This document shows, one piece after another, positions 1-64,000 of a stretch of 64,000 nucleotides of DNA; within the stretch, counting starts at the first letter, position 1; every line of letters begins with the position of its first letter. The stretch covers positions 558,001 through 622,000 of the forward strand of contig NC_091275.1 in assembly GCF_042100115.1 (NCBI RefSeq). The letters are read 5' to 3'. The translations under genes were made by a program, and so were the position numbers. The DNA is from Alternaria dauci (lineage: Eukaryota > Ascomycota > Dothideomycetes > Pleosporales > Pleosporaceae). The notes under the pieces were generated by a model. That model did not search any database and had not been told where the DNA came from. It worked only from the letters and a program-made list of their open reading frames with translations.

Positions 1-565
1 TCACGCCAGCCCTCTGATATCAGTGCTTTACTACGGCTCAGAAGCTGAAACATTCATCGAAGGCGGCACATAAAAGCGCGCAATGTAGGACCAACGCGTT
101 CGGTACCAAGCTTCGCCCGCCTCCATTATCTACCCTCCAGAAAGGCGCTATATTATGCGCTTTGGAAACATAGAAATCATCATGAACACTTTGGTTGCTC
201 AAAAGCATCTCCAGAAACCTGCATTTACTCATTCGTGGAGCACCGCTTGATGCGACCGCAAGTCGGCCTAAGCCTCCGGCTATTCTCCAAGGACAAAAGG
301 CAGTGGCTATAGGATAATCACACTATACGCTGTGGAATTAATTACTTTCAAACACCTGGTCGCTCGAAAGGTACCTCCCCACATCATTTGCGCTCGATGC
401 ATTGACGAAGCAGCCGCATCTACTGAGATTGGAAATAAATTGCAGTACGCAATGTGACCAAGCAAAAGCTTATTTCGAAATGCCATATGGAATAGTCAAA
501 TACGGGTCGAATGCCGCGATATTTATTTATTCTGCAGGTTGCTAGCGAGTTCTTCTCTTATCACG
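1..565. other. Intergenic, upstream of secreted esterase
   Basis: No convincing gene is seen. The only open frame (minus strand, 38-232) has no recognisable motif. An AT-rich stretch near 519-532 lies just ahead of the esterase start and may belong to its promoter or 5' UTR. Confidence 0.5.
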
Positions 566-1891
566 ATGTTCTTTACGTCGCTGCTTTCCGTCGCGTGTGC
601 GACGCTTTCTTTGGTGACGCCAATTGTTCATGGGCGTGCGATTGAAGCTGTCGAGAAGCGACAGGATGCATCGCATTGGATCAACACGTGGACCAGCATG
701 CCGCAACAAGTAGAAGCGAGCAACATGCCGCCCGCGCAATTTGTATGAATCCTCTCGCATGATTCAAACCTCAATTTCGAGACTCTAACTTGATCATAGA
801 GTTCTGGAGGTGTTCTCCGAGACGCAACGCTCCGCCAAACCCTTCACATGTCTGTCGGTGCCCCGAAGATCAAGATCACAATCTCCAACACCTTTGGTGG
901 CTCTGATCTTCCCATCACCGCAGGTTCCGTTGGACTTCCAGCAGGTGGCGCGGCAGGTGTTAGTGGCATCCAGGCCTCACCACTGGCAGCCATCACCGTT
1001 GGTGGAAAAAGCAGCTTCACCGTACCCAAGGGCCAAGTCATCATCAGCGATGAAATTGCTTTCGAAATCAAGCCGCAGAGCATGCTCACGGTGAGCTTGT
1101 ACAGTCAGCAAGGGCAGAGTGGAAGCAGTATCACCGGCCATCCAGGCAGTAGGACAACGAGCTGGTTTGTGAGCGGAAACAAGGTCAATGCTACGACCTT
1201 CTCCGGAACGTCAAGTGTGCATTGGTACTTTGTCAGTGCTGTTCAAGCCTACGTACCACTCGACACGCACTCTTTGATGATCCTCGGTGACAGCATCACC
1301 GACGGACGTGGTTCAGATGACAACAAGAACAACCGCTGGCCCGACCTCGTACTCGCCCGCTTGCAATCCTCAAACCACACCAACGTCGCCGTCTGCAACC
1401 AAGCCGCTGGCGGCAACACAGTTCTAAGCGGCGGTCTCGGCCCAACGCTCCTAACCCGCTACAAGCGCGACGCCATCGACCAACCCGGCGTAAAATGGGT
1501 CATGGTATTTGAAGGCGTCAACGACATCGGCAGCGGCGCCAATAACGCCGGCACGCAAACTTTGATCGGTGACCGCCTCATCGCAGCGTTCAAGCAGATC
1601 GCGGCTGATGCGAAGAAAGCTGGTTACACGACGATCGGAGGGACGATTACGCCGTTTGCAGGGAACAGCTACCAGGGTGCTGAAAGGGAGAAGACGAGGA
1701 AGAGGGTGAACAAGTGGATTCTGGAGAGTGGGAATTATGATTTCGCGGTTGATATTGCGGGCATGGTGGCGAACAAGGCGAATGCTGAGCAGTTGGATCC
1801 AAGGTACAATGGGGGTGATGGGTTGCATCCGAATGTGGCGGGTTACCAGGCGATTGCTGATGCGTTTCCTGTTGATATATTCAAGACGTGA
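566..1891 (+). CDS. Secreted SGNH/GDSL-type esterase
   Basis: Predicted secreted hydrolase of the SGNH (GDSL-like) superfamily, acting on ester bonds of lipids or carbohydrate acyl groups; the substrate cannot be read from sequence. Two exons, 566-742 and 800-1891, join in phase 0 to give 422 residues. The ATG at 566 is chosen because it opens a hydrophobic signal peptide followed by a Lys-Arg (Kex2-like) site; an upstream in-frame TTG is not used. An N-terminal beta-rich region contains TLRQTLHMSVG, usual in this family. Catalytic blocks are visible: GDSITDGRG with nucleophile Ser about 224, a Gly block (GGNTVLSG), EGVNDIG with Asn about 300, and DGLHPN with Asp about 399 and His about 402. 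All four blocks are intact, so the enzyme should be active. Most similar in layout to fungal extracellular GDSL-like lipases or acylhydrolases. Confidence 0.9.
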
Positions 1892-2280
1892 GGGAGAAAT
1901 GTGGTTTAAAGCGATCTGATCCATTAGTATGGCTCATTGTCCATACTAGACCTTGGCCGTCAAAGGTTGATATGAGATCAGGATGTAGCACTGCCTTGTA
2001 GCCGAGATTCACTGTCGCTGAACCACCGTCTGTACGGTGTAGGACATCTCCCATACAGTTATCAAGATTGCTTATTCCAATTCCTCCATATGAGCATCTG
2101 CTAGAGGCGCCCTGATATGCAGACATGACGTTGATGATGGACCAATAAACACGCGAGTCGCGCGTGCGCTCAATGTGGCTAGCGTGTTTGTCGCGTGCAC
2201 GCGAACGCGCCTGCCACTTTAACATCATCAACCGAAACGTCAACGCCGGCCGCAGAACAAGACAGCACATCGACAACACC
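1892..2280. other. Intergenic between esterase and PRI2
   Basis: A 389-bp spacer holding the esterase 3' UTR and the PRI2 promoter. No gene is supported. The minus-strand frame 1881-2282 overlaps both genes and has no motif. Confidence 0.5.
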
Positions 2281-3918
2281 ATGATCCGCCACGACTACTC
2301 CCGTGTTGACCCAAAGCGCCGTGCGCAACTCGACTACAAGAAACGCCAATTCGCCAAAGCCGAGTTTGAACAGCAGAAATATGAACACAGACTCAACTTC
2401 TACGTGTTGCCGCCCACGGCAGAAATCACGCTCGAGGAGTTTGAGACGTGGGCTATCAACAGGTTAAAGGGTAAGCCTTTGGCTATGTGGATGCGAGACA
2501 TTGCTAATACTTCTCGATACAGTCCTCTCAGAACTCGAAGCCTGCAGTTTCCGGAACAAGAGCCCAGAAGAGACAGCCGAATACATGAAGAGCATACTAG
2601 AAAAGTACCTCCCACTACGATCAGACTCATCGCGGAGTCAGAAACTACAGGAGGAGAGGCGGCGAGACCACTATTCACACTTTATCCTGCGCCTAGCCTT
2701 TTCCTCAACCGAGGACCTGCGACGGCGCTTCTCGAGACTGGAGACGATGCTGTTTACGCTGCGGTTCAAGGACGATGACTTGCGAGAGAGACAGGAGTTT
2801 GTACGGAGTCTGAATCTCGAGTGGGAAGAGGTCAGGGAGGATGAGAAGCGGGAGCTGAGAGACGAGTTGCATGCTGCGAGCGGCATCAAAAAGGGCGAGG
2901 ACCAGGAATGGTTCAAGGTGGACTGGGAGCGCGTCCCGGAACTCGTGTCGCAGCGAAAAGTGCTGTTGAAGCGGGGCATGGCATATGTCCCGCAGCGTGA
3001 ACAGATGAGTCTTGTCGTTGCAGAGTTTACCAAGAAACTCGACGAAGCACTCGAGGTACGTACTCCACCATCCCCCATCCCCTTCACACAAAAAAAAAAC
3101 GCTACTAACAACCCTTCTAGCTAACAGCACGCGCCCTCCCCCGCCTCGACGAAGATGACCGCCTCGCCCCCATCCTCACCCACCTCTCGCAATCCTTCAC
3201 CGCCCCCGACGCCGCATACACAACCGCCGACGCAAACATCTCCGGCCTCAGCACCATAACCGCATCCTCCATCGACTCGCTCTCGCAAAGCTTCCCGCTG
3301 TGCATGCGCAACCTGCACATGGCGCTGCGCGACAACTCGCACCTGAAGCACTACGGCCGTCTGCAATACACACTCTTCCTCAAAGGCATTGGGCTGAGCC
3401 TCGACGAGTCGCTAGTCTTCTGGCGCCGCATGTTCAAACTCATTACCGATGAGAAGTTTCAAAAAGAGTACAAGTACAACATCAGACACGCGTATGGAGA
3501 TGTGGGCGGCGACGCGAATCGGCGTGGCCGCGGCTACACGCCGTATTCCTGCCAGAAAATACTCACGGAGCCGTTGCCTGGTCCGGGACAGACACACGGG
3601 TGTCCGTACCGCACATTTACACCCGATAATCTGTTATCGATGCTGCAGCGCGTCGGCGTGAATGATCGCGATGTGCTCAAGGTGGTCAAGGAGGATGTGG
3701 GCAAGCAGAGGTATCATGTGGCGTGTAACCGCGTGTTTGAATGGAGCCATAAAAGGGAGATTGCGAAAGTTAAGCAGGATGGGAGTTGGAGTGGGAGTGA
3801 TTTGGATACGATTGTGCATCCGAATACGTATTTTAAGAGGAGTTGGTTGTTGAAGCATTTGGGTGAGGGGAATGCGGGGGTCGTGGGTGGGGGTGGGGGA
3901 GAGAAGATGGAGGAGTAG
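2281..3918 (+). CDS. PRI2: DNA primase large subunit
   Basis: Large (p58-type) subunit of the nuclear DNA polymerase alpha-primase complex, which lays RNA primers for replication. Exons 2281-2470, 2523-3055 and 3121-3918 give 506 residues, close to the human and yeast proteins. The N-terminal domain has the family signature EITLEEFETWAINRLK. The C-terminal 4Fe-4S domain is complete: Cys 302, 385, 402 and 443, spaced 83, 17 and 41, very like the human subunit. Around them are HLKHYGRLQYTLFLKGIGLS and the YNIRHAYG motif of the initiation surface. Introns are 52 and 65 bp; the second has a CTAAC branch-like site just before the acceptor. The last 20 residues are Gly-rich and unconserved. The upstream ATG at 2164 is in frame but the conserved N terminus begins at 2281. 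Function is firmly assigned by family. Confidence 0.95.
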
Positions 3919-4800
3919 GGGGGGTGTGGGCGTCAGTGATGGACAGGGGTTTGGGTGCATTGGATAACGCATGGTCGCCAAGGTCGGGTCTGGTGTCACT
4001 GGCGTGTGGAGTGTGGCTTCTGTTAGCGGTGGATGGTTTGATGGCTTTTGCCTTGTTCTAGGAACAGTTTTTTTGATGTCCATATATTATTTTGATACTC
4101 CAGTAAAGGTTGTATTGGCTGGCTGCCTGTGTCGCCACTGAAATTTCCGAGAGCACTCCTCATTGCGAACACATTCTTTCACTGAGAAGAACAAGAAAGA
4201 TGTCTGAAAGAGTCACGCTTGATTGACGTGATATGTAAGCTGATAATGTACAGATGTAGTCGTAAATGACCCCAACCTATCCCAGAATAACCCAAGACAG
4301 ATGATATCCAACTGACCGGCCTTCACATAAACCTTTTCAAACTCCAGCTTGCAGCCCGTAAAATATGGTTGGCAGAAGCATATGCATAGAAGAACCGCGT
4401 CCCTAGAGCAGTTCTTCGAAAGTAGAAGAAAAACAGATGAGACTAGTAGTCAGCCGTAGGCCTCTTTAGATCATTTCGTTTCCAGGCTCATACCCAGAGG
4501 CGTGTGTACCACATGCTCAAGACGAAGCATGTTTGGCCGAATATTCAGCGCACCCACAACGCCATCCATAAGAGTATCCCGTGGTATCTGACCCGCTCAA
4601 AAACGCCCATAACACCACCCATGCCCATGCCCATGATGTGATAAAATAAAGATCCCCGATATCCATCATAAACCATGCCATAAAGAATGCCGCTGAAAAA
4701 CCGTTGCAAGAAACGAGGCAAGTAGGATGGACCGAAATGTGCGAATACACCGCAAATCAGTCCTATAGTACACTACTTTCGTAGAAAGTCGTTGTTGTCA
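3919..4800. other. Intergenic between convergent PRI2 and CDH1
   Basis: An 882-bp space between two convergent 3' ends, expected to hold both 3' UTRs. The frame on the minus strand at 4517-4750 is Trp/Met-rich with no family match and is not called. Confidence 0.5.
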
Positions 4801-6817
4801 TCAGCGAATCACGCCCCAGCTGTCCATACTACTCAGACCCCCAGTACGCTCCTTCTTCTTGAACGCATTCCAGAACCGCAGCGTCTCGTCGCCCGCACCT
4901 GTGACAATGACCTGGCCATCTGGGCTCATGGCCAAGTACAGGACACGGTAGGTATGCCCCGTCAGCGAGACGACTTGCTGCATGCTTGGGTACTTCCAGA
5001 CGATGATCTGGTTCTGGCTGTAGCCGTGCGTCGAGACGATTTCGTTGCTGTTTTTGGACCATGCGAGGTTGCAGACTTGGCTTCCAGTGTCGAGGCTGTT
5101 GATGAGGTTGGCGGGTGCGGTGGGCGACAAGGGGACGTTTGCTGTTGCTGCGGCTGAGGCGGCGGCCGAGGCGGATGCGAGGGCTGATGCTGAGGGGCCG
5201 TTGGAGTTGACAAGGGTGTTCCAGAACTTGATGGTGCGGTCTGCAGTACCACCGCCGCTGGCAAGGAGACCACGCTGGTGTGGGCTCCAGGCAATGGCTT
5301 TGACGGCGGCTTGGTGCTCACTCCACTTAAAAGTGGGCTCGGCGTTGAGCTTCTCCCACACCATCAGCTTGTTGTCGTTGCCTCCAGAGGCGAGCTGTCC
5401 GTCTTCTTGGTTCCACTTGAGACCACAGACTTCTTGCTTGTGGCCGACAAGCTTGCGAAGCCATTGCTCTGGTTGTCGGACGTCGCGGTGGTAGATGGTA
5501 CGGTCTCTTGATCCAGAAGTAAGAATGTGTTCGTTCCAGGCAAGTGCGCCGACCCTAGCAGTATGGCCTGTCATGGTACGAAGACGTCGCTGCGTCTGTG
5601 CGTCCCAGATTTGTACTTGACCTCGGTTTGTGCCGACCGCAATGTGTGAGCCCTAAAGGACATTAGCATGGACGAGGTACGGAAAACGGCGAAACTTACA
5701 CGCTGTATCCAGTTGACACTTGTAACCGAATCATCTTGTAGCTCGCAGAGCTTGGTGACGCGGCCACTACTCGAGTTCCACATGTAGACACACGAGCCGA
5801 GTCCTACTCCAAGGGTATTTTGACTACCCCAGTCGACGAGGTTGAGGTAGAAGTCATCGGCGAGATCCGGTGCATCCAAAACCTTGTATGGCACCTTGGA
5901 GACGGCACGGGCTTGGCGTTGCGGACTGAGAAGCATGCGCTGACTGCTGTATTTGATTGGAGATAAGCTGTACAGGTCTGAGCGGGCATTGAGATTCAGA
6001 ATGCCGTGCCGACTTGAAGGCGTCCGTGAGGGAGTTGGCTGGCCAGAGTATGAGAAGAGGTTCTTGTGCGGGGTCGACGGCGTCCCTGAAGGCGGGGGTA
6101 ATGTAGCTGCAGTCCTGGCTGGGGGAGTGTGTGAGCGTCCTGCACCGCGCATGTTGGCACTGTCGGTCGGAGACAAACTTTGAGGAAAGGCTTGAGGCAC
6201 AGAGCCCTCGAACATCTCTTGGCGGAGCACGGCGGAGTATGTGCGGTTGGCTTCTTCAGCTGCAGCAGGTCAGTGGCTGTACAGTGGACGGCTGTGGGTG
6301 CTTACTCTTCTGGAAATGCAGCTCATGGTGGGGAGTGCGCCTGGCCTTGGACGGCGTTGCTGGCGAGGCCTCGTCATGAAGGAGGTTGAAGCTTGCCTGG
6401 AGATCTTGACCTGCGCGATTTGGGATGAATCTGGGGACGAGTCAGCACGGTCATGTCGATGCGACTGAGTTGGCCATCTCACCTGTCGCCATATATGCGC
6501 GGTCGCTTTCGGCTTGGGCTTGCTGTGGGCGTCCGCTCCCTAACTCGGCCGGCCTGCTCAATGTGACCAAGCGCTTTTGACAGTGCGGCCGCGTCTATAG
6601 GTTCTGAGCCGCGATCGAGCGGGTTCGGGGGAAAGAGCTGGTTGCGCTTGTGGGAGGCGGTTGGAGGCGTCTTTGACTCGGGTGGTGATATCAGCGTTGG
6701 GGTTGCCACGTCGTCTTCGACTTGCGCATGCGCAGCAGCAGTCTTGCCTGGATCGTCGGGCAGCGCAGAGAAGAATGCGCCGGGCTGTGCCCTGCTGTTG
6801 CTGCGTGTATGAACCAT
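4801..6817 (-). CDS. CDH1: APC/C activator Cdh1 (Fizzy-related, WD40)
   Basis: Substrate-recruiting activator of the anaphase-promoting complex, driving degradation of mitotic cyclins in late mitosis and G1. Four exons in gene order: 6817-6483, 6430-6306, 6259-5700 and 5652-4801; 623 residues. The first intron splits the C-box, which reads GDRFIPNRAG when spliced. The second junction restores an EEANRTYSAVLR block. The linker before the propeller reads PYKVLDAPDLADDFYLNLVDW-like, pointing to Cdh1 rather than Cdc20. Seven-blade WD40 propeller follows with DRTI, DNKLMVW, DRTIKFW and DETLRFWN blades, and the protein ends in the Ile-Arg tail that docks to the APC/C. Introns are 46-52 bp. Odd feature: a roughly 45-residue Ala/Ser-rich insertion inside the propeller (about 5090-5222). 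The N-terminal 110 residues are Pro/Ser-rich, probably CDK-regulated. Confidence 0.93.
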
Positions 6818-7711
6818 GGTACCAAGGAAAGTGATGTCGCCGTGGCGGGGTGTAGGCGATGAAAGATGGCAGGGCGCAGTAATATTCTAGGCGGCGGGAC
6901 AATGGTCACCTGAAACGAAGGTAAAGTTGGGAACAATGAGCTGAATGGCGCGGTGACGTCGAGTCGTGGTATTGTGATGATTGATAGCCCCTAAGTCGTT
7001 TGCCCTCCTCTTAACCAATGACGGGTCGTCGCGGCGCACAACAGTGCAAACAATAAACGTGCTTTTATTCAATTTCAGTGCGCATCGGGTCGCGATAGCG
7101 GTGGGTGTGGTGCTGTGGGTGTTGGTGGTGGGCGCGCAACGGGCGGGGTGGGCGGCGGTGACCTTGTTGTGGTTGCGGGTCGGAGCTTGTATGCTAGACA
7201 GCCGCAGGGTGCTGGGGGAGCAACGAGAGACGGGCGGGCGCGCACACGTAGCGAGAGACGGTAGCAATGGGCCGGACTGGGGCCAGGTTAACGCTGTATG
7301 AGCTGTATGTAATGGATGAAGGTGAAAGTGAAAGCGACTGTTGCATCTCTCGTCTAGACCAGGGCGCGAGGGAAGTGAGAGCAGTCGCCGCGACGCGCGA
7401 GGCAGGTGCCCGTCACGGTCGTGGCTGCCATGTCGCCGTGTTTTGATGTTCCCTCTCCTCTCGACGCGTTGGAGACGCCTCGTCCAATCAGCGCCGCGCA
7501 TGGCCGCCCGTTGGAGGCTAGCGCCCTGTCCCGCCAGGCGCTCAACCGCCTCTCAATCGCTACCCCACACCGCCCGCGCCCAGCTGGTCGACGGCGCATC
7601 CAATCCTTAATGCTGCCCTCATCCAAGCTGCGGGTTACACTACTGCACTGCGCACCGACCCGGCCCCTTGTTGTATCACGTTCGAGCTTCCTCTCATCCC
7701 ACTTCAGCGCC
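6818..7711. promoter_or_regulatory. Divergent promoter region, CDH1 and aminopeptidase
   Basis: An 894-bp region between the start codons of two divergent genes. It is expected to contain both promoters and 5' UTRs. Several overlapping open frames occur on both strands (for example 7354-7800 minus and 7406-7861 plus) but are low-complexity and unconserved. No specific binding site is claimed. Confidence 0.5.
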
Positions 7712-9326
7712 ATGTCGACCAAACCCTCTCTCAAAGCTGCCGAGGACTTCCTCTCCTTTGTCAATGCCTCACCCACACGTACGTCGCGTGCTGTCGTCAT
7801 TCACGTGCATACTGACATCCAAAAGCATTCCACGCGGTCAAGTCAGCAAAGGAAAGGCTAGAGAAGGCTGGCTTCAAGCAGATCAAGGTGCGCCTCCCCT
7901 TCCACTGCCATCACTTTCGCCAGCAACCAACCCCAACTAGGAGCGCGACTCGTGGGCACCCACCCTCCAGCCCGGAGGCAAGTACTACCTCACCCGCAAC
8001 ACATCCTCCATCGTCGCCTTCGCCATCGGCCACAAATGGAAGGCCGGCAACCCCATCGCCATGATTGGCGCCCACACCGACTCTCCCTGCCTGCGCATCA
8101 AGCCCGTATCTAAGCGTACCGGCGACGGCTTCATTCAAGTAGCCTGCGAGACGTATGGCGGTGGACTCTGGCATACCTGGTTCGACCGCGACCTCAGCAT
8201 CGCAGGCCGTGCCATGGTACGGACAAAGGACGGCAACATCGAGCAGCGCCTAGTCAAGGTGGAGAGGCCCATCTTGCGGATACCCACTCTGGCCATCCAT
8301 CTGGATCGCCAGGAGAACTTCCAGTTCAACAAGGAGACGCAGCTGTTCCCTGTTGCCGGCCTCGTCGCTGCAGAGCTAAACCGCCAGGGCAAGACCGAAG
8401 AGACCAAGGAGGATACCAAGGACACCGAGACCGAGGGCCCTCTCGCTGCCCCAACCGCAAGGCACCATCCCTACATCATCGACATCATCGCCGAGGAGGC
8501 CGGTGCTGAGCCCACCGACATTGTAGACTTCGAGATGGTGCTGTATGATACACAGAAGTCGGTCATTGGTGGCCTGAACAATGAGCTCATCTTCTCTCCG
8601 CGGCTGGACAACCTCATGATGACCTACTGCAGCGTCGAGGGTATCATCAAGAGTCTTTCTGCGTCGTCTGCACTGGAGAACGACTCGACCATCCGATTGA
8701 TCGCATGCTTCGACCATGAAGAGATTGGCTCCCAGACCGCACAGGGAGCAGACTCAAACCTGCTGCCTGCTGTGATCCGCCGCCTGTCGGTCCTGCCCGC
8801 CTCGGACAGCAACTCGGACAAGTCTTTTGAAAAGGTCGAAGCGGATACGGCTACCGCTTATGAGCAGACGCTCGCCACATCCTTCTTGATCTCCGCCGAC
8901 ATGGCTCACTCGGTGCACCCCAACTACCCGGCCAAGTACGAATCTCAGCACAGGCCTGAGATGAACAAGGGCACTGTTATCAAGATCAATGCCAACGCCC
9001 GGTACGCCACCAACTCACCAGGTATAGTCCTGCTTCAGGAGGCAGCCCGTCGCGCCAAGCCTGCCTCTTACAGCCCCAAGTCGGGCAAGGAAGGTGTCCC
9101 GCTTCAGCTCTTTGTCGTCCGCAACGACTCTTCGTGTGGCAGCACCATCGGTCCCATGCTGTCAGCGGCCATGGGCGCCCGCACTCTTGATCTAGGCAAC
9201 CCGCAGCTCAGCATGCACAGCATTCGCGAGACTGGCGGTGCACACGACGTTGAACATGCCGTCAATCTGTTCGATAGCTTCTTTGAGAACTTTGAGGAGC
9301 TGGAGAAGAAGATTATTGTGGATTGA
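7712..9326 (+). CDS. APE4: Aspartyl aminopeptidase, M18 family
   Basis: Metallopeptidase of family M18, removing N-terminal Asp/Glu residues; the yeast relative Ape4 is cytosolic and taken to the vacuole. Exons 7712-7778, 7826-7887 and 7941-9326 (introns 47 and 53 bp) give 504 residues. Splicing restores the conserved FLSFVNASPTPFHAV start. Metal-binding blocks are present: GAHTDSP (His about 88, Asp about 90), RLDNL (Asp about 266), CFDHEEIGS (Glu pair about 303-304) and ADMAHSVHPNY. The C terminus carries MHSIRETGGAHDVEHAV with the last metal-binding His. A short Lys/Asp/Glu/Thr-rich insertion (about residues 192-215) sits in the dimerisation region. The ATG at 7712 is preferred because it matches the usual short N terminus; an upstream in-frame start at 7610 would add a basic extension, so a second, organelle-directed form cannot be excluded. 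Confidence 0.93.
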
Positions 9327-9657
9327 CTAGATCGCTCGCGATTGTGATGATTGAGGAAGTTGGATGTAGATGAATGAATGCGGCACGAACGAATGAAATA
9401 CTCAGTGTAAATGCAAGAATGTATGAAACATCAGTGTAGAATGCGAGAATGGGTGGAACATCAGCGCAGAATGCAGGCATGCATGAGAGTGTCTGTGAGT
9501 ACCTTGTGGCCTCCGGATCCCAGGAACAATTGTAGGATGAACCCGGACTCTCTCGATATGGTTCCGCTGCTGATCTCAGGGTCCACGCCAAGCACCCCAC
9601 CATGTCATCTTGTGCATCTGTCCTCTGACGCGAACCACTGTGTCCACAATTGACATC
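9327..9657. other. Short intergenic spacer with tandem repeat
   Basis: A 331-bp spacer between the aminopeptidase stop and the phosphatase start. It contains a degenerate 30-bp tandem repeat (annotated separately) and otherwise no recognisable element. Confidence 0.5.
9377..9488 (+). repeat. Degenerate 30-bp tandem repeat, about 3.5 copies
   Basis: Successive units begin at 9377 (33 bp, most diverged), 9410, 9440 and 9470 (partial). Units 2 and 3 share the frame AATGCxAGAATGxxTGxAAC followed by ATCAGxGxAG. The repeat lies in the 3' UTR or terminator region of the aminopeptidase. Confidence 0.7.
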
Positions 9658-10821
9658 ATGGCACCTCAATTTCTTTCTGGCGACAAAAGCGCCATAGACG
9701 AGTTCTTGGACAGATTCGATGTATGCGCCGAGAAAGAACTGATGCTAAACATTGTGCTCACCACGTGTTCTAGGTCTTCCTGTTCGACTGCGATGGTATG
9801 CGCTCGCCTTCCTCCCATGCGGCATGTCGGTTGCACTCGCAATACAGATAGCATACGCTTCAAATGTAGCCGTCTACTGATCCTGACGAAGGATAGGCGT
9901 CCTCTGGTCTGGCGATCACCTGTTGGAAAAGGTCTCCGAGACGCTGGAGATGCTGAGGAGCAAAGGTAAGACGCTTGCCTTTGCAAAAAGCATACTTGAG
10001 CTAATCCGTTGCAGGCAAGCAACTCGTCTTCGTCACCAACAACAGCACAAAGTCCCGAGCCGACTACAAGAAGAAGTTTGAAAAGCTCGGTATTCCTGCC
10101 GAGGTGGTATGTAACGCGAAACCCTCCAACGCGACACTATCTGACAAAATATTAGGAAGAAGTCTTTGGATCCTCCTACAGCGCCGCCGTCTACATCGCC
10201 CGCATCCTCAAGCTCCCCGCGCCAAAGAACAAAGTCTTCGTCCTCGGCGAAAGCGGCGTAGAACAAGAACTCGACGCCGAAGGCGTCCCATACATCGGCG
10301 GCACCGACCCCAAGTACAACCGCGAGTTCCGGGAGCCAGAAGACTTTGAGGCCATCGCAAACGGCAGCCTGCTCGACCCGGATGTTGGCGTTGTGCTGAG
10401 CGGTCTGGACTTTCACTCCAATTACCTCAAGACGTCAATCGCGTTTCAGTACCTGCAGCGCGGTGCCATCTATCTTGCTACGAATATCGATTCTACGCTT
10501 CCAAATGCGCATACGCTGTTTCCTGGCGCCGGTGCATCGGGTGCTTCACTTGAGAGGGCTATTGGCAGGTCGCCATTGTCTCTGGGCAAGCCGAGTCAGG
10601 CTATGATGGATGCGGTAGAGGGCAAGTTCAAGTTTGATCGTAGTAGGACATGCATGGTCGGAGATAGATTGAACACGGATGTCCAGTTTGGCATTGATGG
10701 AAAACTGGGCGGCACGCTGGCTGTGCTCACGGGTGTTAGTAAGAAGGAGGACTTTTTGGCGGAGGATGCGAAGACTGTTCCTACGGCTTATGTTAATGCG
10801 CTGGGTGATTTACTGGGCTAG
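9658..10821 (+). CDS. PHO13: HAD phosphatase, PHO13 / phosphoglycolate phosphatase type
   Basis: Haloacid-dehalogenase-type phosphatase of the 4-nitrophenylphosphatase family, which clears phosphoglycolate and similar toxic side products of glycolysis. Five exons: 9658-9720, 9774-9795, 9897-9965, 10015-10106 and 10156-10821; 303 residues, close to yeast Pho13. The tiny second exon (22 nt) encodes most of HAD motif I; spliced, it reads FLFDCDGVLWSGD with catalytic Asp 26 and Asp 28. Motif II is FVTNNSTKSR, and the motif III Lys lies in LSLGKPSQAM. Motif IV is MVGDRLNTDVQFG. The cap region (VFVLGESGVEQEL) is typical of the C2 cap of this family. Introns are 49-101 bp. Splicing is well supported because each junction falls within a conserved block. 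Confidence 0.93.
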
Positions 10822-11424
10822 AGATGGTGCTGGTAGCGCAAGACTTGGGCGGAGTTGAGATCACGAGGATATAGACAGGACTGTCATAGAACTGATAGAA
10901 TTGACATTATGATTAGATAGCAAACCGAAGCACTGGGGATATGCTGGCAGTGTCGTTCAGTGGAAGCAGAGTGGAGTACCGTGTGACAGCGAGACGCTGA
11001 TCCTACTAGCACGATGAATGCGCGTGGGTCTCTTTTCATCAATGGGCTTTTCCATCCATGTTACCCCAGGCTTTTTCCACTCGGTCATGGGCGGCCGCAT
11101 CTGGGGTAGGGCAAAGACCGCGGTAATCCACGCTCGACTAGGTATCCCGCGGGGAGTTGCCCACAATCTCTGTCCCTGCAATTAGCCGGCAAATGACCCG
11201 AACGTCGGTGGTTCCGCCGCTCAAACTCGTAGAGCAGTTGCCGACAGCCCCACCATAAGAGAGGAAGGACATCGGAATCTCGGAAATGCAACCGGAACGA
11301 CGAGGGGAAGTTGTTGCATCACCGCTCATATCACGTTGCTGTCTTCCATCTCATTTCTTACTTTGCAAAACTGCTCCCCTAAAACAGATCTCATCTCGAG
11401 GAATCTTGAGACCAAACACAAAAC
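10822..11424. other. Intergenic between phosphatase and aldolase-like gene
   Basis: A 603-bp spacer between two genes in the same direction. The short minus-strand frames here lack motifs. Nothing further is recognised. Confidence 0.5.
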
Positions 11425-12315
11425 ATGGCACCACCCGACCTATCCCAAAACCGAGCCGTCAAGCTCGTCGCCCACGCCGCCGCAAACAACTACGCCATCT
11501 GCGCCACATGCTGCTACAACGTCGAAGGCATCCTCGCCTCTGTGCGCGCCGCAGAAGCCAAACGCGCACCGTTAATCATCCAGATCTTTCCGTGGGCCCT
11601 CACATACGCCGACGGCATCTTGCTGCACGCCGCCCGCGAAGCTGCGGACCATGCTAGCGTGCCGATAGCATTGCACATGGACCACGCGCAGACGCCGGAG
11701 ATTGTGAAGAAAGCTGCGGATTTTGAGCGGGGGTTCGATGGGATTATGGTGGATATGAGTCATTTTGATGATAATTTGGAGAAGACGGCGGAGCTGGTGC
11801 GGTATTGTAATGAGCGGGGGATCATCACGGAGGCGGAGCCGGGGAGGATTGATGGTGGAGAGGATGGGGTAGGCGATTTGAGTGAGATGGGGCTTGAAGC
11901 TATTCTTACCACGCCGGAGCAGGCAGAGGAGTTTGTTGCGACGGGGATTAATTGGCTTGCTCCGGCGTTTGGAAACGTGCATGGCAAGTATGGACCGAGG
12001 GGTCCGCAATTGGATTATCCGCGGTTGCGCAATGTGCATGCCAAGGTGGGGGATCGCGTTGCGTTGGTGTTGCATGGCGCGGGCAAGGAATGGTTTGAGG
12101 AGAAGTTGCTCAAGGAGTGCATTGAGTGTGGTGTTGCGAAGGTGAATATCAACGATGGGTTTAATGATGATTTCATCAGGATTATGAAGGAGCAGGCGGG
12201 TCTGACGCCGCTGACGGGGTTGATTGAGAGGGCGACGGATGCGATGCAGAAGAGTATCGAGACTTATATCGAGTGGATGGGTGGCGCGGGGATGGCGGAG
12301 AAGATTCAGTTGTAG
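11425..12315 (+). CDS. Class II fructose-bisphosphate aldolase-like enzyme
   Basis: Single-exon gene for a 296-residue zinc-dependent (class II) ketose-bisphosphate aldolase family protein. Visible active-site elements: IALHMDHAQ with Asp 86 and His 87, GFDGIMVDMSHFDDN, the acidic EAEPGRIDGGED segment, AFGNVHGKYG with His 186, VLHGAG with His 217, and a NINDGFNDDF phosphate-binding segment. The glycolytic fungal class II aldolase is about 360 residues and differs clearly, so this is a paralogous, probably non-glycolytic aldolase related to bacterial tagatose- or fructose-bisphosphate aldolases. The physiological substrate is unknown. The lack of introns is unlike many neighbours and could reflect an old bacterial origin, but base usage does not look foreign. 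Confidence 0.85.
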   Translation: MAPPDLSQNRAVKLVAHAAANNYAICATCCYNVEGILASVRAAEAKRAPLIIQIFPWALTYADGILLHAAREAADHASVPIALHMDHAQTPEIVKKAADFERGFDGIMVDMSHFDDNLEKTAELVRYCNERGIITEAEPGRIDGGEDGVGDLSEMGLEAILTTPEQAEEFVATGINWLAPAFGNVHGKYGPRGPQLDYPRLRNVHAKVGDRVALVLHGAGKEWFEEKLLKECIECGVAKVNINDGFNDDFIRIMKEQAGLTPLTGLIERATDAMQKSIETYIEWMGGAGMAEKIQL

Positions 12316-12774
12316 ATGCAATAGATGGGGTTGGAGATGCAGATTCATACATATGGCTAGGATGTGTAACGGTAGTTAAGACATCTCTCAAGTTACTCAG
12401 AAGGGACTCACAGCGTACCCAAGTTGCGGTGCAAAAGGACAATTATGCGGCATCTCGTTATCGCGGCCGAGTGGTTACATTCTTGCGACAGATAAAGAGG
12501 GTAGAAGCTAACTAAGATGCTACAGTGGCTATGAGCACCTTGACAGGAGCTTGAATTGGTCTTATTGAAGGAAAGGTTCCAAGAAGAGTTACCAAAAGCG
12601 GCGTACAGAACTAAAGCTATGATACCAGGATCAGAAACATAATACCAGTCTTTGCCAAGAAACATATACTCGCCCGTCATAAAATGAATGTCCCAAAGAA
12701 TGATAATACCAAACACATCTACATCCCCCACTCGCCGTCTCTTGTCAAGTCAAGTGTTCCTCAAATCCATCAAC
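12316..12774. other. Intergenic between convergent genes
   Basis: A 459-bp region between two convergent stop codons. No open frame with any recognisable motif is present; it should contain the two 3' UTRs. Confidence 0.5.
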
Positions 12775-14474
12775 TCACTGCGGCCAAGCACACAAACCCG
12801 CACAATCGCTCCATCCATTCAGCGGATCACAGTCATCTCTCGGATCATCAACGCAAACCTGACCTGGGATATCACACTCGAATCCCGCAAACCCACCACA
12901 CATTTTCTCACCAACGCAAACACCCAGCTGGTCACAAGCAGGACCGCAGGCACCCGGTGTGAACGGATCGGTAATACAGACTTGGCCAGCGGGACAATCG
13001 AGTACTTGACCTGCACGGCCGCCACCGCAGATTGGGTTGGTGGGAGCGGGCGGGTGGGGCTCGATGGGCGAGGGAAGCGGGACGGGCGTGGCCGTGATGG
13101 TCCAGAGGGTGGAGCTAGGGTAAGGTGGACAGACCTGGTCTATCTGTTAATATATTCTAACCATCGTAAAGGTCAAATAATTTCATACCTGGAGAACAGG
13201 CTTCTCGCCACCACACATCTCGTAGCATCTCTCCTTGGCAGCATTCTGACAGTAACAACTTTCAGGCCAGGTCGAGATGCAGCTTACCAGAGGACATTCG
13301 CAAGCTGGGGGAGGTGGGACCGGGGCAGGTACAGGCTCTGGGTCTGCCACACGAGCCTCGACTGAAGGAGGACCGAGAGGAGGGCAGTGCGTTGGAAACG
13401 GTGGTGCGGGACCGCCGCACTTGTCCGAACATGCCTTTGCTGCATTGTAGTCGCAGTAGCAAGAGTCAGGCCAAACCTGAAGGCAGGAATGGGGGCCAGG
13501 TGCGCATACGCAAGCCTGAGCTTCTGGCTCTGGTACGGGTGCTGGCGCTGGCGCACGAGCGACCACATTGTCGAGTGGAGCGCAGTCTTGGTAAATTGGC
13601 TCTACACCACCGCACTTCTCGTAGCATGCCTTGTCGGCGTCGTTGCGGCAGTAACAGCTGTCCGGCCAGGATTGGATGCACATAATGTCTTCGCATACAC
13701 AAGTATCGGCATGTGGGTCCGGTGACGGGAGCGGCTCCGGTAGAGGCACTGGAGTACCAGCTTCGACGTCAGGGAGACTGCAATCCTGGTACATTGGCTC
13801 TTCGCCACCACACTTTTCAAAACAAGCTCTGGTTGCGTTATTGCGGCAGTAGCAGCCTTCTGGGAAAGACAAGATGCAAATAACATCTTCGCACACACAG
13901 GTCTCTTCGTAGGGTGCCGGGATAGGGGCTGCAGCTGGAACTGGGACTGGCTCAGGTTCTGGAGCACGAGCTTCCACTTCGTCAATGGGAAGAGTGCAGT
14001 CCTGGTACGTGGGCTCTTCTCCACCACACTTTTCGAAGCACGCTTGCGTAGCGTTATTGCGACAGTAGCAGCCCTCAGGATAGGAAAGAACGCAGAAGAC
14101 TTCTTCACAGACGCACGTTGCGGGTGCAGGCTCTGGTGTGCTGACTGGTGCTACCGGTAGGCGAGGGCAATGCTGCCATCGTCATGAGCTATTTATTTCG
14201 CATATATGCTGCATTGACTTACCAGAATGTGTGGAGCGTAGTCAGGGCATTTGGCCTTGCACGCGTATTCTCGCTCGTTGAGGCACTGACATGATTCCTG
14301 TGACGATCTTAGCTATAGCGCGAGGGTCAGCAAGAAACATGATATACATACCAGTGCACCACTAGCAGCTGAGCAATCCGGTGGTGGACATGTTGCTACA
14401 CAACTATCGGGCTGCAAGTCGTGCGCCAACCCAAGTGCACAGCCAAGAAGCGGAAGAAAAGCAAGGAGCTTCAT
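12775..14474 (-). CDS. Secreted cysteine-rich protein with six 8-Cys modules
   Basis: Not a family I recognise. Four exons in gene order: 14474-14352, 14297-14223, 14172-13189 and 13134-12775; 513 residues. It begins with a clear signal peptide (MKLLAFLPLLGCALGLAHD). Then come six copies of a roughly 40-residue module with cysteine spacing C-x-C-x4-C-x7-C-x-C-x7-C-x3-C-x9-C, central motif CYCRNxAxxAC and usually EKCGG and YQDC. Copy 1 is diverged (first spacings x3, x4, x9) and is assembled from exons 1-3; copy 6 crosses the exon 3/4 border. That these spacings reappear across three introns supports the splicing. Modules are joined by Pro/Glu/Ala/Val-rich linkers. The C-terminal 90 residues form a different Cys-rich domain with VDDPRDDCDP, a motif common in fungal secreted proteins. 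The module resembles CFEM only in having eight cysteines; the spacing is tighter. Likely extracellular or cell-wall located; function unknown. Confidence 0.82.
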
Positions 14475-16009
14475 CGTTGACAGAAAGATGACCGACAAGC
14501 AATAGGGATATGTTAATGTTGTAGTAAGCCCGGATTTTAGTCTAATGAGGTTCAAGTCGGCCCTGATATATACTTGGAAACCACGTGGGAAGCCCCGAAC
14601 CGGAAACTTAATCTGACAAGAGTTCCAACATCATACTCATCTTAGAGCCTTCGGCCAAGAAAAGCCTCTGAGACATGCCAGAGTGTTGGAAGAGACCTAG
14701 ACTGCGCTTTCGCAGCCACCAAAGTTTGCAGTCTGGCGAACACGAGTAGCCGGCTGCACAATAGATTGCTTGGCGGGTGTCTTGCAACGGGCGCCTTCCA
14801 GTGAGTGATGACGATGCATTGCTCGGATGGGGAAGTACGGCTCAAGACTACATGAGAAAGCCAACAGTGTAGTCAGACGGGCCTGTGTAGACGTTGGTCA
14901 TTGATCCGGCCGTTGTCTTGTAGTGTAAGAGTTTCCAAGACCAGTAATGAAGCGGAAGACGACATCACACAAGGATCCGTACTAGACAAGCTTTCAACAG
15001 AGCACAAATCCTGCTCTCGGTTGCGGGGTAAAGGTAATCTCGACTAGACCTTTGGATTCCGGCGCCATCGCATGTTGTACTGCAAGCCAGCTGTCATTTT
15101 CTTCGTGTTGGAGGCAACGGCCTGTAGATTGGACAAAGGCTCTTGCGGCTGAGATACACAACAGATTCGTTTGTATATATTACGCGCTGCAAACTCAAAC
15201 CGGGTAATAGATCGAGGGCTCCCGGTTCTTCAATCTCTCAACCGGGACGTTGCGCGCCTTCCCGCTCATTTTACCTTGTCTCACGATGATCTGACGTGGC
15301 CTGGCGGCGAATTAGGTTTGTACGTTCTGCTGATGGTGAGAACTTCGCAGCAGGCGACGAGTTGGGATGAATAGACTCCAAGGCTCATTCGTGGGGGAGT
15401 CGGCCGTACGAACTGATGTAGTGAATGCGACGAACCGGTGCGCGAGGACAGAGGGTATGGGGCTGCGGGTTGACTTACGCGGAACGCTGACGCCAAGACA
15501 CTAGGCCATTGTTCGTGCCAACCAGACTATTGATCCCAAGGCCGGACCTCCCGTGAGACGTGAGACTACTATTGCGATCGTCCTCATGGACAGGTGTGTA
15601 TCGAGTACTGGCACCTGGAATCTGTCTGAACACGGTTGAATGTTCTCATCAGAAGTAGAGAGTAAATCAGGTGATTATTGAGAACAGCATTTACCTATAG
15701 TAGTTTCCGCATACCGCTCATCGGAGCACAACTCCAATCAGGATTGCGATCACGCTTGGGCAACAGTAAGTCGTCAAGCGGACATTGTTCAGCTTGCCAT
15801 AGCGGGTTTCAGGACCGGTAGAAAGGGGTGACTGATTGATTGAGTAGAGTGCGCAAAGACTGTCTACCATTATGCCACGCCATTCCCGAATAGGCCATTC
15901 GCTGACGTATAATCACATCCAAATGCAACGCCATTGTGCCTCCCAAGGGTATATCCCATCTATGTAACCAAAACCGATCATGTTGAAACGTAACTCATGA
16001 ATGGTGAAA
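14475..16009. other. Intergenic, no gene recognised
   Basis: About 1.5 kb upstream of the cysteine-rich gene and downstream of the RING gene. The longest open frames are about 70 codons and show no motif. No tRNA, repeat or transposon signature is seen. Confidence 0.5.
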
Positions 16010-18506
16010 TCACCGATTCCGATCCACATCTTCAGGCGGAGAGCGTCGCTGAAGACCGGTGTTCAATCGAACAGCATCAAGTCCTCGCCACACTACCGTA
16101 GAAACAGAAGAAGCTAGCTCTCGCAATGAGGTTCCGCCTTCTGCTGCTCGTGGAATCTCTCCGGAGGCACGCCTGGAAGTGGCTGCGGACCAACCAGGCT
16201 CGACGTCGTCATCAAGCAGGGATGGATCGGTAGGTGCAGATCTGGACATGGGCACGGGTCGCGATGCAGAAGGCGACTCGTTGCGAGTCTCAGCGGCTTC
16301 GGTCTGCACGTCGTCTTCGCCAACGGAGGGTCGAGGTGAGCGTGTCGGCGATGCTGACTGTAGCCGATCATGCCAGCTGCGACTCAACGAGCGTACAACA
16401 TCGCCTTTACAGATGGGGCATGTTCGCCGGCGTGTGACGAGCCAGGGGGTGCTACTCACGTCAGATCGGATGGCTCAGTAGTCGGGGGGTGAATACTTAC
16501 ATGCAGTCTGCATGGAACTCGTGACCACACGGTAGGCTCATGACTTGACTTACTCCGTCGACGTACTCTTCTAAGCAGACGACGCATTCCCTTTGGCGGC
16601 CGCCGTAGCGTCGTCTCCATGCCGCCAGCCCTGATTCTCTCTTTTCTTCTTCACGGTCACGAGACGCATGCTGTACAGATGTTGAAGTGGCCGGTGTCTC
16701 TGATACCGTAGTTGAGCGCGACCGAGGCCCCGGTGACCTTGACCGGGTAGAAGAATGCTGCAGTAAGGGCGTGGTCGGAGAAGCTGCACTAGGCGTGGCC
16801 GAGGACGATGAATCACTGATGGTCTGATAGGTTCTGACCGGCAGGCGTTCCACAACAGACTTGGGTGCTCTCCAACGACGACGTCGTATGCGAGATCGGA
16901 GAAGGAGAAGGGCGTATACGACAGTCAGGGTGACCAATGGACTGACAACGAGTACGAGTAAAGTATCGAAGAAAGGACTGCTTGAAACGGTTGTGGGTGT
17001 AAGTGTGACCCAGAGGCCTTTGTGGGCAGTAGCAGCTGGGGACGTCTTGATGATACCAGAGTTGGCGTCGATGATTGAAGTGATGCTTCTAGTGCGCACG
17101 CGGCTGGACGATGCTGGGGACACAGCGTCGTGCCTAGAGCCTGACCACCAGGTCCAGAGCTTCTTCCTGCCACTCTCTACATTGGCTGGAGTATATTCGC
17201 CACTGCCGGGCACGACGTTACTGTCGGTTTTGATACTTGATGGAGTTGCGCTGGCTGCCGATGGAGCCTCACTTGTCGATGAGGAAAGAGGCAAAAGGTC
17301 AGGATCCCGCCAGTCGTGTTCTCCGATGACAAAGCCATCTGCTGCACTGGTAGGTGTGGGTGTGGATGCTGGTGTTTTGGTCTTGATGGGCGTTTGGTCG
17401 TCTTCCCAATCGCTGACGTCGACCCAGCCAAGATCTCCGCTATTTGGTAGTCTTCGACTGCCAGCCTTTGGAGGACTATCGCTCGTATCGAGGCCAAACA
17501 TAGACAGGAGCGAATGTAGCCAGCCAGCATGCTCACCAGCTGTAGTCTTCTTGCCAGATATTGGTGGGTACTGTTTGCCCTGAGCCGCTGTTGGTGTAGT
17601 TCGTAGCGTCCCGGAAGGCGTTGGACGGCCCTCGGCAGTCTTGTCAGATGCGTGCACAGAGTTGGAGAGTATGCCGTCGGCCGAGAGGAGCGAAGACAAA
17701 AGATGGGCGGTTGTGTGCGAAGTGAATAGTGATGGAATCGTGATATTAGAGGTATCTCCTTTGGCGTACATCCGAACGAGGGCACCGCCGCGCACGTCGT
17801 CGCCCACTATGACAGCTGCTCCACCGCGTGACTGTGCCCATTGCACTTTGGCCAAGAAACCACAGCCGCCTCGCTTGAGTAGGACAACCTTGCCAGCGAT
17901 TTCAGCGCTCTCCTGGAGCGACTGGATATCGGCGTGTTTGGATCCTGATGACGCGCGCATGCTAGAGAAGCCTGATTGCAGGTGATCGTCTGTACCATCG
18001 TCCACAGCAGCGGTCTCGGTGTTGTCGTCTGTGGCTTCGCGGTTCGCGTCTTTTGAAGGCAAGTTCCTGTTGGGCAAGGTACCCTTTGCTTTACCTTGGA
18101 CACGACTAGATGACCGTGAGGCACTGCCAAGGTCATCATTGCCGTCTTGCCAGCCTGGAACGTCGCTGCATCCCAACTCGCCCCCGGCACCCAATGTATC
18201 GTCTCCAAAGCCGCTACCAATCCATAGCGGGCCACTCAAGCCCTCTTTAGGTAGTGCTGGGCCAAACGCGGCAGGTCTGGCCAGAAAGAAAGTCGAGTTA
18301 TCGTCGGTGAGACTAATGATGGCGGATGGCGGAAACAAAGAGCTGGGCGACGTGAAAGAAAACAAGGCTTTGAAACCGCCCTGGCTCGATGCAACGGATG
18401 TTTGCTCCTGCGCTTCATTCTGTGATTTGCCTACTATCATGTATAGAAGTAGCGTGACAGCCAGTAGGCTCGTCGATAGCGACAACAGCAGACGGAGTGG
18501 ACGCAT
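16010..18506 (-). CDS. PA-TM-RING E3 ubiquitin ligase
   Basis: Membrane-anchored RING-H2 ubiquitin ligase with a lumenal protease-associated domain, the layout of vacuolar/endosomal sorting ligases such as yeast Tul1-like or plant RMR proteins. Exons 18506-16501 and 16451-16010 (49-bp intron) give 815 residues. An N-terminal hydrophobic signal or anchor (about 1-25) precedes a Ser-rich lumenal part. The PA domain is recognised by GKVVLLKRGGCGFLAKVQWA and the following GGAAVIVGDD (about residues 200-260). A single transmembrane helix (about LLVLVVSPLVTLTVVYALLLL) is followed by basic residues. The RING-H2 is CVVC...CGHEFHADC, completed by the second exon as ITPWLVTRRRTCPIC; all eight metal ligands are present. 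The tail is Ser/Arg-rich. Substrate and exact compartment are not readable. Confidence 0.9.
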
Positions 18507-19722
18507 GCTTGCGGAAGCAGCCGGCGGCGGCGGGAGAGGTTGAAAAGCGAGAAAAGCAGCAGAATGTGCTGGTTATTTAGTCGGGTCGCTGCATCGACCG
18601 AGGTCAGGAGACGGACGCGACGTGGTCCCGTTTGAGGTGGGTCACGCGGGGTGGATCGAGAGTGAAGGGTAGGAAGCGATGGATGATGATGCGGTAATAA
18701 CAAATCCAGCCGGTCGTCACTACCTGTGTGGCGCAAGGCAATAAATGGCGCACATGGGCAGAAAGACTTATCGCGCGAGTGAAAGTATGCAGGAAGCGGG
18801 CCTAGGGAAAGCAACTGGACAAGGACGTGACGGAGAGGGAACGACTGCAGGTGGTCGGAGCCCGATGATGTCGTGATGGTTCCAGGACCCTGGTGGAAAG
18901 GGCACGGGCAGCTGCTGCACACGCGCGCGATGGACGCCAAGTGTGCGACTCCCCGCAATCGACTATGCTGGAACCGTCCAAAACATCGCGTCAGCCTTAT
19001 CAAATCTTCCTTATCAAGTCTCTCTTATCCGCAGACGAAGATGGCCTTTCGCGCGACTTCATGACAAGGTGAAACGCGACGTGCACAGTCCGGACGCGTC
19101 TGTGACACCCATGTGGCTGATGTGGCGCGCATCTCTTCAATCACGAACAGAAACACGCAATATCCTAAAATGACCGACTGTAGAAAACAACAAAGTAAAA
19201 AGCGACGGCCCAGACAAAGGCCGTCGAGGTGAGATTGCTGAACATGTCGCCGTCACCAAGACTCAGTCATGGTCACACCTTCCTCGTCAGTTTCCTCGGT
19301 CGTTTGTGGCTTCTGCTTTCTTCATAGCTCTGTAGCAACTGGCAAGCACGTCCGCCACACCCCGACGTACCTTCGTCTTTTGCTCCTTCCTTCTCCCATC
19401 ATGTCATCATGTTGCTCCCATCATCTCCCTCGTTCAACCTTCGACTCTGCATCACATCTCTCATACCTTCAGCTCCTCATACACCTAGTCCTACCATCAG
19501 CTTTCATACCTCTCTACAGTCCTTCTCCTAGTTGCTTCATTCCTAAGCTTTACCTATTCTTCGGCTGCCGATCCCAGCCCGCATCTCTCTGACCTACCCG
19601 ACCTAGACAAACATCTCCCGTCGTACGTAATCCACTTCAGTCTCTCACAGATGCCAGCATACAATGCTATCTTCCACTCGTACTGATGAACCACCAGCGC
19701 CCCCCCGGAGAGCTTCATAGTC
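18507..19722. promoter_or_regulatory. Divergent promoter region, RING ligase and aquaporin
   Basis: A 1.2-kb region between two divergent start codons. The part nearest the aquaporin (about 19300-19600) is strongly CT-rich on the plus strand, as is common in leader regions of highly expressed filamentous-fungal genes. A short upstream ATG at 19651 opens an 11-codon frame before the aquaporin start and could act as a uORF. Confidence 0.45.
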
Positions 19723-21096
19723 ATGCCAGGCATGAGAACCAGATACACCGAAGACCCCAACCGCCCCGGAGAGCCACGCCTAACCGGTTTCTCATGGCTA
19801 CCCAACAGAGCTCGCCACCTCTTCATCTCCTTCCTCGGTGAATTTGTTGGCACTTTTCTCTTTCTTTTCTTCGCCTTCGCCGCTACACAGGTCGCAAACA
19901 ATCTTCGCGGCACCAGGCCCATGGACATCGGTTCACTGTTGTACATCTCGGTAGCCTTCGGTTTCTCCCTGGCAGTCACCGTCTGGGTCTTCTTCCGCAT
20001 CAGTGGAGGCTTGTTCAATCCTGCTGTATATGCAACCAAGCAAGCTAGTCTGGAAGCAATCGCTGACATAACCCAGGTCACCATCGCCTTGGGTCTTATG
20101 GGAGCACTTGGCTGGATGAAGGCCTTGCTACTAATCATTGCGCAACTACTCGGTGCCATCGCTGCCGCCGCAGTTGTATCCGGCCTGTTTCCAGGACCAC
20201 TGTCCGTCAACACCACTCTCAGCAGTGAAACATCTGTTACGCGAGGCCTGTTCATTGAGATGTTTTTGACCTTCATGCTCCTCCTTACCATTTTCATGTT
20301 GGCGGCAGAGAAGCACAAGGCGACCTTTGTTGCCCCGATTGGCATCGGATTGGCTCTGTTCATTGCTGAACTCGCGGGTATGCGCCTGCCTGCCCTGCCA
20401 CAAACACCCTCATGCTAATACATACAGGTGTATATTTCACCGGAGGCTCTCTGAACCCAGCTCGCTCTTTCGGACCTGCTGTCGTCACCGGCGTGTGGCC
20501 TGGACACCACTGGATCTACTGGCTTGGCCCTCTTCTCGGCGCCATTCTCGCATTCGTCTTCTACCGCCTGTTGAAGACGCTCGAGTACGAAACTGCCAAC
20601 CCCGGTGCAGACCACGATGGCCGTGAAAGATATTCTGAGCACGAAATTGGTAGGAGCTCCACTCATTTTGAGGAAGCTCATAGTGAGTTATCAGCGCTTC
20701 CGTCGAAACAAAACTGACCCCTCTACAGCCCACCGCGCGACTGACGGAGCCGACGAGCGTGAACAAGCAAGGCAGTTGCGGTCCAGCATTGTACTGCCAA
20801 CCACGGTTCAGCGTCAACAAATGCCGTTCTGGAACACAATGTCGACGTCTACGAGCCAGAAGCCTGCGGCACCTATGCCAGCACACATACAGACGTTCGA
20901 CGGCCACCGATCCGACAGTGTCAACCATCCCGATGACCGCCCACGTGCCCACCACAAGCGCGGTTCGTTGCAATACGAGATGTCGTCTGAATCCAGCTAC
21001 CGCAACGGGCCGAGTGCAGAGTCGGGCAGCTCAGAGTCTTGGACCGGCTCTTCGACAAGCTCGAGCTCACGGTCTCGCCGCTCGCCAAGCGCATAG
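19723..21096 (+). CDS. Aquaporin (MIP family) with long cytoplasmic tail
   Basis: Water or small-solute channel of the major intrinsic protein family. Proposed exons: 19723-20025, 20077-20377, 20428-20682 and 20729-21096; 408 residues. Six membrane helices are visible, with both pore loops: ISGGLFNPA followed, after splicing, by VTIALGLMGALG (Asn 99), and GGSLNPARSFGPA (Asn 211, selectivity Arg 214). These look like a water-type rather than aquaglyceroporin pore. The first intron (20026-20076, 51 bp) has no stop and keeps frame; unspliced RNA would insert 17 residues straight after the first NPA. The last intron (20683-20728) is needed to reach the Ser-rich tail; read through, translation stops at 20717. 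The tail of about 120 residues is Ser/Arg-rich, probably disordered and phosphorylated. Start at 19723 matches the usual N terminus. Confidence 0.88.
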
Positions 21097-22380
21097 GATG
21101 ACAAGCCGCCGAAGAAGGGCATCTTCAACGGCATATTCTATTGGCCTTGCTGCTTCTTGCCATACTTTGTACTGCAGGTCTGTTTCTGTCCTCACACGTA
21201 GATAGCCTTTGGTGTGTGTCGCCGTCTTGGGTGTTTGATGGATGGGGCTGGGTATTGCGGTGTTTCGCTACATAGAGTATCTCTTCTGTTTGCCTATGGA
21301 TCAATACATCTCGTTTCAGCGCACGTTGAAGGTCTACACTTCTTGATCTGAATCATTTGACCGGGATAAGATGTCAAAAGAATTCGAAGTTTTGATCTGC
21401 GCAGCTTTTTCGGTGGCTGAGACCACTATATGGGCGCATTCGCGTGACTTTGCAAGCCAAGAACGGGATTGACGACGTGGATTCGATGCGCAAGCGCCCT
21501 GAAGGACTGCTCTCACTCACAGTAGTCCTGATCAGAGTTGTATGTTGCAAGTGTTGTTACGCCCCTCTTTCCAATGAATTTAGTGGAGGGGTAATTGACA
21601 AAGCGTTCTTCTTTCGCCAACTGAGGAGAGATGGTAGAAGATGGCCAACTTCTCCACTCGCAGTAAATGTGGCGATGAGGGGTGCAGGACCTTGCGATTT
21701 GCCAAAGTCCTAGCAACCCGTTCCAGGATTCAACCTCACCCGTCACGTCTTCACATAACATGCGAAACATGCGAAACTCTTTCATTGTATTACTATCCAC
21801 TTTAGTATACACAGTCCGGTCCACGCAGTATACCATTCCAGCACCGCTCGCCTCCATCGAGAGGAAAATCGTCGTTCCGTCGTCGTCGCAGGTGGGTCTG
21901 GGTGCGCGGTTTTCTCGAGACACCGACCAGTTTATTGAATCAGAGATGCCGTCAAAGCGTCCGTTATGTAACAAGGTGTGTGTGCCGGACGCGGAAGTCA
22001 TGCGACCACATCCACATCTACCAGCGAACCACTTGAGCCTCCCGAAAGAGGAGAGTTCAAAGGCGGATGGGGAGAGCCGCTCAGCTGATACACGCTAGGC
22101 TTTCATCATCTGGTGATTTTGTTAGTATGCGCGCGACCGTCGGGATCGGGTAAGGAGGGTGGCTTACATGTTATAAACTGGAGGGATGGCGAGAGGAACT
22201 GGGTGTGGGTGCCGGAAAGCTTTTGAAGCTTCTGCAGTGTGGTCTGGGCGGACACTAGTCCTGTTTGGGCACAGTGTCTGTCATGGCTTGGCGCGTCCTA
22301 CAGACATGGCTGTGAGCTTCTCATGGACGTCAGAGACATTGTCACGATTTTGAAGGCTTGATCTATCGTCGTGACTCACT
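21097..22380. other. Intergenic, no gene recognised
   Basis: A 1.28-kb space. Open frames on opposite strands (21513-22001 minus; 21682-22098 plus) overlap each other and have no motif, so neither is called. The part next to 22380 should hold the synthetase promoter. Confidence 0.45.
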
Positions 22381-24605
22381 ATGAGTCTCTTGCGCGCTTC
22401 CCGGTATGCAGTGACTCGAGAGAGTAGCCTTCGCAGCTCCTATGCAGAGATTTCGAAATTTTGTCGAACATCCCATCACGGGACCACGCCAAACCGTGTA
22501 GGGCCATGTTCACGACATACATATCGGAATTTCGCAAGCTCGCATGCTCCTACGCCCAATGACCATATACAAAAGACTCTCGATGAATTCAAGGCTACCA
22601 GTAGGTTTGCAACACCAGTTCAGAGCCAAGCGCTTATCAGATTTCAGTTCGTCCATCCGCCTGGGAGTCACTGAGCTCAGCATGGTCTGATACCACCCAG
22701 TCTGACAAACCTCCTGGCGAGACAATTGAACTCGTTGGCTACATCGGTACAAGACGAGATGTTAGCAACAAGCTCTCTTTCACTATGCTTCGCAGTAAGA
22801 ACCAAACGCGGGTCATCCAACTCGTCTCGGGTCCCCAAGACGACGGAGCAGGCGGAACAGATGCACACACCTGCTTACGGTCGTTGAAAGAATGGACTCC
22901 TGTTCTCGTAAGAGGAACGCTCAAGGAGCGTCAACCACCCAAGCAACAGTGGGTAGACGGCATCAAGTTGGTCCAGACTCGCGAGATTGCTGTGCAGCAC
23001 GTCCAGCCTCTCAACGAAATAGCAGACGACATCATCATCAAGAACGACACGGTTTTCGGTCCAGATCAAAGACATTTGCAGCTGCGTACAGACGCAAAAT
23101 TGCGTTCGGATATCGTCACACGGGCGAGAGCCATGGCGCGGGCAAGGTTGCACCTGAATTCGGTGTCATGGAAAGAGATAGAGACGCCCATACTTTTCAA
23201 GTCGACACCTGAGGGTGCGAGAGAGTTCCTCGTGCCGACGCGGCAGAAGGGGCTAGCATACGCATTACCGCAAAGTCCGCAGCAGTACAAGCAAATACTA
23301 ATGGCGTCTGGTATCACCAAGTACTATCAATTTGCGCGATGTTTTCGAGATGAGGACCTAAGGGCCGACCGGCAGCCAGAGTTCACTCAGGTAAGTCCTA
23401 CGTGACACACAATGAAGCCGTCGCTAATTGTGGAACAGCTTGATATGGAAATGTCCTTTGCTGGCGAAGAAGATGTCATGAACGAAACCGAGAGTCTTCT
23501 CAGAGAGCTCTGGTACAAGGTTTTGAAGCAGAAGACACCGGAAGAGTTCCAGCGAATGAAATACCAGACTGCAATGGCTCGCTACGGATCTGATAAACCG
23601 GATCTGCGCTTCGAAGCACAGGTGTGTTGAGATGCTGTAACGTAGTTACTATTCTAAACTGACGATACGCAGATTCACACCATTACCGAGCATCTGACAC
23701 CAGATCTGATAGGCAAGATCACCTCTCTACAGGACCCGGCAGTTGATGCCATCAAGATTTCGATATCTGAGGACCCCAAGGTTACGCGCAAATTTGTCTC
23801 CAGCTTCCTTGACAGCCCGGACGGGAAAGTCTTCCTGGATAATCCGGACGGCCAGCCCGGTATCTTCATTGGGGATCTCTCACAGCCCATGCAGGGCCTT
23901 GGACCATTAGGCCGCCAGTACGAGATGGAAGGTCCCGAAGCTCTGAAGCCAGAGAACGGAGACCTTCTTGTTCTCCAAGCACGTCCAAACGTACCATTCT
24001 CTGGTGGCTCAACCATGCTAGGAAACCTGCGCCTTGCTCTCCACAAGGCAGCTGTAGCGCAAGGCCTAATGGAAGCGCCCGCGAAGGACGACTTCAAATT
24101 TGTTTGGATCACAGACTTCCCACTGTTCACGCCATCGAGCGATAGCGAACCAGGACAAGGCGGCTCAGCAGGCTTCTCAGCCACTCACCACCCTTTCACT
24201 GCGCCAAAGACACCAGCAGACGTGGACAAGCTCCTCACAGATCCTTCTTCCGCAGTAGCAGCACACTACGACATTGTCGTCAACGGTATCGAGCTTGGTG
24301 GTGGTAGTCGTCGTATCCATTCCGCCGCCATGCAAGAGTTTATATTCAAGGACATTTTAAAGATGAAGCCTGAGCGCGTGGAAGACTTTAGGCATCTTCT
24401 CGACGTACTGAGGAGCGGATGTCCGCCCCACGCGGGTATCGCGTTGGGATGGGACAGGCTGATGGCCGTCATGTGTGGACGGGAAAGCGTAAGGGATGTT
24501 ATTGCTTTCCCGAAAAGTGGACGGGGCGAGGATTTGTTGGTGAAGAGCCCGAATCGGATGACGGAGGAGCAGTTGGCTACGTATCATATGAACTTGAGAG
24601 ACTAG
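22381..24605 (+). CDS. MSD1: Aspartyl-tRNA synthetase, mitochondrial
   Basis: Class II aminoacyl-tRNA synthetase charging mitochondrial tRNA-Asp. Exons 22381-22600, 22648-23390, 23439-23621 and 23673-24605 (introns 47-51 bp) give 692 residues. The first 60 residues are Arg/Ser-rich with few acids, as expected for a mitochondrial presequence. The OB-fold anticodon domain ([19 protein letters not shown]) is followed by class II motif 1 around [19 protein letters not shown]. Motif 2 is [19 protein letters not shown], with an intron directly after it, and motif 3 is [13 protein letters not shown]. The bacterial-type insertion (GAD-like) is present between motifs 2 and 3, which marks the organellar/bacterial subtype rather than the cytosolic enzyme. 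The motif [11 protein letters not shown] typical of bacterial AspRS is also visible. Confidence 0.94.
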
Positions 24606-25234
24606 GTCGGGAGGCGGACTATTTGAATGTACGATAAAGTCGTTGAACGTGTATTAGTACTGGCAGATGAGCAAGATAGATATCGACTTCAAGTATCATG
24701 TCCATCATGCGATTCGTGACGCTTCATGTGCTATCTGTGGTACCTCAACAGGCTCTGTGGTAGGGCACGCAGATAATGCGTAAGGCAAAAGTGATGCTGA
24801 ATGACAGGCGGGAAGTCGGGCGAAGTCGGGCGAAGCTTACTGCAACGCAGTAATGCTTCAAACGAGTTTGATAGGCTGACAATCCTAGGTAGCAACAACG
24901 TCGGCTCGTAACACGACAGGCTGACTAGCGCTTACCTCGGGGTAAATGTCCTTGTATGGAAAACTGTTCAACCGCATCGATAGTGCGATGCTCCTCCAAC
25001 GCAAACAACAGACATGGTCATATTGCACCAAGGTTAATGTCGCGCAACGCATGTAAGAGACCATGAGGTATCACAGTACAGCGGAGTCTAATTTCCGACG
25101 CAAGGCTCTCAGATCCTTATCATGAAACGATATAAAGCTACATGCAGCCTCTGTCAGTCGTCAGCAGATTATTTTCAGTCTTCAGTGAGCCATTTGTCGT
25201 CCCGAAATAACCAACCACCTTTCTTCATTCCAAC
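24606..25234. other. Intergenic, upstream of glycosyltransferase
   Basis: A 629-bp spacer, probably the synthetase 3' UTR and glycosyltransferase promoter. A short imperfect direct repeat of GAAGTCGGGC/CGAAGTCGGGC occurs near 24810-24832. No gene is seen. Confidence 0.45.
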
Positions 25235-26488
25235 ATGGCAGACTCGAAGTTTCAGATCCCAGAAGAATATGCATCGCAAGTGACTTATGTCGAAGCGAAG
25301 GACAAGCGCACCGATGCTGAAATCCTGAACTCATTGATGACGCATACGCCTATCACGTCTGAGAAAAACATCTGGACCTACTGGCATGCCGGCATCCAGA
25401 ACATGCCAAAGTGGACACAACGCAACATCATCAACTGGGTGCGCCTGCATGGCCCCGAATGGACTGTCCGCGTGCTCGATACGGTACCAAACTCGCCAAA
25501 CCACGCGTTGACTTGGATTGCGAAGGAAGATCTCCCGGAAGCATTTGTAGAGGGCAAGATGACGGGTCCATACGTAGGGCCTCATAGCGCCGACTTTCTG
25601 CGTGGCGCAGCACTGTATACGTACGGCGGAGTATGGATGGACGTTGGAACTGTCCTTTTCCGCCACCTCGATCGAGTATGCTGGGCTCAGCTTGCGGACG
25701 ACACGAGTCCTTTTAGCGTTGCTGCGCCACTGATATACGGACAATTCATTGCGAATCACATCGTGGCGTCTCGCAAAGGCGATGAATTCATCAAGAACTG
25801 GTGTGTTGTTTGAGCGCGCGGCCAAGTGTGATCCACTATACTGACTTTGGACAGGCATCTGATCTTCTTGGAATTATGGAAAGGACGCCAGGACTACTCT
25901 GGCGTATGCCAATCGCCCCTCATCAACTTCATTCAGAAGTTGAATTTCGAAGAGCTTGCCCAGGCGGGCTATAAGTGGGATTGGAAAGTGGACGAGCAGA
26001 CTATCATTGGATACATCGGACAGTGCTTCGCTTGGATGCGCTTAACGTGGCTGCAAGAGCCCAACGGCGGCTTCGATGGCGTCAACTACTGGGCTAAGAA
26101 AGTCCTGTTGTGGGATTCGCTTGAAGACTTTCCTGCTGAGACAACCATTGGATTCGACAGCGCAGATATTCTCAAGTTCCTTGCAACGAGGCTAGACGCT
26201 GATGGAGATGACACAGGATATGAGGCGGCGAAGAACGCGGCGTGGAAGCTGATAACGAAGAGTGTGATGCAGAAAATCACTCATGGTAAAGAGCTGTGCC
26301 ATAAGCCCCATTGTGGTACGTTGCTTGACCTTCCGGAGAATGAAGGCAAAGATACGGCGCCGGGCACTGTTGGAGAGCTGCTGCGATACGCCAGCGTGCA
26401 CCTGGAGCAGACGAGAGAGATGCAGTACATCGAGGCAGCTGTTGTTGAACCCGAACTCATTCTCCACAAAGGACTCCTGGAACCGTGA
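25235..26488 (+). CDS. Capsular polysaccharide synthesis-type glycosyltransferase
   Basis: Predicted glycosyltransferase of the GT32 / capsular-polysaccharide-synthesis (Caps_synth) type. Exons 25235-25800 and 25855-26488 (54-bp intron) give 399 residues. The N-terminal half has KNIWTYWHAGIQNMP (the nucleotide-sugar fold entry) and HSADFLRGAALYTYGGVWMD, in which Asp residues of the YGGVWMD segment form the metal-binding DxD-like site. There is no signal peptide or obvious membrane anchor, so a cytosolic or peripherally attached enzyme is likely. The C-terminal third is unconserved by eye. Fungal homologues exist widely with unknown acceptors. The gene stands alone, with more than 600 bp empty on its left and 1.7 kb on its right, so neighbours give no hint of pathway. 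Confidence 0.78.
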
Positions 26489-28250
26489 TCAGGAAACCAC
26501 GCATCTTGGTAATCTAGGCAGCGATAGGATACCTAGGTAGCTCATTTCAATGTTCTCCTGTAATCGGTAGTCGACGTATAGGACCTGAGTATTGATAAGT
26601 GCCGAGATTGAGGCAGTGCAAACAATAATTTTATAGGCTTCATAACAAGACCTGCGTTCAGATGAGCAAATGATCCAGGCCATCAGCTCGGCGGCGACAC
26701 GAGGTCTGTGCGCGGGATGACATCACACCTTCCTTGTATGGCTTCACCGAAATCAGGCCAAGAGACATGTGCTGGTCAATGGCGCTTCCACCGCGCCGCC
26801 AGCAAGCTTGGGAGTCCGCTGTCATCTGGGACAGTCATCTCTGAGTCTCGACAGAGGTCGGCGGCCCCGACTTCGAGAATGATGCGCCACAGCTGCTGCG
26901 CCACGACTCCAGCCACATTGATGGCGAAGGCAGTACAGGGCCGCCCTAGTGCCTGTCGATGACGCTTCACCGGGTCGTATACGCCCGTATCGTCCTTTAT
27001 CGCAGAGTTGCTGAGGTTTCAGTCTCGGTATGGGTCTGGCGACGGTAGAAATCCGGGGTAGAGAGCGGAGGATGCGACAGGTGGCAGTCGGAATAAGACC
27101 GGTTAGGCTGCCACCAAGACAAGGCAGATTCGGTCCAGCGCGTAAACAGATGTCACTGATAGATTCCTATTGGAGCGATCCAAGATGGGCCTCAGGCTCA
27201 CTTCCGCATCTGGTTGTTGTTTTCATCCAAGACGACAAAGAGACATGAGCAGTTTGGTGTCTTGTCTTCTGGATGCAAATGGCATAACATGATGCAGAGT
27301 TATGGAGGCTGTGTATGTAAGAAGTTTTCCACGTTTCAACGACTCAAACCTGGGCAGGGGACATCGCCACTGCTTCCCCCTTCACATTTTCAGAGAATGG
27401 CAAAATCGGTAGGCATAGATCAATCAACATCTGAGCAGAAAGACGTCCTCAGGCAAACATATTATGTAGATACCGACACAGCTGGACTGCGGATAGAGCT
27501 AGGCCCGACGCGGCTTAGAGCACGGCAAAGCCTCAGTGGCGCCCGAGTGGCGCAGTTTAAGCCCTGCTAGCCTCATTTTCATCTGCACCGTAGGCAGCGA
27601 AGCGGCACTCAATCGTGACTTCAATCTACAGCTCGTCTTCTCTTGCCATCCTGTTTCTCTTGCAGTGTTTGCAGCGATTGTCCTTAGCGACGCGATGACA
27701 GCGGAGGATGAGGGTCTCCGCGCATCATTGCGCTCGGATGGGGTCTGCACTGCCCCCTTTCCAAGACCGCCGGACTCTTGACTCCGCTCATCTCGCTATC
27801 AACAACGTTAGTCCCCCAAAAGCATCAAATCTCGCCTCGCTTGGCGACGAGTCGACAGCTGGACTATCGACGCGACGCACACAGAAGGCTATGCTCTCAT
27901 AGATTTCACCAAGGTTCCAACGTTCAGATGACATCTACGCTGAGAAGGCGAAAAAGCGCCGCGGCGTCATCTTTCCATACCGAACCTTTAGTTGCCAAGG
28001 GAGGCTCTGGCACAAGACGAATCACACCGAGTGGACTAATATCGCGCACCAAGCGCCTGGCAGTCTTGGGTGAGGTCCACACTTTACACAGCCCGCCTCT
28101 TGAGTATAGGTACGGTGACTAGGAATGTGTCCTTCAGCTTATTAGAATCCAACCTTTACCCTACCATCACGTAAACACACCCTCTCGTGCAGCACAACTC
28201 GTGGCTACACATCTCGAGTTTTTCCATAGTCACATAGTCTTTTCATCAAC
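26489..28250. other. Intergenic, upstream of calcium ATPase
   Basis: A 1.76-kb space without a convincing gene. Short frames (26708-26962, 27778-28122) have no motif. One copy of the palindromic 11-mer ATACCTAGGTA lies at 26529-26539. One match to the calcineurin/Crz1-type element lies at 27547-27554. The 3' end should contain the ATPase promoter and leader. Confidence 0.45.
27547..27554 (+). promoter_or_regulatory. Possible Crz1-type (CDRE) element
   Basis: GTGGCGCA fits the fungal calcineurin-response consensus GNGGC(G/T)CA. A one-mismatch neighbour, GTGGCGCC, begins 11 bp upstream. It lies about 700 bp ahead of a PMC1-type calcium ATPase, a classic Crz1 target in yeasts. Chance matches to so short a site are frequent, so the call is weak. 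Confidence 0.25.
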
Positions 28251-31200
28251 ATGGAGTCCGGCAAACTTGCCCCTCCGACACTCCAAATCAACACGAGACA
28301 GCGTGCGCTGAGTCAGGCTGACACTGTCACCTCACAAACATCAGATCCATTCCGCACACCGATATCGCCGAGTAATGCGTCCACAAGCGGTGTATCCACT
28401 GTAGTGGGAGACTACGATGCAGCGTTGCAACAGGAGTTGCGCGCTGAAGCGGCTGCGGACACCAACAACCCGTTCGCGTTCACCCCATCACAACTCAGCA
28501 AGCTTCTGAATCCCAAGTCACTTCCTGTTTACCAAGCCCTCGGCGGCATCCACGGCATCGCCGCTGGTCTACAAACAAACATCCACACTGGTCTTAGTAC
28601 CGACGAGTCGACTGTTCCCCGCCACATCTCCTTCGACGAAGCAACGAATCCCCAGACACCTACCAAAGAGAAAGACTCAAGTCGACCGCCCAGCAGTGGA
28701 ACGCCATTCGAGGACCGAATTCGCATCCACGGACGAAATGTGCTACCACCGAAGAAAGTCACTCCCCTTTGGAGACTTATTTGGAATGCTTACAACGATA
28801 CCGTCCTGATCGTTCTTACTGTCGCAGCGGCGATTTCTTTGGCCCTTGGACTATACGAGACTTTCGGTGCAGAGCACGAGCCGGGCTCCCCAACACCCGT
28901 TGACTGGGTTGAAGGCTGCGCGATTGTCGTGGCGATTGTTATTGTCGTGCTCGTCACAGCCGTCAATGACTGGCAGAAGGAAGCAGCCTTTGCGAGGCTT
29001 AATGCAAAGAAGGAACAACGCGACATCAAAGTCACACGCTCTGGACGGACGGAAATGATCAGCATCTATGATGTTTTGGCTGGAGATGTCATTCACATGG
29101 AGCCTGGAGATGTTATCCCCGTTGATGGAATCTTCATAGACGGCTCTGACGTCAAGTGCGACGAGTCTTCTGCTACGGGAGAATCCGATGCCATGCGCAA
29201 GACTCCAGGGGCTGCCGTCATGAAGGCGCTGGAATCTGGACAGCCCATGAAGAACCTCGATCCTTTTGTGATCTCTGGCGCCAAGGTGCTCGAAGGCGTC
29301 GGTACCTTTCTGGCAACTTCAGTCGGAGAGCACAGCAGTTTTGGCCAGATTATGATGTCCGTTCGCGTTGAGATTGAGGCTACACCACTCCAAGAGAAGC
29401 TTGGTAAGCTCGCTATGGCTATTGCCTATCTCGGAACCACAGCTGCAACTCTCCTGTTCTTCATCCTCCTGTTTCGCTTTGTTGGCGGACTTGATGGCGA
29501 CACTCGTAGTGCGTCAGATAAGGGTTCCGCCTTCATGGACATCCTTATTGTTGCTGTTACCATCATTGTGGTAGCGGTACCAGAAGGCCTTCCATTAGCT
29601 GTAACATTGGCGCTAGCTTTTGCTACAACCAAGATGTTGAAGGAGAACAATCTTGTCAGGATTCTCAGGGCGTGTGAGACTATGGGAAATGCCACAGCCA
29701 TCTGCTCTGACAAGACTGGTACTTTGGTAAGTGGTAAATTACAGTTCGGTATGAACGCAGACTAACTTCTCCAGACCACCAACCGCATGACTGTCGTCGC
29801 AGGCACATTTGGCACGACCAGCTTCGTACATGCCGACTCCGCCACCTCAGACAAGGACCAGACCATTTCAGCATGGGCATCGCAAGTCTCATCGGCTGCG
29901 AAGCAGCTTCTCATCCAATCCATCGCGATCAACTCAACTGCATTCGAAGGCCAGGAGGATGGCAAGCCAGTCTTTGTCGGTTCCAAGACTGAAACTGCGC
30001 TGCTTGAGCTCGCCAAAGACCACCTTGGACTCGTCTCTCTGTCGGAAACTCGGGATAACGAGAAGGTCACACACATGTTCCCTTTCGACTCTGCTAAAAA
30101 GTGCATGGGCGCTGTTGTCAAGCTTCCGAACGGCCAGTACCGTCTTGTTGTCAAGGGCGCATCTGAAATTCTTCTCAGCTTTTCATCTGAGTTTGCGCAT
30201 TTCGAAACCCTCGAGTCGGAGCCGCTCTCCGAGGAACACCGCCAGGTTCTGACCGATGCGATCAACACGTACGCAAACAGATCTCTGAGGACCATCGGCT
30301 TAGTCTACCGCGACTTCCCACAATGGCCACCGGCCAACGCCACGCTTACTGAGGGTGGCAGTGTTGACTTCGCCTCCCTGCTGCGCGATCTTACGTTTTT
30401 CGGCCTTGTCGGAATTCAGGACCCTGTACGCCCCGGTGTGCCTGATGCAGTGCGCAAGGCACAGAAGGCTGGTGTTACGGTGCGCATGGTTACCGGTGAC
30501 AACGTGCAGACCGCACGTGCGATTGCAACTGAATGTCAGATCTATACCGAAGGTGGCTTGGTGATGGAGGGACCCGACTTCCGCCGCCTTACCAATGAAC
30601 AGCTAGACGAGATGCTACCACGCCTACAGGTATTGGCCCGTTCTTCGCCCGAAGACAAGCGCATCCTGGTCACCCGACTGAAGGCTCTCGGCGAGATTGT
30701 TGCTGTTACCGGCGATGGTACCAATGATGCCCCGGCACTCAAGGCCGCCAACGTTGGATTCGCCATGGTTTCTGGCACTGAGGTCGCCAAGGAAGCGTCT
30801 TCGATCATTCTCATGGACGACAACTTTACCTCGATCATCACTGCTCTGATGTGGGGACGAGCTGTCAACGACGCCGTGCAAAAGTTTCTTCAAGTAAGTT
30901 GCATCAAACACGCCTCCTCAAGTTCCCTTGCTAACAAGAGCAGTTCCAAATCACAGTCAACATCACCGCAGTTGTTCTTGCGTTTGTGACAGCGGTATAC
31001 GATGACGAGATGAAGCCCGCACTCCGAGCTGTCCAGCTCCTCTGGGTCAACCTGATCATGGATACCTTCGCTGCGCTCGCGCTCGCTACTGACCCGCCGA
31101 CTGAGAAGATTCTTGATCGTCCACCACAGGGAAACGGCCCTCTCATCACGACAACCATGTGGAAGCAGATCACCGGTCAGAACATCTACAAGATCACAGT

Positions 31201-31756
31201 CATCTTTGTGCTATACTTTGCCGGTGGCGACCTCCTCAATTACGATCTTTCCAACCCTGACAAGCAACTCGAGCTCGACACTGTCATCTTCAACAGCTTC
31301 GTTTGGATGCAGATCTTCAACATCTTCAACAACAGGCGTCTCGACAACAAGCTCAACGTGCTTGAGGGCATTCTCAAGAACTGGTTCTTCATTGGCATTG
31401 TTGTCATGATCATTGGCCTCCAGGTTCTCATTGTGTTCGTTGGTGGCCGCGCGTTCCAGATCAAGCCCGGAGGCATTGACGGCACGCAATGGGCTATCAG
31501 CATCATCACCGGTTTCGTTTGTATCCCGTGGGCAGTTGTGATCAGGTACTTCCCTGATGAGTGGTTCGCTGCTATCGCCCGCGTCGTTGGCAAGCCCGTC
31601 GTCGTGGTCTACAGGTGGTGCTGCAAGGGCTGCCGCAAGATCAAGGGCGTGTTCACCAGGAACAAGAAGACCAAGGACGTTGATGCTGAGGCTGGTCCTG
31701 CACCCGCAATCGTCGTGGTTGGTGACGACTCTAGCGTAGCGGAGAACAGGAAGTGA
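28251..31756 (+). CDS. PMC1: Calcium-transporting P-type ATPase, PMC1/PMCA type
   Basis: P2B-type ATPase pumping Ca2+ out of the cytosol, in fungi mainly into the vacuole. Exons 28251-29726, 29775-30893 and 30944-31756 (introns 48 and 50 bp) give 1135 residues, near yeast Pmc1. An N-terminal Ser/Thr-rich cytosolic segment precedes the first membrane pair. Functional motifs in order: SSATGES (actuator), AVPEGLPLAVTLALAF (calcium-binding helix 4), CSDKTGTL with phosphorylated Asp 487 (intron directly after it), MVTGDN, TGDGTNDAPALKAANVGFAM, and LLWVNLIMDTFAALALATD (helix 6). The C-terminal tail is short and ends in a Lys/Arg-rich stretch without an obvious calmodulin-binding helix, again like vacuolar fungal pumps rather than animal PMCA. 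All catalytic residues are present. Confidence 0.95.
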
Positions 31757-32659
31757 ATGTCGCATTCACAAGGTAGCGCAGATTGAGTAATTGTATTATA
31801 TTAGATTAGATGAGTCACGATACCCCCATGTCCTATAATAGCATCGTACACAACCGTAATAGCACGCCATTGAGGTCATGAAGACGTTGCATGTACTCTG
31901 AGATAAATCCAAAGGTATGTAAGCAAGAAGGCGATAGTAGTGAAATACATACATGTGCATCTTCGAACATTCTATGGAACTATCCAGATGAACTAGATGA
32001 ATGCTCGCACAGTCAAGGACTACTTCTTTGGTGTGTTGCAACATAAGTTACAACTCTTCGCCCTGAGATTGAAGTCCTGTAAATATGTTGAGATACTCCC
32101 TTTGAGCATACCGTCTGAATCAAATTACTGCCAGAATCTAGCGGACTTTGTAGAGAAGATGCCCTATATTTCTTATCAAGATTAGTAGTAGTAGCTATAG
32201 CTCAACTACTATTTGTCTAACTGATAGAAAATAAGTAGACAACCTTGGAAACTTCGGTCTACAGCTGAATAGATGCAGCAGGTGGTTGTTTCCAGATCCT
32301 GCGATTCATGGGTCTGCGCGCGCACCCCAGTGATCAAACCGTGCCACTCATCGCAGCATGGAGATTTTCCGCAATTTTGCCTTTCGTCCTCGAGCTAGGA
32401 GAGCAGGACCCTGAATTGGGAACGAGGATGTTGGTGTGGCACGTTAGCTCATCAACGGCTCAACGTGCATGAACCACCCCACCTCTCCGCTTATTCTGGT
32501 CAAGCGCCGGTATCCCGCAATAGCTGGCCTAGCCTCCTCACAATCTCATCAAGTCACGAGCGCTCTGTGCGAGCACGGTGTCTCGAGCCCGAATGTCGTG
32601 TCGCGACGATCACTGACGGTTCCATCCTCTGGAAGATCCGATGGCATGGAATCTTGGAA
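31757..32659. other. Intergenic between ATPase and Zn2Cys6 gene
   Basis: About 0.9 kb; AT-rich in the first half (31790-32260), as expected for a 3' UTR and terminator. An open frame beginning at 32465 runs in frame into the regulator but its extra N-terminal residues are unconserved, so it is treated as leader. Confidence 0.45.
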
Positions 32660-34807
32660 ATGTCTCCACTGAAGCGTCCAAGTGAGGATGCGGAGCACGA
32701 AGATGGACGCCGACCTGCACCGCGTACGCCGAGGATCAGAGCCTGTAAGTCGACGCGCCCCACTCCATCACGACTCCGTGCCCATGCCGTACAGGTGCAG
32801 AGTGCAAACGGCACAAGATCAAGTGTGAACCCGTCGACAATGAAGCAAAGTGCGCAAAGTGCCTGCGGAGTGGAACGGAATGCGTCCCCTATAACCTGAA
32901 CCAACGCCTGCTCGACGAAGATGCCGCGTAAGTGCCCTGGATACGTGTCTTTGAAAGGCATCACTAACGAGGCCAGTTGGAAATCCAATGCGACGGCGGA
33001 ATTGGGCCAGCTGCGCTCGGCGGTGCAGCGTCTTCTCCAGCACAACAAACTTCCGAGCTTGGACAGTCCGGTCAGTCAAGGCTCACCCCAACTGCCGTCA
33101 GGACGCACGCATAGTATGACCATCAGCCCGACCAACGTGATGTCTGAAAATGGACACTCTACGTTTGTCGTCCCACCACCCATGGACATGACGAGAGACA
33201 CCTCTGTAGAGCGTGAGTCGGGCGAAGAATCCGGCTTGGTAACAGCGCCCATGAGGAGTCTCTACGACCTTACGCGGATTCGCAATCTCGGGAGCAGCGT
33301 ACGGTGGAAGCCAAATTCCAGCTCTGTCGAGGAGGACTTTATAGCTCAAGGTATCGTGTCTTTGGCTGAAGCCGAAGACCTTTTCCGAAGGTACATGCAA
33401 GACATTCGTCTTTACCTTTGGGCGGGTGTGCTTTTCCCTTATGACTCTCTGGAAGCAGCACGCCGCGAGTCGACGCTTCTCACTGCGGCTGTGCTCACCA
33501 TTTCAGCATTGCACACGCCTGGTCGAGACGAAGCATTACAAAAATGCTACAACATCTTTGTCTCGTTGGTGTACAGTGCCGTTCTCGCTCGACCCCAGAA
33601 CCTCGATGATATCCGTGCATTAGCTCTTGCAGCCTTTTATCTGTCCAATCTGAGCTGGAAGTTGGCAGGACTTGCTGTGAGGAATGCCGTCGAGATGAAC
33701 TTGCACATGTCTTACCAGCGACTTATGCGAGGGCACGAAGAGCAGCGCGACAACGTCCGACTATGGTACGCGCTGTATGTGTGCGACAAGCAGTTCAGCA
33801 TCGCGTACGGCCGTCCATCCGTCGTCCACGAGGACATTGCTATCAAGAACGTCGAACACTTCCTCGACAGTCCAAAGACGACGCCAGGCGACATCAGACT
33901 GGGCGCCCAGGTCACTCTCTTCAAGATCCTGACCGAAGCATACGTCGCGTACGGCAGCGACCCAGAACAGCCCCTCACGGAGCCCGACTTCCAGCAACTC
34001 CGCCTCTTCAACTTTGCAATCGAGCAATGGCGACTCGCATGGCAAGCCAGATCCGCCGATAGCCCATCCATCGGATCATACCCGTCGAAAGGTGTCGTGC
34101 TGTACTACCACTTCGCCCGGTTCCAACTCAACTCCCTCGCGCTCCGCGCCTTACCCCCACCGAGCGCCGCAACCTCCGAATCGCTCTCGTACGACCGCCG
34201 CGAAGCAGCGAATATCGCCATCACCGCTGCCACGAGTACGCTTACCCTCATCTTCGAAGAGCCAGATCTGCGCAAAGCCATGACCGCAGTTCCCATCTTC
34301 ACTCACACCATGGTCGCCTTCTGCGCTACGTTTCTGTTGAAAATGGCAAAAACGTGGGGAGGCATGGCACAAGTACAGTCGCCAGAGTGGGCAACAGAGC
34401 CAGTGGGACTCGGCCTCAATTTCAACATCAACCAAGTCCTCTCGCTCTCGCGGCGCTCATCCTCGTTTTTGGCAAAAGTGGCAGAGAACCTGAATGAAAA
34501 ACACATCACTACGCACATTGTGCAGGGCATCAACGATCTGCTCAAACGCCTCGATGTTGCTGGCACGCCGTCTGGCTCTACGGTAACGCAAGGCGGGTTT
34601 CCGACGACCGCGTCGCCGGCGACTGCTGCTGCGCACGTCTTTGACCCGGTCAAGGCTGCGACGGCGAGTAACGATGAGAGCGTGGACGCGGCAAACGAGT
34701 ACAACATGTATGATTTGATTGGATCCTATGGCTTTGGCTTTGACGAGACGTTTGTGGGCCAAGTGGCTCCTACCAATCTGGATTTCTGGCAAACGGAGCC
34801 TTTCTGA
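32660..34807 (+). CDS. Zn2Cys6 transcription factor with fungal_trans domain
   Basis: Nuclear Gal4-type regulator. Exons 32660-32744, 32795-32927 and 32977-34807 (introns 50 and 49 bp) give 682 residues. Splicing rebuilds the zinc cluster: Cys 29, 32, 39, 48, 51 and 58, with KRHKIK between the second and third Cys. Both introns flank this exon. A predicted short coiled coil follows (ATAELGQLRSAVQRLLQ). The middle homology region (about 170-480) includes LSNLSWKLAGLAVRNAVEMNLHMSY and LWYALYVCDKQFSIAYGRPSV, typical of the fungal_trans domain of nutrient regulators. The acidic C-terminal end could be the activation domain. Start at 32660 gives a short Lys/Pro/Arg-rich lead like many homologues. 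The regulated pathway is unknown; neighbours do not form a cluster. Confidence 0.88.
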
Positions 34808-35156
34808 TAAAGGTAAAAGAAAATATATAATTCATAATTTTTTTTTGCACGTGTCGCTTGCTGCTTTTGTCTCTTCTTCTAGAGATGAGTACTGCATAAC
34901 CTTTCTAGGAACATTTCCAAACATATCAATTGGTTCGCGCAGAGGCTGCAGCCAAAAAGACGTCCAAGTCGAGTTTTGCGTTTTGCTAATTTCAGAGCTG
35001 ATATTCCCACGTCGCATAGCACAAAGTCGAACACATATTCCAACAACAACAACAACATCTCCCAAAGCGGTGACTTTCCTTCAACGCCCATGATGATAAC
35101 TCCCAGACGCCTTGACGTGCGATTGTTTCTCCAAACCAGACATGTATGTTATGTCT
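34808..35156. other. Intergenic between convergent genes
   Basis: A 349-bp space between convergent stop codons with a short T-run near 34842. No gene; probable overlapping 3' UTRs. Confidence 0.5.
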
Positions 35157-36917
35157 TCACGCCTCATTCGCGCTCTGTTTCGCTATGACTCTTCCCGAAT
35201 CAACAATAATCTGGGTATCAAGTCTCTTGCCCGTGTCACCATATTCCAAGCGCTTCCACGTAACGATGCGCGCCTGATTCGTATCGATTTCAAAAACGCG
35301 TAAGCGGCGGTGATAATTGTTGTAACCGCCATAGCCACCAAAGCCACTGCCACCGGCATAGCACATCCACAGTTCCGGATCGCCCGTGTCTCGATTCTTG
35401 GCCAGCGCACAGTAGTCGTTGACGTGGTCGTGGCCACACGAGACGGCGCTGATGTCGTATTCGACCAGGGCGTCTTTGAAGTGGGTATTGAAAGCCGGGG
35501 CGGTGATGGGCTCGGTCCAGTTTCCTACGCGCTCGTTTTCAGGGTCGCCGTATTCGGGAAGGGGGATGTGGATAAAGGCCATGTTGAGATGCTTGTGGGT
35601 GTAGTGGCTATGCGCTTCCTTTAAGCCCTCGGCGGTGGTCTTGAACCAGTCGATTTGGTTTGGCTTGAGCCAGTCGTAGCCGCGGTAGTGGGTCTCGTCT
35701 GGCGAGTACGAGTGTGTGTCGAGAAAGTACAGGGTCAGGGCTGAGTGTTTGGTGCTGTGGGCTTGGATCTCGACAAAGTAGTTTCCGACGCCATCTATGG
35801 TGTTGGGGCCGGGCTCGCTGACGGAGTAGGGGAGCGAGTCGTAGAGGTCCATTTGGGCGTGGCGGGATAGTGTGCCTTCGTCGTCGTGGTTGCCGAAGAT
35901 GGCCGCGTATGGGATCTTGCGCTCTGCGAGGGGGTCGACTATCTTGAACAGGGCCTGGAGGTGGTTGTTAGCTACCGTGTCGCTCTGGAAACAGGAGGCG
36001 TCGTACACTTTGGACATCAGGTGCGGTGTCGCCGTTGACCTGGTCGCCAGACAAGACGACAAAGTCTGGCTTTTCGTCGTCGAGCACTCTCTCGACAAAC
36101 TCCATGGTCCTGGGGTCGGCATCGCAGTGTCCGCCGTTGTGGTCCTTGGGCTCCGGGTCTCTGCAGTGGCCCAGGCCGGTGCTGAGGTGCAGGTCGGATA
36201 TCTGCATAATCTTGAACTTGCCATCCTTTCTGATTTTGGGCACAGGCTTCTCGACCTTGGCTGCGGGGCCTCTCCGTATGCTGAGGCGAGGTTCGGTGCT
36301 CGCTTTGCCCGTCTCGAGATGCAAGGCGCCGTTCTTGACGAGTTCCCAGCCAGGACGCGGCTCCACCGCATCGGCGCCAAACAAAATGTCGACGGCCGTT
36401 ACGGCCTTTTTGGAGTCGCTCGCGTGACGCTTCAGGGAGCGCTTGATCCAGATGCCGGCGGGGCGCGACTCCCATTTCTCCGAGGCCTGCGTCTTCTCAC
36501 CCACAGAGGGGTCGAGCTTGCCTGTGCGGACGTCGACGATGACCTTGTCTTCGGTCTTGAGCTCCTCCTCGCGCTTGCGCTTGACGTGGACGTAGGCCTT
36601 GGACACCCATCCCGAGCCGAGGTAGAGGTCCTTCTCGATGCGGTGCCACTTCTTCTGGTCGAGCATGCACTTGGAGAGGGGGTTGATGGTCGAGCATGTC
36701 TGCACGGTCATGTCGGTGATGATGAGGCCGTCGTGGTGCAGTGGCATGTGACTGTGGACAGAGTGCGGGAGGACCCGGTAGCGGTTATCGAGGAAGAATA
36801 TGGTGACGGAGACGACGATGCTCAGGGCGATGAGCTGTATGCCCGTCCGGACCTGTCGACGACTGTCAGTGCCGAGGGGGAGAATGGCGACGGTGTGCTC
36901 ACGATGCGGCGCGTCAT
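35157..36917 (-). CDS. DCR2: Dcr2-type calcineurin-like phosphoesterase
   Basis: Metallophosphatase like yeast Dcr2, which dephosphorylates Sic1 and Ire1 and so affects cell-cycle start and the unfolded-protein response. Exons in gene order: 36917-36903, 36852-36007 and 35954-35157; 552 residues. The first exon encodes only five residues (MTRRI); joined to VRTGIQLIALSIVVSVTIFF it forms the N-terminal membrane anchor. Without that splice the frame would need a TTG start at 36960, so the spliced ATG is preferred. The metallophosphatase motifs are complete: KIMQISDLHLSTG, VVLSGDQVNGDT, IFGNHDDEG, and near the end FIHIPLPEY and CGHDHVNDYC. An intron (36006-35955) falls between motifs 2 and 3. It diverges from a mitochondrial methyltransferase gene over 223 bp. 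Confidence 0.92.
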
Positions 36918-37140
36918 GGTCGAGGCTCTCGGGGGCGTGAGTGGTGGCGCATAGAGCCAAGGGGCGGGTTCAGGATGTGTGAGTGTCACGGCAGCGCGAG
37001 CTCAAGTCCATGGCATGGGGGCGTTTTGCTGGTGAAATGGCGTCAGGCGTGTTGCGAGGTCCATACAGTAGTGTGTTGCTTGGCTGGGGTGCGGAGAAGG
37101 CGTCACCTCCGCATCCCACGTCTTTTGCCTCTACAACGCC
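36918..37140. promoter_or_regulatory. Compact divergent promoter, DCR2 and TRM61-like
   Basis: Only 223 bp separate the two start codons, so both promoters must overlap here. No TATA-like box is obvious on either side. Confidence 0.55.
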
Positions 37141-38471
37141 ATGCGCTTTTCCTCGCTCGGCCAGCTACGCCGTGCTGCACTGGACCCGCGTGCGCGACCC
37201 TTTACGAGTAGCTCCTGCCTGTGTCGCGCGTTCCAAGGCAAGACCTCTGCTTCCTCCACCACCGCCCCGACTCCGCTCACAGGCGCATAGAAGGCGATGT
37301 TGTGCTCCTGCGCGAGAGCAAAGAGACACACGATGGCCGCCTCGTGAAGCTGCAGGCGTCCAAGTCGACGGGCACACACCGGGGCGTCATCAAGCACCAG
37401 GATGTCATAGGCAAAGAGCCGCGGCAAATGGTCAACTCCCACAAGGGCGCCCCGTTCCGCGTCCACGAGCCTACGCTGGCCGAGTACGTCAGACTGACTC
37501 CACGCCTGGTTACGCCAATCTACCCTTCAGACACGAATCTCATCGTGTCCCTGCTCGACATCCACGTCGACACTCCCTCGCCAAGCCCAAGCACCGAGCC
37601 ACCGTTTGAGATACTCGAAGCTGGCACAGGTCACGGGGCCCTGACGCTGCATCTCTCGCGCGCCATACACGCCGCCAACCCGCCCGTCCCGAGGACACCG
37701 ACGTACGCTACCGGCGAAGAAGAACCCGAAGATGCGGTATATCTCGGCGAGTCGCTAGCAGACCTGCAAGAGGCAGGCCTCGAGTCATGGAAACAGGGCC
37801 GTCGCGCCCTCGTACACACGCTGGACATCTCCAGCAAGCATTCCAAGCACGCACAGAAGATTGTCCAAGGCTTCCGCCATGGCATGTACGCTGCCAACGT
37901 CGACTTCCACGTCGGAGACGTATCCGAGTGGATAGCCAAACAACGAGCGTCGAGGAAGACGGAAGAGCCATTCCTGAGCCATGTCTTCTTGGACCTGCCC
38001 AACGCCACTAGTCACCTGGCCAATGTCGCTCCCGCCTTGCACGTCAATGGTTTGCTCGCCGTCTTCAACCCGAGCATCACCCAGATTGCCGAATGTGTCG
38101 AGACGATTCGCAGACATAAACTGCCCTATCTGCTCGACCAGGTCGTTGAGCTCGGCGCAGGCACAATTCGCGAGTGGGACGTCCGCGCCGTCAAACCGAG
38201 AGCACCCAAACAGGATGCTCATACGAAGCAACCTTCCGAACCTCCGGCCGACGAGAGCACGGATTCCGAGTCTGGCCAAATAGCACGCGATACTGAGCTG
38301 GGAGAAGAGCTCAACAAGGAAGACGACAAATGGGTCATGGTGTGCAGACCAAAGGTCGGTCACCAAGTTGTCGGAGGTGGCTTCCTGGCTCTATGGAGGC
38401 GTATGGAAAGGGTTGGAAACAAAGAACCAGCCGAGAAGCCTGAAGATACAGAGTCGGTAGAAGAAAGCTGA
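37141..38471 (+). CDS. Mitochondrial TRM61-like tRNA (m1A) methyltransferase
   Basis: S-adenosylmethionine-dependent methyltransferase of the Trm61/Gcd14 family, predicted to make N1-methyladenosine in mitochondrial tRNA or rRNA. The main exon runs to 38471. The N terminus is taken from ATG 37141 because it encodes an Arg/Ser-rich mitochondrial-type presequence (MRFSSLGQLRRAALDPRAR). The most frame-consistent intron is 37221-37282, giving 37141-37220 plus 37283-38471 and 422 residues; the donor is weak, so this border is uncertain. The fold is shown by EPTLAEYVRLTPRLVTPIYP, SAM motif I (ILEAGTGHGALTLHLS), LDIS after strand 2, and HVFLDLPNATSHL. A long low-complexity acidic insertion precedes the final WVMVCRPK strand. 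The sequence lacks the usual partner Trm6, as do animal TRMT61B enzymes. Confidence 0.8.
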
Positions 38472-38550
38472 ATACGAGGCTGACATTGAATCCTGTCTCA
38501 TCCCATCACTGACGTTTGATCTTCTCTACTTCTGTACCTATCGTGTACAC

Positions 38551-39688
38551 CTATGCGGAATCCATGAGTCTACAACTACTCTCAGGCCTCAAGGCGTTAC
38601 TTGCCGAAGTAAACACCACCAACACAGCAGCATAGCTAGAACCCGTCCCAACAAATGGTCAGCAGTCCATACTCCTTGATAAAAAAAAGACACTCCACGG
38701 CGCAACACGTACCTCGCCCCAGCAGTAAACGTCTCGATCGTCCTCGCCTTTGTTCACGTCGACAGCGCCGAAAGAAAGAACAATACAGCCACCGTAATCG
38801 TAACAAGCCGCCACAACGCATCCTGAATGCAAAACAACACAATGACAGGCGCCAGCAGTATCCCGCCCGCAACCCACGCCGTCACTGCCCGACTAAACGA
38901 CCGCAGACGCGGGCCCGCGAAGAAGATGCTGGGCTCTTGCGTTAGATCGGCACGCCCTGGTTTGAGCGCCTCAGGAAGAAACGTTAGTTTGCGAATGGGA
39001 CGTGCCAGTCTGAATGCTGCTCGTTCGATCAAGGACTCCATTGACGTTGCTGCGCTGTCTAGGGCGCCGGTTAGATTGGCTAGGTCGTGTGTGTGAGAGA
39101 GAAATTCTCGCTCTGCTCGAGCAATGTTGCCGGGACCGTTGAGCCAGTTCTCTACGCTGGATAGGTCGCGGGCTGAGGCGGTGGGGAGGCGCATTGCGTG
39201 GTGGTAGTCGCGCATCATTGTGTCTGTTTTCTCTTGTCAGTTTTGACGTTTGTCGATTGAAAGAGCTGGCTGATACAAGAATAAACATGACGTTCCTGTG
39301 CAGATTACACAGGTCCGTTACATCTTCTCACCATATTCGGACAACGAAACCTGCAGTCTCTTCAACACATCAAGTCGTTCGGCATTCTCGTCTTGCCTCG
39401 CGCACCCTAGAAAAAGCTTTCGAGGCTCTTGCTCATCGATAGAGCAGAGTCTCGTCTCTAGCTCTGCAATGCCATCTTGCTTGAGTAGCAGCAAGCGTAG
39501 CCTTGTCCTAGTAAAGCGTCGGAAGTTTTGTAATGCAGGGTGCATGTCCAGAAGCGCAGCGAACTTGGGATACCCGTTCGGAACGTCATCGACTGTTTCG
39601 AAACTAATGTCTTAGACTAATTTCGGCTGCATAGCTGGCTTGTTAACTCACAAGAAAACTGGCCCTTGTGGGTGGGAAGTGTTGACAT
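38551..39688 (-). pseudogene. DUF6594 membrane protein gene with in-frame TGA
   Basis: Fungal DUF6594-family membrane protein of unknown function. Four exons in gene order: 39688-39652, 39592-39332, 39223-38713 and 38635-38551; without the break it would give 297 residues. The N-terminal part has the family look: NGYPKFAALL, then RRFTRTRLRLLLLKQDGIAELE and a coiled region ending YDTMMRDYHHAM after splicing. The C-terminal part has two hydrophobic helices (AWVAGGILLAPVIVLFCIQ; ITVAVLFFLSALS), then TKARTIETFTAGA and SYAAVLVVF in the last exon. A TGA at 38756-38754 interrupts the frame between LSALST and TKARTIE, at a place where homologues read through. The truncated product would have 255 residues and lack the last helix. 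All other frame and splice signals are intact, so the change is recent, a sequencing error, or tolerated. It is not followed by CTA, the usual readthrough context. Confidence 0.68.
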
Positions 39689-40110
39689 GGCGCTTGGAGA
39701 ATGAGCAGCAACTTGTTTGGATATTGCGACGAACCAATCCTAATGGTAGATCATACAACAAGCGAAATGCAGCTCTGCCCGCCTTTGTGGCCTTTTAGTC
39801 CGGGTCGATGGATGCCTGCAGACGTTGGATATCCAATGATTACACTGCCGGGATGCACAGCATGCCTCTGTCGTTCTTATCGTGTACAGGCTGACATTCA
39901 CCACCTACCTGCATGCAAGGCGTCCAATTGAATTTCTACACGACACGAATATATATACCAAAGGCTGATTCTAGAGAGGCACAGGGTTCACCTGCCGTGG
40001 CGACAAGGATGACTCTGCCGGGCTATATCAGAGTTGCCTAGGCCCTAGAATGCACAGCCTACGCTACACTACTTCTACTGTAATTACAAACAACTCAGCT
40101 TCCCTTTGCC
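39689..40110. other. Intergenic, divergent
   Basis: A 422-bp space between the DUF6594 gene and a small hypothetical gene. No motif recognised. Confidence 0.45.
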
Positions 40111-40504
40111 ATGGATGACCCAAACGACAAAGATGTACCCGTGGTGAGTTGCACGGCGTATTACCGCTGAGACTCGCTAACGCTGTAGTCATCGCGACAC
40201 AATGGGCCTCTGAAAGACGGAGAGGGGAGACCAGTTAAGAAGACATATGTTCTGCCAACCCCTTTCTTGCATTCTCTACATCCACTAATTGGTAAATAAT
40301 TCCCTTTTACTGACTGTCCCCCAGCAAGCCAAATTTGCACCAGGCGACCAGGTCCGAATCAAGGCTACCAGTGCCCAAGGACTCCGCGGACCGTACAAGG
40401 TTACCGAAAAGTTGTCAGGCCCGAGGTACACGCTTGAAGGATCTGACGGCAGCTCCGTCGACAACGGAAAGCAGTTTGAGGAAGCGGAATTGGATCATGC
40501 GTAA
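40111..40504 (+). CDS. Small hypothetical protein with beta-rich C-terminal domain
   Basis: Proposed exons 40111-40143, 40189-40233 and 40325-40504 give 85 residues. The first intron has a strong GTGAGT donor; the second uses GTTAAG and an acceptor preceded by CTGAC, and its donor is less sure. The C-terminal 59 residues, KFAPGDQVRIKATS, GLRGPYKV and RYTLEGSDG, look like a small SH3/KOW-like barrel similar to many short fungal proteins of unknown function. No signal peptide. Its stop lies only 18 bp from the stop of the convergent caspase-like gene, so 3' UTRs must overlap. Confidence 0.6.
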
Positions 40505-40522
40505 ATAAAAACAAGCGTATTT

Positions 40523-42877
40523 CTAGGCATTGGGTCTCCTCCGTTCAAGCTTCCGCAATACCGTTCTGTCCATTGCATCAAGAAGCTTGCTTTTCCGTTC
40601 GTCGTCTTGCGTGACGCCAAAATCCGATTCGAGACAGGTCAGCACTGCATCTCTGTAATCTGAGCCAACATAGTGTGCCAGACTCTCTCGTGCCGTATCT
40701 TTCAGCCACTTGACCATATCTTCCTGTGCCACTTGCTCATGCCTGTCTTTCACCGTGGCATGCTTGTGGTACCCTTTCTGCTGATGCTTGGCCCGTTTCT
40801 CAATCGTATCGCGACAAGATTTCCAGAGTCCGATTTCCAGCAGCACAACACCCAACGAGTACAGATCGTGTTCCTTCTTGTGACCGTCTCGCACCTCGCC
40901 CTGTCGGTCTGGATGCCGATATATATCAAGCTCGATATTCTCCACGTACCGGCCGACCGACGCTTTCGCATTGGGACGCGCAAAGTCGAAGCCGTGCAGA
41001 TACGGCGAGTCGAAAGCCCATCTGTCGCTCGTGTCTCCCGAGACAGGCTTCAGGAACACAATGTTGTGAGACGAGATGGACTGGTGTACCCAGTCGACGC
41101 GATGCCATTGTTCGACTGCTTTTGCGATGTCGTAGGCCATAGTCAGGCGCTCTTCGAGGGTAGGTCGCAAGTGGCGGTTGAGATTCATCACTGCGTCGTA
41201 CAAGGTGATGGACTTCTTCTTGTAGTCGTTGGGTATGAGAAAGTGATACACGAACCGACGATCATGTTCCTCATGCTTCCAGTCATGGAGTTGAAGACAT
41301 CGAAACGACTCTGGCTTCTCCACTTCCAAGAGGTTTGCGAGAAGGGCTATGCGTGCCTTCATATCTTTGATATCTCCAGGGCTCCGGTGTTCATCATACT
41401 TTTTGTACTCTTCCATTACTCGATCTGGAGCTACCCGTGTAACGGACCTGGTTGCAGCAACCTTCCCCTTGAGCTCGGGTTCTTGTTGCCGACAGATGAT
41501 TTTACGTAGAACCAAGTGGCTCTTCAATTCGAATAGCTCCGATGCAGGATCATCGAGTACTCGATCGATCATAGCGGGGTTTGAAGATGCATCAGAGAAC
41601 ATCACTACCTTTTGCAGGAGTTGTGTGATTTCCATGTTGCAAGCATTCATTGTCTTGATCAGGTCATCGTCAAATTGCCGTTTTCGATCTTCGAGTTCTG
41701 CGAATGCTGATGTATCAAGCCGTGACTTGTAACGGGTTACGTGCTGTTCCAGTGAGTTCCAAACCTCGCTGATCTGCTTCAATACCGGAATGTCCACATA
41801 TTGCGCAACGGCGCCAGATTTCATTGGAAGCGAGTTTCCAATAAAGTCGTTGATGTTTGCAGTTTGAGTCAGTACTCTCTCAACCTTCAATCCTGCGACA
41901 AGTTCATTTGGTGCTTCGTCGAAGAGCCACCGGCCGATGTTCTTTAGGATAGCGTGAGTCAAAGGTTCCCGCATGCCAATAGTAACGCTCACAGCTGCCC
42001 TCCAAGCCACCATGCTCTCTGTTTGTTCTCCTGGTTCCGGAAGTTTCTCAAGGACAACACTTCGCTCTGAAGGACCGGCGCGAAGATGCACGTGGAAGGG
42101 GGTGGTATATAAATCGGCCTTTCGGTGGACCAGAGCAGCATGTAGCTCCGATATTTTCACTTGCTTCTTCTCCTTGATCCACTCTTTCATAAGCTTGATC
42201 ATTCCGTTTGTGAAAGAGAGGTCTCCTGGATGAGGTGTTTCAGCCTTGTCGCCTGCAGCCGCAAGTAGCTCCACTCCACTGGGTGGCTTGTCAAGTGCTT
42301 CGTCCCCAGTGTCTCTCCCCGCTTGCGCAGCATGACAACAGTCTAAGAGGAGGAGTACATCGAATGGAACGTCAATGAAGAGTTGTTGTACCTCGTACCA
42401 TCTTACGGATGGTCCACCTTCGCGTTGGCTGTCTGTTGTCAGATAACAAAACCTTAAAGGGTGAGGTTGTAATTACGCTCGCCATACTGCCCTTCGTTGT
42501 TGAGGGCCCCCAGGCCCAGTGTAGTGGATGTCGTCATCCTTATCCCCATGGCCACCGTAATGGATGATCAGCAGGCAAGGTGCGTCAAGCAAAGCCATTC
42601 GGCGTACGAGTAATGCTTGCTGATCCATGACGAATTTACGCATCTCGATCTGACTATGATTACTAGGAATAGCCCAGACCTGCGTGTCGAATTTGAGTCC
42701 CTCCTTGAAGAACGACTCTACCATCTCGGCTTCTCTCACGTAGTCCTCCAATCTATCCGAGTCCTCCCAATGTAAGATCACGGCTCGAACAGCGGCATAT
42801 CGTACTAGAGGCACTGGTTTCTCGACTAGATGTTTGAGACGCCTTTCGTAGTCATTGTCGGTGGCACCAGAATCCAT
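40523..42877 (-). CDS. Caspase-like domain fused to a pseudokinase
   Basis: Two exons in gene order, 42877-42477 and 42428-40523 (48-bp intron), give 768 residues. The N-terminal domain (about 1-250) is caspase-like: RAVILHWEDSD starts the fold, LLIIHYGGHGD carries the likely catalytic His 110, and after the intron VLLLLDCCHAAQAG carries the likely catalytic Cys 165; GVELLAAAGDK and the LSFT block are typical of fungal C14-like proteins. A helical linker follows. The C-terminal part (about 500-720) is kinase-like but degenerate: the HRD loop reads H582-Q-S with the catalytic Asp lost, Asn 588 remains, and DFG reads DFA at 615. Motifs IELDIYRHPDRQG and DLYSLGVVLLEIGLWKS match the pseudokinase that in other fungi sits behind HeLo cell-death domains. 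Inference: a cell-death or non-self-response protein in which the pseudokinase senses or regulates the protease. Substrates unknown. Confidence 0.85.
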
Positions 42878-43598
42878 GGTGGTGATAGGTAGCAACGATA
42901 CTGTCAGCAGAGGAGATAGACCCAACAGGTCAATCGATAAGCAAGATTTCAGAAGATTACTTTTTGAGGATGCTGAACAGTGGATGGGGCTTCGACCGGT
43001 TGTCGTGTTTGGTGGGCTGATGAAATTGATGGTGAGAGACCGATGTCTAGATATTTGGGGCGTTACATGGTATACCTTGGCGAAAAGTGGCCCGAAAGCA
43101 CACTTCCTAGTAATTGATTATCCTTGTATCGTCATGATCTCCCCGCTTGTCCTACGGCAGGGGCAATGGGTCGGCAAGAAGGCATGTCAAGACAGCCATA
43201 ACGACGGGGCGTTTGGCGCAAGGCTGAGGCAGTATGTGATGCAATTTCCACTATGTGAAGACGAACGCAGCTTCTCAGAACCCACTTGGTCGTGTAAGTC
43301 GCTCATTGGGGCATGATAAGCTCGCATCGATGCCTTGAGCCTATAAACACAGAGCTGGATAAATGACGCATATAATGGAGGGCGCTCTACAGAAGGCTGA
43401 AGATGGGCGTTTTACCCCTCCTTCGCCACATGCAAAGCCATGCGTGTGCAGTGCACGAGTTCTCGCATGGAATAAACGCGTAGTTGGAAGCGTCTTAGCC
43501 GAGACGAAACGGAGTTGATCTTGGTGGTCTCTTGTACAGCTGGACTGCGGCCTTCTATACCATTCCCCAATTCACGGGCTTAGAATTCAACGCCGAAT
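42878..43598. promoter_or_regulatory. Divergent promoter, caspase-pseudokinase and kinase-ankyrin genes
   Basis: A 721-bp region between two divergent start codons; the pair may be co-regulated. An open frame across 42855-43316 is a shadow overlapping the caspase gene start and has no motif. Confidence 0.5.
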
Positions 43599-46500
43599 AT
43601 GGTACACGAACGGTCAGATAGACGGGTTAAGGGAAGTGGGCCCGCGCGACAAGAGTCAGTTGACAATTCGACCAGGCTGGCAGAACCCGAGCAAGAAAGC
43701 CGAAGCAGATCCTATCCGGTAAACCCGAGCGACAGTAGACCTTACATCTCTGAACGCAACTCCGTTGGGTATTCCGGAGACAATCGAGATAAATCGGGTT
43801 CAAGCGTTGTCAACCCCCAATCACCCGGTTCCCTTGCCGCACGCACGACATTGGAGTACCTGTTTGAAGAGCTGCGACCCAAAACCTTGGCTGGTCCTGT
43901 CTCGCTGATAGGCCTACCCATCAACATCGGTGAGGGTGGTCAATTTGTTGTCTACAAGCAGGAAGTAGGATTCTTAGATCGGCAAACTTCTGATGGATCA
44001 GTTGTGGCGGTCAAGCGGCCAAAGACAAATTCCAACTCTGGCGGCCCTATGGATCTAGCGGACCCGAAGATGAAGGGAGATTTGAGCTATATCCGTAACG
44101 AGATACAGGCCCTGACACACCCAGTATTGCGACATCATCCGAATATCGTCAGATTGCTGTCATGGGCTTTCGGAAACGAATGGGACCGCCCCTTTTTCCT
44201 GGTGCTCGAACTTGCACATGAGGATCTGGCAAGCGCCTTGAAACAGCATGTTGCTCCCCCAGATCCGATGAAAGTGCAATTCTGTAGCGACATCGCTAAT
44301 GGACTGGTGGCCATCCACGAAGCGCGGTTTGTGCACGGCGATTTGAAGCCGGCGAACGTCCTTTTATTCCGCGCAGGGGCAGGATTTGTTGCGAAATTAG
44401 CGGATTTCGGCTACTCCGCTAACGAAACTGACCAAGCTGTTGGTCGCACACCTGGTTGGCAACCACCAGAACTCAAGCCATCTCGTTTAGGGGACTGTTT
44501 TTCCTTCGGGTTGCTCGTCTGGAGCGTACTCTTCCTCATGGGTGAAGCGCCTCCGCATCCCCCAGGTCAGTCGAGGAAGGAGCTCGCATTAGCGCACGTT
44601 ATGGCTCATCGCAATCAATATGCTGAGCCCGTGACTAAGAGGATAGAGACTGCCCTGAGTGGCTTACTCGAAGAGGACATGGCCCAAAGATCTTGTCAAG
44701 TAGATGGCTTCTTCATCCATGAGACGTCACCAGACCATGTAGGCCTGTAAGTAGCACGCGGCTTGTACAGGACTGCACTAACATCCGCTAGTCGAGATTC
44801 CGTGAAAAGATACGATCCACATATCCTGTACAACTTCATCTCCAACAGCTACAGATGGGAAATTCAGCCTCGAGCAGCGACCCTGCTCAACGGTCTCTAC
44901 CGAACGACTCAAGAGAACCCCAAGGCTCTCGAATCGCTCACACCAGGAGATGCACTAACCATAGGATTGTGTCTTGCGGTGCAGATACCTGCGGAAGATA
45001 CGAGCCGCAACCACCTTGTCCGGAAGTTCCTTGAGATCTCAGCGAGACAACGTGACAGTATTGGTTGTGAAGACGACCCTGTTGCTTATCAAGTCGAACG
45101 TACCACTGAGCGAGAGGTCTACCATAGCATTATTGCTGGTGATCTTCTATCCAGATTCTGCAAAACACTCGGTGAGCCAATCAGTCGCGAGGATGCTACC
45201 GAATGGTTGGAGGTGGCGGTGGACACTGGTTCCGTACATGCAAGAGCTGATCTGTATGAACTCGATCCCGAACGAATGAGCAGAATGTTGGAGTCCTTTT
45301 GCACTCGCGGCGGCTACAACGTGCTTTACCGTAATATGGCCTACTCACCGAACGAACTTACTCCGCCAGCTGTAACTGAGGTTACGGATCAGAATATACT
45401 CCACAGGCTGGCCGCTTTCGGAAGTTGCGAGGAGCTAAAGGAATGCCTCGAGGAGCATCGCGATCTCCCGCTGAACGCGTTCTCAGAGGAGGAAGAGACC
45501 GCCCTATATATTGCGTGTGCCCGGGGCTCTTGGAAGCATGCCGAACTATTGCTTGATAAAGGCGCCGATCCTACAATCAAGTGTACTGCGTCCAGAATCA
45601 CGAGTCTGCACTGGGTTTTTGCCTTCGACGGAAAGATGTGTGAGACAGCTGTCAGAAGAATGCTTCAAGCTGGAGCTGATATCAACGCTTCGATCCCCCC
45701 GAATGTCGAGCTACCTTTTCCCCACTATCCGTTCGTGTTACCGGCTGGGACTCCCCTTCATTGGGCAGTTGCTACCTCGAGCCATGACGCAACTAAAGCC
45801 TTGCTCGAAGCAGGCGCCGACGCCCTTTTGCGAAACGGCAGTGATCCGTACATGTACGATGACAGGATTCGCCATCTATACGCCATTGGAGGCCCGGATG
45901 CCGAAGGATGCACTTTTGCGGAGCCTGGATGTCTCGGTCTTTCTGCTGTGGATCTGGCTGCAGTTCATAGAGATCCATTCCTCTTGCAAATAATGGCTGA
46001 GCGAGGAGACCGTATAGACATCAATTCCGCTGATGAAGAAGGGTTGACTGTCTTTCACAGGCTGGCCACAAGCCAGGTGTTCCGTACGAGCTGTAGAGTA
46101 AGATATTCCGCACGGATGTTTCGTGGATTAAACGAAGCCGAGGCCTTGCCATCCTTGATCGCGGCAATCAAAAGTCTGGGTGGCGATATCGAGCGGTTGA
46201 CGAGTACTGCTGAAACTGCAGTTCAAAAGAAACTGAGGCCTACTGACCTCTCTAAGTCCAGCTATACCCCTCTGATGCTGGCAATATTAGAGGGAGACCA
46301 TAGTCTTGTCCATGCCCTGTTGAACTGTGGTGCGAGCGCCAACACAGAAAACGCGTCGCGAGCGACTGCGTTGTTCCACGTATCGCACAAAGCGAACGCG
46401 GAGCAACCTCAACTTTTGCAGTGCTTCCAGACACTGTTCACCCATAGCGCGAATATTAATCATCACTCCTTGACTGGAAACACTCCTCTACTCGCGGCGG

Positions 46501-47045
46501 CGCAGGGACGTGTCCTCGGTGTATTCGATTTTCTCCTCTCTCAAGGCGCCCATATCGACGAGAGGGACAGGACAGAACGTTCGGTTTTTCCAGGGAAGAG
46601 CGTGTTTGCCTTCTTCGCTTCTTACGACAACAATAGCGATGATGTTCTTTTGCAACTCCTCACCAAATACGTCTTCCATTCGTCCAAGCCTGAGAGAAAG
46701 CGGCGAGTCGTACAGGACGGGTCCGATAGTGGCAGTACTCTTCTTCACGAATGCGCAGGATTCGCCATGCCGAATTGCACGAAAGCCCTCCTCCAGAATG
46801 GTGCTCACGTCAATGCACTCGAATGTAAGACCCGGTTTGGCAAACCAGATGGGCGGAGCATATTGTATGAAACTCCTTTAGATCGACTGAAGAGCAGCAG
46901 AGACTTTACTCTGAAGATGATGTTACAGCGTAGGAATTTATCTACCGATCAAGCGAACATACTTCGGGCCCGGTGGAACGAGGTAGAGGAGCATATCAAG
47001 AGCGAACGCGGAAAAAATTGGACATCGGACATGACCCGCGAGTAG
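43599..47045 (+). CDS. Ser/Thr protein kinase with ankyrin repeats
   Basis: Exons 43599-44746 and 44792-47045 (45-bp intron) give 1133 residues. An N-terminal polar region (1-95) leads to a kinase domain (about 98-375). All key residues are present: Gly loop INIGEGGQF, Lys 139 (VAVK), Glu 168, HGDLKPAN with catalytic Asp 248 and Asn 253, DFG with Asp 269, and QPPE at 288-291. HGD instead of HRD is common in receptor-like kinases. A helical region (about 385-600, Sel1-like pieces such as VHARADLYELDP) comes before at least seven ankyrin repeats, seen as ALYIACARGSWKHAELLLDKGADP, TPLHWAVATSSHDATKALLEAGAD-like, TPLMLAILEGDHSLVHALLNCGA-like, TPLLAAAQGRVLGVFDFLLSQGA-like and LLHECAGFAMPNCTKALLQNGA-like units. 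There is no membrane segment. Its head-to-head position with the caspase-pseudokinase gene suggests a shared pathway; that is inference. Confidence 0.88.
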
Positions 47046-48003
47046 TGGCCATGGCGAATTCGGGTTGATTGAGATTCAGCACTATGACGAGACGTGCAGT
47101 TGAGGCTGTTAGGGTTCTCTGATTATCGTAATATTGCTGAGATGTCGTTCGGCGTTTCGCAAATGGTGCGTTGCGTGCTATGATCTTGTCGTGTAAGCTC
47201 TCAGTCATATTGAGATGACGTCATGATCTTGACGCGTCCCAACTGAGCGCAGGATACACCCATCAGCGCGACATGGCATATTTCTCGCGCTTGGGCTCCC
47301 ATATGGGTCTTGTTGTTGATGAAACTGTGGTGCGTGTTGAGATTGCGAGTGTCTCCGATGACGTAATTGCCGCTGTTGTACGGTGGAGCTTGTTGGGGGT
47401 CATTGCCATTATCGCATCACGGCGTTTTGAAGCCTACGTCGTCTGATCGCTGCTCAGAGACGACTAATTTTTTTTCAGTCGATGCATTGGCGCAATAGCA
47501 TCCCGAAGAGGATGGCTGGCGGGGAGCGGTGTGGAAGAGAGTGAGAGGTGCTGTTTGTGGAAGCGAGAAAGGGGACTGCCGAGCAGGGATCATCGATAGC
47601 GAGGGTGTGTGGCAACAACAATATGGTTGTTGCCAGGAAACAACTCAATCATACGCCTTCAGTCCTGTCATCTATGCATTTTCTTTCACATCTCGTGGTT
47701 CGACTTTTCCACTCATAGGATACGACACATGTTTACAAGAGCGTCATAAGCTGGTGCACTGTCGTTGGAGTCGCGGCAGCTTCACAGTCGCGTCTTTGTC
47801 CCTCCATCATTCGCAATCACCCTGTATTGACCATCCCCACTACCCGAATACACACCCATCTGTGCCCCTCTGCATACATGATTCGCATATAATTGTGCAG
47901 GGGCGCATTACTCATCGCTTTCGGAAAAGCCACGTCCACCAATTTTCGATCCAACACCCTCACCTCGTCAACACAATTACGTTCGCAGTCAAACACCAAC
48001 TGA
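47046..48003. other. Intergenic, leader of hypothetical gene
   Basis: A 958-bp space. The plus-strand frame 47529-48047 overlaps the next start in another frame, is His/Ser-rich, lacks motifs and is taken as leader. A C-rich, CT-rich stretch near 47800-47960 fits a transcribed 5' UTR. Confidence 0.45.
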
Positions 48004-49806
48004 ATGGCCGCCAAATACGAGTCTGTAAAGTGCAAATCATGTGCTAGAGTTCTCGCCGTGGTGTCCGCAACGGGACTGACACCGACAACATTGCCTGATA
48101 CGCCACACGCAGGATGCAGCACATGTCAGCAATTTGGCTCCCTCTACGACGCGATACGAGCTGCAGATACTGATTGGGCTGCGCTGGAAAACAAGCGCGA
48201 TTCGATCACCAAGTCTTTCGCGCGAGAGAATCACATGAGAGCCCACATGGAGTTTGACAACTGGTTGATGACTGTTGAGGCGCCCGGATCACCAAGAGAC
48301 GGGCAGGATAAACAAGCTGAAGACAAGGGCCCGAACGACGGAGACAGTACCAACGACAACAAAGAGCAGATGCCCGGAACTAAGCGACGACGATCTCATT
48401 CCCCTACTACCCAGCGATCTGGCGACACATCCAATTCAGCACCGCATGAACAACAAGGCATATCGCTCTCTCTCCGGCCATCGCCCAAACGATCACACAG
48501 TGTAGCAGCATCAACAGGACGCAAAAGACTAAAGTTTTCTGATACGGTTCAATTTCACGATGATTACAGGAGCAGTGAGCAGTTTCATCGGCCGAGCGAA
48601 ACGTACGTGCGGGGGAGGAATGCGCCACCTGAAGGATCCGAGTACATGGATACTAGCGGATCTGGCCTGACCTTTCTTAGGTTCACCGGTATGAGGAAAG
48701 TGGGCGCCAAGTGGGTTGAGCTGAGCGAAGACGAGCTTGCAAAACAGAGCGAAAAAGCAAAATCATGTGCGGAATTGAAAAGTCTCGCGACTGCAGGAAA
48801 CTCAACCACCGAGACGGAAGATGCTGTAGCAGTAGATGAGTTGAGCCAGAATGAGCTCGCTCCCACAGACGCTCGTGCTGCCAGACTCGCGCGCAGAGCC
48901 AAGGGAGCTTCGAGCGCAGAGCCAGCGCAAACTACAAGTCTGAAAAGCAGATGGAGCCGGGATAAGTCACGAAAGGGGAAACAACTACAGCTTGATGGTG
49001 CGCGGGATGATGTTGAAGAGACGGCAAATAGCTCAACCTTCGTCTCGTCAACAACAACCACACATGGCGATCATCATCAATTTGACGGATTTCTAGACCG
49101 AGTGGAGAGCATTAGAGACGATGGTCTGGAGCGAAGAATTGACGCTGTTCCAGAAACAGCAATCACAGCGGCGATGTGCGCCGATCAGGTGCAAGACGCG
49201 ACCAAACCCCATGATGAGCCCCACATGGATACGCAAGTGACCAGTGAGGCAGAAGATCAAGGCAATGCAGCTCAATTAAACACGAGTAGTGTGGAGCCGC
49301 AGCCGGTCGTCTTGTTTGAATACGAATTACCACAAACCGGATCAACGGAAAATATTTCTCGCAAAGCTCAGGATGCACCTGAGGGCGGCACACAGGGACT
49401 GCTGCCTGATTCGCTAGGCTTGCAGCTGACCTCGAACAGCCATGAGGGTTCCAAGACGGCAAGCACAGAAAGCCCAAGTCAGCCTCCAGGCGCTTGTCGC
49501 GATGATGCTTGTGAGGCCCCAATGCAAAAAGGGGATATTCCACGAAACGATACAGGACTGGCTGATCAAACGAAGCTGACACCCTTGAAGGAAGCGCTGG
49601 CGATGGAAGCTGCTATGCGAGAGCCATCCGCGGAACAGGAGCATTCAGTCAAGCATTTGAACACGCTCCCATCACCCGATAACGAGCCCCAGGTGCAGCG
49701 CCATTCCAATGCGGCTACCGCTAGCGTGGCCAAACCGCAAGACCCTGATCGCCCTTCTGCAGCCAGAAGTTCTACAGAAGAGACGCAGATCCTAGCAGTG
49801 GCGTGA
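48004..49806 (+). CDS. Hypothetical 600-residue disordered protein with two CxxC pairs
   Basis: Intronless gene; I do not recognise a named family. The N terminus has two CxxC pairs (Cys 10/13 and Cys 38/41), compatible with one zinc knuckle. Residues about 44-85 form a probable coiled coil (GSLYDAIRAADTDWAALENKRDS). A basic KRRRSHSP stretch near 125 is a likely nuclear signal. The block RKRLKFSDTVQF (about 172-183) contains RLKF, which fits the RVxF docking motif of protein phosphatase 1; together with YVRGRNAPPEGSEYMDTSG it looks like the conserved core. The remaining 370 residues are Ser/Thr/Glu/Gln-rich and low in hydrophobic residues, so probably disordered. Length of the frame and even codon use support a real gene. 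A nuclear regulatory role is possible but not shown. Confidence 0.72.
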   Translation: MAAKYESVKCKSCARVLAVVSATGLTPTTLPDTPHAGCSTCQQFGSLYDAIRAADTDWAALENKRDSITKSFARENHMRAHMEFDNWLMTVEAPGSPRDGQDKQAEDKGPNDGDSTNDNKEQMPGTKRRRSHSPTTQRSGDTSNSAPHEQQGISLSLRPSPKRSHSVAASTGRKRLKFSDTVQFHDDYRSSEQFHRPSETYVRGRNAPPEGSEYMDTSGSGLTFLRFTGMRKVGAKWVELSEDELAKQSEKAKSCAELKSLATAGNSTTETEDAVAVDELSQNELAPTDARAARLARRAKGASSAEPAQTTSLKSRWSRDKSRKGKQLQLDGARDDVEETANSSTFVSSTTTTHGDHHQFDGFLDRVESIRDDGLERRIDAVPETAITAAMCADQVQDATKPHDEPHMDTQVTSEAEDQGNAAQLNTSSVEPQPVVLFEYELPQTGSTENISRKAQDAPEGGTQGLLPDSLGLQLTSNSHEGSKTASTESPSQPPGACRDDACEAPMQKGDIPRNDTGLADQTKLTPLKEALAMEAAMREPSAEQEHSVKHLNTLPSPDNEPQVQRHSNAATASVAKPQDPDRPSAARSSTEETQILAVA

Positions 49807-52800
49807 TCGACGGAGCTGAAGATGCTGTGAGTCAGTGTCACGCCTGAGCATGTGGCTGCGGTTGGAAACGACAGATTTTAGAATCCATGTGGATTAATGA
49901 TTAGGGATACATGAGGTGGCCTTGATGCAGCCGGGTTACTATGTGGGTACCCTTCTGTACAGCTGTTCTAGCGGCAAGCCTACGCCGGACACTTGCCGTT
50001 GCTCCACGTTGCGGCATCGACACCGTGCCGCACCCGCCGTAGCCTCTTACATGATAGTAGTAACAATGATCGATTTGTAACATTGTTCTGTCTATGCGAC
50101 TGTGCTAACGGTATACAGTAGTTGATATGAATGTCTGTGCGTTCTGGTTGCGAAAGTAATGTTGGTACTGCCACACAATCTTTACCATGGAACGAATGAG
50201 GGGAAGTGGTACCATAACTCCCCGTTAGAAGGCAGCATCTTCAATGCAGACTCTGCTGCGCGTCGAATGGAGATTGATTGCGGGGTCAAGCCACGATAGA
50301 GAGGTGGGCCAGCCCTCTGCCATTTCCTTGGGACGACTGCGTCACATTCGTCTCGAACTACGCGTTCAGGAATAAGAAGTATCCAGGGTCGAAATACTAA
50401 ACATGCTTTCAGCTACAATCATCAAAACCAGGCTTTCCTCAAACAGTACACATGCTCCTCAACGGACGGGATACGCTATACCTGAATCGCGGATCGTGGC
50501 GACTACAAATTTCTTCACCGATCAATGCGTAAGCGGAGCGATGCATGCCCAAAGAAGCAGTGTTGATTACGGCGGAAGGGCTCTTCCAGCTTAGTGGGCA
50601 AGTGTGCCTGGATATACAACGTACGATTTTCTAATCTCTTCTTGCTGCCAGATTGCCGATACCCGTGCGGGATGGCCTGAGTCTGAGGTACGGTGTTGAT
50701 CAATGCGTGATGCTTGCGGCGGCCTCTAGCCCCATTTGGTATTACACAGGCAGGGACTACAGTATGTTGAGGCTCGTTGGTATGTATCGGGCTTTGCAAG
50801 ATGTACAGCACGGAAAGAAAGACGGGAAGATTCCATACAAACGGTGTGCGCATTCTATCGCTACCTGGGCATACCTAGGTAGTCACTCTCGACTCATGTG
50901 CACCCTACTGGACTACTGCGCACATAGCACTGAACACGGGATTGAAGCTTGTTTCTTTTCCTGTTCAGTCTGAACGACTCCTACGTCGAGGTGACGTCCA
51001 GCATCTGGCTTGGCGGGATGGCTCAGGGACAGATATAGTCTGAAGCTAGAAGCGTTTGGGCAACGCTTAGGTCTCTCCTTGCGTCAAGAACTAGATCTTC
51101 GCTCCAGAATCGCTATCGCTTCTCATGAGTGTAGGGCTGAGAATCCATTTCCCTTCACCATCTCACCATTACTATCCTTCGTAAAGCCACGAAACAACTA
51201 CCGGCTACCTGTCCGTCGGCGCTAAAGCTTCAGTTGCTCAAACATACCTAGGTAAGAGTCGTTCATGTCCGTCTCAAGACACAGCGCGCGCCCATAGAGT
51301 CAGGTTCACCAACATGGCTGAACGAGTTGACCGAGGTCTGGCAGCGTCCCGAAGTTTTAAAAACGCTGCCCAGGTGCACTCTCGCAGCGCCTCGTGCGCT
51401 CTAAAGACTGACGTAATAGCCACGCAGTCATGGTTACCAATCAAAGATCAAGTGCTATGTTACTACAATGTCGCAGCGGGACGATGAGACATGTGACTGA
51501 GGAAGTACAACGATCTTCCCGGTGACGTCATAGACGCGTCGCTATCTCATGATCAACCCAGAGATAGTGTCGTCGCGTCACACAGGGCCATCCCACGATT
51601 GCGTAAGGACAAAGCACCGCTAGGTAGTTACCAGTGAGCTTACCTCGCGTACACTGAAAGCCGCCGAAGAAGGGACTGCTTTTCCCACAACGGTGGTGAT
51701 TGTCCTTCCCAACGTTCGGTCTTGTGTCATGCATACTCACGCCACGGTTGATTCCGCAGCGACGGCGAAACGTCTCAAGCCCGCGACATTCCGCTCTTCC
51801 ACCCCGGCCCCAAGCACATGTCAGGAAGACGGAAAATTGGGTGACGTATGCACGGGCCTCCGGTTCAATCGTTCCGCCGGATAGATCTATCCAGCTGACT
51901 GGGTTCCAGGGACCCGCCAAGTATTATCCCGCGACCCCAAGATCAGCTTCCCCTCTATCAAATCACCGGTTGGCGATGACATCGCTTACCCATGTCTGAC
52001 TGACACCAACTTTCGCCGTCTTGACTGTGTATTTCTGACGAGTTCGGCGATAACACGTTGCGCATGATAGGATTGACGCCTGAAAACGAACATGTAAGAG
52101 ATATTGGCAGGCGGCTAGATCGGCACCTCCTGCATTTAGCGCGACAACGTGTTTCTCTCAACACCAAGCGAGATGTGGAGGGTTGGCTGGTAACGGCGAG
52201 TTCGGCTATGGTGTCCATCGTATCGGCCTTTGTCACCGCCCACTGTTGCGGCAGTAAGCAAGGGCGACACACAGAGAGCGTCGCCGTAGATGAGCGGCTC
52301 AGCACGCACACTCGCATTGCGCGACTTCAGCCTCTTTTGCCTCTGGCCTCACGTATGCATCTCCCCTTCCTCCAGACTGTGCTCGTGGACACCGAGACAA
52401 CACATGGCTTTCGGCAATGCCTGTATAGGCAGTCGAGATGCCGTCCTTGCTGGTCTCGGGGGTGGATCGGCAGCAAGCATAGTCTGTATTCTGGAGTACG
52501 TGTGAGCCTAAACGTCCTCGATAACATGTTAGCCCGAGCCCAACCACGAGGGCATGCACATTACCAGCCTACCATGCAGCAAACTAACTCGTGCGTTGTG
52601 CCGCACGGCGCATTAGGATGGAGAGTAGCGCTGTAACATAGCGCGTGAGCGTTCTGACCTACTGTTCCGTTGGCTGGGACTAGAGCTCCGCTAGCGAATT
52701 GAAACTTCTGTCACACACTCGAGCGAAGTTTACGCAAGACTCATTCCGGCTGAGACATATCTTGGGACAAGGGTAACAAGGACTATTTCGGCTATCCAGA

Positions 52801-54790
52801 TGTCCATAAACAAACATCTCAGGTTACTTAGAGCAGATCCATACGTCATTCTCAGACCACAATTTCCCACACCTACTTTACGCGGCCTGCGTCTCATCTC
52901 TCAGCACACGGCTAAACCACGGAGCCGCAACGAACGGCGCCCAAAGAGGGAATCCGATGGCCCCTACACCATCAGCTCATCCGCGCACTAGTGAAATGCA
53001 TGAAAACCTGCAGTAGTGTACGCTAGGCGCCGTTAAGCCTCACTAACCTGCAGCAGGAAATCTTCGAGAAGCCCTTGTATCCTATCGCTCGCTTATCCCA
53101 GCATCTAAGGGCTACGCCATCGTGCATACGTGGAAGCGGTGTCTTGCTTGCATGTGCATAAGCACCGCGCTGCAGCTCCCAGATTGCAAGCCTTTGAGGC
53201 AGCCACCATCCGGTCAGGTCAAACATCTATATCCTCTAGCGTAATTCGCGGCGCGTTGCGGTGTAGGAGCAATGCATAATGTCCATACGCTGTAAACGCC
53301 CAATTGGACATGGACAGCACTCGTCGGCCATACTCTACATACGAAGGATTCAGGGTGCATGATTATGATGTCATCAAAGGCAGCTTCCGACTCTTTCGCC
53401 AGCAAACACGTGCATATTTCAAGGTAGGAGAGCAATTGTGCATCATCGAACTACCAAGCATCCTCCACAAAGCGACCGCCAAGACACCGAGCCAGGATAC
53501 CCCAATGGAAATATCCCGACTCGTTACGAGGCACGCACCTCGTTTCTTCCCGTCCCAGGCGTTGCCTCTAGGACTAAACTCTAAACCACGTTTCTCTTTT
53601 CTTTTTGCCAAGCTTCCTTTTTACCAAAAACGTGGCCGAAATGATCAGCGAATTTCCTACACACACCTCGATGATTTACACTGGTCTTGTGACTACAACT
53701 TTTGCATAGCGTGCGCAATCCCGCTTGCATGTATGGTGATTGTGATATAATGATCTTCGTAACGCCGAAGCACCGCCACATTGCACCCGGGGGAAAAGTC
53801 CCCGAGTAACGAACCGCCTGCTGCGTCCCAGGGTGTCTCAGACACTCCTGTTTCCAAGGTATACCACGCAATATCGGGCCTGCATCATGTATCGCTAATC
53901 CCAGCTCACGGATTGGGCCGTGATTGCAAGGCAATATACGCAGGGCACTCAAATGTTGTCTCGCGCGGCACTATGGATACTTCCATCCGGTCGCGAACCG
54001 GATCCGCACTGGCGGCGAAGATGGAAAAGTGGGGGTTCCAGCTGGTTTGCCCGTTGGTCAAACGCCGACCGGTGCATGTTGCACTTGCTAGCGACGCAAA
54101 AGTCGCCCTTCCAGAAGGAACAGTCAGACCTAGTTTGCAAGTAGAGTATCTAGAACGCCTTGGTTTTTCAAGTGGATATGGGGTAGGTCAGAAGCCGATC
54201 GGATAAGACGGCATCAAGCCGTAGCGGTCAAGGAGTCCATGTTTGAAGTCATGTTGTCATGTTGTCATGTTGTGACGATGCAGCGTGCGTGGGCTGAGAA
54301 AATTAGCAGGTCACGTATGCACATTCGTAAGTTGGCAGAAAAAAAATTGTTCTGTAAAGCGCGATAAGCTTCTATTTGATTTCTATGTTTATTTGTTATC
54401 TATGCCGCATGCAGGCTAATACTGCAGCCCTAATCTTTCCAGCTAATCTGATCCTTCTACAATACTCTCTCTTCCACAATCTGAAGCTGCAGCCCGTGCG
54501 GTCGCATTGCAGCAGACCGTCCGACCATCGGCGTTTGCGCTCGATGAGACCTTGCATCTTGTGTCGGATTCGGGATTGACAGTTCGTGTTGCTCTAGTTT
54601 TCCGATAGTTCCCGCACTATGGACAAGGGCCGGGCGCACGCTAGTAGTGGCTTGTACGGGACCTCTGAATCCTAGACTAAGCTGTCGGTAGTACCTAGAC
54701 TCATCATGGCTGAGGCTGACAGCAGCCTAGCGGCGGGCTTGCTAAGGGGCAAAAGTTTGTGTGGCTGTTGAACCCTCCAAGTGGAGTGCC
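49807..54790. other. Gene-poor 5-kb region
   Basis: About 5 kb without a convincing gene. The longest frames (52058-52636 and 53304-53750 plus; 53581-53952 minus) have no motif, no splice partners and biased composition. No reverse transcriptase, transposase or terminal repeat is seen, and the base composition is not the AT-rich pattern expected from heavy repeat-induced mutation. It holds two copies of ATACCTAGGTA (50871-50881, 51244-51254) and a short 8-bp tandem repeat near 54249. Confidence 0.45.
54249..54272 (+). repeat. 8-bp tandem repeat, three copies
   Basis: Three perfect copies of TCATGTTG in an intergenic region. Short microsatellite-like tract, with no sign of function. Confidence 0.8.
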
Positions 54791-57112
54791 TCATGGTACC
54801 AGACCCTCTGATTCTTCTCCTTGCCACTGCTCAAACAGCTGGCGCACGCGGTAGTCCGTGGCCCAACCAACATCGGACTCGATATCTCTTAGAAGATGTA
54901 AAACGACTTGGCGTTCTCGTGCATCACTGAGGCACTGGCCAGCAGTAAACAGGGGTTGTACCGAGTGAATCCGGACCGCTTCGTCTGACCGAGCAAGCGA
55001 AATGCCAACAATTTCGCGACTGTGCTTCTGGCAGGTGACCAGAACCGATTGGTAAGAGTTCATCCGGGCGACGACAGTGCTGCGCCCCTGCGTGGACTCG
55101 TGTGGCTTATTCATGAACAAGAGAATTTGTGACATGTGGTATGTCTGCATGGTCGAGGCACACATGGGTATCGAGTACCAGACCTCGGTGAACATGGACG
55201 CGTTATCGTTGTTGGACATCGGCCCGGATGCTTGCGATGGTACCCTGGCCGAAGGTTTGAATGTGACCGGGAGGCCATCGTGCCAAACCTGGAACTGCTT
55301 TCGTAGACTAAACCAGTAGTCCAGCAGAGTTCGCTGAGGGACGCCTGCCCATGTCATGCCCGCCTCATTGGAAACTTCATCTCCTGCAGCCATGAAGTTG
55401 ACTAGCTTGGCCATGAGCCAGACAAGGGCATTGCAAATGAGGTCTTCCCTCATCACAATGTCGCTGTCTTCCTGGAAACCACATACTGTCGTGTTGCTGG
55501 GCAAGATGAAGCCTTGATCGTCGATCTTGAGGCCAGCCTCTCTCCACAATGAGAGGTCCTCGGTATCCAGTCGTGTGTTGGTCTTGTTGATGAAGGCTGC
55601 GAGCATATCTTGTCTAGCGATGTTCCAGAAGGTTGCTCGCCGAGCCTTGGAGGTAAAGTTGAAGCTTGCGGATGGTACCGAAGATGTGGGTGTTGGTAGT
55701 TGTAGCGGCATCACATGCTCTTGTGAAAGCACGAGCAAAGACTTGGCACCATTCAGATGCTTTGCCCAGTCTGTGACGGAAGTGTCCAGGAACTCGTAAA
55801 CACAAAGAATGGCGGATGCTGCTAGCAGTTCGTCGGTGTTGGATGAGAACGAGGTGTTGCTTGACGTCCGTCGTCGCTTGGGTGCTGGTCCATCGTAGGC
55901 CGAGTGGGGGTTTCTTAGCTCGCATTCTGACTCGTCGGGAGAGGAGGCAACATCCATCTTGAGAGCATGAAGCAGCAGTGATACAGCTGTGTCGTAATAT
56001 ACTGCTGCTTTGTGCTTCCAATCAACCATTGATGCTTCGGGGTACTGTTCCATGCGCGCTTGACGCGTTACGCTGCCTCCCATGACGGGCTTGCGGCCTT
56101 GAACACGTGCAAGAGACTTTGCTGCGCAAGCAACAGCTGCGTACTTGAGTAGTGGGTTCTCGCGCGCCTGCACAGGAACATAAGACGCAAAGTAAGTGCC
56201 GAGGTCGTACAGATCCATCCAGTAACCAGGACCTTCTGAAAACCATCGGAGCAGGAAGGCGATCTCGTGATCGTCTTGAACAATGGAGATGCCGCTGTCC
56301 GAGCGAGGTGGTGAGCGTCTTGAACTTGCTATTGACACAGAGCGGTGCATGTGCACGTGGTCGCCGGAGTCGTATGGTGAGTTGAGACGGGGATCTATTG
56401 GCGGTGAGGCTGACGAGGAAGTAAAGTCCATCACGGGATGTATGCGTCGGTTGCATAATGAAAGAGGTGGCGAAAGAGGCGTCCCTACGACCGAGGCTGG
56501 TGGCGACTGCATCAGTGGTGGTAGCGCCTCGAGATCAGGTGTGTAGCAGAAAGAAACGCTTGTCGGAGCCAGATCTGGCACCATGCTCGCTGGAGTGCTG
56601 GTGACTGACGGGAAGTTGCTGTGAGTACGCCATGAAGGCAAAGAGCGAGTTTCGAATGGTCCTGGCGACTCCATCGAGGCTGTCGACATGTTGTCAAAGT
56701 CGGGTGTACCAGGATCCAGATATGGGTTGGTGGTGTTAATGAAGGTTACTGCAAAGCATTAGCCGAGCTGCATGGGTGACGTGCGAACCTCTGACGGTCT
56801 TACCATGCTTGGGAATGTCCATCCAGATGGCATCATCGTCGAAGGTGTTCTTGTACGCATAGAAGCCTTTGAGGGAGTTCTCGTCTCCCGAGTCCTCTCC
56901 GTTCATGGAGGCATTGTGCTGGTGGCGAAAGACGATACCTGAGCTGGGAATGCATTCTCTTGAGGCTTTGGTGCACTGCCCACACACAGGTTTCTTTTCA
57001 TCACACTTCAGCTTCCGCTGACGGCAAGTGAGACTATGGGGCAAGGTCAGTAGGAGGCGACGACGAAGAGGCAAAGGCACAACACCACGTACCATCCGGT
57101 TCGTGATCGCAT
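54791..57112 (-). CDS. Zn2Cys6 transcription factor
   Basis: Nuclear Gal4-type regulator. Exons in gene order: 57112-57093, 57033-56804 and 56748-54791 (introns 59 and 55 bp); 735 residues. Exon 1 encodes MRSRTG plus two bases; splicing completes the zinc cluster with Cys 7, 10, 17, 24, 27 and 34 and LTCRQRKLKC, so the cluster sits at the extreme N terminus. A following FDDDAIWMDIPKH segment and a Ser/Pro-rich stretch (about 85-230) lead into a regulatory domain beginning HEIAFLLRWFSEGPGYWMDLYD, with NPLLKYAAVACAAKSLARV and AASAILCVYEFLD, of the fungal-specific factor domain 2 type (Fungal_trans_2-like). The family includes regulators of metabolism and of secondary metabolite clusters, but no cluster genes lie next to it. 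It is flanked on the 3' side by the 5-kb gene-poor region. Confidence 0.88.
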
Positions 57113-57966
57113 TGCAAGTGGTTCTATCGTGTGGGTCTTGTTGCGAAAAATAAAAAGCTTAAGATCTCATAGCCTCGTGCCGAGGGATGTGGGTAAGAAA
57201 AAGCATCCACATGAGTCGGAGAGAGCTGGCCTATATCTATACCAGTATGTCGAGGGCGATAAAGCGTTTGATACTCGATGGTTAGATGCGGGGTCTAGCA
57301 TGGGTTCGCGCCAGTTGCGGATCCACCGTCACCATGAGCAAGGTTACGAAAATTGACGAAAGGATTGCTCCTGGGCTAGTGCACAAATCTGAATCGCGTC
57401 CGTGTTGCTCAAATTAGCTGGTGTGTGAGAAGCCAGACTTCAGTGTAAGGAACTAAACATTGGGCCCGCCGCGCCCACGCCAGGTCGCGTCAAGCGCCGC
57501 AGTCAGCCGAGCCAGCGCCGAGTTGCACTGCAGACACTACTTGTAGAACGCTGCAAGCATGGCTGGGGGAAGACTAGCCGGATTATGGACGCTAACTTGC
57601 CACTGAATTTAAACTTTTCTCCTGGTCGCTGCGCGTTCGGCTAGGGATGCACGTCGGCCCTACTACCTGGCCTACCTACGCATTAGGAGCGCTTTTCCCT
57701 GTCTCCACGACCGGAACTTCACTTCCTGCCTTGCTGCCAAGTTTCACAATAACCTATGAGAGACATCGGACCGTCCTCCACGCCCTCAGCGAGCATGGAC
57801 GATAACGCGCTCGAAGCGTTAACAGCGGCAGCGCAACGAACGTCCATCATCATCGCATTTCCCAATCTTCGATGAGCATGCAAGCATCGGAACATGATGC
57901 GGCGCCCCCTTCACCGCCGTCCTCCCGCGCCCCCGTGCCCGCTTACGGCCATGGCAAGGCCTGTCA
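57113..57966. other. Intergenic between Zn2Cys6 gene and POB3 3' end
   Basis: An 854-bp space with the regulator promoter and the POB3 3' UTR. No motif-bearing frame is present. Confidence 0.45.
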
Positions 57967-59873
57967 CTATTGCGACACCTTCTGCTTCTTCTTGGGACGT
58001 TCTGGTACCGCCTCCGCGGCGTCACCGTCGCCATCGCCGTCACTCTCCGCATCTTCCATTTCAGCGTCGCTGTCGGAACCGCTGCTCTGATGGTCGGAGT
58101 CGAATTCCTCCCCAACCTCCGACTCCGAGTCTGCTTGGAAGTCTTCATCTACACTTTCGTCATCCTCGTCGGCACTACCGCGGTTTGCTGGTGCTCCATC
58201 GTCGCTCGAGGCAAGATCTTCGTCTTGGAGAGCAGCTGCCAGAATGGCTCCGGACTGTATCACTATGTCAGCCAAGCTTGCGCAAGAGATATGATATCAC
58301 TAACATCGTCTGCCATTTCGTTCTTTGTCTTGATGCCTTTGGCGCGGAAGAAATTCTCGAGCGGTTGTTGCTCCTCACTGCGTATTGTCAGTTTCAGCGT
58401 CTCTGGCCTGAAATTGGTGTCAACCTACCGGTTAATATTGGAGAACTGATGCTCGGCCTGGCCGTTCTTCATGCTGAAGGTGATGTCAAACGTACGGCTT
58501 GCAGCCATAGCTCCACCAACACGCGACATGGTTACAGAGGCGATGTTGTCCATGCTGATGTAGGTTGCCGGCTTGGGAATGAACATGAAAGCCTTGTCAA
58601 GGCAGAACAAGTGACCTTCGTTGGCCTTGATCGAACACTTGACGCCCGACTGCTCGTGATGGCTGATGAAGTCACGAGACGGTCTAGTGATGCGCTTTCC
58701 ACTGAGACCACGGAAGATGTCTGCAACGACTGTAGCGATGGGGGCTTCGTAGTGCGACTGCAGCTTGTCCTTGTACTTGTCCTCCAACAGATCTCCCTTC
58801 ATGTTGAGATCGAGATTGACCTCTTCATCGCGCTTGAACTGCATAACGAGGAAGGGGTACCGCGTCTGACCCTGACGGAGGGGAGGGTCGAGGCCAACGG
58901 TGATGAGCGTGTGCATGTCGTCGGGTTTTGGCAAGACCATGAACTTCTTGACCGAGTCGAACTGGATCTTGTAGTCGTATGTTTTACCGCGTAACCGGAA
59001 CGAGCTTTCGTACATGTCAATGTCGAATCGACCTCTGTCGTTGTGTTAGCGTGTCGTAGGATATGGCAGATACGGGCAGCGTACCTGGGCGTGAGATGGA
59101 GGATATCCAAGAAGGTAGCAAATGTGTCACCAGCGACTTCGCCAATCTCGGCCTTCTCCATCAGGGTCTCGTAGAACAGGTTGGCGGCATTTGTCTCTTC
59201 GACATCCTCGGCACCAGAGACATCTTCGCCGTCCTCCGTCTTCTCCTTCTTCGAGGCTGTGCCGGGGATGTAGAAGCGCATCTCGACCAGCTGGTCGCGA
59301 GCGCCTGCGGACTTCTTGCCTCTGAAGCGGGCGCCTCCCAGGTTTCCATTTGCGCCCGCGTCGCCTTCGGCCGGCAGTGAGAAATCGACAGCCACTTCGT
59401 TCTTGCCTGCCAGATTTGTGTTTGAGACTTCGGTGTATGGCACTTCAAAGGCAGGGCGGTTGGCGACGTTGAAGGTGAGTTCGGCCTTGCCAAAGTCGGC
59501 CTTTCCCCAGTTCCAGCCGCGCAGGGCATGCTCGCGGTTGTCGAGGCCGATGCCATACCACGACTTGAAGACTTTGGAGACGCGGTCGAAATCCTCGTGC
59601 TTGAATCCATCGAGTTGTATGACGCCGTCGTTGCGCGACAGAATCTTGATTTCGTAGCCGCGCGCGGCTCGGCTCCACTGCGCTTGCTGGATCTGTGACT
59701 GGTCGCAAGTGTACGTTTCGCCGCCGTTTGCGGGCTTCCAGCCAAAGCCCGAGTCTGAGAATCGAGCCGCGCCAGGCTTGCGCGAAAGATTGAGATAGAT
59801 GTCGTTGAACGCCTCCCTGCGCCACGTTAGCTGTGCTCTTCACGCCCTGCCAAGAAGCTCGTCTCGTTACATT
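57967..59873 (-). CDS. POB3: FACT complex subunit Pob3 (SSRP1 type)
   Basis: Histone chaperone subunit that, with Spt16, loosens and rebuilds nucleosomes during transcription and replication. Exons in gene order: 59873-59872, 59816-59085, 59034-58429, 58377-58305 and 58254-57967; 566 residues, close to yeast Pob3. The start codon appears split: exon 1 gives AT and exon 2 begins with G, yielding MEAFNDIYLNLSRKPG, the conserved N terminus. An unspliced ATG would meet TAA at once. The N-terminal PH-like and dimerisation domain, then the structure-specific-recognition domain (GRFDIDMYESSFRLRGKTYDYKI, FLVMQFKRDEE) and the second PH module (HEQSGVKCSIKANEGHLFCLDKAF) are complete. The tail is highly acidic (DEDDESVDEDFQ) and ends in KKKQKV, a nuclear signal. 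There is no HMG box, as in fungi generally. Introns are 50-55 bp and each junction restores the family sequence. Confidence 0.93.
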
Positions 59874-61776
59874 TTTGCGATCGCGGCGGAGTAGACGATG
59901 TGGACAAAGGCCGAGAGGTGCGACAACGGAGAGATGCGGCGGTGACGGTCGAGAGTCGTTGTCGGATAGCTGTTGCTCTCTGTCTCTCACTTGGCAAACG
60001 CGCTGTTTGCTTACGTAAAGACGCTAGCTGCAGATCTCACGTGACAGCGCGTCAACACTTTCGCGTCGTCTGCACGCAGCATGGTCCACCCCGTCGACGT
60101 CCCACCTCCACTTGCTCCCTACAAACGCCAGACCCTGAGAACGGTCTCGGTCAGGTATGCCGTCTTGTGTACATGTCACCCTGAGAAGGCGAGACCCCCA
60201 TCTTTCGACTAGTGCTCACAGTTCCCAGACCTAAACTTAACACTCCAGCTACGTTTCTGATAGACGAAACCTTGGTCTCATGACTAGCACCCAACGTCCA
60301 TCCATGATCCAGCCACAAATGCTAAGCTGCCGGCAGACTGTGCTCGGCCTAATGACATGACGCCTTCGATTCTCCAACGGTTTTAGCACCCACAGCCTCG
60401 CTTTGCTCCAAACACTAGGCTCGTTAAGTTCGCATACGGTGCCAAGGTGGACGCAAAGTTCGTCCGTTCGTCCGTTCGTCTGCCCTGCATCTTCTTGTCA
60501 GAACACCTCAGTTAGCTTTGGCTGTCACTCGTCTCGGGAGCCCGTGATGCTGCCATGATCGACACGGCGTGAACCTACTCCAGAGAGGTCGTCTAGCTCA
60601 TGAACTCAACAACCAACAATAGACCCTGATGCACTCGCTGCCTGTGGCGAAAACTCAATGTAGGTATGGCCCTTTCATGCGACCCTGTAGTAGTTTCCAG
60701 ACTACTGTGCTCCACTGTCGTACGGCACCCTGATCATCATTTATAGTTCGGACGGCATATCTTCCTGTCTTCCCCGCCCCGCCCTCCGCAATCTGGCTTG
60801 TTCTACAAGAACAACGTCAGCTTGGCCTGCATACTGAACCAAAGCACTACAGTCTCGGACAGCAGTGTCTGAATAAGAAGAAGCATTTGGAATACGCTAT
60901 ACGCCCAAATTATCCACAGAGAACCAGAGTTTGATACACCACTTTCAACGTGCTTCAAAAGTGTCATCATCTAGACCCAGCGCCATTACACGCGTGGTGG
61001 ACCAGATGGTTTGAGCTAAAATCAAACGTTATATGTTGCGATTACGAGCATGGCACACATTTAGCTTGAATCGCTTGTGTATCACGCACTACGTCCTACT
61101 ACTGGTAATCAATAGGACTGCTTGTGGAACCCCTCATCCAGCTATGACGTTAGAATCAATACTTGTCAATCAGGCGAGTTAGAATTTGTGTATTCCAAGG
61201 TTGTACACTCCTCATGGTACAAGCCGTGAAACTATCTGCACCACTATATTGTGTAGACGAATCGATCTTTGCTTAGCTTGTGAGGCAGTTGAAATCGAAG
61301 TCAAATATACTTTCCAGGTGCCAAGTTAATTTGGCGACGCTACGATGGTAGCATGGAATACGATCTTGGATATCTCGGATACTCCGACACGGACGAGATC
61401 CAGCTATCCTAGGGGTACGGATAAGAGATTATCCCGTTGTCCAGCGGAACTCGAAGCCGTCAGGCACTCCATCTCCGTTTTGAAACGAACTCGGCGTCGT
61501 GGTTCCTCAATTCGGGGGCTCTCGTACGAGGGCGCTCCGCGGAAGACTTCTCAAAGATGGTCTCTCCTAATAGCTATGCACCTTGATCGTAGACTTGAAG
61601 CCGTTGTGATGCGAAGTGAAGGCTGATAAGCTGTATATGTCGCCTGAAGTTGGTATGTACCATGCATGCCTTACTCAGCAAGAGAGGTAGGGGGGAGGTG
61701 GAGGTCCGCCCGGAGCTACCCCGCCAGACAATGGCTCAGCTCCTTTGCAGCCGGCGGACAACTCCATCATGCCATC
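59874..61776. other. Intergenic, divergent POB3 and CAB2
   Basis: A 1.9-kb space between divergent start codons. Nearest POB3 it must hold that promoter; nearest 61776 an open frame from 61666 runs in frame into the ligase but is not conserved. No gene, tRNA or transposon signature is seen. Confidence 0.45.
60459..60480 (+). repeat. 8-bp tandem repeat, 2.75 copies
   Basis: Perfect tandem copies of TTCGTCCG in the POB3-CAB2 intergenic region. A microsatellite-like tract. Confidence 0.75.
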
Positions 61777-62922
61777 ATGACGGATTCGAGCGCACAACAG
61801 GCAGAGAGCGACTACTTCGCCAACGAGCCGCCGCCCAAAGACCTCAAGGCGAACACGACTCTTGCGCGCGAATTCATCGCGCGCCATGCCGATGAGGGTC
61901 GCCGCGTCGTCCTCGTCACTTCGGGTGGCACCACAGTACCGCTAGAACAGCAGACAGTCCGCTACATCGACAACTTCTCTGCCGGTACGCGGGGAGCCAC
62001 GAGCGCCGAATACTTCCTCCAGAATGGCTATGCCGTCATCTTCCTGCACCGCCAGTTCTCGCTCCTGCCCTTCTCGCGGCACTACTCGCACAACACACGC
62101 TCCTTCCTCGACTACATGAAGGAGGAGAATGGACAAGTAGTGGTGAATCAAGAACACCAGGATCAGATGCTGCGCGTGCTGCGGCAGTACACCGATGTCA
62201 AGCGAGAGAACAAGCTATTGATCTTGTCCTACGTGACCATCACCGAGTACCTATGGAATCTGCGCGAGGTTGCGCAGCTTATGCGTCCGCTTGGGCCGAG
62301 AGCCATGTTCTACTTGGCTGCCGCCGTGTCCGACTTTTTCGTGCCACAGGACCGCATGGTCGAGCACAAGATACAGTCAAATGAAGAGTTTCACCAGACC
62401 GCAGATGGTACTCGTGGAGGCCATGCAAAGCCACCAGCCGCGCGTACCGAGGGCAAGAGCTTGATTATCGATCTGGAACCTGTCCCCAAGTTCCTCAAAC
62501 AGCTCGTAGATGGCTGGGCGCCCGACGCCATGATCGTAAGTTTCAAGCTCGAGACTGATCCTTCCCTGTTGGTCACCAAGGCCAAATACGCGCTGAACAA
62601 ATACTCGCATCACCTTGTCATCGGAAATTTACTGCTTACTCGAAAATGGGAAGTTGTATTTGTCTCAGTTCTCGATGGCGAGAAATGGATACGCGTACCT
62701 ACTAGCCGCAGGACGAAGAGTTTGTCGGGCATGCCTTCACTCGTCGGGTCAGCCGATCCCATGACAAAAAAGGACGCTCAGGCGAGCGAGTCCATCGCAA
62801 CAGAGAAAGGGGTACCGCAGGGTGAGCCGTCGTTGGAAATCGAATCTCTCATCATCCCCGAGATCGAGAAGATGCACACCAAACTCATAGAGCGATCCCA
62901 AGCAAAATCTCAAGCTACGTAG
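61777..62922 (+). CDS. CAB2: Phosphopantothenate-cysteine ligase
   Basis: Second step of coenzyme A synthesis: joins cysteine to 4-phosphopantothenate using a nucleotide. Intronless, 381 residues from the ATG at 61777, which follows the short polar N terminus usual in fungi. The family signatures are VVLVTSGGTTVPLEQQTVRY and IDNFSAGTRGATSAEYFL near the N terminus (nucleotide and phosphate binding), YLAAAVSDFFVP in the middle, and IVSFKLETDP with ALNKYSHHLVIGNLL later. The eukaryotic type lacks the fused decarboxylase of bacterial CoaBC, as here. The C-terminal 80 residues are a less conserved acidic and Lys-rich extension. The stop lies 140 bp from the stop of the convergent transporter gene. 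Confidence 0.94.
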   Translation: MTDSSAQQAESDYFANEPPPKDLKANTTLAREFIARHADEGRRVVLVTSGGTTVPLEQQTVRYIDNFSAGTRGATSAEYFLQNGYAVIFLHRQFSLLPFSRHYSHNTRSFLDYMKEENGQVVVNQEHQDQMLRVLRQYTDVKRENKLLILSYVTITEYLWNLREVAQLMRPLGPRAMFYLAAAVSDFFVPQDRMVEHKIQSNEEFHQTADGTRGGHAKPPAARTEGKSLIIDLEPVPKFLKQLVDGWAPDAMIVSFKLETDPSLLVTKAKYALNKYSHHLVIGNLLLTRKWEVVFVSVLDGEKWIRVPTSRRTKSLSGMPSLVGSADPMTKKDAQASESIATEKGVPQGEPSLEIESLIIPEIEKMHTKLIERSQAKSQAT

Positions 62923-63062
62923 CAATCTCACATGCACAGCGAGTAAGCTTTGTGCTGCATCTACTACAGCATGTATTCCAAAACGGTTCGATGCATTGCA
63001 CGGCTTCTTACACGTGCTTACTAGGCTTTCTACTACACATTACATTGGTGTCTACGCGTAGC

Positions 63063-64000
63063 TCATTCCAGGATGACCTTCCATTGTGCCGAAGTGTGGC
63101 GTACAGCAGCGCCATAGATGACCAGCACTACAGCACCAATGCCAACTATGCTAGCAAAGACACCGGCCATGGTACCAAAACTGTTCACATAGCCCGCCTC
63201 CTCAACCCATGGTACCACACCATAGAGAAAGCCAAAAGCCACAATGTTCTTCAGTCCGTTTACTAGTAGTAGAACGTCCGAGTTGACCGGCAATGCGCAG
63301 TCGCTGACATACGCCATTGTGATTGTTGGTACGGCAGTCAAGGCGATCGAAATCATGCCGTAACCGAAGAAGAGCGATAGCCATGATAGGTGGTTCTGCA
63401 CACCGTAGCCGAATACGAGACAGCCTGCTGTCGTGACCACGAGCGGAATAGCAATCAGATAGAGCCTGCTTTCTGGCTCGTAGATGCCGAGCAGTTTTCG
63501 TGTCCGTCGCTTGCACCAAATGTCCACGAGATTTCCTAGCTTCAGTCAGCACACGTTTCATCGTAGTTCAGCTGAGCTGCTCACCTCCTGCCCAGGCACC
63601 AATCAAGTTGCCCAGAATACCCGGTATGTTGATGAGACCATTGATCTGCGGGCTCCAACTGTATGGCTGTGCTTGCAGCACAAATGGGTTGAGGATATTG
63701 ACCGCGACAGTGAGTACTAAAGAGATGGAGTAGCAGAGAAACGCGTATATGACCGCAGGATATACGATCATCGGGAACGGCCTACTCGACGTCAGTACTA
63801 TATTTTCAAACAGAATCAACCTATCAGTACCTTAGAAACATTTTCGGTAGACTCGTATCCGAAACTCCGCTCCATAGACTCAATTCCCGTGCCCAAGTGT
63901 TCTTCGCATGTTGGTGCAGGATCCGGTTGCTGGACTTTGGCCGGAGGTATTGCTCGTCTGCCATGACGATCTTGTCGCTCGATGGGCAGATTGCTACACC
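63063..64000 (-). CDS. MFS transporter, 3' part (5' end outside window)
   Basis: C-terminal half of a major facilitator superfamily permease. Exons in gene order: from beyond 64000 to 63831, 63781-63585, and 63535-63063, with 49-bp introns at 63830-63782 and 63584-63536. The first visible exon encodes the central cytoplasmic loop (KNTWARELSLWSGVSD) leading into helix 7 (MIVYPAVIYAFLCYSISLVL). Six hydrophobic helices follow, including LINIPGILGNLIGAWAGG, RLYLIAIPLVVTTAGCLVFGYG and LLLVNGLKNIVAFGFLYGVVP. The pattern resembles fungal drug/H+ antiporter-like or HOL1-type carriers (SWSPQINGL and the NLVDIW-type loop), but substrate cannot be assigned. Start, length and N-terminal motifs are outside the window. 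Confidence 0.88.

Follow-up and report, generated by a model that had tools for sequence, protein, structure and literature searches.

A caspase-like domain joined to a DUF7580 pseudokinase in Alternaria dauci, and its head-to-head kinase-ankyrin neighbour, as a candidate two-gene death module

Results

The window analysed here is a stretch of 64,000 nucleotides (positions 558,001 to 622,000 of contig NC_091275.1, assembly GCF_042100115.1) from Alternaria dauci, described in the accessible part of PMC9114375 as a leaf pathogen of carrot. Positions 42877-40523 of its minus strand encode a single protein of 768 amino acids, in which an N-terminal caspase-like domain is followed by a C-terminal DUF7580 pseudokinase (Table 1). 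The coordinates, strand and length, the pair His110/Cys165 and the motifs HQS and DFA are all as an original prediction, made from the sequence of the window, had given them. The protein is 100% identical over its 768 amino acids to ACET3X_004799, under which the fusion is annotated in its own genome as one gene for a hypothetical protein, and the genome holds one full-length copy. The His110 codon (42550-42548, in YGGHGD) lies in exon 1 and that of Cys165 (42337-42335, in DCCHA) in exon 2. The 48-nt intron between them was chosen among 18 frame-keeping candidates, and the choice is borne out by the identity to the annotated protein.

A two-exon gene for a DUF6594 protein (38754-39611, minus strand) adjoins the fusion and its divergent neighbour. 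Just downstream of the fusion lies a small frame (40289-40504, plus strand) without a Pfam match, which is tudor/SH3-like by eye; in Podospora, the part of PMC9262711 available to us describes a HeLo-like domain joined to a TUDOR domain in het-Vb.

Table 1. Features of the fusion gene and its divergent neighbour, by position in the window
Feature	Position	Strand	Remarks
Exon 1, fusion gene	42477..42877	-	Encodes residues 1-133 plus two bases of codon 134; carries His110
Intron, 48 nt	42429..42476	-	GTAATT...ACAG; CTGAC branch-like site; parts the protease between its His and its Cys half
Exon 2, fusion gene	40523..42428	-	Completes codon 134 and runs through 768 to the stop; carries Cys165
Caspase-like domain	42035..42805	-	Residues ~25-265, intron inside; placed by C14 profile, NF047832 and AlphaFold strand/helix order
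Helical middle	41474..41962	-	Residues 290-452; from ~383 homologous to the HeLo end and linker of HeLo-pseudokinases
DUF7580 pseudokinase	40535..41458	-	Residues 458-765; HQS for HRD (41086-41078), DFA for DFG (40987-40979)
Shared intergenic stretch	42878..43598	.	721 nt between the two divergent start codons
Kinase and ankyrin-repeat gene	43599..47045	+	1133 amino acids if spliced; Pfam Pkinase E 2.6e-20, Ank_2 E 2.1e-28

As the joining of His and Cys depends on a predicted intron that contains an in-frame stop, the fusion might be taken for an artefact of the gene model, uniting two adjacent genes. Against this, the Cys half of the protease and the pseudokinase occupy one uninterrupted exon, and a search for the same fusion in other fungi, which the original prediction had proposed, found both parts in 87 of the 153 proteins retrieved, and in 43 of the 87 the caspase domain is nearly complete (the domain counts cover these 153 proteins; the region search contributed the best 120 of 241 matches, and scoring in the first search covered the 7994 candidates with the most words in common). 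An artefact of this kind is hardly credible, and a chimera of annotation was likewise dropped on the strength of the identical annotated protein and the two-domain relatives. The concern that exon-level annotation could miss the fusion holds for the databases at large, where 42 of the 87 copies are without the His half and 17 of those 42 start at residues 131-136, on the intron junction at residue 134, but not for the genome of A. dauci itself, in which the annotation is complete.

Pfam Peptidase_C14 scores 16.9 bits on the whole A. dauci protein and 19.9 bits (E 6.4e-4) on the cut-out domain, under the cut-off of 21.4, while the fused relatives P0066, P0095 and P0101 exceed it at 28.0-29.8 bits. 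All 14 cut-out caspase domains scanned match the C14 profile at E<=0.1, the best at 3.5e-8 (a separate alignment, A2, comprises 14 of 18 domains), and a whole-protein match at E<=0.01 is found in 22 of the 57 family members scanned, many of which are incomplete. In a second profile library (NCBIfam), the protein matches 'caspase, EACC1-associated type' (NF047832) with E 2.1e-6, a score far under that profile's own naming cut-off. In an AlphaFold model of the fusion (mean pLDDT 83.0, pTM 0.61), strands and helices alternate over residues 29-261 in an order that, read by eye, fits a caspase fold, with 10-residue pLDDT blocks mostly of 84-97 outside loops and domain edges. Full-length fold searches returned only kinases among the matches listed, and a caspase-only profile searched against PDB sequences gave no significant match (yeast metacaspase Mca1, E 0.19).

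Within the A. dauci genome, the family profile picks up two C14-like proteins, L015 (E 1.2e-34) and L016 (E 1e-32), from what is a small set; the former stands over the Pfam C14 cut-off and the latter just under it. L015 (C1:3261651-3262844; L015:1495-2688) is caspase-like, of the same subfamily and without a kinase match, and a hydrophobic stretch near its C-terminus resembles, by eye, a membrane anchor. A caspase-like domain of the same kind precedes a homeodomain in P0070 of Phialocephala subalpina (974 amino acids). Neither CHAT (PF12770) nor NACHT or NB-ARC was matched, at E<=1 in the A. dauci fusion or at E<=0.01 in the 57 members of the family alignment (A1: 57 chosen rows, with P0102 in and with P0009, P0030 and P0053 among those out). 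Membership of the fusion among CHAT proteases or NLRs was dropped on this basis, and S8 was likewise without a match in the fusion scan and the 57-member scan.

The catalytic pair is conserved. Both residues are kept in 41 of the 43 relatives that have letters at both sites, the other 44 of the 87 two-domain relatives being cut or gapped there (32 without the His site only, 10 without both sites and 2 without the Cys site). This argues that the caspase-like domain is not a chance resemblance, and that the protease is under selection. The two exceptions are both Alternaria fused relatives: P0009 (A. triticimaculans), in which His is replaced by Asp (YGGDSG), and P0053 (A. viburni), in which Cys is replaced by Tyr (DSYH). 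From their sequences, these two are possible pseudo-proteases, and as some C14-like domains are inactive, it could be argued that the caspase-like part serves generally as a module for oligomerisation or protein binding. The near-universal retention of the dyad speaks against such a role, as does the invariance, wherever present, of W144, Q148, D163, C164, C165 and R172 (54-55 rows each, in 56 chosen rows with P0009 and P0053 left out), and we regard a pseudo-protease as very unlikely.

The C-terminal domain matches DUF7580 (PF24476) at 39.5 bits (cut-off 27) over residues 555-755. HQS occupies residues 582-584 and DFA residues 615-617, such that the protein is without the HRD Asp and the DFG Gly and has neither motif of a catalytic kinase. 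The original prediction had singled out a kinase that lost its catalytic Asp; the residue is indeed missing, but this is not peculiar to the fusion, as the HRD Asp occurs in 0 of the 152 kinase domains compared, and the idea of a special event in A. dauci was dropped in favour of a family-wide condition. Of the 87 fused members, 76 retain Lys476, which stands where the beta-3 lysine usually does, and its retention alongside the universal absence of the Asp argues for a stable pseudokinase and not a decaying one. The catalytic-loop signature is HQ-(G/S) in the fused set, whereas HKS together with Arg 586 prevails in the set without C14. A search of PDB sequences with the family profile (57 rows, one being the HeLo protein P0102) placed MLKL first (4btf, E 1.5e-6), before LIMK1 and IRAK4, and the profile of the set without C14 had IRAK4 as its best match. 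Judged from these matches, the pseudokinase is related to TKL-type kinases in general, and not to MLKL in particular.

It had also been claimed that the same type of pseudokinase follows HeLo domains elsewhere, and that the protease stands in the place of HeLo. The first holds for 35 of the 63 members without C14 that were scanned (HeLo at E<=0.01; P0014 and P0015, likely fragments, were left aside), and for a second locus of the A. dauci genome, described below. For the second, hhalign of the fused family (residues 275-765) against a HeLo-type set (20 chosen proteins without C14, 13 with precomputed PF14479, reference P0102) gave an alignment that begins at residue 383 and runs through to the C-terminus (E 4.1e-88), and the helical middle alone matched only from 383 (E 1.8e-4, probability 48.5%). 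The start at 383 corresponds to residue 173 of P0102, within its HeLo match (23-196). Upstream of 383, homology to the HeLo-type set could not be detected; the caspase part gave no match to that set (probability 0.4%), and the fusion protein none to a HeLo domain at E<=1. On these profile comparisons, the fused and HeLo families have in common a HeLo end, linker and pseudokinase and are different upstream of about residue 383, which supports the claim that the protease stands in HeLo's place. Residues 270-455, modelled alone, are helical with no clear fold match, and the helical middle may be a diverged four-helix bundle.

Relatives of the fusion occur in many filamentous ascomycetes, the named matches listed belonging to Pleosporales, Eurotiales, Sordariales, Xylariales, Diaporthales, Helotiales, Fusarium and lichen fungi. 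Scans of prokaryote and viral contig collections, with two short patterns per scan, did not find the fusion, and the matches to the caspase region were one weak one in prokaryote contigs (Saccharothrix, residues 102-239) and three in viral contigs (residues 83-173). In a kinase-domain tree of 63 chosen rows, the main caspase group comprises 31 rows together with the HeLo protein P0102 (branch 100/97), while the fused P0037, P0038 and P0068 are placed among the types without C14 (99/92); a single caspase clade is not rejected by an AU test (p 0.083), and a caspase tree of 29 rows gives no resolution on one versus several origins. P0102, a HeLo-DUF7580 protein with its kinase inside the caspase-fused group, is a possible reverse swap of the N-terminal part, as far as the tree can indicate. 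The A. dauci fusion (P0001) is 58-68% identical to the Alternaria proteins P0004, P0005 and P0009 and 66% identical to each of its counterparts in Amniculicola and Plenodomus; that it is no closer to the three Alternaria proteins could reflect old paralogy, loss or transfer.

Head-to-head with the fusion gene, starting 722 bp from its start codon, stands a gene that goes beyond the original prediction. It encodes a kinase that keeps VAVK, HGDLKPAN and DFG and is followed by ankyrin repeats. Its in-frame TAA falls inside a 45-nt stretch (44747-44791, GTAAGT...CTAG) that is likely an intron and looked best among 16 candidates. The best genome-wide match of this kinase lies on C10 of the same genome (41% identity, E 2.8e-17; next E 8.6e-9), and the reverse search returns the window kinase (E 1.7e-17; next E 8.3e-5), making the two reciprocal best matches. 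At C10:1759589-1766383 (L024:2590-9384) that second kinase, with ankyrin repeats in the same frame past one stop codon, is itself head-to-head with a HeLo-pseudokinase in the layout of the window pair, with 705 bp between the first ATGs. The pseudokinase there matches HeLo at E 1.2e-21 and DUF7580 at 23.4 bits, under the cut-off of 27. Thus a kinase-ankyrin gene with live motifs adjoins the fusion, and its counterpart adjoins a HeLo-pseudokinase. No promoter motif common to the two pairs was found, the best being 11 bases (E 0.096), and among the best 60 PDB rows listed the window kinase is nearest to LRRK2 and Aurora A, not RIPK3.

The kinase-ankyrin gene might still be a chance neighbour, with the pseudokinase sensing by itself. 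Seven DUF7580-type loci were found in the genome (four via the Pfam profile and three via protein search), and five of them are without a kinase-ankyrin neighbour: four have no kinase within 10 kb, and one, on C1, has a kinase 3.9 kb off that is strongly canonical and of housekeeping type (E 1.9e-64; CDK11-like by its PITALRE motif), which was dropped as a third pair. Set against this is the rarity of the neighbour itself. The 139 Pkinase rows of the genome fall into 104 clusters, and only two of these are followed by ankyrin repeats on the same strand within 5 kb (the count covers all 139 kinase rows and, of 144 ankyrin rows, 80, the rest being, as judged by eye, further repeats of included arrays); both are head-to-head with one of the seven DUF7580-type genes, and they are each other's best match. 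Under random placement, each gene would come to lie divergently, at 1.5 kb or less, beside one of the seven loci with a probability of 1.5e-4. With the window pair taken as given, 6/7 of this value, about 1.3e-4, applies to the second gene falling so beside one of the six loci that remain. Both figures are post hoc, though the C10 pair was found by following the window pair; the arrangement is known from two loci of one genome. We consider a chance neighbour unlikely.

Discussion

The original prediction had interpreted the protein as a death protease, controlled by a pseudokinase and standing in the place of HeLo, and this interpretation is partly supported. The idea of control draws its best support from the live-motif kinase-ankyrin gene head-to-head with the fusion and from the counterpart of that gene beside a HeLo-pseudokinase. 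From this arrangement, we read the window and C10 pairs as a two-gene module in which an ankyrin-kinase would act as sensor and a pseudokinase would gate an effector, the effectors being exchangeable. For the fusion itself, we propose a two-state death (or stress) protease that is gated by the pseudokinase, with the ankyrin-kinase as sensor, a reading to which we would give an even chance of being correct.

Protease activity, phosphorylation and cell death are here inferred by analogy with the biology of MLKL and of caspases. The ankyrin-kinase would be the sensor, and once activated it would phosphorylate or bind the pseudokinase, as RIPK3 does MLKL. The pseudokinase would then change shape, or oligomerise via the helical middle, and so gather the caspase-like domains; initiator caspases are switched on by being brought together. 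The protease would thereafter cleave a substrate, for which a gasdermin-like pore-former is our guess, and death of the hyphal compartment would follow. In the sister module on C10, HeLo, of a membrane-permeabilising type, sits on the same chassis instead of the protease.

Several findings are at odds with a death protease so controlled. Most DUF7580-type loci of the genome lack a kinase-ankyrin neighbour, and the pseudokinase of the C10 pair falls under the DUF7580 cut-off; the fusion lies under the Pfam C14 cut-off, a dyad residue is lost in P0009 and in P0053, and the partner kinase is not nearest to RIPK3. Nor was a gasdermin gene identified near the fusion, in scans that used general rather than gasdermin-specific models. 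It is also conceivable that the fusion is a housekeeping or stress protease, engaged for example in the clearance of damaged proteins, in which the pseudokinase would be a platform for binding substrates or partners and no death programme would be involved. The available portion of PMC13304501 presents metacaspases as C14 proteases with disputed or non-death roles, and a single full-length copy with relatives in many filamentous ascomycetes would fit such a function. However, a housekeeping protease would not lead one to expect HeLo on the same pseudokinase chassis in more than half of the scanned members without C14, nor a type of kinase-ankyrin neighbour held in common with a HeLo member, and we think this explanation rather unlikely.

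We further suggest, with somewhat less than even confidence, that filamentous fungi possess an undescribed class of two-gene death modules, in which an ankyrin-repeat kinase sensor would be head-to-head with an MLKL-like pseudokinase effector whose tip could be either a necroptosis-like HeLo pore-former or, in exchange, a caspase-like protease acting in the manner of pyroptosis or apoptosis. If this is true, one control system would drive two modes of death, and the warhead may have been swapped more than once.

Animals run caspase-driven and RIPK/MLKL-driven death as two distinct pathways, each of which restrains the other. Here, a protease and an MLKL-like pseudokinase are united in a single polypeptide chain, while the sister module on C10 has HeLo on the same chassis beside the same type of kinase. 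Should the proposed mechanism prove true, the fusion would offer a compact system for learning how a pseudokinase turns an effector on, and the activation of fungal death sensors would become directly testable in laboratory fungi. DUF7580, in addition, gains a hypothesis for its function.

With regard to what has been described, the literature searched (with preprints outside it and subscription journals thinly covered) yielded no description of the fused family, and the name 'DUF7580' was not found in it. The portions of PMC9815663, PMC12258605, PMC4986451 and PMC13304501 to which we had access do not mention a C14-pseudokinase fusion. The accessible text of PMC12881547 states that 'other predicted kinase-like domains' may be joined to the proteases of gasdermin systems in fungi, and that some HELL domains are found with kinase or pseudokinase domains; that of PMC10197012 places proteases of the CHAT and S8 types both in NLRs of fungi and in gasdermin clusters. 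We take the fused family, undescribed within the literature searched, to belong to the HeLo-pseudokinases of fungi as a member tipped with a protease.

The fusion can be set beside four known systems. The HeLo (PF14479)-DUF7580 pseudokinases resemble it in the homologous linker and pseudokinase from about residue 383 on, in their degenerate HRD and DFG, and in the head-to-head kinase-ankyrin gene at C10, whereas their N-terminal part consists of HeLo helices in place of a caspase-like protease, and their loop mostly carries HKS with Arg 586 in place of HQ-(G/S). MLKL, the executioner of necroptosis driven by RIPK3, is likewise a pseudokinase and is the best PDB match of the family profile, with LIMK1 and IRAK4 close behind in score, and a candidate kinase partner adjoins the fusion; unlike the fusion with its protease, MLKL bears an N-terminal four-helix bundle that permeabilises membranes. 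The fungal gasdermin-activating proteases (S8 and CHAT sensors) also combine a protease with a regulatory part in proposed two-gene death modules, but the fusion matches C14 and neither CHAT nor S8, and has no Pfam repeat match in its own protein. Finally, the metacaspases (C14, fungal Mca1) have in common with the fusion a caspase-type His-Cys dyad and a weak profile similarity, whereas the fusion constitutes a distinct subfamily (YGGHGD ... WY-IQ ... DCC), with L015 and L016 as its nearest relatives in its own genome, and is joined to a pseudokinase.
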